A stretch of 40,527 nucleotides of DNA from an uncultured Bacteroidales bacterium (GTDB taxonomy: Bacteria; Bacteroidota; Bacteroidia; Bacteroidales; Bacteroidaceae): contig CALZJF010000018.1 in the NCBI GenBank assembly GCA_945787885.1, positions 1 through 40,527 on the forward strand, read 5' to 3'. Of this stretch, positions 1-40,527 are shown piece after piece. The notes beneath the pieces are model-generated. The model did not search any database, was not told where the DNA came from, and saw only the letters and a list, made by a program, of their open reading frames with translations. The first letter of the stretch is position 1, and each line of letters begins with the position of its first letter. The translations under genes were made by a program, and so were the position numbers.

Positions 1-54
1 CAAGTAAAACAGAAACACTGCCTTACATTGAAAACTAATTGATAGAACCTACCT
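1..54. repeat. 191-bp palindromic element, partial copy A (right end)
   Basis: These bases match the last 54 bases of the complete element at 14589-14779 with one difference (GATAG against TATAG in the terminal repeat). The terminal sequence CTAATTGATAGAACCTACCT ends at 54. The rest of the element lies outside the window, which suggests that the assembly broke in a multicopy repeat. Confidence 0.9.
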
Positions 55-370
55 TATATGTGTGTGCGAAGTGTTTGCACGAGCCATACCCCTGCATATC
101 ATCCATGAAGCTGTTGCTAATTACAGGACTTTGTCTGTATGCTTAACATTCATTGACGGTCGAAAGAAAGGGGGATCATGTCGGACTTGCCTCCGAAAAC
201 AGAGAAATAGAAGCCTGCGACTGTTGTCCGCGGTAGGCCGAACAGAGCTTTTGGGGGCGAACCACAGAAGTCTTCCCCCACTTTTGGCTTCCAAATTGCC
301 AATTTCGCCCTGATTTTTACCTTCTTTGAGGGCTGTTCCCCAATTTTCAACGGCACTTTTTGTCCTCAAG

Positions 371-588
371 TGACCACATTGAGGGGGAAAAATGATGACT
401 TTTGGGGGTGAAAGTGAACACTTGAACGGCAGAAAATGACCACTTGCGAGGCCGAAACTCAGCAGAAATATCGAAATGCTCAGAGCTTTTATCCTGATGG
501 CACATTCGTTGGCTGTGCAAAACAGGGAATTTCGAGGGTGACAGATAGCAAAATGAGGGGTGAAGCAGGCTTTTTGGAGGTGAAAAGT
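371..588. repeat. degenerate 22-bp tandem repeat array 1
   Basis: Four adjacent 22-bp units lie at 371-392, 393-414, 415-436 and 437-458. After 64 bases there are three more at 523-544, 545-566 and 567-588. The rough consensus core is CCACTTGAGGGGGTGAAAA. Units differ from each other at many positions, but the spacing of the G-run and the A-run is kept at exactly 22 bases within each block. No convincing gene covers the array. A second array of the same kind lies at 14304-14391. Confidence 0.7.
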
Positions 589-1019
589 TCAGAGAAGTCA
601 ATCCCTGCTTCATGTGCCAATTTCTGATGGCTCAGCACGCCCGAATTTGTGAGTGCAGAAAAATAATTTGAAACGATGGGGATTTTTGAGGGTTGGAAAG
701 GGGAAAACAGGAGCGTTTCACGGTTGAAATTTAGAAAATATTAACGCAATTTCAGGGACGGAGTGTTAAAATAATTAACGGATATGGCATGGGAGGTGCT
801 CGAAACAGTTCGGCACGCCCTCATCGTGCCTTGCAGCTTGCATGAATGACTGTCCTGCCCAATGCCATTCTGCGTGAAGTGTCCGAATTGGCATGACGCG
901 AAAGGCAGCAGAACAGCTGTTCACTGAGGTTTGCGGCCCTCGTGCGATGGCTTTTCGGTGGTGGAGTTGAAAGAAAGCCAGTGATAACAAGGTATTTTTC
1001 GTTTTTTCGACCTTTGTTG
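589..1019. other. intergenic stretch with no recognised gene
   Basis: I see no open frame with a recognisable protein, no tRNA and no clear terminator here. The short open frames on both strands have no family features and overlap one another. The first 370 bases of the window, between the partial repeat and the 22-bp array, are equally featureless. Confidence 0.5.
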
Positions 1020-1051
1020 TTGCCAAATACGAGAAAATAATGTTAATTTTG
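1020..1051 (+). promoter_or_regulatory. candidate pheT promoter, Bacteroidetes type
   Basis: TAATTTTG at 1044-1051 fits the TAnnTTTG -7 element. A TTG at 1020-1022 lies 21 bases upstream, where the -33 element is expected. Transcription would begin near 1058 and give a leader of about 220 nt before pheT. The leader has small GC-rich hairpins (for example CCCC-GT-GGGG near 1102). I cannot assign it to a known riboswitch or attenuator class. Confidence 0.5.
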
Positions 1052-1277
1052 CGCCGTTTTCGGCGGCTTCAAAGCTGCTAAACCGCTGTTTTTCCGGCCC
1101 CGTGGGGCGGGGGAGGGGAACCGTAATGAATGGTTGCGCTCTCCCATCGCCCTTGTTTGCTTTTGCCGCCCCATTCGTTTCCACACATTCCTGCTGATTT
1201 TTGTAAGGGGCTGTGGGTGGGGAAGGCTAACAAACATTAACGATATGTTTTTTTGAAAACGATACAAACTCATACAC

Positions 1278-3785
1278 ATGAATATCTCCTATAAATGGCT
1301 GAAAGAATATGTCGATTTCGACATGACAGCCGAAGAATTGGCAGAAGCCCTCACCTCCATCGGACTTGAGGTGGGCGGTGTGGAGGAGGTGCAGACCATA
1401 CGCGGCGGACTGAAGGGCCTGGTTGTGGGCCGCGTCCTGACGTGTGAGGCTCACCCCGACTCTGACCACATGCACATCACAACCGTAGATTTGGGCGACG
1501 GGACGCCCGTACAAATCGTATGCGGCGCACCCAATGTGGCAGCCGGCCAGAAGGTGATTGTAGCAACACTGGGCACCAAACTCTACGATGGCGACAAAGA
1601 ATTTGTCATCAAAAAATCAAAACTACGCGGCGTGGAGAGCTACGGCATGATTTGCGCCGAAGATGAGATTGGCGTTGGCCAGAGCCACGACGGCATCATG
1701 GTGCTCCCTGAAGATACCCCCGTGGGAATGCCCGCTGCCGCTTATTTTGGCGTGGAGAGCGACTATCTGATAGAAGTGGATATTACGCCCAACCGTGCTG
1801 ATGCCTGCTCCCACTGGGGAGTGGCACGCGATGTCTATGCCTATCTCGTGCGCCACGGCGTGAAGACCGCACTGCATCGCCCCGGCACGGAAAACTTCGC
1901 CATCGACAACCACGACCTCCCCATACGGGTAAGAGTGGAGCAGACGGAGGCTTGCCCCAGATATTGCGCAGTCAGCGTAAAGGGTTGCAAGGTGGGTGAA
2001 AGCCCGAAATGGTTGCAGGAGCGGCTCACCACCATTGGCTTGAGGCCCGTGAATAATATCGTTGACATTACGAACTATGTGATGATGGCCTACGGACAGC
2101 CGTTGCACTGCTTCGATGCCGAAAAGGTGAAAGGCGGGGAGATTGTGGTAAAGACCTTCCCTGAAGGCACTCCCTTCGAAACCCTTGACGGCGTGGAGCG
2201 TCGGCTCAGCGACCGCGACCTCTGCATCTGCAATGCCGAAGAACCCATGTGTATTGCCGGCGTGCTGGGCGGTAAGGGCAGCGGCACGTATGAGACCACG
2301 CGCGACGTGGTGTTTGAAAGCGCGCTGTTCCACCCCACGTGGATCAGAAAGAGTGCGCGCCGCCACGGTCTGACCACGGATGCCAGCTTCCGCTTCGAGC
2401 GTGGCATTGACCCCGACGGCCAGCTCTACGCCCTGAAGCAGGCGGCACTGCTTGCCAAGGAGCTGGCCGGCGGAGAGATTGCCATGGAAATTGCAGACGT
2501 GGAGGCTCCTGGCATCGTGAAGAAGTTTGACGTGGAGCTGAAATATCAGTACGTAGATAGCCTGATAGGAAAGCCCATCGAGCACGACCTTGTGCGCACC
2601 ATCTGCACCGCATTGGACATGAAGGTGACGGAGGAGACGGCTGAGGGCCTGCGCCTCGAAGTGCCTGCCTACCGAGTGGATGTGCAGCGCCCGTGCGATG
2701 TCGTAGAGGATGTCCTGCGCATTTATGGCTATAATAATGTAGAGATACCGCAGACGCTGAAATCAAGTCTGACGGTGAAGAGCGAGACCGACCGCAGCTA
2801 TAAGCTCCAGACGCTGGTCAGCGAACAGTTGGTGGGACAGGGTTTCAATGAAATTCTCAATAATTCCCTCACACGCGAGGCCTACTACGCCCAGCTTTCA
2901 GCCTTTGCCCCCGAGCATCTTGTGCGTCTGCTCAATCCTCTTTCGACCGACCTGAATGTGCTACGCCAGACGCTGCTCTTCGGAGGTCTGGAGAGCATAG
3001 CTCACAATGCTAACCGCAAGAGGGGCAATCTCCGGTTCTTCGAGTTCGGCAATTGCTATTATTTCGATGCCGCCCGCAAGGCTCAGGCTCAGGAGGGACT
3101 GACGGCTGAAGAAATCAAGGCTGTGCCAGCAAAGGTGTTGGCGGGATATAGCGAAGAGCTGCATCTCGGACTTTGGCTCCACGGCAACCGTGTGGAGGGC
3201 AGTTGGGCGCACCCCGACGAGGCTTCCAGCGTCTATGAGCTGAAGGCTTACACCATGGCGGTGCTGCAGCGTTTGGGCATCAGTCTGGGCGGACTGCTCA
3301 TGGAAGAGGGCGCGAACGACATCTTCTCGAAGAGTCTGGCTGTGAAAGACCGCAATGGTAAGCTTTATCTCGAACTTGGACTGGTGAGCAAGGCCCTCAC
3401 GTCAGCCTGCGATATTGATGGCGATGTCTTCTTTGCCGAGTTGAACTGGACGCTTCTGATGAAGAAACTTCCGAAGAAGGAGGTAAGCTATCAGGAGTTG
3501 CCGAAATTCCCTGCTGTTCGCCGCGACCTGGCAGTGCTGGTGGATGTGGGCGTGAGCTTTGCGGAAATTGAGCGCATAGCCTTCGCTGCCGACAAGAAAC
3601 TCATCAAGCGTGTGGAACTCTTTGACGTCTATGAGGGTAAGAATCTCCCCGCAGGCAAGAAGAGCTATGCCTTCGCCGTCACCATGCAGGACGAGAGCAA
3701 GACGATGAATGACAAGCAGACCGACGCCGTCATGAAGAAAATCATCGCTGCTGCCGAAAAACAATTGGGCGCAGAGCTTCGCTAA
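1278..3785 (+). CDS. pheT: phenylalanine--tRNA ligase beta subunit
   Basis: PheT is the large subunit of the cytoplasmic alpha2-beta2 enzyme that charges tRNA-Phe; it binds the tRNA and carries the editing site. The 835-aa product has the normal bacterial domain order: the N-terminal MNISYKWLKEYVDF, an OB-fold tRNA-binding domain at about 42-155 (HPDSDHMH and VCGAPNV are typical), B3/B4 editing domain at about 215-395 (NNIVDITNYVM), B5 at about 410-480, the catalytic-like core at about 490-705, and a C-terminal FDX-ACB anticodon-binding domain at about 740-834 (KFPAVRRDLAVLVD). Length agrees with the family. The start is the first ATG and gives the conserved N-terminus. pheS is not adjacent. 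yebC follows after 63 bases and may be cotranscribed. Confidence 0.98.
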   Translation: MNISYKWLKEYVDFDMTAEELAEALTSIGLEVGGVEEVQTIRGGLKGLVVGRVLTCEAHPDSDHMHITTVDLGDGTPVQIVCGAPNVAAGQKVIVATLGTKLYDGDKEFVIKKSKLRGVESYGMICAEDEIGVGQSHDGIMVLPEDTPVGMPAAAYFGVESDYLIEVDITPNRADACSHWGVARDVYAYLVRHGVKTALHRPGTENFAIDNHDLPIRVRVEQTEACPRYCAVSVKGCKVGESPKWLQERLTTIGLRPVNNIVDITNYVMMAYGQPLHCFDAEKVKGGEIVVKTFPEGTPFETLDGVERRLSDRDLCICNAEEPMCIAGVLGGKGSGTYETTRDVVFESALFHPTWIRKSARRHGLTTDASFRFERGIDPDGQLYALKQAALLAKELAGGEIAMEIADVEAPGIVKKFDVELKYQYVDSLIGKPIEHDLVRTICTALDMKVTEETAEGLRLEVPAYRVDVQRPCDVVEDVLRIYGYNNVEIPQTLKSSLTVKSETDRSYKLQTLVSEQLVGQGFNEILNNSLTREAYYAQLSAFAPEHLVRLLNPLSTDLNVLRQTLLFGGLESIAHNANRKRGNLRFFEFGNCYYFDAARKAQAQEGLTAEEIKAVPAKVLAGYSEELHLGLWLHGNRVEGSWAHPDEASSVYELKAYTMAVLQRLGISLGGLLMEEGANDIFSKSLAVKDRNGKLYLELGLVSKALTSACDIDGDVFFAELNWTLLMKKLPKKEVSYQELPKFPAVRRDLAVLVDVGVSFAEIERIAFAADKKLIKRVELFDVYEGKNLPAGKKSYAFAVTMQDESKTMNDKQTDAVMKKIIAAAEKQLGAELR

Positions 3786-3848
3786 AAATCAGACATACAC
3801 ACATTATTTATATATATAATATAAGAACCCACCTATATATAGACCGTT

Positions 3849-4580
3849 ATGGGAAGAGCATTTGAATATCGTAAGGCCGCCAAGCTCAAGCGTTGGGGCC
3901 ACATGGCAAAGACTTTCACTCGTCTGGGCAAGCAGATTGCCATCGCCGTTAAGGCTGGCGGACCCGACCCCGATACGAACCCCTCACTGCGCAGCGTCAT
4001 CGTGGTCTGCAAGCGTGAGAACATGCCGAAGGACAATATTGAGCGCGCCATCAAGAATGCACTCGGCAAAGACCAAAGTGAATATAAGACAATGACGTAC
4101 GAGGGATATGGCCCTCACGGCATTGCCATCTTCGTAGATACCCTGACCGACAATCCTACGCGTACGGTGGGCGATGTGCGCTCCGTGTTTAATAAGTTCA
4201 GCGGCAACCTCGGTACGATGGGTAGTCTGGCTTTCCTCTTCGACCATAAGTGCGTGTTCACCTTCAAGAAGCCCGCAGATTTGGATATGGAGGAGTTCAT
4301 CCTCAATGTCATTGACCTCGGCGTAGAGGATGAGTATGACGAAGACCCCGAAGAGGGAACGATGACCATCTATGGCGATCCCAAGAGCTATGCTGAGATT
4401 CAGAAGTATCTGGAAGGCGAAGGCTTTGAGGAAGTAGGTGGCGAATTTACCTATATTCCTAACGATTTGAAGGACGTCACTCCTGAACAGCGCGAAACGA
4501 TTGATAAGATGGTGGAGCGTCTGGAGGAATTTGACGACGTTCAGACCGTCTATACCAACATGAAGCCTGCTGAGGAATAA
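3849..4580 (+). CDS. yebC: YebC/PmpR-family regulator or translation factor
   Basis: The 243-aa product begins MGRAFEYRKAAKLKRWGHMAKTF in its variant of the YebC N-terminus (family usually MAGHSKW). It continues with the conserved AGGPDPDTNPSLR and ENMPKDNIERAI segments and GYGPHGIAIFVD near residue 90. Length matches the family. YebC proteins have been described as DNA-binding regulators and, more recently, as ribosome-associated factors that help difficult peptide bonds; the sequence does not decide between these. It follows pheT on the same strand, and a strong hairpin lies just after its stop. Confidence 0.95.
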   Translation: MGRAFEYRKAAKLKRWGHMAKTFTRLGKQIAIAVKAGGPDPDTNPSLRSVIVVCKRENMPKDNIERAIKNALGKDQSEYKTMTYEGYGPHGIAIFVDTLTDNPTRTVGDVRSVFNKFSGNLGTMGSLAFLFDHKCVFTFKKPADLDMEEFILNVIDLGVEDEYDEDPEEGTMTIYGDPKSYAEIQKYLEGEGFEEVGGEFTYIPNDLKDVTPEQRETIDKMVERLEEFDDVQTVYTNMKPAEE

Positions 4581-4592
4581 AAATGTATATGG

Positions 4593-4629
4593 AACGAGGA
4601 AGGGGCGATAATCACACCTCTTCCTCGTT
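4593..4629 (+). terminator. hairpin after yebC
   Basis: AACGAGGAAG at 4593-4602 pairs perfectly with CTTCCTCGTT at 4620-4629 around a 17-nt loop. No T-tract follows, so it may be a weak terminator or an RNA-stabilising structure rather than a standard intrinsic terminator. The next gene starts at 4651. Confidence 0.5.
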
Positions 4630-4650
4630 GTGGGTGTCCATGTAAGAATC

Positions 4651-5775
4651 ATGCGCGTACTGCTTCTCGGTGACTATTCTAACGTTCATGCCACGTTAGC
4701 ACGCGGACTCCGCCAACTGGGCGTGGAGGTCGTGGTGGCATCAGACGGCGATGGATGGAAGGACTATCCGCGCGACATCGACCTCCGACGTCCTGGCATG
4801 GGTAAGGCAGAAACGCTGAAATGGCTGATGCAAACGGTCAGCAAGTTCCTCGCTTTCAGAAATTTCGATGTCGTTCAAATCATCAACCCTGTGTTTCTGG
4901 AATTGCGGGGAGAGCATCTGTGGCCCTTCTATCGCTTTCTGCGACGACACAACCGTAAAGTGTTCATGGGTGCCTTCGGCATGGATCATTATTGGGTGAA
5001 GGCCGGGCTCGACTGCCAGACATTCCGCTATTCTGACTTCAACTTCGGCAATGAGGTGCGGGGTGGGGCGGAAAACGAGGCATTCATACGTGACTGGCTC
5101 GATGGGCCGAAAGGAAAGTTGAACCGCAGGGTGGTGCAAGACTGTGATGGCATCATTGCCGGACTCTATGAATATTGGGCCAGCTATGAGGCGCATTGTC
5201 CGGAAGCAAAGGGGAAGATGACCTACATACCCTTTCCTGTCGAAGTTCCGCCTGAAAAGCCTGTGCGAGAGCCAGGACCGCTGCAATGCTTCATTGGCAT
5301 ACAGCGTAGCCGTTCTGCCTACAAGGGAACCGACATCATGCTGCGCGCGCTGCGACGCATTGAGCAGAAATATCCCGCTGATGTCATCGTGCATCAGGTG
5401 GAGAACGTTCCCTTTGAAGAGTATGTGCGGCTGATGGATGCCTCAGACATTATCCTCGATCAGCTCTATTCCTACACGCCCGCCATGAACGCCCTGCAAG
5501 CTATGGCTCAGGGACTCGTCGTCGTGGGAGGGGCAGAGCCGGAATATTATGCCCTTACCGCACGGACTTCAGGCAGCGACTGTACGCTGCGGCCCATTGT
5601 CAATGTTTTGCCCAATGAAGAAAGTGTCTTCGAAGGGCTGGAATATCTGGTGCAGCATCGCGACGAGATAGCGCGCATGCGACATGACAGCTGGGCTTTT
5701 GTGAAGCGATACCATGACCACGTGGCCGTGGCAAAGCAATATCTGGAGTTCTGGCAGGGAGCATCTGTCAGCTAA
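4651..5775 (+). CDS. glycosyltransferase, GT4-like (GT-B fold)
   Basis: The 374-aa product starts MRVLLLGDYSNVHATLARGL, a Rossmann-type beta strand and glycine turn as in GT-B glycosyltransferases. The C-terminal half has the donor-site pattern: YKGTDIMLRALRRI at about 233-246, a DASDIILDQLYSYTP segment near 275 and an MAQGLVVVGGAEPEYY stretch near 300 ending in the conserved acidic residues. It probably transfers a sugar from an activated donor to a cell-surface glycan; donor and acceptor cannot be told. A GTG 21 bases upstream (4630) is also in frame, but it lies in the hairpin arm and the ATG at 4651 gives the natural N-terminus. The stop is followed after only 2 bases by a duplicated start region of the next gene. 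Confidence 0.85.
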   Translation: MRVLLLGDYSNVHATLARGLRQLGVEVVVASDGDGWKDYPRDIDLRRPGMGKAETLKWLMQTVSKFLAFRNFDVVQIINPVFLELRGEHLWPFYRFLRRHNRKVFMGAFGMDHYWVKAGLDCQTFRYSDFNFGNEVRGGAENEAFIRDWLDGPKGKLNRRVVQDCDGIIAGLYEYWASYEAHCPEAKGKMTYIPFPVEVPPEKPVREPGPLQCFIGIQRSRSAYKGTDIMLRALRRIEQKYPADVIVHQVENVPFEEYVRLMDASDIILDQLYSYTPAMNALQAMAQGLVVVGGAEPEYYALTARTSGSDCTLRPIVNVLPNEESVFEGLEYLVQHRDEIARMRHDSWAFVKRYHDHVAVAKQYLEFWQGASVS

Positions 5776-5777
5776 TA

Positions 5778-5815
5778 TGCCTATGGAACTACTAAAATGC
5801 CCATGGAACTACGCC
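5778..5815 (+). repeat. 19-bp tandem duplication of a start-codon region
   Basis: ATGCCTATGGAACTACTAA (5778-5796) is followed directly by ATGCCCATGGAACTACGCC (5797-5815), 16 of 19 bases identical. Only the second copy opens the thiolase reading frame. The first copy is one frame away and would give a 19-residue peptide that ends inside the next gene. Confidence 0.8.
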
Positions 5816-6528
5816 GTTTGGAAAGTCGTGTGGTGAAGCGATTTCACCGTGCCTGCGCCGACTATGCTTTGCTGCAGGATGGCGACCGCGTGCTGGTGGC
5901 ACTGTCAGGAGGCAAGGATTCGCTCCTGCTCCTGCGTCTGCTTGCACGGCGTGCGAAACTGCATCGGCCGAAAATTCATGTGGAGGCAGCACACGTCGTC
6001 ATGGATAATATTCCCTATGAGACTGACCGCAGCTATCTCAGACAGTTCTGCGAAGCGGAAGGTGTGCACCTCCATCTGCTACATACTGCGTTCGATGAAA
6101 GTACGGACCGCAGAAAGACGCGATGCTTCCTCTGCGCATGGTACAGACGAAAGTGCCTTTTCTCCTTTGCACAAGAGAAGGGCTTCAATAAGCTGGCGCT
6201 GGGCCATCATCAGGATGATATACTTACCACACTGCTAATGAATCTGACGTACGAGGGCGCGTTCGACACCATGCCTCCACGGCTGGAAATGGAACATTAC
6301 GCCCTGACGCTGATACGCCCGCTCTGTCTGGTTCAGGAAACAGACATCGCAGCTTTGACTCGTGCCTATGATTTTGCAGGGCAGAAGGTGGCGTGCCCGT
6401 ATGAAGACATCACGCGGCGGAGCGACATGAACGCCGTTTTTCATACACTCGAAAGCCTGAACCCTGAGGCACGCTATAGCCTCTGGCGAGCATTGACGAA
6501 GCAGCATGCTGCTTTTGGTAAACGCTGA
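5797..6528 (+). CDS. TtcA-like tRNA 2-thiolation ATPase (PP-loop)
   Basis: The 243-aa product carries the PP-loop SGGKDS at about residues 35-40, which binds ATP to adenylate a tRNA base. The CFLC pair near 110 in KTRCFLCAWYRRK and the GHHQDDILTTLLMN segment near 138 are typical of TtcA, the enzyme that makes 2-thiocytidine at tRNA position 32 using an iron-sulfur cluster. CPYED near 201 fits the family C-terminal half. TtcA itself is the best fit, though related TtuA-type thiolases share these motifs. Two starts are possible, 5797 and 5803 (both ATG). rlmN, also an RNA-modifying enzyme, starts 33 bases downstream. Confidence 0.88.
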   Translation: MPMELRRLESRVVKRFHRACADYALLQDGDRVLVALSGGKDSLLLLRLLARRAKLHRPKIHVEAAHVVMDNIPYETDRSYLRQFCEAEGVHLHLLHTAFDESTDRRKTRCFLCAWYRRKCLFSFAQEKGFNKLALGHHQDDILTTLLMNLTYEGAFDTMPPRLEMEHYALTLIRPLCLVQETDIAALTRAYDFAGQKVACPYEDITRRSDMNAVFHTLESLNPEARYSLWRALTKQHAAFGKR

Positions 6529-6561
6529 CTGCCCTTAATATATAATGCTTACAAGAAACAG

Positions 6562-7668
6562 ATGAGCGAACAAAAGAAATCATTGCTATCCCTAACACTT
6601 GACGAACTGACGGAAGTGGCTGTAGGCTTAGGACTCCCGCGTTTCGCAGGCAAGCAGTTGTGCGAATGGATTTATGTCCGCAAGGCGAAGAGCATCGACG
6701 AGATGACGAATCTCTCGAAGGCGGCAAGAGAGCTGTTGAAGGAATCCTATACCATAGGGGCTTCAGACCCCGTGGATGCCATGCACAGCAAGGACGGCAC
6801 CGTCAAATATCTTTTCCGTACTCGCGAAGGGCATTTCGTAGAGACGGTGTATATCCCCGACTATGGACGCGACGGACGGCGTGAAGAGGGTGAACCTCGA
6901 CGGGCTACCATCTGTGTGTCGAGCCAAGTGGGATGCAAAATGGGATGTGCTTTCTGCATGACGGGACGGCAAGGTTTTGTCGCACAGCTTTCGGCAGCTG
7001 ACATCCTCAATCAGATATATTCCCTGCCAGAACGTGATACGCTGACGAATATCGTCTTTATGGGGCAGGGCGAGCCCTTCGATAATCTGGATGCCGTGTT
7101 GCGGGCAACGGAAATCCTCACAGCATCCTATGCTTACGCTTGGAGTCCGAAGCGCATCACGGTGAGCAGCGTCGGGCTTGCCAAAGGTTTGGTGAGATTC
7201 CTCGAAGAAAGTCGCTGTAATTTGGCTATTTCCCTGCATCATCCCATTCCCCGCGAGCGAGCTGCCATGATGCCCGCTGAGCGTGGTATGGGGATTCAAG
7301 AAGTAGTAAACGTCTTGCGGCAATATGATTTCTGCCGACAGACGACGGATGACTATGAGGAAGGAACCAAGCAGCGTCGCCTTACCTTCGAATACATCCT
7401 CTTCGGAGGACTGAACGACGGAAAGGAGCATGCTGATGCCCTGCTTCGACTGCTCAAACCCCTTGATTGCAGGGTGAACCTGATACGCTTTCACACGATA
7501 CCCGATAGCCCCTTCCATGCAACGAATGAGGAGGCTCTGCAGCGCTTTGCCGACTATCTGAATGCCCACGGGCTGACCACGACCATTCGCGCATCGCGCG
7601 GACAAGATATTTACGCTGCCTGCGGACTTCTTTCAACGAAAAAACAAGAAGAGGAAATATTTTCCTGA
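6562..7668 (+). CDS. rlmN: dual-specificity 23S rRNA/tRNA adenine-C2 methyltransferase RlmN
   Basis: RlmN is a radical SAM enzyme that methylates C2 of A2503 in 23S rRNA and A37 in some tRNAs. The 368-aa protein has the CxxxCxxC cluster motif (CKMGCAFC, about 131-138), the MGQGEPFDN motif near 170, SVGLAKG near 217, the GLNDG segment near 281, and the C-terminal catalytic Cys in GQDIYAACGLLS near 355. This is a complete family pattern and normal length. The stop codon lies inside a 17-bp tandem duplication. The neighbour on each side is on the same strand. Confidence 0.96.
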   Translation: MSEQKKSLLSLTLDELTEVAVGLGLPRFAGKQLCEWIYVRKAKSIDEMTNLSKAARELLKESYTIGASDPVDAMHSKDGTVKYLFRTREGHFVETVYIPDYGRDGRREEGEPRRATICVSSQVGCKMGCAFCMTGRQGFVAQLSAADILNQIYSLPERDTLTNIVFMGQGEPFDNLDAVLRATEILTASYAYAWSPKRITVSSVGLAKGLVRFLEESRCNLAISLHHPIPRERAAMMPAERGMGIQEVVNVLRQYDFCRQTTDDYEEGTKQRRLTFEYILFGGLNDGKEHADALLRLLKPLDCRVNLIRFHTIPDSPFHATNEEALQRFADYLNAHGLTTTIRASRGQDIYAACGLLSTKKQEEEIFS

Positions 7669-7695
7669 AGCAAATATTTTCCTGAAGCAAATATT
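7655..7695. repeat. 17-bp tandem duplication over the rlmN stop
   Basis: AAATATTTTCCTGAAGC occurs at 7655-7671 and 7672-7688, followed by a partial third copy AAATATT at 7689-7695. The TGA stop of rlmN (7666-7668) lies in the first copy, so the duplication extends the spacer without changing the protein. Confidence 0.9.
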
Positions 7696-7714
7696 CAATC
7701 ATCTATTGATAACT

Positions 7715-8812
7715 ATGGAAAACATCCTAAAAATAGCCATTACGCAAGGTGATGGCAACGGTGTGGGATTAGAACTGGCGCTGAAGACCTTTGCGCAAGA
7801 AGAAATGTTTGAGTTCTGCATTCCCATATTGTATGCTAATGAGAAACTCTTGCTCTTCCATCGTAAGACATTAGGATTGGGAAATGTGCCTTATACCCTC
7901 GTCAGTACGCCTGATGAAGCAGAGGCTGGACGCTTGAATTTGATAGCCATCGATGTAGAAGGAGTGGATGTGAGCGTGACATTTGGTAAGCCTGACCTCG
8001 CTTCCGGACGATTGGCACTTGTCGCCATGGAAATGGCAGTGAAGGATGCCGCTGAAGGAAAAGTTGATGCCATCGTGGCCTGTCCCATCCATCTTCCCGC
8101 CATGCCGAGAGAGTTGTTCCCCTATAAGGGAATCGACGATTTCTTGGCTGCCCAGTTAGGCGGAGAGGCGCTGACGCTGTTCTGCAATCCATATATGCGT
8201 GTGGCATTGGCAACAAATCATATTCCACTCTCTGAGGTGCCTTCGACGCTGAATGCAGAAATGCTGGAAGCTCGCGTGCGGCAGGCACTTGAGACCGTTA
8301 AACGAGATTTTCTCTGCAGTGCGCCACGAGTGGCAGTGCTTGCGCTTAATCCCCATGCCGGAGCAGCAGGCATCTTGGGTGCTGACGATGAGGAGTGCGT
8401 GATGCCCGTGGTCAGGAAATTTGAGGAAGAGGGCAAGGCTGGAGTGTTCGGACCTTATGCCGCCGATGCTTTCTTCGGGGCTGCCATGTATAAGCATTTC
8501 GATTGCGTGTTGGCACTCTATCATGACCAGGGGGCGACACCCTTCAAAACGCTCTCTATGACGGAAGGCGTGCAGCTCATTTCGGGATTGAAAGTGGCAT
8601 GCGCAGCACCCTCACACGGCCCCGCATTTGATAAGGCAGGCAAAGGCGAGGTGGATGAAGCATCGTTCCGCCATGCCATCTATACCGTCATTGATGTGAC
8701 GCGCCATCGCCTCGCCTACGATGCGGCACGCGCCAACCCTCTGCCTCCCTACACGCCGCAGCATGAGCGTATGGGCGGCGAGCGGAGACGCTTCCCCGCA
8801 GAGGCACAATAA
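7715..8812 (+). CDS. pdxA: 4-hydroxythreonine-4-phosphate dehydrogenase (PdxA family)
   Basis: PdxA oxidises 4-phosphohydroxy-L-threonine in the DXP-dependent pathway to pyridoxal 5'-phosphate. The 365-aa product starts MENILKIAITQGDGNGVG, the family N-terminus, and keeps the metal-site histidine regions: ATNHIPLSEV near 172, LALNPHAGAAG near 212 and LYHDQGATPFK near 272. It also has CAAPSHGPAFDKAGKG near 300, the usual PdxA C-terminal block. A TTG three codons upstream (7706) is in frame, but ATG at 7715 is the better start. PdxA2-type paralogues use other sugar acid phosphates, so the exact substrate is inferred from the family. Confidence 0.93.
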   Translation: MENILKIAITQGDGNGVGLELALKTFAQEEMFEFCIPILYANEKLLLFHRKTLGLGNVPYTLVSTPDEAEAGRLNLIAIDVEGVDVSVTFGKPDLASGRLALVAMEMAVKDAAEGKVDAIVACPIHLPAMPRELFPYKGIDDFLAAQLGGEALTLFCNPYMRVALATNHIPLSEVPSTLNAEMLEARVRQALETVKRDFLCSAPRVAVLALNPHAGAAGILGADDEECVMPVVRKFEEEGKAGVFGPYAADAFFGAAMYKHFDCVLALYHDQGATPFKTLSMTEGVQLISGLKVACAAPSHGPAFDKAGKGEVDEASFRHAIYTVIDVTRHRLAYDAARANPLPPYTPQHERMGGERRRFPAEAQ

Positions 8813-8840
8813 GGATTAACAGGAACAACACGTGCAGCAG

Positions 8841-9587
8841 ATGAAATACGCTATTATTGCCGCCGGCGAGGGTAGCCGGCTTGCCGAGGAGGGAGTGAAA
8901 CTGCCCAAACCGCTTGTGATGCTTCAAGGGGAGCACCTCGTGGAGCGATTGATGCGCATCTTCCACCAGCATGATGCAGAAGAAATTGCCATCATCGTCA
9001 ATCGCCTGCATCCTGAGACGCAAGCATTCGTGGAGCAACTGAGGCGGGAGCATCCTGAATGGAACATAACGATGGAAGTGCAGACCACGCCTTCCTCGAT
9101 GCACAGTTTTGCCGTCTTGTCGCCCCATCTCGCCGACGCGCCGTTTTGCTTGACGACGGTAGATACCATCTTCCGTGAAGAAGATTTTGCAGCATACATA
9201 GCCGCCTTCAAGCAGGCTCTCCGTGAGGGGTATGACGGGTGTATGGCAGTCACGGACTATATCGACGATGAGAAGCCACTCTATGTCGGTGTAGATAACG
9301 CGATGAACATCAGCGGTTTTTATGATGCTTACGCCCCCGGCCTTCGATACATTTCCGGCGGCATCTATGCGCTGACGCCTCGGGCTTTGCAGACCTTGGA
9401 GCAGTGTATGCGCGAGGGAAAAAGCCGTATGCGCAATTTCCAGCGAGCACTCGTTGCCGACGGGCTGCGCCTCAAGGCGTACGTGTTCCCGAAAATCCTC
9501 GATGTAGATCATGCTGCCGACATTCAGAAGGCGGAGGATTTCCTGAATGGTGAAAACGAAGATGGGGTTGCTACGCACCATAAGTAA
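8841..9587 (+). CDS. sugar/alcohol-phosphate nucleotidyltransferase
   Basis: The 248-aa product begins MKYAIIAAGEGSRL with KLPKPLVML, the nucleotide-binding loop GxGxRL and catalytic Lys of the NTP_transferase family. TTVDTIF near 107 is a variant of the metal-binding Asp loop, and YISGGIYALTP near 172 is the usual sugar-binding part. Such enzymes join a phosphorylated sugar or polyol to CMP, GMP, UMP or dTMP. A GTG at 8832 is also in frame. The gene heads a tight set: the ATP-grasp gene starts 6 bases later and a CDP-alcohol phosphotransferase follows. I infer that its product is an activated headgroup used in the same pathway; the substrate is unknown. Confidence 0.85.
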   Translation: MKYAIIAAGEGSRLAEEGVKLPKPLVMLQGEHLVERLMRIFHQHDAEEIAIIVNRLHPETQAFVEQLRREHPEWNITMEVQTTPSSMHSFAVLSPHLADAPFCLTTVDTIFREEDFAAYIAAFKQALREGYDGCMAVTDYIDDEKPLYVGVDNAMNISGFYDAYAPGLRYISGGIYALTPRALQTLEQCMREGKSRMRNFQRALVADGLRLKAYVFPKILDVDHAADIQKAEDFLNGENEDGVATHHK

Positions 9588-9593
9588 GTAAAC

Positions 9594-10448
9594 ATGATTT
9601 ATCTCCTATCTCGTTCAGCGGTGTTTTCCCCCAATGCGGTGCATCGCGATGAAGCTATTTTCCGTGCGATACGACGCCAGTTTATCAAGCATGGCGAGGA
9701 AGTGGCGTGCTACTCAGAAGATGAGCTGACCGCCGACCCCACACTGCTCCTCGAAGCAGACAGCTATGGCAGTCCTATCATCGTATCTATGGGACGTGAT
9801 GTGCGCACCCTGCGCATCTTGGAACGCCTGGAGACGATGGGCTTCCGCGTCTATAATTCTCCATCTTCGCTGTTGGAAAACTCGCGGTTGCAGATAGATG
9901 CCGTGATGGACGAAGTGGGGCTCGGCATGAAGACGCTCTCTGAGGCTGCTGATGCTGAGACGACAGCGCAAGAAATTGGTTTCCCATTGTGGATAAAAAC
10001 TGCAAGAACATCTACGCAAACTGCTGACGATGTGCAGTATATCGCTTCGAGAGAGAGCCTCGAACGGGCTATTGATACTTTCCTGCAACGCGGATGTACG
10101 GAATGGATGTGCTGCGAACACGTGGAAGGCGACCTGATAAAGTTCTACGGCGTGGAAGGTACAGACTTCTTCTATTGGGCATACCCTTGCACAAAGAATG
10201 GTTATTCCAAATTTGGCAAGGAGGTTCACAACGGGAAGCCTCAGGGCTACGCCTTCAATGCAGAAGAACTGAAGGAGAGCATGGACGAAGCTGCCGCAGA
10301 ATTAGGCATGTTCATCTATGGCGGTGATGCAGTTGTACGCGCAGATGGCACCATCGTTGTCGTCGATTTCAATGATTTCCCCTCTTTCTCTCCCTGTTTA
10401 GAAGCTGCTGCCGAAGCGATTGTCGCTCGCGTGATGTCAGAATTATAA
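9594..10448 (+). CDS. ATP-grasp family ligase-like protein
   Basis: The 284-aa product fits a small ATP-grasp enzyme: a Rossmann-like N-terminal part (residues 1-90), an ATP-grasp pair with FPLWIKTAR near 130 as the first nucleotide-binding Lys strand, EWMCCEHVEGDLIKFYGV near 165-182, and the C-terminal metal loop GDAVVRADGTIVVVDFNDFPS near 242-262. Members activate a carboxylate as acyl phosphate and join it to an amine or thiol. The substrate cannot be read from sequence. It starts 6 bases after the nucleotidyltransferase and 34 bases before the CDP-alcohol phosphotransferase, so a shared pathway is likely. Confidence 0.8.
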   Translation: MIYLLSRSAVFSPNAVHRDEAIFRAIRRQFIKHGEEVACYSEDELTADPTLLLEADSYGSPIIVSMGRDVRTLRILERLETMGFRVYNSPSSLLENSRLQIDAVMDEVGLGMKTLSEAADAETTAQEIGFPLWIKTARTSTQTADDVQYIASRESLERAIDTFLQRGCTEWMCCEHVEGDLIKFYGVEGTDFFYWAYPCTKNGYSKFGKEVHNGKPQGYAFNAEELKESMDEAAAELGMFIYGGDAVVRADGTIVVVDFNDFPSFSPCLEAAAEAIVARVMSEL

Positions 10449-10482
10449 AGCCGCCGCTAACAATAAAATAGAATATACAATC

Positions 10483-11463
10483 ATGTCAGATAAAATTACT
10501 TCGCTACACGGCAAATCGCAAGATACAGAGGAATGGTTTGACCTCGTTTTCACACGGCCTCTCGGACAATGGTGGGCCAATCTGTTTGCACGCCTTGGAG
10601 TTCATCCGAATGTAGTGACAATATTGGGCATTATCTTAGGCGTCATCGCCGCTTATTGCTACTACTTCGAGGACAATTATCCCATGACGCTCTTGGGAAT
10701 CTTCCTTTTGGTATGGGCAAATCTCTACGATTCTGCCGACGGACAGTTGGCGAGAATGACGGGACAGAAATCAGCATTGGGCAGAGCCTTGGACGGAGCT
10801 TCTGCCGATGTCATTTTCTTCGCGGTTTATTTCTTCATTTGCCTGCGATTATCGCCCCAGCTGCTTCCTTTCGGACTCGACGAGCTTTGCCGCAGCGAAC
10901 AGCCGATAGCCCACCTCACCGACGGGACCTTTGGCCTTTGGATTTGGATATTGGCTGCCATAAGTGGTTTCGGCGGACACAGCAGACAGTGTCAGTTGGC
11001 AGACTATTACCGCAATATCCACCTTTGGTTTCTCAAAGGCGAGAGTGGGAGCGAGCTCGACAACTATGAAGCTCTGCGCCGGCAATATGCCGAGATGAAA
11101 TGGAGTGAGACGTTTATCCTGAAGCTGTATATGTTCTTCTATCAGCGTTATACCCACGCTCAGGAAAACCGTACACCGCAGTTTCAACGCCTGAAGCAGA
11201 TGCTGGCACAGCGATATGGCACTTCCTCCGCAGCGCTCCCCGAAGAGCTGCGCGGAGAGTTCCGTCGAGGAAGTCTGCCTCTGATGAAATATACGAATAT
11301 CCTGACCTTCAACTGCCGAGCTTTCTCCCTGTATCTTAGTCTGCTGCTGATGTCTCCCTGGTTGTATTTCATCATTGAAATCGTAGTCTTTACCCCCATT
11401 TGCTGGCAGATGCAGTGGCGGCATGAACGTCTGTGCAGGCAGATGGCTGACAAGTTGCAATAA
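10483..11463 (+). CDS. CDP-alcohol phosphatidyltransferase family membrane enzyme
   Basis: The 326-aa membrane protein has helices at about 40-62, 66-80 and 108-125 and a further pair near 270-305. The family signature is at 83-109: D83, D86, G87, A90, R91, G100 and D104 are in place (DSADGQLAR then GRALD). The last Asp is at 109, four residues after D104, where the usual spacing is three; this is one residue off the classical pattern. Such enzymes transfer a phosphoalcohol from a CDP-linked donor to an alcohol, as in phospholipid or inositol-phosphate synthesis. An unusual central soluble part (about 140-260) is charged and may bind another partner. A 192-bp palindromic element follows the stop by 6 bases. 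Confidence 0.85.
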   Translation: MSDKITSLHGKSQDTEEWFDLVFTRPLGQWWANLFARLGVHPNVVTILGIILGVIAAYCYYFEDNYPMTLLGIFLLVWANLYDSADGQLARMTGQKSALGRALDGASADVIFFAVYFFICLRLSPQLLPFGLDELCRSEQPIAHLTDGTFGLWIWILAAISGFGGHSRQCQLADYYRNIHLWFLKGESGSELDNYEALRRQYAEMKWSETFILKLYMFFYQRYTHAQENRTPQFQRLKQMLAQRYGTSSAALPEELRGEFRRGSLPLMKYTNILTFNCRAFSLYLSLLLMSPWLYFIIEIVVFTPICWQMQWRHERLCRQMADKLQ

Positions 11464-11469
11464 TTATAA

Positions 11470-11661
11470 AAGTAGGTAATGAAAATGATTTTTATGTTAG
11501 AATGCTCTATTTCGATGCAGGTTTTTAGTCTTTAGCTTATATTATTGAGAGCTATATGACTGTGTTCAAGGCTAAAAAGATGCGCCAAAGAGCGGATTTC
11601 AAACATACAAATCCACAAATTATTCCTTACTATACTCAAAAATAATTTTTATTACCTACTT
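11470..11661. repeat. 192-bp imperfect palindromic element with terminal inverted repeats (copy D, divergent)
   Basis: AAGTAGGTAATGAAAATG begins at 11470 and its reverse complement ends at 11661; the two 24-nt ends agree at 22 positions. Internal arms also resemble each other in inverted orientation (for example GCTCTATTTCGATGCAGG against GCTCTTTGGCGCATC). Both flanks are AA. The size and the ARGTAGGT termini match the 191-bp elements at 13504 and 14589, but the body differs. It sits between two genes of one apparent operon. Confidence 0.75.
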
Positions 11662-11690
11662 AATTCTCCCACTTTTCAAAATTCCTACTC

Positions 11691-12683
11691 TTGAAACCTT
11701 TATACCGCAATATTTTTCTGCTCTTCGGCATAGTCGGACTGGTGGTCATGATTATCTCTTTCCCCGATGGCTGGGAAACGGTGCAGGAAAACCGTCTGAA
11801 CGTAGTGCTCTATCTCCCTGGCGTGGTAGGAATATGGCTCTTCGTCTATCTGCTTAATGCCCGTGCTTTTCAGATGCTGGTCAATACATCTGACCACGAT
11901 AAGCACCTTGTCTTCCGCAATGCCCTGAAGCTGACTATCAGCGGCTTCAGTTTCAGCTATATTACTCCCTTTGGCTTTGGCGGCGGACCTTATCGCGTCA
12001 TGGAACTCTCCAAGTATATCGGCACTCCGCGCGCCATATCTTCTGTGGCACTCTATTCCATGATGCACATCTTCAGTCATTTCTTCCTGTGGACGACGGG
12101 ATGCCTCGTGTTTATGGTGGTCTATTTCGATAAGATGACTCCGTGGCTGTGGACGCTCATGGGCATTTATCTCACCGTATTCTTTGCCGCCGCTGCCTTC
12201 TTCAACTATTGCTATAAATACGGCATTCTCTGCAAGCTCTTCCATATCTTCTTCTTTATCCCGGCTGCCCGCCGTTTCTATGAGCGCAACTACGATGCCT
12301 TCCAGACGACGGATGCCAACATTCGTTTTCTCTACGAGCATCCGCGTGAACTATGGGGAAGCCTGTTCTGTGAGTATGCCGGACGCGTGCTCAATGCCTT
12401 CGAGTTCTACTTCATCCTTCTTGCCTTCGGTATCAGCAGTGCCAGTTTTGCCGATGCGCTCGTGATTCTTGCTTTCAGTTCGCTCATGGGCAACATCCTC
12501 TTCTTCCTGCCTATGCAGATTGGCGCACGCGAAGGCTCGCTGGCAATCATTCTCCCCATCCTTTACGGTGCTGCGCCGGCGGTGGGTATCTATACGGCAA
12601 TCTTCACCCGCATTCGCGAGATTTTCTGGATTATAGTCGGCGTAAGTCTGGTGAAGGTGGGCAATAAGAAAATCATGAAATGA
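11691..12683 (+). CDS. flippase-like / lysylphosphatidylglycerol synthase transmembrane (UPF0104) family protein
   Basis: The 330-aa protein is almost wholly membrane embedded, with about eight hydrophobic helices (near 6-24, 38-54, 80-100, 118-145, 150-172, 225-250, 262-285, 295-318). The pattern GFSFSYITPFGFGGGPYRVMELSK near 85-110 (listed here in two parts, GFSFSYITPFG then GGPYRVMELSK) and FFLPMQIGAREGSL near 264 are typical of the LPG synthase TM/UPF0104 family, whose members act in lipid or glycolipid translocation or modification. The start is TTG at 11691, since no ATG lies near; it is 29 bases after the palindromic element. It overlaps the next gene by 4 bases, so translation of the two is probably coupled. 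Confidence 0.82.
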   Translation: MKPLYRNIFLLFGIVGLVVMIISFPDGWETVQENRLNVVLYLPGVVGIWLFVYLLNARAFQMLVNTSDHDKHLVFRNALKLTISGFSFSYITPFGFGGGPYRVMELSKYIGTPRAISSVALYSMMHIFSHFFLWTTGCLVFMVVYFDKMTPWLWTLMGIYLTVFFAAAAFFNYCYKYGILCKLFHIFFFIPAARRFYERNYDAFQTTDANIRFLYEHPRELWGSLFCEYAGRVLNAFEFYFILLAFGISSASFADALVILAFSSLMGNILFFLPMQIGAREGSLAIILPILYGAAPAVGIYTAIFTRIREIFWIIVGVSLVKVGNKKIMK

Positions 12684-13474
12684 CAATGCCTTCTACACTG
12701 CTTTTTGATTATGGCGGCACGCTCGACACGGCGGCCGTACACTGGAATTTTATCCTGCTTGAAGCTTACCATCATCAGGGGCTTCATGAGGTGGACGGTG
12801 AAGCATGGCGCGAAGCCTACGTTTTTGGTGAGCGGGCTTTGGCGCGCTCGCCCCTTATTCTTCCCACCGATGATTTCTTCAGTCTCTTGCTGAAGAAGGT
12901 GAAGCTCGAACTCCATTGGCTCTTGACGCATCGTCAGGTGAACCTTCCCCTTCTTCATGGCGAGAGCCATACGGATGTCAGTCTTTCTGCCGCGGTTTAT
13001 CCTGCGGCGGTGCCTGCGTTGAGTGGTGAGGCAGCAGCTATGGCAGAGGCCATTGCGCGCTATTGCGATGACAAGGTGCGGCAGCGCATGACGGAAAGCC
13101 GCAGCGTGCTCGAAACGCTCCGCGAACGCGGACACCGCATGGTGCTCGTGACGAATTTCTATGGTAATATACAGGCGGTTTTACGATCGTATGCCCTCGA
13201 TGGTTTCTTTGATACCATCGTAGAGAGTGCCGTGGTGGGAGTTCGCAAGCCCGATGCTGCTATTTGGCGGCTCGGCGTGGAGGCTGCGCAGCGCACGCCT
13301 GAAGGCTGCATAGCTATCGGCGATAGTTTCGACAAAGACATCCTGCCTGCCCGGGCTGCCGGATGCCGTACCGTATGGTTCAAAGGAGTAGAGTGGAATG
13401 ACGTTCAGCGCGACGAAGACATTCCGGATTACATCATCACAGCCCTTCCTGAAATCCTCGATCTCCCGTTGTGA
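12680..13474 (+). CDS. HAD-superfamily hydrolase
   Basis: The 264-aa product has the HAD order: motif I FDYGGTLDT at 9-17 with nucleophile D10, an alpha-helical cap (about 20-140), motif II LVTNF near 156, motif III RKPDAAIW near 191, and motif IV IGDSFDKDILPA near 213. Motif I is DxGxT rather than DxDxT: the second Asp, the usual acid/base of phosphatases, is Gly. That occurs in some dehalogenase-like and other HAD members, so phosphatase activity should not be assumed. The start codon overlaps the stop of the flippase-like gene (ATGA). It is the last gene of the + strand run; a palindromic element begins 29 bases after its stop. Confidence 0.85.
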   Translation: MTMPSTLLFDYGGTLDTAAVHWNFILLEAYHHQGLHEVDGEAWREAYVFGERALARSPLILPTDDFFSLLLKKVKLELHWLLTHRQVNLPLLHGESHTDVSLSAAVYPAAVPALSGEAAAMAEAIARYCDDKVRQRMTESRSVLETLRERGHRMVLVTNFYGNIQAVLRSYALDGFFDTIVESAVVGVRKPDAAIWRLGVEAAQRTPEGCIAIGDSFDKDILPARAAGCRTVWFKGVEWNDVQRDEDIPDYIITALPEILDLPL

Positions 13475-13503
13475 GGAGGCGAGGGGAAGAGGCTGAACAC
13501 TTC

Positions 13504-13694
13504 AGGTAGGTTCTATAAATTAGTTTTCAAAGTAAGGCAGTGTTTCTGTTTTACATGGATGTCTTCACGCCTCTCGCACCGTAGTTTTTTGTCTTTCATT
13601 CAGTCACGTAGCCCGCTACGCTCCCTCGTGAAAAACAAAAACCTACGGCACGATAGTCGCAAATACATCGCAAGCTAATTTATAGAACCTACCT
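13504..13694 (-). repeat. 191-bp palindromic element, complete copy B
   Basis: The element starts AGGTAGGTTCTATAAATTAG and ends with the exact inverted form, a perfect 20-bp terminal repeat. It is the reverse complement of copy C (14589-14779), with about 6 differences in 191 bases by eye. The two halves are also similar to each other in inverted orientation, so a transcript could fold end to end. The bases TC flank it on both sides. There is no transposase frame. It may also end transcription of the HAD gene. Confidence 0.9.
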
Positions 13695-13721
13695 TCAGCA
13701 TTTGTCAGCAAAAATAAAAAA

Positions 13722-13758
13722 GAAGAGGGTGTACCAAATGATTTTGGTACACCCTCTT
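13722..13758 (-). terminator. intrinsic terminator of tRNA-Lys
   Basis: On the minus strand a stem of about 15 pairs (AGAGGGTGTACCAAA at 13724-13738 on the + strand, with its complement from 13742) has a 4-nt loop. It is followed by a T-rich run read from the A-tract at 13711-13721. It begins 5 bases after the 3' end of the tRNA. Confidence 0.88.
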
Positions 13759-13762
13759 TCTG

Positions 13763-13835
13763 TGAGTCGTTCGGGGCTCGAACCCGAGACCCATACATTA
13801 AAAGTGTATTGCTCTACCTACTGAGCTAACGACCC
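13763..13835 (-). tRNA. tRNA-Lys(UUU)
   Basis: The minus strand gives a full cloverleaf: acceptor GGGTCGT pairing with ACGACTC (one G-U), D-arm GCTCAGTAGGTAGAGC, anticodon stem ATACA/TGTAT around loop CTTTTAA with anticodon TTT, and T-arm with GTTCGAGCC. The discriminator is A and CCA is not encoded. The anticodon reads AAA and AAG lysine codons. A promoter lies about 57 bases upstream and a terminator directly downstream, so it is a single-gene unit. Confidence 0.97.
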
Positions 13836-13891
13836 GCAATGTTTGCCCGTGCGTGTGCCAGTAGCAGTTGCTTGGGGCGTGATTGCGAGTG

Positions 13892-13923
13892 CAAAGGTAG
13901 GGCGTTTTGACGTAATGTGCAAA
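13892..13923 (-). promoter_or_regulatory. tRNA-Lys promoter, Bacteroidetes type
   Basis: On the minus strand TTTG (13920-13923) is followed after 20 bases by TACCTTTG (13892-13899), an exact fit to the TTTG-N19-21-TAnnTTTG promoter of Bacteroidetes. Initiation near 13885 leaves a processed leader of about 50 nt. Confidence 0.8.
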
Positions 13924-14023
13924 TAGTAAGGTGCATTTTTTTAGTTCTCAAGGGCTTTTAAGGCGGTAAATGCAAAACCGATGCAATAAAATAGGCGAAA
14001 AAGGAGGAGAAACGAGGAAAATA

Positions 14024-14205
14024 CACTATCTTTGCTGCGCGAAGATAGGCTGCGGCTCGGCATAAGATTTCAGGCAGTGCTTGATTCTCTGCCCTCGCCT
14101 TCCACTATCTTTGCTGCGCGAAGACAAGCCGCGACTCGGCATAAGATTTCAGGCAGTGCTTGATTTTCTGCCCTCACCTTGCATTATCTTTGCGGCGAGA
14201 GGAAA
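14024..14205. repeat. 79-bp tandem repeat, two full copies and a partial third
   Basis: Units start at 14024, 14103 and 14182, exactly 79 bases apart. The first two differ at only a few positions; the third follows the pattern for about 20 bases and then diverges. Each begins CACTATCTTTG or a close form, so each carries TATCTTTG, which equals the TAnnTTTG -7 promoter box on the + strand. No gene starts close downstream; rmlA is 730 bases away. Confidence 0.85.
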
Positions 14206-14303
14206 ACGCGAGGCAAGTGCAGAAGATAAGGATGTGACGTATAGGTAATGAAAGTTGCTTGATAGTCAGATTCATTACGCCGAATGTACATGGCGTCTCT
14301 AAG
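14206..14303. other. spacer with no recognised feature
   Basis: Nothing recognisable lies between the 79-bp repeats and the 22-bp array. The same holds for 13924-14023 and 14392-14588. Short patches such as CTGTGCAAAACA near 14447 and GATGGCTC near 14551 also occur near 515 and 627, in the same order relative to the other 22-bp array. Confidence 0.5.
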
Positions 14304-14391
14304 TAACCACTTGAAGGGGTCAAAATGATTTCTTTCAGGGGTTGAAATGGTCAGTTTGAGGGGGCAAAGTGGGCAGTGGGAAAGCAGAAGT
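14304..14391. repeat. degenerate 22-bp tandem repeat array 2
   Basis: Four contiguous 22-bp units lie at 14304-14325, 14326-14347, 14348-14369 and 14370-14391. The first has the core CCACTTGAAGGGGTCAAAA, close to the first and fourth units of the array at 371-458. As there, the G-run and A-run keep a strict 22-base period while the other bases drift. Confidence 0.7.
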
Positions 14392-14588
14392 TCAGAAGAC
14401 GGGGGCGCAAAGCTCCGAGCTTTCACCCCCGCATCACGCTTCATGCCTGTGCAAAACAATGCTTCTCAGTGGATTAGAACAGGCAAAACCGGGCTTCCTG
14501 AGACTGATTTATCTGCAAGCCTTCACACAATGGGAAGTGCGCCCCATGTGATGGCTCGGATAAGGGCTGCACATCTGATAATTGTTAC

Positions 14589-14779
14589 AGGTAGGTTCTA
14601 TCAATTAGCTTGCGATGTATTTGCGACTATCGTGCCGTAGGTTTTTGTTTTTCACGAGGGAGCGTAGCGGGCTACGTGACCGAATGAAAGACAAAAAGAT
14701 ACGGTGCGAGAGGCGTGAAGACATCCAAGTAAAACAGAAACACTGCCTTACATTGAAAACTAATTTATAGAACCTACCT
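14589..14779 (+). repeat. 191-bp palindromic element, complete copy C
   Basis: This copy has terminal inverted repeats AGGTAGGTTCTATCAATTAG and CTAATTTATAGAACCTACCT (19 of 20 pair). It has a near-central stem CGTAGC-GG-GCTACG (14663-14676) and longer imperfect inverted similarity between its halves, such as GATGTATTTGCGACTATCG against GATGTCTTCACGCCTCTCG. AC flanks both sides. It lies in the opposite orientation to copy B, with the tRNA-Lys locus between them. Confidence 0.9.
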
Positions 14780-14805
14780 ACAGACAAACTCTTGCGTCTT
14801 CCTTC

Positions 14806-14845
14806 AAGTAGGTAAAAAGCATAAAACTAATTTTCATTATCTACT
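14806..14845. repeat. short inverted repeat of the AAGTAGGTAATGAAAAT type
   Basis: AAGTAGGTA at 14806-14814 is paired with an inverted AGTAGATAATGAAAATT ending at 14845. The second arm closely resembles the terminus of the element at 11470-11661. It looks like two element ends with the body missing. It lies in the leader region of rmlA, 87 bases before its start. Confidence 0.55.
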
Positions 14846-14931
14846 GATGAAAATAAACTTATGCCGAGCATCCATCCTCGTCTTTCTTTGCATTTCAGAA
14901 AATTCCTCTAAATATTAAAACATTTATCCTT

Positions 14932-15837
14932 ATGAAAGGTATCGTACTGGCAGGCGGTTCTGGCACACGCCTTTACCCCATCACGAAAGGAATCAGCAAA
15001 CAATTGATGCCGATTTATGATAAACCGATGATTTATTATCCCATCAGTGTGTTGATGCTTGCCGGCATTCGCGACATTCTGATTATATCCACCCCCTTTG
15101 ACCTTCCAGCCTTCAAGCGTCTGCTGGGCGATGGCAGCGACTATGGCGTGCATTTCTCCTACGCTGAGCAACCTTCGCCTGACGGCTTGGCACAGGCATT
15201 TACCATTGGTGCTGACTTTGTCGGCACAGACAGTGTGTGCCTCGTGCTGGGCGATAATATTTTTCAGGGGGTAGGGTTCTCTGCCATGCTGCGCGAGGCC
15301 GTACGTACTGCCGAGGAGGAGCAGAAGGCCACCGTCTTCGGCTACTGGGTGAGCGACCCCGAACGCTATGGCGTGGCTACCTTTGATGCGCAGGGAAATT
15401 GCCTCTCCATCGAGGAGAAACCCCAGAATCCACAGTCGAACTATGCCGTCGTCGGACTTTATTTCTATCCGAACAAGGTGGTAGATGTGGCTGCCCATAT
15501 TGCTCCCAGTGCGCGCGGCGAGTATGAAATCACGACGGTCAATCAGCAGTTCCTCAACGATGGTGAGCTGAAGGTGCAGACGCTGGGGCGCGGCTTCGCT
15601 TGGCTTGATACCGGGACGTTCGACTCCCTGTCAGAAGCCTCCACTTATATAGAGGTGCTCGAAAAGCGCCAAGGCCTGAAGGTAGGTTGTCTGGAAGGCA
15701 TTGCATACCGCAAGGGATGGATTTCCGAAGAGCGGATGCGCGAGTTGGCACAGCCTATGCTCAAGAACCAATATGGGCAGTATCTGCTCAAGGTGATTGA
15801 CGATGTGAAACGGGAAAAGAATCTGCGAGAAGAATAA
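14932..15837 (+). CDS. rmlA: glucose-1-phosphate thymidylyltransferase
   Basis: RmlA (RfbA) joins glucose-1-phosphate and dTTP to dTDP-glucose, the first step of dTDP-L-rhamnose synthesis. The 301-aa product begins [20 protein letters not shown] with [15 protein letters not shown], the nucleotide-binding loop and catalytic Lys. It has [10 protein letters not shown] near 104 with the metal-binding Asp, [19 protein letters not shown] near 160 and [11 protein letters not shown] near 222. The length is typical. It is the first gene of rmlA-C-D-B. The upstream 152 bases carry element ends but no promoter close to consensus. Confidence 0.97.
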
Positions 15838-15904
15838 TCTTTCTTCTCCCCTTCTCCCGACGCACGCACACACGAATGTTTTTCTCCTCACTCATGCAAC
15901 GTAG

Positions 15905-16486
15905 ATGGAAGTAATAAAGACAAAACTGGACGGGGTGCTCATCTTGGAGCCAAAGATTTTCAAGGACGACCGTGGCTATTTCTTCGAATCCTTTTCGCAG
16001 CGCGACTTTGATGCCTGTGTAGCTCCCCTGCTGGGTCATACGATACATTTTATTCAGGACAACGAGTCGAAATCGTCTTACGGAGTCATGCGCGGACTGC
16101 ACTATCAGCGAATGCCCTATACGCAGAGCAAGCTCGTGAGGGTGGTGCAGGGCAGTGTGCTGGACGTGGCGGTCGATATCCGGCATGGAAGTCCTACGTT
16201 TGGCGAGCATGTGGCGGTGGAACTGACTGCGGAGAACCATCGGCAGTTCTTCATACCGCGTGGCTTTGCACATGGTTTTGCCGTACTGAGCGAAACGGCA
16301 GTCTTCCAGTATAAATGCGATGCCTTCTATCATCCCGAAGCCGATGCCGGCATCAGCATCCTCGATGATTCTTTGGGCATAGACTGGCGCATACCGCAGG
16401 CGCAGGCTTTGCTCTCTGAAAAAGACCTTCGGCAACCTTTGTTGGCAGAGGCTCCTGCCGACTTTCATATTAACGACTGCTTATAA
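15905..16486 (+). CDS. rmlC: dTDP-4-dehydrorhamnose 3,5-epimerase
   Basis: RmlC epimerises C3 and C5 of dTDP-4-keto-6-deoxyglucose. The 193-aa cupin has DDRGYFFESFSQRDF near 20, MRGLHYQ near 61 with the catalytic His region, KLVRVVQGSVLDVAVDIR near 75 and FFIPRGFAHGFAVLS near 118. All are family hallmarks. It lies 67 bases after rmlA, and rmlD starts 9 bases after its stop. Confidence 0.96.
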   Translation: MEVIKTKLDGVLILEPKIFKDDRGYFFESFSQRDFDACVAPLLGHTIHFIQDNESKSSYGVMRGLHYQRMPYTQSKLVRVVQGSVLDVAVDIRHGSPTFGEHVAVELTAENHRQFFIPRGFAHGFAVLSETAVFQYKCDAFYHPEADAGISILDDSLGIDWRIPQAQALLSEKDLRQPLLAEAPADFHINDCL

Positions 16487-16495
16487 ACACCCCTT

Positions 16496-17386
16496 ATGAA
16501 CATACTTGTCACTGGTGCCAACGGACAGTTGGGCCACGAACTGCGCATGGCCAGCCGTGCTGCTGCCGACACCTATTTCTTTACGGATGTCTGCACGGGC
16601 GACGGCGACGATACGCTTTATCTTGACATCACGGATGCCCAGGCCGTGGGCAACATCGTCAGCAGTCGCGGCATTGATGCTATCGTGAATTGTGCAGCAT
16701 TCACCAATGTTGATGCCGCAGAGACAAACGAGGCACTTGCTGAGAAGCTCAATGCGCAGGCTCCCGAAATCCTGGCCCGCGTCATGGCAGAGACGGGCGG
16801 ACTGCTGATACACATTTCTACCGACTACGTCTTCGGGGCAGAGCCGTATAACCGTCCCTGCCGTGAAGACCAGCAGGGAACTCCCACTGGAGTCTATGGC
16901 CTGACCAAACTCCATGGCGAGCAGCGCATCGTCGAAGCAGGATGCGACTATCTTATTTTCCGCACGGCATGGTTGTATTCCGCTTTTGGCAAAAACTTTG
17001 TCAAGACGATGCTTGCCCTGATGCAGTCGCGCGAGAGGCTCAATGTCGTCTTCGACCAATGTGGCACTCCCACCTATGCTGCCGACCTTGCTGCCGCCAT
17101 CGTCCATATCCTTTCTTCCCGAAAATACGAAGGGAACACGGGCATTTATCATTACAGCAATGAAGGCGTCACATCATGGTATGACTTTGCTAAGATGATA
17201 GCCGACATACACGGCAATATCTCTTGCAACATTCTCCCGTGCCATTCTTCGGAGTTTCCTTCGCCCGTCGTTCGGCCTTCATACAGTGTGCTGGATAAGA
17301 CAAAGTTCAAGACGACTTTCGGCCTCGATGTCCCCTACTGGGTAGATTCTCTGCGACGTTGTATGCAGGTTCTTGCGGCTTCCTGA
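16496..17386 (+). CDS. rmlD: dTDP-4-dehydrorhamnose reductase
   Basis: RmlD reduces dTDP-4-keto-L-rhamnose to dTDP-L-rhamnose with NAD(P)H. The 296-aa short-chain dehydrogenase has the N-terminal glycine motif VTGANGQLGHEL (5-16), STDYVFGAE near 105 with the catalytic Thr/Ser region, and YGLTKLHGE near 131 as the YxxxK motif. FRTAWLYS near 155 is typical of RmlD. It is cotranscribed with rmlC by spacing; rmlB starts 65 bases later. Confidence 0.96.
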   Translation: MNILVTGANGQLGHELRMASRAAADTYFFTDVCTGDGDDTLYLDITDAQAVGNIVSSRGIDAIVNCAAFTNVDAAETNEALAEKLNAQAPEILARVMAETGGLLIHISTDYVFGAEPYNRPCREDQQGTPTGVYGLTKLHGEQRIVEAGCDYLIFRTAWLYSAFGKNFVKTMLALMQSRERLNVVFDQCGTPTYAADLAAAIVHILSSRKYEGNTGIYHYSNEGVTSWYDFAKMIADIHGNISCNILPCHSSEFPSPVVRPSYSVLDKTKFKTTFGLDVPYWVDSLRRCMQVLAAS

Positions 17387-17451
17387 GCTTCTTGCAGAAT
17401 GTATCTGATCATCTTCAATCTCCTTTCTCCATTTTCTTTCTCCCCTCCATC

Positions 17452-18591
17452 ATGTACAAGCGCAACATCCTCATTACGGGCGGTGCAGGCTTCATCGGAA
17501 GCCATGTGGTACGCCTTTTCGTCAATAAATATCCCGAGTATCGCATTATCAATCTCGACAAACTGACGTATGCTGGCAATCTGGCCAATCTTCGCGATAT
17601 AGAAGATAAGCCCAACTATCGTTTTGTCAAGATGGATATCTGCGATTTTGAAGGAACTCTGCAGCTGATGCGCGAAGAGAAAATCGATGGCATCATCCAT
17701 CTTGCTGCTGAGAGCCACGTCGATCGTAGCATAAAAGACCCCTTCACCTTTGCGCGCACAAACGTCATGGGCACGCTCACCCTCCTTCAAAGTGCAAAGC
17801 TCTATTGGGAGAGTTGCCCGGAGAAATATCAGGGCAAGCTCTTCTATCATATCTCAACCGATGAGGTGTACGGTGCGCTGGAAATGACTCATCCTGAAGG
17901 AATCGAGCCCCCGTTTTCCACTCGCGCCTCCTCGAGCAGCCACGAAGCCTATGGCAACGAGTTTTTTGTGGAAACCACCAAATACAATCCTCATTCTCCC
18001 TATAGCGCATCGAAGGCATCGAGCGACCATTTCGTCAGAGCCTACCATGACACCTATGGTATGCCCGTCATCGTCACTAACTGCTCGAACAATTACGGTC
18101 CCTATCAGTTCCCCGAAAAACTGATTCCTCTCTTCATTCACAACATTCGCCAGCGTAAGCCCCTGCCCGTCTATGGGCGTGGCGAGAATGTGCGCGACTG
18201 GCTCTATGTGGAAGACCATGCACGGGCCATTGATACCATTTTCCATCGGGGACGTGCGGCAGAGACCTACAATATTGGAGGATTCAACGAATGGAAGAAT
18301 ATTGATATCGTGAAGACCCTCATCCGTACTGCCGACCGTTTGCTCGGGCGTGCTGAAGAAGAAGATATGGGGCTCATCACCTATGTGGCTGACCGCTTGG
18401 GCCATGATATGCGCTATGCCATTGACAGCAGAAAGCTGCAGGCAGAACTCGGCTGGGAGCCCTCTCTGCAGTTTGAAGAGGGCATTGAGAAGACCGTACG
18501 CTGGTATCTCGACAACGAGGAGTGGGTGGACAATGTCACTTCTGGCGACTATCAGCGCTATTACGAGGAAATGTATCATTTGCAGAAGTAG
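17452..18591 (+). CDS. rmlB: dTDP-glucose 4,6-dehydratase
   Basis: RmlB converts dTDP-glucose to dTDP-4-keto-6-deoxyglucose. The 379-aa product starts MYKRNILITGGAGFIGSHVV with the NAD-binding GxxGxxG. It has LAAESHVDRSIKDP near 83, HISTDEVYGAL near 135 with the catalytic Thr-Asp-Glu, YSASKASSDHFVRAY near 183 as YxxxK and NNYGPYQFPEKLIPL near 215. The frame stays open upstream into rmlD, but the ATG at 17452 gives the family N-terminus. It is the last gene of the operon; a bidirectional terminator follows. Confidence 0.97.
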   Translation: MYKRNILITGGAGFIGSHVVRLFVNKYPEYRIINLDKLTYAGNLANLRDIEDKPNYRFVKMDICDFEGTLQLMREEKIDGIIHLAAESHVDRSIKDPFTFARTNVMGTLTLLQSAKLYWESCPEKYQGKLFYHISTDEVYGALEMTHPEGIEPPFSTRASSSSHEAYGNEFFVETTKYNPHSPYSASKASSDHFVRAYHDTYGMPVIVTNCSNNYGPYQFPEKLIPLFIHNIRQRKPLPVYGRGENVRDWLYVEDHARAIDTIFHRGRAAETYNIGGFNEWKNIDIVKTLIRTADRLLGRAEEEDMGLITYVADRLGHDMRYAIDSRKLQAELGWEPSLQFEEGIEKTVRWYLDNEEWVDNVTSGDYQRYYEEMYHLQK

Positions 18592-18670
18592 CTCTCTGCA
18601 GTGTTCTTCTCTCCTCTCCTCATGAATAATGTGTAGGTTGCCATGTGGCGCGAGATACACATTGTAGCCT

Positions 18671-18717
18671 AAAAGAAAAAGGGGGGGCGAATTCATGCGG
18701 ACTCGCCCCCCCTTCTT
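18671..18717. terminator. bidirectional terminator between rmlB and panD
   Basis: A 12-bp GC-rich stem (AAGGGGGGGCGA at 18679-18690 with TCGCCCCCCCTT at 18703-18714) has an A-rich run on its left and CTTT on its right. It can serve both convergent units. Confidence 0.85.
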
Positions 18718-18756
18718 TAGAATGTTAGAGGTAGCTGTATATGTTTTTGCGAAACC

Positions 18757-19104
18757 TTAGTGCAGATGGTTGGTCTCGTCGGGGAATACAACTTTCGGCT
18801 CCCACGTGCGAGCTTCCTCTGGGGTCATGGCTGCATAGGCCATGATGATAACCTCATCGCCCACTTGAAATCTGCGTGCTGCCGCACCATTCAGGCAGAT
18901 ACATCCTGTATCGCGCGGGCCAGCAATGGCATAGGTTTCAATGCGTTCGCCGTTCATATTATTGACGACGCTGACACGTTCGTGCGGCAATATGCCTACC
19001 GCATCCATCAGGTCAGAGTCGATGGTGATGCTTCCCATGTAGTGAAGGTTGGCCTCCGTGACGGTGGCGCAGTGTATTTTGGATTTCAGAATGCTGAGCG
19101 TCAT
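18757..19104 (-). CDS. panD: aspartate 1-decarboxylase proenzyme
   Basis: PanD decarboxylates aspartate to beta-alanine for pantothenate. The 115-aa product [20 protein letters not shown] has the self-cleavage site Gly24-Ser25 in YMGSITID, where Ser25 becomes the pyruvoyl cofactor, and the conserved [12 protein letters not shown] and [20 protein letters not shown] blocks. The open frame extends 21 codons upstream, but the Met at 19104 places Ser at 25 as in the family. It follows panC by 40 bases; the two form a unit that makes and uses beta-alanine. Confidence 0.97.
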
Positions 19105-19144
19105 ATTATAATATATATATGGAGAGGGAGAGAGGTTGTTGCCG

Positions 19145-20032
19145 TTATCGGTAGCAAATGTTGTCAATCAAGCGTATAGGTGTCTGCCCGCAGTGAACAG
19201 TGATGCAGCCCTGAATGTGAGGAGCGGCGTCCCATGCCGTCACGGGTAGCAGCGAGAGGGCATCGACAATCTCGAAATATTCCACTTCCAATCCTGCCTG
19301 AGCGTTTATTTCTGACATCACCCAATCGTGCGTCTCGCGGACGGAGTGTGTGCGAGCATATTCCACGCTGGCGAAGAGTGTGCGGCTGATGTGTGTTGCC
19401 GTCTGCCGTTCATCGTCTGTCAGCAGGGCGTTGCGGCTTGATAGTGCAAGGCCACTCTCTTCTCGTACGATGGGGCAGGCCACTAATTCAAACTGGAAAC
19501 CGAGGTCGGCCATCATGGCTCGTATGACGGCAATTTGCTGAAAGTCTTTCTCTCCGAAATAGGCTTTGTCGGGGCAGCACCATTCAAACAGTCGGCTCAC
19601 GATTTGGCATACGCCGTTGAAATGTCCGGGGCGTCGTGCGCCTTCCATCACACTGTCGGTGGGGGGATAGCTGAAGCGTCGGGTGTCAGGCTTGGGGTAC
19701 ACCTCTTCGACACTGGGGGCAAAGACCATGATTTCTGGCTGTTGATGGCAGGCATGTGTCGTGGTTTCTGCGAGAAGCGATTCCAGCAGGGTGCAGTCAG
19801 CTTGCAGGGTGCGGGGATAACGGTCCAGGTCGGCCGAATCGTTGAATTGGGTGGGATTTACAAAGATGCTGACCACGGTCAGTTCATTCTCTGCAAGACT
19901 ACGGCGTACGAGGGAGGCATGGCCAGCATGAAGTGCGCCCATCGTTGGTACAAGACCGATGCCATTGCAGTGAGCCTGACGGGCGCGAGCAAGACTTTCG
20001 GTCAACTCAGAGATGGTATGTATAATTGTCAT
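19145..20032 (-). CDS. panC: pantothenate synthetase
   Basis: PanC joins pantoate and beta-alanine with ATP to pantothenate. The 295-aa product has the HIGH-type motif in [15 protein letters not shown] (28-42), the pantoate-binding FVNPTQFN near 57, YFGEKDFQQ near 157 and [12 protein letters not shown] near 196 in the KMSKS-like position. There is a somewhat longer segment than usual at about 90-105 ([12 protein letters not shown]). It is the first gene of panC-panD. Confidence 0.96.
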
Positions 20033-20080
20033 GATGGAACGGAGGGGATAGACCCCTTTTTATGTTTTTTTATGGGTCTG

Positions 20081-20112
20081 CAAAATTACGACACTCTGAC
20101 GGAATATGCCAA
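20081..20112 (-). promoter_or_regulatory. panC promoter, Bacteroidetes type
   Basis: On the minus strand TAATTTTG at 20081-20088 is the -7 box, with TTG 21-22 bases upstream (near 20110) as -33. Initiation would be about 40 bases before the panC start. Confidence 0.65.
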
Positions 20113-20181
20113 TTTTCATGAAGTAAAATGGACGAAACGGGCGCAAAACCCTGATTTTGTTAGGGAATTTTTATAAAAGCC

Positions 20182-20212
20182 TTGGGTATCTGATGCTTCC
20201 TATCTATATTTG
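20182..20212 (+). promoter_or_regulatory. promoter of the PurF-like gene
   Basis: TATATTTG at 20205-20212 fits TAnnTTTG, and TTG near 20183 lies about 20 bases upstream. The transcript would carry a leader of about 130 nt before the ATG at 20349. Confidence 0.65.
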
Positions 20213-20348
20213 CATCCCCAAAATAGCCCCCAAAGTGTAGCCCTGAGACTACGATGCGTTGCCCCCACAGGGTGCGGCCATGTGGGCGATAGACAACTAC
20301 AGACACGCAAGCGACAAAAAACTAAAACGACTAATACGATAAGTTTAT

Positions 20349-21779
20349 ATGGGAGGATTCTTCGGCACTATCAGCAAGGTACCCTGCGTAAACGATTTGT
20401 TCTACGGAACAGACTATTGCTCACACCTCGGCACACGTCGTGCCGGTATGGCCACCTTCTCTAAGGAGAAGGGTTTTTTACGCTCCATCCACAGTTTGGA
20501 AAGCAACTATTTCCGTACAAAGTTTGAGCCAGAATTAGAGAAATTCGTTGGCAACAGTGGTATTGGCATTATCAGCGATACCGATGCGCAGCCGCAATTG
20601 ATGAACAGCCATTTAGGGCGATTCGCTATCGTCACGGTGGCAAAGGTGGTAAATCTGGAAGAATTGGCAGAGGAACTGTTGTCTGAGGGCATGACACTCA
20701 GCGAATTTTCGAGTGGCAACATCAATACCACGGAGTTGATAGCAGTGCTGATATGTCGTGGTAAGAATTTTGTCGATGGCATTGAAAATGTCTTCCGTCG
20801 TGTGAAGGGAAGTTGCTCATTGCTCGTGCTGACGGAAGATGGCATCATCGCCGCCCGCGATACGTGGGGCCGTACGCCCGTCGTCATCGGACAAAAGGAG
20901 GGAGCTTGGTGTGTAGGTAGCGAGACGGCAAGTTTCCACAATTTAGGGTATGAGACCGAGCGTTTCATTGGTCCGGGCGAAATCGTGCGCATAACTGCCG
21001 ATGGTGTGGAACAATTGCGAAAGCCGAACAAGGGAATGCAGATTTGCTCCTTCCTTTGGGTATATTATGGCTTCCCTACTTCTTGCTATGAAGGACGGAA
21101 TGTAGAGGAAGTGCGCTTCGCCACAGGTAAGGCGATGGGCGAAAAAGACGACACGGAGGTTGACTGCGCATGCGGCATCCCTGATTCTGGTGTAGGCATG
21201 GCTTTCGGTTATGCAGCAGGACACGGAGTGCCTTATCAGCGTGCCGTCTGCAAATATACCCCGACGTGGCCGCGTTCGTTTACCCCGAGTGTGCAGAGCC
21301 GTCGTGAGTTCATTGCAAAAATGAAGTTGATACCCAATAAGGATGTCATTCGCGGGAAGCGCATCGTCTTCTGCGATGACAGTATCGTACGTGGAACGCA
21401 GTTGCGCGACAACACGCAGGCACTTCATGAATGTGGTGCGCAGGCAGCTCATATGCGCATTGCTTGTCCGCCGCTGATTTATGGCTGTCCCTTCATAGGC
21501 TTTACCTCGTCGAAATCTGACCTTGAGTTGATTACGCGGCGCATCATTGCCGAGCTGGAAGGCGACCCCAACAAACGTTTGGAAGAATACGCGCGTACGG
21601 GCTCGCCAGAATACAAAAGATTGGTGGAGGAGATTGCGAAACGTCTGAATCTTGACTCGCTGAAGTTTTCTACCATCGAAGACCTCGTAGCTTCCATTGG
21701 ACTTCCGAAGTGCAAGATTTGCACGCACTGTTTCGATGGCAGCAGTCTGCATACGCTCGAAGACCATAATATGGATTGA
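20349..21779 (+). CDS. PurF-like amidophosphoribosyltransferase paralogue lacking the N-terminal Cys
   Basis: The 476-aa product aligns by eye along PurF: an N-terminal Ntn glutaminase-like domain (1-230), then a phosphoribosyltransferase domain with the PRPP loop IVFCDDSIVRGTQL near 340. Cys residues in ICSFLWVYY, YGCPFIGF and CKICTHC match the iron-sulfur ligand positions of Bacillus-type PurF. Active PurF has a Cys nucleophile at the mature N-terminus (CGxxG). Here the start is MGGFFG, with Gly in that place and no upstream Cys in frame. It could use free ammonia, another ammonia source or a different substrate. I recall similar Gly versions in other Bacteroidales, so this is probably a paralogue, not a mutation. 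A strong terminator follows. Confidence 0.85.
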   Translation: MGGFFGTISKVPCVNDLFYGTDYCSHLGTRRAGMATFSKEKGFLRSIHSLESNYFRTKFEPELEKFVGNSGIGIISDTDAQPQLMNSHLGRFAIVTVAKVVNLEELAEELLSEGMTLSEFSSGNINTTELIAVLICRGKNFVDGIENVFRRVKGSCSLLVLTEDGIIAARDTWGRTPVVIGQKEGAWCVGSETASFHNLGYETERFIGPGEIVRITADGVEQLRKPNKGMQICSFLWVYYGFPTSCYEGRNVEEVRFATGKAMGEKDDTEVDCACGIPDSGVGMAFGYAAGHGVPYQRAVCKYTPTWPRSFTPSVQSRREFIAKMKLIPNKDVIRGKRIVFCDDSIVRGTQLRDNTQALHECGAQAAHMRIACPPLIYGCPFIGFTSSKSDLELITRRIIAELEGDPNKRLEEYARTGSPEYKRLVEEIAKRLNLDSLKFSTIEDLVASIGLPKCKICTHCFDGSSLHTLEDHNMD

Positions 21780-21791
21780 TGAGGCTCAATA

Positions 21792-21846
21792 AAAAAGTAG
21801 CGAGGGATAAGTCTTATTAAGGACTTATCCCTCGCTACTTTTTTTC
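21792..21846. terminator. bidirectional terminator
   Basis: A perfect stem of about 22 pairs (AGTAGCGAGGGATAAGTC on the left arm) with an 8-nt loop has an A-run to the left and a T-run to the right. It serves the PurF-like gene (+) and the convergent HAD gene (-). Confidence 0.93.
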
Positions 21847-21855
21847 GTTTGAAAC

Positions 21856-22506
21856 TTATTGCTCCTTCCCCCATGATTCTGCGTTTGGAATCAAGGGCCA
21901 GGGACATTCATGCAGCCCGCCGAACGTCAAGTCTGCCCATTCGCTGACGATGCTTTCATCGTGAGTCGTAGTTAGTCCGACTACGAAAGCGCCACTTGTC
22001 CGTGCGGCTTTTAGTCCGTTGATGCTATCTTCAAACACAGCGCATTCCTGTATGTCTGCTCCCATAGCCTCTGCCGCGCGTAGGTAGCAGTCAGGGAAGG
22101 GTTTTCCTCGGCCAGCATCTTCTGCCGTGAAGATACGGTCGAAGAGGAGGTGGAGTGAGGGCTGTTGTTTTGCCAGCGAAGCCATTTTCTGCTTATTGCT
22201 GCTCGTTACGACTGCGCACGGTATGCCAGCCGTATGGAGCTGGCCGAGAAATTCTTCCACCCCGGGGAAGACATCGTAGCGCATGGTAGCTTCGAAATCC
22301 AGCAAGCGAGCTTCAACATTGTCAAAGATAGCATCATCGCGGAAGTATTTTTCGCGAATGGCAGTCAGGGCGTTTCCCTTGATGCTGAAGGCAAAGTCAG
22401 GGAGTTGCGGATAGTAAGTTTGTCCGATGGCCTGCCAGAACTTTGAATACTGGGTTTCCGTGTCAATGATGACACCATCGAGGTCGAAAAGGGCAACTTT
22501 CAGCAT
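21856..22506 (-). CDS. HAD-family phosphatase, beta-phosphoglucomutase-like
   Basis: The 216-aa product starts MLKVALFDLDGVIIDTE, a full DxDxT-type motif I with the acidic residue of the cap-containing subfamily. It has VVTSSNK near 99 (motif II), GKPFPDCYLRAA near 134 (motif III Lys) and VFEDSINGLKAARTSG near 156 (motif IV). It should dephosphorylate a small sugar or polyol phosphate or act as a phosphomutase; the substrate is not readable. It lies 102 bases after the MaoC-like gene on the same strand. Confidence 0.88.
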   Translation of the reverse strand: MLKVALFDLDGVIIDTETQYSKFWQAIGQTYYPQLPDFAFSIKGNALTAIREKYFRDDAIFDNVEARLLDFEATMRYDVFPGVEEFLGQLHTAGIPCAVVTSSNKQKMASLAKQQPSLHLLFDRIFTAEDAGRGKPFPDCYLRAAEAMGADIQECAVFEDSINGLKAARTSGAFVVGLTTTHDESIVSEWADLTFGGLHECPWPLIPNAESWGKEQ

Positions 22507-22608
22507 AGCAGCAATATGATGGTAGAGGTGATGGATGGGGTAGGGGAGATGAAAAAGGGGCGTTCCATACAGATATATAGCACACCCCCTATTGTTTTTA
22601 TGAAAATC

Positions 22609-23064
22609 TTAGAGGAAATGATAGAGGAAAGTGGCATTACCCGTGAGTGCCGGTTTCTTCTGACCCTCTATCTCAATCTTGAAGGCGATGACAGCCTTGC
22701 AGATACCATGGATATTGGCAATGTCGGCGAGTGTGGAAATCATGCGTATGCGCTGTCCGCTCAGCACGGCCTGTCCGAATTTCATCTTGTCCATACCATA
22801 GTTGACCATCATTTTAAGGTTGTTGACCTGAATGGTCTGTTCCCAAAGGTGAGGGAGGAGGCTGAGCGTCAGGTATCCATGAGCGATGGTTTGTCCGAAG
22901 GGGCCATTCTTGGCACGTTCGGGATCAACGTGTATCCACTGGTGGTCGAGCGTGGCATCAGCAAACATGTTGATGCGCTCTTGAGAAACTTCGAGCCAAT
23001 CGGAAATTCCGAGGGTTTCGCCTACGTGTGATGCAAACTCTTCGTAGTTGTTGATGATAAGCAT
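22609..23064 (-). CDS. MaoC-family (R)-hydratase
   Basis: The 151-aa hot-dog fold protein carries the hydratase 2 motif with catalytic Asp and His in ADATLDHQWIHVDPERA (near 36-52), followed by GQTIAHGYLTLSLLP near 58-72. Family members hydrate trans-2-enoyl-CoA or similar thioesters, or act in side-chain metabolism. No fatty acid genes are adjacent, so the pathway is open. Confidence 0.88.
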   Translation of the reverse strand: MLIINNYEEFASHVGETLGISDWLEVSQERINMFADATLDHQWIHVDPERAKNGPFGQTIAHGYLTLSLLPHLWEQTIQVNNLKMMVNYGMDKMKFGQAVLSGQRIRMISTLADIANIHGICKAVIAFKIEIEGQKKPALTGNATFLYHFL

Positions 23065-23274
23065 GATGGTTGTCTTTGAATATTAACTGTTCTGATAAAT
23101 ATATAAATAAGTGTGTCCGAAAGAAGTCTTGTGTCTGAAGTTTTCTGTATGAGTGGCGCGGCTATCCAATCATATCAAACTCGGCAGTGACGAGGAGTGA
23201 AACAATCTGAATAGCAACTCCTGTTGTTCTTTTTTTATGTTGATAGCGCGAAATTACGAAATTCCCTGATTTTT
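23065..23274. other. divergent intergenic region, MaoC gene and OmpA gene
   Basis: This is the upstream region of both the MaoC-like gene (-) and the OmpA-type lipoprotein gene (+). I find a clear promoter only for the latter (23275-23306). A TAATTTCG near 23250 on the minus strand is one base off the -7 box and could serve the MaoC gene. No other feature is visible. Confidence 0.4.
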
Positions 23275-23306
23275 TTTGTGCTTTTATCTTGAAAGCCGTA
23301 CTTTTG
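23275..23306 (+). promoter_or_regulatory. promoter of the OmpA-type lipoprotein gene
   Basis: TTTG at 23275-23278, exactly 20 bases, then TACTTTTG at 23299-23306: a full-consensus Bacteroidetes promoter. The leader would be about 140 nt. Confidence 0.82.
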
Positions 23307-23450
23307 CGTTGATTTCCCGAATGAAGTGTATGTTGTGTGTTCAAAAACTCATGTTTTGGGAGATAACCGCATACACAGAGGAGCAATTAGCTCCTCTCCC
23401 TCCACTGGCAGATATTTCATCTCTATTATTTATTTTATTTTTTTACCATT

Positions 23451-24176
23451 ATGAAACTCAAAACTTTTGTATTTGCGCTTATCGCATGTTTTCTGACCAC
23501 GAGTTGCTCGCTGACCAATGCTGCCAAGGGTGGTATGATTGGTGGTGCAAGCGGTGGTGCAGCTGGTGCTGCTGTAGGTCTGCTCATCAGCAAGCTCGCT
23601 GGCACTAATACGGCTAAGACCACGAGTATCGCTGCTGCCGCTGGTGTGGCAGTAGGTGCAACGGCTGGTTCGCTCATCGGCCACAAGATGGACAAGGCTG
23701 CTAAGGCTGCCGCCGCTCTGAACGGTGCACAGGCCGAAGTCCTCACTGATGGTGACGGTACGAGCTACGTGAAAGTAACCTTCGATAGTGGCATCCTCTT
23801 CGCTTCTGGTAAGAGCGTGCTCAACGCTGCCGCACAGAGCAGCCTGAGCAGCTTCGCAAAGAATGTGCTCACCCCTGACATGGATGTGAACATCATTGGT
23901 TATACCGACAACGATGCTTGGAGAGGTTGCACCCCCGAGCAGAGCGTACAGAAGAACCTCGACCTTTCGCAGGCTCGTGCAAACGCTGTGAGCAATTACC
24001 TGAAGAGCAATGGTGCTACTGCTACTCAGATTAGCAGCGTACAGGGACTTGGCGAGGCCAATCCCGTTGCCAGCAACGATACTGCTGAGGGCAAGGCTCA
24101 GAACCGCCGCGTTGAGGTTTACATCCTCCCCTCGGCTGCCATGATTGAATCTGCCAACAATGGTACTCTTAAGTAA
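23451..24176 (+). CDS. OmpA-family lipoprotein with glycine zipper (YiaD-like)
   Basis: The 241-aa product has a lipoprotein signal MKLKTFVFALIACFLTTSC with lipid-modified Cys19. A Gly/Ala-rich stretch (about 27-80, GGMIGGASGGAAGAAVG) resembles a glycine zipper. The OmpA C-terminal domain (about 105-228) has FASGKSVLNAAA, LSQARANAVSNYLKSNG and the peptidoglycan-contact NRRVEVYI. It probably sits in the outer membrane and binds peptidoglycan non-covalently. A consensus promoter and two hairpins frame it as a single-gene unit, and its very even codon use suggests high expression. Confidence 0.92.
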   Translation: MKLKTFVFALIACFLTTSCSLTNAAKGGMIGGASGGAAGAAVGLLISKLAGTNTAKTTSIAAAAGVAVGATAGSLIGHKMDKAAKAAAALNGAQAEVLTDGDGTSYVKVTFDSGILFASGKSVLNAAAQSSLSSFAKNVLTPDMDVNIIGYTDNDAWRGCTPEQSVQKNLDLSQARANAVSNYLKSNGATATQISSVQGLGEANPVASNDTAEGKAQNRRVEVYILPSAAMIESANNGTLK

Positions 24177-24193
24177 TCTGTATTGATTTCCCC

Positions 24194-24285
24194 ATCTCGC
24201 CTTGCTCAATAACAGTGTGAGGCGAGATTTCAAAAGAGCGGCACAGGAATTAGCAATGATTCCTGTGCCGCTCACTTTTATTTTT
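24194..24285. terminator. two hairpins between convergent genes
   Basis: ATCTCGCC/GGCGAGAT form a stem at 24194-24229. GAGCGGCACAGGAAT at 24236-24250 pairs with ATTCCTGTGCCGCTC to 24273, followed by ACTTTTATTTTTAT. The second is a good terminator for the OmpA-type gene and, read the other way, for the NrnA-like gene. Confidence 0.85.
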
Positions 24286-24295
24286 ATAACTATAA

Positions 24296-25348
24296 TCATA
24301 GCTGCTCGCTGAAAGCCTCAATGGCCTGTTCTGCCGTCTTGACAGCTTCCGCCAGCGAGCATCGCAGCTCGCCACCCGAAGCATTGAGGTGTCCGCCGCC
24401 GTTGAAGAAACGCTGGGCAATAAGATTGCAGGGGACATCCTCTATGGAGCGCAGGCTGACGTGAATTTTATCCTGAACGACGGTGTCTTCGCGCAGGGAT
24501 ATCGAGAGTCGGCATCCGCGCACCTTCAGCGGCTCGTTGACGAAGCCCTCTGCGTCGCCGCGTTTGTACTTGTAGGCCTCCATGTCACTACTGCTGTAGG
24601 CAATGATGGCCGCTTTCCCCGACTTGTAGAACTGCAGGCGCTCGTTGAGTAGAAAGCCCCAGAACTTCAGTCTGTTTGTCGAGAAGCAGTGGTAGATGTT
24701 GCGGTATATACGCTCTTTGTCAATGCCTTTGCGCATCAGCAGACTGACTATCAGATAAAGGTCGGGGTCGTTGCTGTTATAGGCGAAAGACCCTGTGTCA
24801 GTCATGAGACCACAATATAGGCAGCAGGCTCCCGACCGTGATAGATGGTCATAACCTCCCAGCGTGTAGATCAGGCGAAACACCAGTTCGCAGGTGCTGG
24901 AAGCTTCGGGGCTACTAATCGTAAAATCCGCGCTTGAAGTATCTGGGTCGAGATGATGGTCAATCATCAGTTTTTGTGCCTTCGACATCTTCACCAGTTC
25001 TATCAGTCCCTCATCGTTCAGGCGATGCGTTTGGCTGAAGTCGAGCAGGCAAAGTAAGTCGGCTGCCGCAATGGCTTTCCGAGCACGAATCTTTTGTTCA
25101 TCGTCAGAGAAATGTAGGATATGCTGCGCGCCAGGCATCCATTTTAGGAAGTCGGCTTCTGGGTCAGGCATGACGATGCTCACCTGCTTTCCCAGATGTC
25201 GCAGATATTCTGCCCATCCCAAAGCCGCACCAATAGCATCGCCGTCAGGGCGGCAGTGACCTAAGATGACAGCTTTCCCAGCATTCTTCAGCAGTGTCAC
25301 CACTTTGAGGAGTGCTGCGTTTTGCAATAAGGGTTGAAGTTCTGGCAT
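24296..25348 (-). CDS. DHH/DHHA1 phosphoesterase (NrnA-like)
   Basis: The 350-aa product has the DHH order: HCRPDGDAIGAALG at 31-44 (first metal motif), DFSQTHR near 103, MIDHHLDP near 128 (DHH motif), GLMTDTGSFAYNS near 180, and the DHHA1 motif FFNGGGHLNASGGEL near 316. NrnA-type enzymes degrade nano-RNA and may dephosphorylate pAp; related GdpP/DisA-like proteins act on cyclic dinucleotides but have extra domains that are absent here. It follows rpe by 60 bases and may share its transcript. Confidence 0.92.
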   Translation of the reverse strand: MPELQPLLQNAALLKVVTLLKNAGKAVILGHCRPDGDAIGAALGWAEYLRHLGKQVSIVMPDPEADFLKWMPGAQHILHFSDDEQKIRARKAIAAADLLCLLDFSQTHRLNDEGLIELVKMSKAQKLMIDHHLDPDTSSADFTISSPEASSTCELVFRLIYTLGGYDHLSRSGACCLYCGLMTDTGSFAYNSNDPDLYLIVSLLMRKGIDKERIYRNIYHCFSTNRLKFWGFLLNERLQFYKSGKAAIIAYSSSDMEAYKYKRGDAEGFVNEPLKVRGCRLSISLREDTVVQDKIHVSLRSIEDVPCNLIAQRFFNGGGHLNASGGELRCSLAEAVKTAEQAIEAFSEQL

Positions 25349-25408
25349 ATTTCGGTGGTAGAGTGCTGAAAAGGGTGATAAGTAAGTTGTTTTGTCAGAT
25401 TAAGCCCT

Positions 25409-26059
25409 CTATGCAAGATTTTTCAGTGCGATGATTTCATCAGCAGGGTCAGAAGCTCCAAAGACGGCCGTACCCGCTACGAGTACGTCAGCTCCAGCTT
25501 CTATCAGTTGGCGTCCTGTGCCGCGGTTTACGCCGCCATCTACCTCTATGAGAGCCTTTGAGCCCGTCTCTTCCAGCAGAGCGCGCAGACGCTCTACCTT
25601 TTTGACCGTGTGGGGGATGAACTTCTGACCGCCATAGCCAGGGTTGACGCTCATCAGTACCACGAGGTCCACATCCTCAATAATATCTTCCAGCACGCTG
25701 ACGGGAGTGGCAGGATTCAGCACGACGCCCGCCTTCATGCCTTTTGCACGTATGCTTTGCAACACTCGATGCAGATGGGGGCAAGCCTCATAATGCACGC
25801 TGACGGCGTAGGCTCCTACATCGCTCAGACGGTCAATGAATTTTTCCGGCTGTACAATCATCAGATGCACGTCCAAAGGTTTCCGAGCATGGCGTGCCAC
25901 GGCTTCCATCATTGGGAATCCAAAAGTGAGGTTGGGCACGAACACGCCGTCCATGACATCAATATGAAGCCAGTCGCACTGGCTGTTGTTGAGCATTTCG
26001 GTTTCTGCGCGGAGATTGCCGAAGTCGGCACTCAGCATAGAAGGGGAAATCATTACCAT
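25409..26059 (-). CDS. rpe: ribulose-phosphate 3-epimerase
   Basis: Rpe interconverts ribulose-5-phosphate and xylulose-5-phosphate. The 216-aa TIM barrel has ISPSMLSADFGNL at the start, the metal-binding and catalytic HIDVMDGVFVPNLTFG near 32, DVHLMI near 63, VLMSVNPGYGGQKFI near 133 and EVDGGVN near 170. Met1 at 26059 or Met3 at 26053 may be the start. Its promoter overlaps the upstream part of the divergent S9 peptidase gene. Confidence 0.97.
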   Translation of the reverse strand: MVMISPSMLSADFGNLRAETEMLNNSQCDWLHIDVMDGVFVPNLTFGFPMMEAVARHARKPLDVHLMIVQPEKFIDRLSDVGAYAVSVHYEACPHLHRVLQSIRAKGMKAGVVLNPATPVSVLEDIIEDVDLVVLMSVNPGYGGQKFIPHTVKKVERLRALLEETGSKALIEVDGGVNRGTGRQLIEAGADVLVAGTAVFGASDPADEIIALKNLA

Positions 26060-26091
26060 AGTGGAGAGAAGTTTTTAAGGTGGTTATGTGG

Positions 26092-26099
26092 CAAAAATA
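26092..26099 (-). promoter_or_regulatory. rpe -7 promoter box
   Basis: CAAAAATA on the + strand reads TATTTTTG on the minus strand, fitting TAnnTTTG, 33 bases before the rpe start. I did not find a clear -33 partner. Confidence 0.5.
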
Positions 26100-26143
26100 C
26101 GAAGAAAACAGGAAATAATGCTGCTTCTCTTGGCGTTTTTGAT

Positions 26144-26151
26144 TATTTTTG
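26144..26151 (+). promoter_or_regulatory. -7 promoter box of the S9 peptidase gene
   Basis: TATTTTTG fits TAnnTTTG and lies 26 bases before the ATG at 26178. It supports that ATG as the true start, although the -33 match is poor. The T-rich surrounding DNA also reads as a hydrophobic peptide if a start further upstream is used. Confidence 0.5.
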
Positions 26152-26177
26152 CTGTCTCATTTTGTTTTTTCTCAACT

Positions 26178-28010
26178 ATGCTTTCACTCGAAGACTATTT
26201 TCGCAACTCTCAAAATTCGGCTTATCGCATCTCGCCCGATGGGCAATACATCTCATTTCTTGCTCCGTATAAAGACCGCATGAACATCTGCGTGCACCGC
26301 ATTCTTCCCCCCGACGCTGTCACTGCCGAACTCCACCTGGGAGAAACCCTGCGCCTGACGCAAGAGACGAAGCGCAGTGTAGCAGGATATATGTGGAAGG
26401 GCAATGACCGCATCATCTTTTGTCTCGACACGGATGGCGACGAAAACTTCCGACTCTACGGTGTAAAGGTGGATGGCACGGAGATGCAGTGCTACACGCC
26501 TTTCGAGGGTGTACGTGCCACGCTCATCGATGAGCTACCCATGTGTCCTGACGAAATGCTCATCTCCCTCAATCGTCGCAATCCCGAGGCTTTCGACCCC
26601 TATCGTTTGAACATTGTCACTGGTGAGCTGACGCTTCTGGCAGAGAATCCAGGTAATTGGCAGGGCTGGACCACTGACCACGCCGGAGTCCTGCGCGTGG
26701 TCTATGCCATCGTTGATGGGGTGAATATGCAAGTGCTCTATCGCGAGACGGAGGATGAAGCCTTCCGCCCCGTCTTGACCACCCATTTTAAGGAGGAAGT
26801 CTCCTTTCCGCTTTTCACCTTCGACAATCGCAATGTCTATGCCTTTACCAACGTCAATCGCGACCGTACGGCCCTCGTCGTGATGGACCCTCGTACAGGC
26901 GAGGAGAAAGAGGTGCTTTTTGAAAATGAGCGTTATGATGTCAGCAGCGTCTCCTATAGTCGTCTGCGTAAGCGGCTTCTCAGTGCCTATTGCTCTGGCC
27001 ATAAGGCTCCTGTTCGCCATTGGTTTGATGCCGAAGAAGAAGCCCTGCGGAAGCGTTTTGAAGAACGTTTCCCCGGAGATAGGGTAGGAGTGGCAGATAC
27101 CGACCTCTCCGAATGTCGCCAACTGCTCTATGTTGGGTCTGACCGCAGCCGAGGCTCCTATTGGCTTTATGACACTCTTACAGCCACCTTCACTTTCATT
27201 GCCGACACCGCCCCATGGATAACACCTGCCGACACTGTTGCCATGGAGGCTGTCACCTATCCCTCGCGTGATGGCTTTGAGATAGAGGCCTATCTGAGCT
27301 TGCCGAAGGATGCAAAACAGCCTGTTCCCATGATTATCCATCCCCACGGTGGTCCGTGGGCACGCGACTATTGGGGCTACGACAGCTGCGTGCAGTTCCT
27401 CTGCTCTCGCGGATATGGCGTGTTTCAGATGAACTTCCGCGGTTCCACGGGCTATGGTCGCAAATTTCTTGAAGCTGGCTTTAGGCAGTGGGGACTGCGC
27501 ATGCAAGACGATATCACAGATGGTGTGAAATGGCTCGTGAATCAAGGCATTGCCGATCCTGCCCGCATCGCCATCTATGGTGCTTCCTATGGTGGCTATG
27601 CAGCATTGGCAGGAGCCTGCTTCACGCCCGACCTCTACCGTTGTGCCATCGACTATGTGGGTGTGTCGAATCTGCTGACCTTCTTGCGTACGATACCGCC
27701 TTATTGGCGTCCGATGTTGGAGATGATGTACGAACAAGTGGGACATCCCGATGCTGATCGTGAGCAGTTAGAAGCCACTTCGCCCGCTCTCCATGCAGAC
27801 CGCATCAAGTGTCCGTTGTTCATTGCGCAGGGAGCGAACGACCCTCGTGTCAATAAGGCTGAGAGCGATCAAATGGTTGCTGCCTTGCGAAGCAGGGGCG
27901 TAGAAGTGGAGTATATGGTGAAGGACGATGAGGGTCACGGTTTTAGCAATCAGGAAAACCGTTTTGATTTTTATCGCGCCATGGAGCGTTTCTTGCAGAA
28001 ATATCTGTAG
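26178..28010 (+). CDS. S9-family prolyl oligopeptidase-like serine peptidase
   Basis: From ATG 26178 the product has 610 aa. It starts MLSLEDYFRNSQNSAYRISPDGQ (given here as MLSLEDYFRN then ISPDGQY), the common S9 opening. A beta-propeller-like N-terminal part (to about 360) is followed by an alpha/beta hydrolase domain: HPHGGPWARDYWGYD near 415, the nucleophile elbow YGASYGGYAALAG near 500, Asp in GANDPRVN near 555 and His in DEGHGFSNQ near 588. These form the Ser-Asp-His triad. The frame stays open to GTG 26088 (640 aa), which would add a hydrophobic helix, so an exported form cannot be excluded; the promoter box inside that segment argues for the shorter form. Confidence 0.9.
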   Translation: MLSLEDYFRNSQNSAYRISPDGQYISFLAPYKDRMNICVHRILPPDAVTAELHLGETLRLTQETKRSVAGYMWKGNDRIIFCLDTDGDENFRLYGVKVDGTEMQCYTPFEGVRATLIDELPMCPDEMLISLNRRNPEAFDPYRLNIVTGELTLLAENPGNWQGWTTDHAGVLRVVYAIVDGVNMQVLYRETEDEAFRPVLTTHFKEEVSFPLFTFDNRNVYAFTNVNRDRTALVVMDPRTGEEKEVLFENERYDVSSVSYSRLRKRLLSAYCSGHKAPVRHWFDAEEEALRKRFEERFPGDRVGVADTDLSECRQLLYVGSDRSRGSYWLYDTLTATFTFIADTAPWITPADTVAMEAVTYPSRDGFEIEAYLSLPKDAKQPVPMIIHPHGGPWARDYWGYDSCVQFLCSRGYGVFQMNFRGSTGYGRKFLEAGFRQWGLRMQDDITDGVKWLVNQGIADPARIAIYGASYGGYAALAGACFTPDLYRCAIDYVGVSNLLTFLRTIPPYWRPMLEMMYEQVGHPDADREQLEATSPALHADRIKCPLFIAQGANDPRVNKAESDQMVAALRSRGVEVEYMVKDDEGHGFSNQENRFDFYRAMERFLQKYL

Positions 28011-28036
28011 GAGGCTGTTGGTTCCCTCCGTTCTGT

Positions 28037-28082
28037 ATGCTTGCGCCCCCTCTCAGAAAAGAGGGGGCGCAAGCATTCTTTT
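28037..28082 (+). terminator. intrinsic terminator of the S9 peptidase gene
   Basis: ATGCTTGCGCCCCCTCT at 28037-28053 pairs fully with its complement at 28060-28076, with a 6-nt loop, followed by TCTTTTTG. Confidence 0.92.
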
Positions 28083-28100
28083 TGACCGATATTCTTCAAA

Positions 28101-28145
28101 CAAAAAATCTCCCACTCTCTTCACAGAAGAAGAGGGTGGGAGATT
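28101..28145 (-). terminator. intrinsic terminator of rpmE2
   Basis: On the minus strand AATCTCCCACCCTCT (from 28145) pairs with AGAGAGTGGGAGATT with one mismatch and runs into T6 (A-tract at 28102-28107 on the + strand). It lies 29 bases after the L31 stop. Confidence 0.85.
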
Positions 28146-28173
28146 GTATTTCTCGTGCGTTTGATAGCCTGAT

Positions 28174-28425
28174 TTACTTGCGGCTGCGAGCGTAGCGGCT
28201 CATGAACTTATCAACGCGACCAGCAGTATCGACGAGCTTGCTCTTTCCAGTGTAGAAGGGGTGAGAGGTCGAAGAGATTTCGAGCTTTACTACAGGATAT
28301 TCTACGCCTTCAAATACGACGGTGTCAGTCGTTTTGCACGTAGAACGAGAGAGGAACATGTCGCCGTTGCTCATATCCTTGAATACGACGGGACGATAAT
28401 TTTCGGGATGGAGTCCTTTTTTCAT
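28174..28425 (-). CDS. rpmE2: 50S ribosomal protein L31, type B
   Basis: The 83-aa protein MKKGLHPENYRPVVFKDMS with SGxxF-like NGDMFLSRST and the C-terminal SSTSHPFYTGKSKLVDTAGRVDKF is a typical type B L31. It lacks the CxxC zinc ligands of type A. The only Cys is in STCKTTDT. In many bacteria the B form is used when zinc is scarce, but in Bacteroidetes it is commonly the main L31. Confidence 0.97.
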   Translation of the reverse strand: MKKGLHPENYRPVVFKDMSNGDMFLSRSTCKTTDTVVFEGVEYPVVKLEISSTSHPFYTGKSKLVDTAGRVDKFMSRYARSRK

Positions 28426-28508
28426 TGTGTTTGTAAGTGGTTATAATTGTTCGTTTATTTTTGTGGATGGGTTTCCCGAGCGAACACGGTAAACTCAATA
28501 AACCGCTG

Positions 28509-28516
28509 CAAAGTTA
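28509..28516 (-). promoter_or_regulatory. rpmE2 -7 promoter box
   Basis: CAAAGTTA on the + strand reads TAACTTTG on the minus strand, an exact TAnnTTTG. It lies 84 bases before the L31 start. Confidence 0.6.
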
Positions 28517-28618
28517 CGCCCTTTTCTCTTTTTAGGGGCGCGAAGTGTAGTGTTTTCTTTGTAAATTTATGGAGCTGCAGCGCGTTTTGTCATCTCGTGG
28601 TGCTTTTTCTTGTGATTC

Positions 28619-28648
28619 GGGGGGGGGAAGAAACCTTCCTCCCCTTGA
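28619..28648. repeat. G9 run in a G/C-rich hairpin
   Basis: Nine G (28619-28627) followed by AAGAAACCTTCC and CCCC form a hairpin just past the end of the hexosaminidase gene (stop at 28668). It is intergenic, so slippage here would not change a protein. It may help end that transcript, though no T-run follows. Confidence 0.55.
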
Positions 28649-28667
28649 ATCAGACAGAATTGTTCAG

Positions 28668-31211
28668 TTATTTCTTGCAGCAGTCCTGCGCAGTTTTTGT
28701 GCAAGTCATCTTTTCGTGGCAAGCCCCGTGAGCAGCGTGGCGTGCAGGCAGGGTGGAGCATTGTTCAGGCTTAATGTCGGTGAACTCTTTCTCGCCCTGC
28801 TTGCGATAGCGGACGTTGGCTGCATCCCAATAGCTGGGCCATCCGTTGAAGATGCCTCCCACGAAGAGCGTCTTGAGGGCATGTTTTCCAGCCTTCAGTG
28901 CAATTTGGGTGCCGTTGTAGCTATTGCGCGGAATGTAGAGGTCGCGGTTGTCAACGAGGATTTCACCATCGAGCCACAATACAGAGTTGAGGGTGAAAAA
29001 TTCGTAGATACCGTCTTCAGGAATCTCTACCAAGCATTCTGCCGTAGCAGCATAGTTCTTCACACCGCGAACGTTGCCAGGCACTTTTTCTACCGTGCGA
29101 ACGCTCTCTAAGCGCGGAGCGATGCTGTCGATGCTCCATGCGCAGCACGGCACATTGCCCGAGAAGTTATAGTCGCCATAAGCCACGCGCATCCGTACGC
29201 CCTGTAGGGGCTGCTGGCAGGCAGGAGCGGTTTCGCAAGTTTGCTTGCCCGCTTGCTTCTTCCCTTTGCCCTTGCCTTTCTTGTCAGCCTCTTTGCAGGG
29301 TTGCGGTGCGTCTTGCGGCAGCGGTTTGCAAGCCAAAGCCTTGTGCCAAGTGTCTTTTTTGATGTTGAAGGTGCGTGTGGGACCCAGCTTTCCAGAGGGC
29401 AGCACGCAGCGCGCTTTCACCACGGTGGTATTCGTGAAGGTCAGCGGTGCGGTGTATTCCTTCGATGAAGCCGTAGGCTCTGCCGTATCCGTCGTATAGA
29501 CGATGCGGAGCGGACGAGTGCTGGTCAGTTCAAGTGTATATTGGTCGAGGAAGGCAATGTTGTTACACTGTGCCCCCACCTGTTCCGGCATGGGAATGTG
29601 GTAGTTGATGTCGTGGGCATCGAGGCGCAGGGAAGCATCGCCGTCGGCGCGACGTTGGAAATCCTTGAAGTCGCGGCTTTCCATCGGGCTCCATGCCACT
29701 TCAGCAAGGGCGAGGGCGCGCGGATAGAGGCGATATTCCAGCACATTCGTATTGTGGATATATTCGCTCCAGTTGTTAGCCTGCACTCCCAACACGTAGC
29801 TGTCCTTACCCTCGTCCTTCAGTGCTTTGGGTACGGGGTCGTAGGCATATACTTTTTCGAGTGTCGAATAGCCGCCGATGGCATTCGGCTCCGTGATGGG
29901 GTCGCCCTGATAGTGGTCGAAGTAAAGTCCGTGGCTACCCGGCGTCATCAGCACGTGGTGGTTCTTCTTTGCAGCCTCGATGCCGCCCTCTTCGCCGCGC
30001 CAACTCATGACGATGGCAGAGGGGTCGAGGTTGCCGCCTTCGAGTATTTCATCCCATCCTATGATGGTCTTTCCCTTCGAGGCGAGATATTTTGCCATTC
30101 GCTCGATGATGTAGTCCTGCAGCTGAGCTTCCTTGGTGAGTCCAAGGTCCTTCATGCGTTGCTGGCATTTTGCACATTCCTTCCATTCGCCGCGTGGACT
30201 TTCGTCGCCGCCGATATGGAAATATTTGTAGGGGAAGAGTTCCGTAAATTCGTCAATCTCGTCTTCGAGGAATTTGAACATATCCTCCTTGCCCGGGCAC
30301 ATCACGATGTCTTCCACACCCCAGATGATGCGAGGCGTGATGGCCTCGCCTTTGCATGAGAGGTTGGGGTAAGTGGCGATGGCTGCCAACTCGTGTCCTG
30401 GCATTTCCAGTTCCGGGATGATTTCGATATGGCGTTCCTTGGCGTATGCCACGACATCGCGGATTTCATCCTTTGTGTAATATCCGCCATACACCGTTCC
30501 GTCGCCTTCCGTGCGGAAAGAACCCTTCTTGTTGAGTTCGGGGTGCTTTGTGCTTTCCACGCGCCATCCTTGGTCTTCCGTCAGGTGCCAGTGCAGGCGG
30601 TTGAACTTCAGTGTGGCAAGCATATCTATTTGCTTCTTCACTTCCTCTGCGGAGAGCCAGTGGCGGCAGGGGTCGAGCATGACACCGCGATAAGCGAAGC
30701 GGGGAGCATCCTTGATATCTACGCCTGCCACTTCCCATGCAGCCGTTCCTTTTCCGCCGTCCGCCTTCTCCACCTCAGGAGGCAGGAGCTGCAGCAGTGT
30801 CTGCATACCTCTGAACAAGCCTTCGGCAGTCTTCGCTGTTATTTCCACACCCGTGGGCGATGCCGTCAGGCGGTAAGCCTCCTGTGCGCTGTTAGGATTG
30901 GAGGTGTAGTTGATGCCGCTGTCGAAACGACTGTCAATGTTGAAGCGGATGCTCTTGCCCTTAGCCTTTCCTGTGCTGACGTTGAGGTTCCAGCCAGTGG
31001 AAGCCTTCACCTTCGAGGCGAAGAATGTAGCCACTTTTTTGGCATTCGCATCAGTGGCGACGATGGCGGTGGAGGCATCAAAGACGAACGCGCCATCACA
31101 CTCTGTCAGCGATACGGGGCGTGGGATTAGGTTGAAGTCGCGGGCAAAGCCTGTTGTAGCAGAGAGGCTCATGGCCAAGACTGCTCCAATCAGAAGTCTG
31201 TTGATTTTCAT
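28668..31211 (-). CDS. GH20 beta-N-acetylhexosaminidase, exported
   Basis: The 847-aa product has a Sec signal (about 1-23, LLIGAVLAMSLSATTGFA). The GH20b domain (about 28-150) is followed by the catalytic barrel (about 165-520) with YRGVMLDPCRHWL near 175 and the catalytic Asp-Glu pair in FHIGGDESPRGEWKE near 317. It removes terminal GlcNAc or GalNAc from host or dietary glycans, probably in the periplasm or on the surface. A chitobiase-type beta domain near 570-640 is followed by an unusual Lys/Gly/Cys-rich stretch (about 650-690, KGKGKGKKQAGK), then a PA14-like beta domain (LWLDGEILVDNRD) and a Cys-rich tail ending QDCCKK. The core is typical; the linker and tail are not usual for the family. 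Confidence 0.92.
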   Translation of the reverse strand: MKINRLLIGAVLAMSLSATTGFARDFNLIPRPVSLTECDGAFVFDASTAIVATDANAKKVATFFASKVKASTGWNLNVSTGKAKGKSIRFNIDSRFDSGINYTSNPNSAQEAYRLTASPTGVEITAKTAEGLFRGMQTLLQLLPPEVEKADGGKGTAAWEVAGVDIKDAPRFAYRGVMLDPCRHWLSAEEVKKQIDMLATLKFNRLHWHLTEDQGWRVESTKHPELNKKGSFRTEGDGTVYGGYYTKDEIRDVVAYAKERHIEIIPELEMPGHELAAIATYPNLSCKGEAITPRIIWGVEDIVMCPGKEDMFKFLEDEIDEFTELFPYKYFHIGGDESPRGEWKECAKCQQRMKDLGLTKEAQLQDYIIERMAKYLASKGKTIIGWDEILEGGNLDPSAIVMSWRGEEGGIEAAKKNHHVLMTPGSHGLYFDHYQGDPITEPNAIGGYSTLEKVYAYDPVPKALKDEGKDSYVLGVQANNWSEYIHNTNVLEYRLYPRALALAEVAWSPMESRDFKDFQRRADGDASLRLDAHDINYHIPMPEQVGAQCNNIAFLDQYTLELTSTRPLRIVYTTDTAEPTASSKEYTAPLTFTNTTVVKARCVLPSGKLGPTRTFNIKKDTWHKALACKPLPQDAPQPCKEADKKGKGKGKKQAGKQTCETAPACQQPLQGVRMRVAYGDYNFSGNVPCCAWSIDSIAPRLESVRTVEKVPGNVRGVKNYAATAECLVEIPEDGIYEFFTLNSVLWLDGEILVDNRDLYIPRNSYNGTQIALKAGKHALKTLFVGGIFNGWPSYWDAANVRYRKQGEKEFTDIKPEQCSTLPARHAAHGACHEKMTCTKTAQDCCKK

Positions 31212-31239
31212 AAATATGGTATTAAGGTTTTTATGATTT

Positions 31240-31250
31240 AAGTAGGTAAT
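31240..31250. repeat. solo AAGTAGGTAAT motif
   Basis: AAGTAGGTAAT, the end sequence of the element at 11470-11661, stands here alone in the leader of the hexosaminidase gene, 29 bases upstream of its start. No partner end was found near. Confidence 0.45.
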
Positions 31251-31329
31251 CTCTCGGTGGGGTAGGGGCAGGATTGCCTTTCTGCCGAATGCGCTCTTTT
31301 GAAATGGTGGAGGGGAGCATCATGGCAAC

Positions 31330-32004
31330 CTATTTCAGAAGGTCAGGTCTCAGTCGTGCCGTCCGTTCCAAAGCCTGCTCCATCTCCCATTTGGCAATGT
31401 TTGCATCGTGTCCTGAGAGCAAGATGTCCGGCACGCGCCATCCCTTATATTCTGCGGGGCGCGTATAGACGGGCGGCTCCAGCAGATTGTCTTGGAATGA
31501 GTCAGAAAGCGCACTCTGTTCATCGCCGATGACACCAGGTACGATACGCACAATAGCATCCGTTATGCAAGCTGCAGCAAGTTCGCCTCCTGTCAGCACA
31601 TAGTCGCCCACAGAGATTTCGCGAGTAATCAGATGTTCGCGGATGCGGTAGTCTATACCCTTGTAGTGGCCACAGAGGATAATGATATTTTCGCAGAGAG
31701 AAAGCTGGTTGGCCAAGGGCTGGTTGAAGCGTTCGCCATCGGGAGCGGTGAAGATTATCTCGTCATAATGCCGTTCTGCGGTGAGGGCAGCGATGCAGTC
31801 ATCAATGGGCTGACACTGTATGACCATGCCTGCCCCACCGCCGTAGGGATAGTCGTCCACGCGCCGATGCTTGTCGAGTGTGTAGTCGCGCAAGTTGTGG
31901 ACGTGAATTTCCACCAGTCCCTTTTTTTGCGCCCGGGCCAGAATGGAGGTGTTCACAAAGCTGTCCAGCATTTCGGGCACCACTGATAGGATGTCTATTC
32001 GCAT
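31330..32004 (-). CDS. trmD: tRNA (guanine-N1)-methyltransferase
   Basis: TrmD methylates N1 of G37 next to the anticodon in tRNAs reading CUN, CCN and CGG. The 224-aa SPOUT protein has [13 protein letters not shown] at the start, [14 protein letters not shown] near 51, [14 protein letters not shown] near 108 and [14 protein letters not shown] near 131, which form the SAM-binding trefoil knot, and [17 protein letters not shown] near 171. The length is normal for Bacteroidales. The hexosaminidase gene lies 118 bases downstream and may be read from it in part. Confidence 0.97.
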
Positions 32005-32202
32005 TTTCGTTCTTGTTCGTAGCCCCTGCCGTTTCCGTGGCTATTCCGCTTCTCTCCATTGAGGGGGAAGGGGTGTGAGGGGAAAACTGAAAGGGGGAAT
32101 TTTGAAAGAGAGAGGGAGAATCCATGCTCGTTCTGCATCCGTTGTGTCTCCGCCGAGGAAGGCTGCAGCGGGGAAGTGAATGGCCGTTTGAGCATTTGTG
32201 TG

Positions 32203-32210
32203 CAAAAATA
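32203..32210 (-). promoter_or_regulatory. candidate trmD -7 box
   Basis: CAAAAATA on the + strand reads TATTTTTG on the minus strand. It is 199 bases before the trmD start, so the leader would be long. The -33 partner is weak. Confidence 0.4.
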
Positions 32211-32360
32211 CGTCATTTTACTGGAATTTTCCGAACATTGCCCCTCTTTTTCGCTTTTTTTGTCCCATCTTGTCGTTTTTTGCCCTATCTCAAAAGCCGC
32301 ATCCGCTTCCTTTTTCCGTTTGCAGACAACACTGCATGTAGTAATTTTTGTCTGAAACAC

Positions 32361-32391
32361 TTCGAAAACTGACCATAAACGCGTAATTTTG
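32361..32391 (+). promoter_or_regulatory. candidate ligA promoter
   Basis: TAATTTTG at 32384-32391 fits the -7 consensus. TTCG at 32361-32364, 19 bases upstream, is a weak -33. The leader would be about 165 nt. Confidence 0.5.
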
Positions 32392-32449
32392 CAGCGGTAA
32401 CTGCGGTTGCTCTCTTAGATACCCCCCCTGTTTTGATGCCATGGCTTAT

Positions 32450-32468
32450 AAGTAGGTCATGAAAATTT
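32450..32468. repeat. solo AAGTAGGTCATGAAAATTT motif
   Basis: This matches the end of the 11470-11661 element (AAGTAGGTAATGAAAATG) with one change in the first 17 bases. It lies 95 bases upstream of ligA, in the putative leader. Confidence 0.5.
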
Positions 32469-32514
32469 GTTTGCAGCAGGAATCTAATGCTGGCGGGGTG
32501 CGTTCCGTACGTAG

Positions 32515-34704
<2,190 letters not shown>

Positions 34705-34756
34705 TGCCCACGCTCGCACTGAGGGTGGGAGCGGTGTGGACTCTAAACTGAAGACA

Positions 34757-34817
34757 GTGCGCCCCGGACAGAAGATAGCCTTTCCATTCGGCTGGTTTTC
34801 TTCTGTCCGGGGCGCAC
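34757..34817 (+). terminator. long hairpin after ligA
   Basis: GTGCGCCCCGGACAGAAGA (34757-34775) pairs perfectly over 19 bases with 34799-34817, with a 23-nt loop. No T-run follows, so it is either a Rho-assisted end or a stable 3' structure. It lies about 50 bases past the ligA stop and has the GC richness of the left side, just before the AT-richer RM region. Confidence 0.55.
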
Positions 34818-35001
34818 CCTTCTGTCTGCTATTCGGAAAATTGATAGCCGAAGGAATGCCTAACACGAATGGCAAACTGGAGGGCACGTTCACGGACCTA
34901 AAAAAGAACCTGAACAATCATAGTGGAATGAATGAAGAGAATCGCAAGCGATTTCACAGGCAGTCATTTAGGATAGCATAAATGCCTATTCTATATGTTA
35001 T

Positions 35002-35537
35002 TTACCCGATATATTTTTGCAATATGTCTCTTTTACGCTGTGGGCAAGACTGCATTACTCTTCTTGCCTCAGATATGATGGTTTCATATTCACGCACCTT
35101 TTCTATTATGGACATTTGCTCTTCCCTATCGATTAATGGGATTTGAAATCTGAGGATATGGTTTTTGTTGCCGCGTGGCATTTTTAGACCCTTTACATCT
35201 GTCATGACATAGTCGAAGAACTGTTGTCGGCGCAAAGTGTTATAGAGGAACTCTGGGATTATTCTCTCATCCTTCACCCGAATGACGAGCACATCAGGAC
35301 TGCACCCTCCATCACGGTCTGCAAGCCATAGCTTCTTCAAATAAGGACGAATATTTGAGAGCAGGATGTCGCCCTTGCAATACTCCACAACGGTATCTGT
35401 TGTTGGAGTACCATCGTACTCCAACATTCCTTCACAGTTTTGTAGCAGGTTGTCGGTGCTGACATAACTTCCTTTGTCTATGGAAGAAAAGACTATGCGA
35501 GCGGTGGCATATTCGCAAATGTCGCTAATCTGAATTA
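35002..35537 (-). pseudogene. second target-recognition domain of the RM enzyme, out of frame in this sequence
   Basis: Directly after the G9 tract the minus strand is open in the next frame for about 178 codons. The translation begins VIQISDICEYATARI and is a type I HsdS-like half: KGDILLSNIRPYLKKLWLA (TRD strand pattern, near 65-85), CSPDVLVIRVKDE, MPRGNKNHILRFQIPLID and a C-terminal coiled region (about 145-175) ending RKRDILQKYIG. It has no credible start of its own; the only upstream one is a GTG inside the preceding domain. It is best seen as the C-terminal part of the gene at 35525-38761, joined to it whenever the tract has 8 (or 11) G. The domain shows no stop codon or other decay, which suggests that it is still under selection. 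Confidence 0.85.
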
Positions 35538-38500
35538 CCCCCCCCCATATTGGACTTCGCCACAACTTCGAGACGGTCAAAGATGTCACTTATCTTCTTC
35601 CTATAAGTTTCAATAGTCATGCGGCTGGTGTTGTATTCCTTATCAACGGCTTCACATTCCTTCACAATCTGTTGCTGGATAGAGGGAGGAGGCACAACAA
35701 TCTGGATGTTGGCAAGATTTGCCAAAGAAATAGACGGTGGATTAGATTTAGAGGAAACCTCCCCCAATTCGACATATTCTTGAAAATAGATGAATAAATA
35801 CTTTGGAAGCAAAATATTCTTATCTTTTACCCATAAGGCCATTGTATTGTTGTCAATAGCAGCCCTTCTACCCAAAATTCTCTTTTTATTTGTATAAATA
35901 GCCATTCCGACTTTAGGAAAAACAATGGTGTCTATCTCAAATATAGTAGCCTTAAGCACATCAACTAATAATTTTTCTTCAACATAGTTGTTGGAAACCT
36001 TCATTGTTTGCTGATTCTCAGGATTATTCATATCACTTACCTTAAAAAACGGAACATCCCCTGTGTTTGTGTTACCCTGATAAACTGGTTTGAAAGTATC
36101 ACCTCCTTTTATATTTGCAAGAATACCAAGTCTTTCTTTTGGATATTTTGAGCGGATTTCTATGGATTCACCCACAAATGTTTTTAATTCTTTATCAAAT
36201 TCCGCCCTTGAGAAATCCATCATATCCTTTAGCCAATAAGTCTTAGCATACTTTTCAAGATGAGCTGGTACAGAAGTCACAGTGCCGTTACCAATAAACG
36301 AATTGCGAATGGCAGATGCCAACGTGCCACGAGCAAATCGATCATCGGGATTGTAAAGCATACCGCCAGGCTGGTTGATGATGATGCCCTCCGCACCCTT
36401 GCGGTTGCTCCAGTCATAACCCAGGAACGATTTCTGCTCTTTGTTGTCGACAGGCGACGTAATGACAAGAGTGCGTTGCTCTCTTGCCAAAGCAAAATAG
36501 TATAGTTTATCACGCTCAACTCTAAGTGCAAACTCATAGAATTTTTCCTTGCGAATTCTTTTTTCCTCTTCTGCAGTGCATTTTTTTGGCAATGTGATTG
36601 ACATTTGTGCAAAAGCTTCGGCATAGACTTTCAGGTAGCTGTTTGCATATAGTTTCTCCCAATCCATTTCTTTGCGGATGAAACGGATGTATTCCCCCTC
36701 CTCTATTTTCTGATGTTGGAGATATTCAGCCAAGAGTTGCCAGTCGGTGAAATTTGCCAAATCGTTGCCACTCATGATTGCATCAACACTGTCTTTTGTA
36801 AGTTCTGCAATGCGGGGAGGCTCATTGTAACGTTCAAGGAAAAGGGTCACGGTATTTGTACCTGTGGCACCGAATGTTTTGCTGCCGAAACTGACGATAG
36901 CACGAATATAAAAGTTTTGCAGCAATTCTTCTCGAGCAGCCATGTAGCTATTCGATGAATTGCTGAGAATAGACGCTGGCAGCACAACAGCTGCCAGACC
37001 TTGCGGGCGCAGCAGTTGCGAGATACGTTCAACGAAAAGAGTCTCTATCTCTTTGCCGTCGTTAGTGACTATGTCGAGTATGCGGAAGGCATTATTGCGG
37101 AGTTTGAGATGCTGCTTGAATCCACTTACAGAATAAGGAGGGTTGGCAACAAGGATGTCAAACGTTTCAGCTTCTATGCCTTTATCTGCATAGTTTTCCA
37201 GTCCGTCACCAAAGATGATGTTTGCACCGCCTGCACCATTCATGAAGAGTGAAATCTTGGAAACACGTGCGAGACGATAGTCTTTTTCCACACCATAGAT
37301 ATGCTTCTCCACCCATGAGTTTTCGCTTTCCCTGCGTACAGCATTGATAGCTTCAACCGCTTCCGTCAGGAAATGTCCCGCTCCGCAAGCATAGTCAATG
37401 ACATTGGGCAGCCCATGATCAGAAATATATGTCTGTAAAGGCAAACTATCCCATATAAAACGAGTGATAGGCATAGGGGTAAAAAACTGACCTTCGTTCT
37501 GCTTGAATCCCTTGTTGAGCAATTGCTCAAACAGGTCACCCAAAAACTGATGCTTACTGGGATAGACGATGCGATAAGGTTGGAACAACTGTACTACTTC
37601 TACAAGTATCTTGCCGTTCTGGAAGAATAATTCTTCATTGTGTACATCCTTGAAGGCGAAGTCGTTGTTGGAATAGAATTTCAGGATACGGATAGTCTTG
37701 TTGAGCTCCTCGATGGCACGCTTGCGCTGCTGCCCCGTATATTGCATAAACAACCGCTCTGCATAATCGGCTTCGACATAGAATATCTTTTCTCTCATGA
37801 ATTCCTCCATACCTTGGGTGTGAAGGCGTTGAAGGCGGTCTTGAAGACTTTCGTAGGTGTCAGTGCCTTGTTTGTATTGGAACTCAACCTCCTCAAAATT
37901 CTGTTTCTTAATCTCGTCCACCAGTTTGCAGATGAAGAGAGCCACCAATCTGTTGAAGGCATTCTCCTTGTCAGAAACGTTATTGTGGCGCAGAATCTCC
38001 TCAAAACGGTTTACTATTTTATCATCGGGAGTGAAGTCGCGTAGCTTCTGTTTGCGCAAAGGGGGTATTCCAATATTATATGCCTGACTGTCTTCATCAA
38101 AGATTAGGTTATCCAGCCATGTTTTGTTGTATGTCTCGCACCATACATCAAAGCGTTCGGCGTCATTTTTTGCATTACGGTAAATCAGAACATCCTTGTC
38201 TTTCTTTGCCATTTCCTCAATGTTCTTGTCGTCAGAACAAGAAATTACCTGTGACTTTACCTGCACTTGTCCATCTTTCCAATCAGAAGCATAGAGAGCC
38301 AGCCAGCGTGTGGCATTTTCCTGCTGCCAATAACTGAAAAGTTGTCCTCCGTATTCCTCGGTGTTCTTGATTTCCTTGTTATATTCAGAGCCTGCTGTCT
38401 TGCATTCTATGATTATCAACACATCGCCTTGTTCGTCTCTCACAACTATGTCAGCCTTGCCACCTTTTGCGTCTCGTCCAAGTTGCCATTTAGGTTCCAA

Positions 38501-38761
38501 TTCAATATGTTCTGGACGATAACCTTTATCCAAGAGACGGCACACGCATTCGAAGACCACAAAATTCTCATTGTGAGAAAAATTGCTTGTAGTCCTATCA
38601 TTGACAATTAGTCCTTCTGTCTCGGGATAGACGAGCTTCTCATTGTCAAAATCCACATGAACACTGCATGAATCGTATTTTTTAGTGAAATATTCCCCAA
38701 CAGAATTTTTCTCAAAATCCAGATTCAAGAGGACATCTTTTAAATTATCTTTTGTTATCAT
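35525..38761 (-). CDS. single-chain restriction-methylation-specificity enzyme (type IIG/type I-like), frame ends after first recognition domain
   Basis: The 1078-aa product from ATG 38761 has three parts. A PD-(D/E)xK nuclease domain is at about 1-200 (E71; D104 in GKADIVV; E119 and K121 in IIIECK), like the N-terminus of HsdR. An N6-adenine methyltransferase domain at about 370-700 has motif X GQFFTP at 424, motif I DYACGAGHF at 456 and motif IV NPPY at 540-543. A target-recognition domain from about 875 (KERLGILANIKGGDTF) ends in the helical spacer ETYRKKISDIFDRLEVV. No helicase domain is present, as in type IIG enzymes. It should both cut and methylate DNA at a site set by the recognition domain. 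As read it ends MGGGNSD just after a G9 tract. The frame is open 19 codons further upstream (38818), but MITKDN at 38761 is the natural start. Base composition is more AT-rich than in the flanking genes, which suggests transfer. Confidence 0.88.
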   Translation of the reverse strand: MITKDNLKDVLLNLDFEKNSVGEYFTKKYDSCSVHVDFDNEKLVYPETEGLIVNDRTTSNFSHNENFVVFECVCRLLDKGYRPEHIELEPKWQLGRDAKGGKADIVVRDEQGDVLIIIECKTAGSEYNKEIKNTEEYGGQLFSYWQQENATRWLALYASDWKDGQVQVKSQVISCSDDKNIEEMAKKDKDVLIYRNAKNDAERFDVWCETYNKTWLDNLIFDEDSQAYNIGIPPLRKQKLRDFTPDDKIVNRFEEILRHNNVSDKENAFNRLVALFICKLVDEIKKQNFEEVEFQYKQGTDTYESLQDRLQRLHTQGMEEFMREKIFYVEADYAERLFMQYTGQQRKRAIEELNKTIRILKFYSNNDFAFKDVHNEELFFQNGKILVEVVQLFQPYRIVYPSKHQFLGDLFEQLLNKGFKQNEGQFFTPMPITRFIWDSLPLQTYISDHGLPNVIDYACGAGHFLTEAVEAINAVRRESENSWVEKHIYGVEKDYRLARVSKISLFMNGAGGANIIFGDGLENYADKGIEAETFDILVANPPYSVSGFKQHLKLRNNAFRILDIVTNDGKEIETLFVERISQLLRPQGLAAVVLPASILSNSSNSYMAAREELLQNFYIRAIVSFGSKTFGATGTNTVTLFLERYNEPPRIAELTKDSVDAIMSGNDLANFTDWQLLAEYLQHQKIEEGEYIRFIRKEMDWEKLYANSYLKVYAEAFAQMSITLPKKCTAEEEKRIRKEKFYEFALRVERDKLYYFALAREQRTLVITSPVDNKEQKSFLGYDWSNRKGAEGIIINQPGGMLYNPDDRFARGTLASAIRNSFIGNGTVTSVPAHLEKYAKTYWLKDMMDFSRAEFDKELKTFVGESIEIRSKYPKERLGILANIKGGDTFKPVYQGNTNTGDVPFFKVSDMNNPENQQTMKVSNNYVEEKLLVDVLKATIFEIDTIVFPKVGMAIYTNKKRILGRRAAIDNNTMALWVKDKNILLPKYLFIYFQEYVELGEVSSKSNPPSISLANLANIQIVVPPPSIQQQIVKECEAVDKEYNTSRMTIETYRKKISDIFDRLEVVAKSNMGGGNSD
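35538..35546 (-). repeat. G9 homopolymer in coding sequence, probable phase-variation tract
   Basis: Nine G on the coding (minus) strand follow AAT AT. With G9 the frame reads MGGGNSD then stop; with G10 it reads MGGG then stop; with G8 it reads MGG then VIQISDICEY and runs on to 35002. The tract lies precisely between recognition domain 1 plus spacer and recognition domain 2. Confidence 0.88.
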
Positions 38762-38801
38762 TATTGTCTTGCGAGAATTTATGATTTGCGAAATTACTTT
38801 T

Positions 38802-39355
38802 TTAGTCACTTGCCTCATCTAAGAGCAGTTTCCAAGACCCTCCCTTAGCAGGTCCTATGCGTTTTATGATGCCTTTCTGTTGGAGTGCCTTTAGATTGCT
38901 CTTTACCCCATCTTCTGACAATGAACCCAAGTTAGACGCTATTTCTTTACGTCCTGCATGTGGATTCTGAAGCAGAAACTCGATAATTCCTTTCTGTATA
39001 GGCGTAATCTCAATGTCTTGTTTCTGGGTAGTTTCTGGGTAGTTTCTGGGTAGTTTCTGGGTAGTTCCGCTTCCTTCCTGGTCTGTTTTCTGGCCACTTG
39101 TGATGGCCTCTTGCCCTTTTCTTGCCCTTCTTCCAATACATTAGCCCATACAGAGGTTTTCATGATGAAGGCGACCGGATGATATTAAGGTTCCTTCGTG
39201 CCAATGGCTGAGAGTTTACGGCACATACGGTCAATGCCCTCGATACGACGAGTCTTGTAGGATATACCTACGGCTATCGGTTCAATGTGAATGCTCTTGC
39301 AGTCGAATGTCTGCCCCTCGGGCATCTGACGTATCTCTTCGATAGTATATCTCAT
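38802..39355 (-). pseudogene. AlbA_2/Schlafen-type ATP-binding protein remnant with winged-helix C-terminus
   Basis: Three pieces of one known architecture lie in order. First, MRYTIEEIRQMPEGQTFDCKS (from 39355; quoted as MRYTIEEI then MPEGQTFDCKS) resembles the AlbA_2 N-terminus. It runs directly, with the core of several hundred residues missing, into RRIEGIDRMCRKLSAIGTKEP, the C-terminal part of that family. An in-frame TAA at 39185-39187 interrupts KEP and YHPVAFIMKTSVWANVL. After an 11-bp repeat the frame shifts, and the other frame reads TTQKQDIEITPIQKGIIEF, EIASNLGSLSEDGVKSNLK and GIIKRIGPAKGGSWKLL, a clear winged helix, to the TAA at 38802. With three repeat units instead of four the last two pieces would be one frame. 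A 74-aa frame from ATG 39163 is all that is open now. It ends 40 bases before the RM gene. Confidence 0.72.
39021..39064. repeat. 11-bp tandem repeat, four perfect units, frame-shifting
   Basis: TTTCTGGGTAG occurs at 39021-39031, 39032-39042, 39043-39053 and 39054-39064 with no mismatch. On the coding (minus) strand the unit is CTACCCAGAAA. As 11 is not a multiple of 3, each gain or loss changes the frame; loss of one unit joins the MKTSVWANVL frame to the winged-helix frame. Confidence 0.93.
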
Positions 39356-39362
39356 ATTCTTT

Positions 39363-39557
39363 TCACTCCGCTTTGGTATGGCAAATCAATTCGTGTATAT
39401 CCACATTGAGAGTCTCAGCTATCTGTGCCAATGTCTTCAAATCTGGTTGTGCGTGGTTGTTGCACCACTTCGACACTGTAGCAGAGTCCTTATGCAATGT
39501 CTTGGCTATCCATTTGCTCATAAAACCTCTTTCTGCCAATACGGTCTCTATACGATT
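39363..39557 (-). pseudogene. XRE-type helix-turn-helix regulator, start codon missing
   Basis: The minus strand reads NRIETVLAERGFMSKWIAKT, then LHKDSATVSKWCNNHAQPDL and KTLAQIAETLNVDIHELI, a full XRE/Cro-type DNA-binding fold, to the TGA at 39363. Immediately before Asn (39557) is TAA in frame, where an ATG would be expected, so the normal start seems lost. Use of the internal ATG at 39521 gives 52 aa and would cut off helix 1. Small XRE proteins next to RM genes often act as controller proteins. It precedes the ATP-binding remnant by 7 bases. Confidence 0.72.
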
Positions 39558-39571
39558 TTAATCTGCCTACT

Positions 39572-39959
39572 TTACCTGTTAATTCTATCAATCTTGCAAG
39601 TATGCTGCTTCGTCTCTTTGTCGTAGCTGATGCCCACGAGCAGAATGTCGCCCGCGTATTCGGCTGTCTTTGCAGGATAGTCCTTACGCTTGATTTGGTC
39701 GATGGCGGTATCGGCAGGGTGGTTGAACTTCAGCTCTATAACGAGAGCAGGCTTGCTGACGTTGCGGCGGGGAATCATGACAAGGTCGGCATAGCCCTTG
39801 CCGTGGCATACTCGCGGTGGACTACATACTCAATCCTTGCCCAAATGTAGGCAACGGTCAGCACGCAGGCCAAGGAGTTCTCATCGTTGTAGGCGAGGAT
39901 GCCGGTGTCTCGTCGTGAGCCAGGTCGATGGCTCTTGCCACGGCCTGCCCTTTGCCCAT
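39572..39959 (-). pseudogene. C-terminal fragment of a PD-(D/E)XK nuclease-like AAA protein (DUF1703/PDDEXK_9 type), frameshifted
   Basis: Three frame segments make one protein piece: MGKGQAVARAIDLAHDE (from 39959), then DTGILAYNDENSLACVLTV and AYIWARIEYVVHREYAT in a second frame, then GYADLVMIPRRNVSKPALVI with ELKFNHPADTAIDQIKRKDYP and GDILLVGISYDKETKQHTCKI in a third. This matches the C-terminal nuclease-like part of the roughly 500-aa AAA-ATPase-like proteins common in Bacteroidales. One base appears lost in GCCACGGCAAGGGC (GGGC expected), and another shift lies near 39905. The ATPase part is absent. The last piece is the only long open frame (39572-39778). Confidence 0.72.
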
Positions 39960-39979
39960 ATAAGCCTACAATTCCGTTG

Positions 39980-40010
39980 CAAAGCTACAACAATATTTCT
40001 GACTTTGCAA
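39980..40010 (-). promoter_or_regulatory. promoter upstream of the decayed accessory genes
   Basis: On the minus strand TTG near 40008-40010, 20 bases, then TAGCTTTG (39980-39987) fits the Bacteroidetes promoter. It is 21 bases before the ATG at 39959 and could still transcribe the fragments and the RM gene beyond them. Confidence 0.65.
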
Positions 40011-40527
40011 GTAACAGACTTGATAAATGAAGGACAGGGGAGGGGGGGGCTGTGTTTTGTTTTCTATTTTGAATATCCAACCTATAAGAATCATACCGCA
40101 CAGATGGCTTGCACAAAAATCCGAGACTATTCACCAAATGGATGTGACCACTTTGAGTCCTCAATGTGATGACGAAGAAGACGAAAAGTGCTCACTCCAA
40201 CGCCCATAGTAATCACTATTCAAGGGGAATATCCTTTGGCATTATGAGAGAGCGAAACAGAAGAAAGAGAATGACAGACGATGCTGCAGCGAAGCTCTGC
40301 ACGTGCAACACCCTGACGTGGTAAGTGCAATATCGGGACGTGCGAAATTATTGCAATGTCATATTTTTTCAGACGAAAACATGATAGGTTTATTTCAGAG
40401 ACTTGATTTGCTGTGTTTGCGTCAAAAGTCAAACATAAACAATCCAAGTCAAACAATCATGACGCAATCATATATGCAAGACCATGCCATCCCCTTCTCC
40501 CTATAATCCCCCCAACTCCCCCCCCCC
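40011..40527. other. terminal region without a recognised gene
   Basis: I find no frame with family features. The stretch has a G8 run near 40042 and ends in short C-runs at the last bases, which may mark a poor-quality contig end. The patch near 40140 (ATGTGACCACTTTGAG) resembles a single 22-bp array unit, but I could not follow a repeat from it. Confidence 0.4.

Follow-up and report, generated by a model that had tools for sequence, protein, structure and literature searches.

A poly-G tract between two target recognition domains as a probable specificity switch in a family of single-chain restriction-modification enzymes

A change of specificity through a homopolymer has been published for the Type IIG genes HP1353-HP1354/JHP1272 of Helicobacter pylori (HpyAXVI and Hpy99XIV), with both states of JHP1272 found in H. 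pylori derivatives of one strain, and therefore the principle considered here is not new (PMC3936762). In these genes the homopolymer determines whether a C-terminal recognition domain is present and which motif is methylated, as we propose for the enzyme of the window (the whole stretch of 40,527 nucleotides analyzed here). In contrast, the H. pylori tract is poly-C, the enzyme is MmeI-like, the extra domain modifies an already complete target recognition domain (TRD) and a separate tract acts as an ON/OFF switch, whereas the family of the window has two HsdS-type TRDs, a coiled-coil linker and a distribution over several phyla (PMC3936762). A G13/G14 tract is described as well, in HP1471/JHP1364, a BcgI-like S subunit of H. 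pylori (PMC3936762). The hsdS gene of the Type I system NgoAV is phase variable through poly-G, and its truncated S protein, with a stop at position 201, is described as active on another motif (PMC6789123). There, as in the window gene, a change in poly-G shortens the specificity protein, but the NgoAV S protein is a separate subunit, whereas the nuclease, the methyltransferase and both TRDs of the window family lie on one chain (PMC6789123). The Campylobacter jejuni gene cj0031 is, like the window gene, of Type IIG with a G tract (G9/G10), but it is described as an ON/OFF gene and many strains are reported without the tract (PMC4889913). The Type IIB enzymes TstI and AloI share with the window family a single polypeptide for cutting, methylation and both halves of bipartite recognition, but TstI is a homotetramer in whose cited description no tract is mentioned (PMC4027205). 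Finally, an engineered fusion of the methyltransferase and a half S subunit of the CC398 Type I system is reported to dimerize and to methylate a palindromic site; it has the layout of the short form discussed below (methyltransferase plus half S), but it is man-made and lacks the fused nuclease (PMC6158711).

In this study, we report the organization of a Type IIG/IIB-like gene in the genome of an uncultured Bacteroidales bacterium and the comparison with its homologues. The window corresponds to contig 18 in a draft assembly of 96 contigs and 2.7 Mb, and the features of the locus are provided in Table 1.

Table 1. Features of the enzyme locus (positions in the window).
Feature	Position	Strand	Basis
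ORF1, mechanical frame, 1097 codons	35525-38818	-	Open reading frame
One-TRD form as assembled, about 1078 aa	35525..38761	-	PADLOC PDLC03624, E 2.8e-290; start from homologue matches
HsdR-N-like nuclease segment, D..ExK	38354..38530	-	Pfam HSDR_N_2, 24.8 bits (cut-off 25)
N6-adenine methyltransferase domain (DYACGAGHF, NPPY)	36821..37552	-	Pfam N6_Mtase, E 2.7e-34
TRD1, HsdS-type target recognition domain	35633..36133	-	Pfam Methylase_S, E 2.5e-11
CR1 coiled-coil helix at the end of TRD1, contains VKECEAVDKEYNTSRMTIETYRKKISDIFDRLEVV (approximate boundaries, overlapping the Methylase_S match)	35561..35680	-	Helix of the L021 model; motif comparison
G9 tract, putative slippage site, CR1/TRD2 junction	35538..35546	-	Homologous tracts in 40/82 genes
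Stop region directly 3' of the tract, one stop per off phase	35525..35537	-	Stop enrichment test
TRD2 and CR2, next frame, open, unjoined in the G9 state	35002..35537	-	PADLOC S-subunit model, E 4.4e-31
Second (TRD2) open frame, full extent	35002-35589	-	Open reading frame

The one-TRD form has a nuclease-like N terminus followed by the N6-adenine methyltransferase, TRD1 and the CR1 helix. Its likely start was placed at 38761, giving a chain of 1078 aa, because Met 20 is the residue at which homologue matches begin most often (36/80 homologous loci). D123, E138 and K140 of P0001 show no variation across the 5 rows of alignment A1 and the 14 rows of alignment A3, the motif I and NPPY patterns are present in all 82 homologous genes analyzed, and ORF1 also matches Pfam Eco57I. 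To judge from N6_Mtase and Methylase_S above their cut-offs, a marginal HSDR_N_2 match and the presence of ExK, motif I and NPPY, endonuclease, methyltransferase and recognition functions would reside on one polypeptide, as in Type IIG and single-chain Type IIB enzymes. It is a single chain, not the separate HsdM, HsdS and HsdR of a Type I system; the window enzyme would work like an NgoAV-type half-S switch and is not a member of that type. Almost the full length of ORF1 matches positions 1-1071 of the 1271 of the Type IIG model PDLC03624, while the TRD2 frame, which scores 18.7 bits with Methylase_S (below the cut-off of 22), matches its positions 1172-1269; many Type I S subunits match this frame better. 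Since the TRD2 frame matches the C-terminal end of PDLC03624, the enzyme family has two TRDs and the window copy is cut between them. In this regard, the two-TRD layout of Type IIB was found in the in-frame homologues, L021 and L066 each containing two Methylase_S stretches, while in the window TRD2 lies in the other frame.

The initial annotation of the window had described a G9 tract that ends the enzyme frame in front of an intact second recognition half. The tract was found exactly where it had been placed, as C9 on the forward and G9 on the coding strand, and ORF1 ends directly after it, with the tail SNMGGGNSD and a stop. The TRD2 frame is open for 178 codons from the tract, and the joined frame of 1252 aa calculated for the removal of one G is arithmetically correct. 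G9 and G10 had both been said to stop at once, and the two off-phase stops are indeed immediate, at 7 and 4 codons when counting starts at the ATG containing the first G of the tract; the distance of five codons given earlier deviates only trivially, by about one codon.

Named genome contigs were scanned with a five-sequence alignment and the best 80 of 170 relatives were kept, giving, with the window and the viral contig L020, a set of 82 genes. Distant viral loci (L101-L106), distant relatives (L002 and L006-L019), later finds (L127, L128-L129) and duplicate contigs (L001, L003, L004, and L005) stand outside this set. A run of 7-12 G was present in 40 of the 82 genes, a share that refers to the closer relatives only, and the 40 runs all fall where TRD1 meets TRD2, including that of L064, whose match ended early and whose tract is 551 bases past the match end. 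The 305,761 sense bases of the 82 genes contain 40 G-runs of at least 7, compared with 3.8 ± 2.0 (maximum 9) in 50 codon shuffles that retained the tracts' own GGG codons and in which runs were counted anywhere; C-runs of at least 7 were absent from the same sense bases. Among the 42 genes without a tract of at least 7, the contig stops before the junction in L075 and in L022, the core of which is 93% identical. In 15 more distant relatives (L002, L006-L019; 36-44% identity), some of whose loci may stop short of the junction, no tract was found.

According to record titles, the tract-bearing genes belong to Bacteroidota, Bacillota, Actinomycetota, Pseudomonadota (Moraxella caprae DSM 19149) and Synergistota and, according to MAG labels, also to Planctomycetota and Saccharimonadota. 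The initial annotation had missed this spread over several phyla, as well as the published homopolymer switch of specificity in the H. pylori Type IIG gene. Five of the tract records are not marked as MAGs, their isolate status being judged from the titles: two of Actinotignum schaalii and those of Leucobacter sp. OH1287, M. caprae DSM 19149 and Tissierellia bacterium KA00581. Most homologues are MAG contigs, a few of them probably misbinned or moved recently: L029, labeled Saccharimonadota (Saccharibacteria), sits among Prevotella genes in the tree, and L048, labeled Prevotellaceae, among genes of Actinomycetota. When the tract label was mapped on a quick LG+G4 tree of the enzyme core, 19 changes were required, of which at least 15 fall on well supported branches, and none of 500 label shuffles was as low (mean 27.6 changes). 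Therefore, the tract appears to come and go, with some clustering.

A single fixed length in all homologues had been named by the initial annotation as the result that would speak against slippage. Lengths range instead from G7 to G12 (G7 in 3 genes, G8 in 13, G9 in 11, G10 in 9, G11 in 3 and G12 in one), in and out of frame, and the G8, G9 and G10 forms that it had singled out all occur at the same junction. Among the 40 tract genes, 18 read through in frame into TRD2 and 11 stand in each of the two off phases, an equal three-way split not being rejected (chi-square p 0.29). The family thus presents a coding homopolymer of variable length with both states among relatives, as expected of a slipped-strand phase-variable gene. 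One case of a one-G strain difference was found, in A. schaalii: in strain FB123-CNA-2 (L065), with G11, the frame includes TRD1 only and measures 1063 codons from the match start, while strain AS1054 (L066), with G10, has a frame of 1,228 codons, and over the first 9,125 bp of the two loci there are only three differences, namely two substitutions and the tract G. In a second, more diverged pair, L020 (G8, off) and L039 (G9, in frame), the bases beside the tract are the same and the genes share about 87% nucleotide identity. In L069 the frame is maintained after the tract, but it stays open for no more than 93 codons.

In 35/40 tract genes, a stop follows within 8 codons of the tract in each of the two off phases, whereas in the other five one off phase runs on for 39-60 codons. 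In tract-less full-length genes, in which the comparison point was the match end and not an aligned junction, this was so in 9/34 within 8 codons and in 15/34 within 12 codons (Mann-Whitney p 8e-6, tract versus tract-less genes). Inside the TRD2 part of the tract genes, 38% of 478 points stop within 12 codons. In all 22 off-state genes, TRD2 has remained open over 168 codons or more, and therefore the off states are young or reverting. Among the tract-less relatives, L050 and L094 have an open core and a frame that ends at the junction, with no downstream TRD match in the 2,515 and 914 bases that follow, respectively; in L043 the open core also ends at the junction, and a 15-residue remnant of the end of TRD2 is left. 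In L035 and L058, TRD2 is retained but out of frame, next to a tract that is broken or short, while in L042 the gene is interrupted once more ahead of TRD1 and TRD2 has decayed to a remnant of 39 residues. The core motif patterns are present in the 40 tract genes and in the six tract-less genes ending at the junction, L042 included, the sole exception among the 82 genes being L087, whose sequence starts inside the gene. Given the position of the tract, the clean stops and the relatives that end after TRD1, the short form is best taken as a product and not just as a broken gene, and it looks intended.

The predicted model of L021 has a helix at residues 179-223 and a strand from 228, with the tract (codons 225-228) between them. 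The tract is thus predicted to lie in the short CR1-TRD2 link of an HsdS fold, and the short form retains TRD1 together with its helix, a placement like that in NgoAV. The HsdS-like fold of L021 matches PDB entries 3okg, 5ybb, 7vru and the S subunit of BsaXI (8w0p); a structure of the whole gene product P0001 was discarded (mean pLDDT 59.7, pTM 0.46). By sequence, BsaXI RM (PDB 8w0p) is also the best solved relative of the RM part (E 6.9e-37, or 3.2e-51 with a profile). S.BsaXI matches the S-like fold of the window family, but in BsaXI the S protein is a separate subunit. We know of no phase variation in BsaXI. A CR1 signature, the pattern of which was picked post hoc, was present in 32/40 tract genes and 6/6 tract-less genes ending at the junction, compared with 5/36 others; when the tree was taken into account, the contrast over 12 independent pairs was borderline (median p 0.0625, range 0.008-0.69). 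Its occurrence with a tract or a junction end would fit self-pairing of the helix.

We propose the following mechanism. The full chain would comprise the nuclease, the N6-adenine methyltransferase, TRD1, the CR1 helix, TRD2 and the CR2 helix, resembling a Type I enzyme without a motor, and slipped-strand mispairing would alter the length of the G tract in the codons of the CR1-TRD2 link. One of the three phases would yield the whole chain, with an asymmetric bipartite site recognized by TRD1 and TRD2 together; the other two would lead to a stop within a few codons, so that the chain ends neatly after CR1. Two short chains would most likely form a dimer held by the CR1 helices, with a symmetric TRD1-TRD1 site as its target, and the cell would swap the specificity of methylation and cutting rather than just switch the enzyme off. 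Slippage as the toggle is well supported by the data above. An active short form is likely because the M-half-S fusion methylates a palindromic site (PMC6158711) and the truncated NgoAV S protein is active (PMC6789123), and by this analogy the one-TRD form would have another, probably palindromic, specificity. Its dimerization and an altered methylome would be expected to follow, slippage may also occur within the window genome's own population, and the switch may affect gene expression. Taken as a whole, the proposal that slippage between a two-TRD enzyme and a paired one-TRD enzyme swaps specificity seems to us rather probable.

The alternative that survives best, unlikely in our opinion, is plain ON/OFF switching, in which slippage is real, the one-TRD chain is inactive and the glycine linker merely tolerates extra residues. 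The in-frame tract encodes linker glycines, to which additions would be harmless, and cj0031 is regarded as ON/OFF (PMC4889913). Nevertheless, an ON/OFF gene gives no reason for clean stops in both off phases (35/40), for the open core of 22 of the 40 genes in their off phases, for the tract-less L043, L050 and L094, which end with an open core at the junction, or for the lack of any tract nearer the start of the gene (0/40), and it must be considered that the engineered M-half-S fusion is reported to be active (PMC6158711).

Homopolymers can promote slippage of other kinds as well, and an RNA polymerase or ribosome slipping on the G-run could yield both forms from one genotype, a mixed product that would suit an oligomeric enzyme. 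Such recoding may blur the switch, but as an explanation of the locus it is highly improbable: a fixed shift predicts one preferred off phase, while the phases seen are 18, 11 and 11, and the tract length itself differs between near-identical genes. That the window genome simply holds a sequencing or assembly error or a decaying pseudogene is scarcely credible, for, in spite of its origin in a 96-contig draft and a contig that itself ends in C10, the same tract occurs in the five records not marked MAG, the core motifs are intact and TRD2 is open.

Returning to the specificity swap, the toggled TRD2 belongs to two families in 33/40 tract genes, compared with 9/32 tract-less full-length genes (Fisher 4e-6, uncorrected for relatedness), and with the cut-off unchanged there are 14 clusters of TRD1 and 8 of TRD2. 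The pattern is as if a few standard second halves were plugged in and out of enzymes with a varied TRD1. Additionally, the TRD1s of seven genes (L024, L027, L031, L064, L072, L073, and L092) match the TRD2s of other genes with 50-69% identity over 115-144 residues; recognition domains therefore seem to move between the two positions, which suggests an exchange of TRD modules. More tentatively, and with somewhat less than even confidence, we suggest that a self-pairing CR1, the poly-G link and a TRD2 cassette form a module that spreads horizontally with many gains and losses, flipping enzymes between a homodimeric form with a palindromic site and a form with an asymmetric bipartite site, modification and cutting together.

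In the literature searched, outside of which subscription titles largely lie, no single-chain Type IIB/IIG enzyme with a poly-G tract between its two TRDs was found. As far as this literature shows, what is new is the tract in the inter-TRD link of a single-chain HsdS-like enzyme, fixed in 40 genes of several phyla, and the pair of strains displaying both states. If the short form is active, slippage of one base would re-aim the shield and the scissors of the restriction system together, and the joint switching would avoid the self-damage expected from an uncoupled change. Commensals of several phyla would then be able to alter reversibly their barrier to phages and plasmids, along with their methylome. 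It would also be explained why assemblies often show such genes as "broken", and motif prediction for these genes would be needed for two states.

Searches in other collections were also carried out. The plasmid collection gave no match at the DNA level and three distant records (29-34% identity), and the phage collection no relative at the limit used; with only distant matches or none, neither provided a within-species series. Relatives were found in 2/58 genomes of the genus (E 1e-50) and in 18/399 of the family (E 1e-100), the window's own included in both counts. In the order (393 genomes, E limit 1e-200), one relative besides the window was found, L127, whose frame of 889 aa starts inside the gene and reaches the two-TRD end, without G- or C-runs of at least 6. 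The viral contigs contained one tract-bearing gene, L020, which is the same as L128 (IMGVR_UViG_3300007961_000135); it has a second frameshift inside TRD1, and in its best segment it shares 92% identity with the query whose first member is the Ruminococcus MAG gene L039. Its presence in a viral collection indicates that the R-M switch may travel on mobile DNA.

In the window genome, 33 overlapping G9 matches correspond to 26 distinct tracts. Among the 24 that were examined (three in the window and 21 elsewhere, leaving out those of C79 near 229 and C92 near 6), no other G9 between two long frames of one gene was seen, and several sit at the ends or starts of long frames. A second G9 of the window, at 28619-28627, lies away from the enzyme and is overlapped by short or doubtful frames only. 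The contig ends in C10 (40518-40527), and in the same genome the first 14 bases of contig C92 include a run of nine; poly-G may therefore break the assembly. Just upstream of the enzyme, a broken frame of the reverse strand, with a tail that by eye is winged-helix-like, contains at 39020-39066 the 11-bp tandem repeat GTTTCTGGGTA (4.3 copies, 100% matches), and since 11 is not a multiple of three, changes in copy number would shift the frame. In addition, a short XRE-type helix-turn-helix-like frame containing SATVSKWCNNHAQPDLKTLAQIAETLNVDIHELI lies upstream of the enzyme at about 39366-39570 on the reverse strand and, to judge from this resemblance only, could be a controller.
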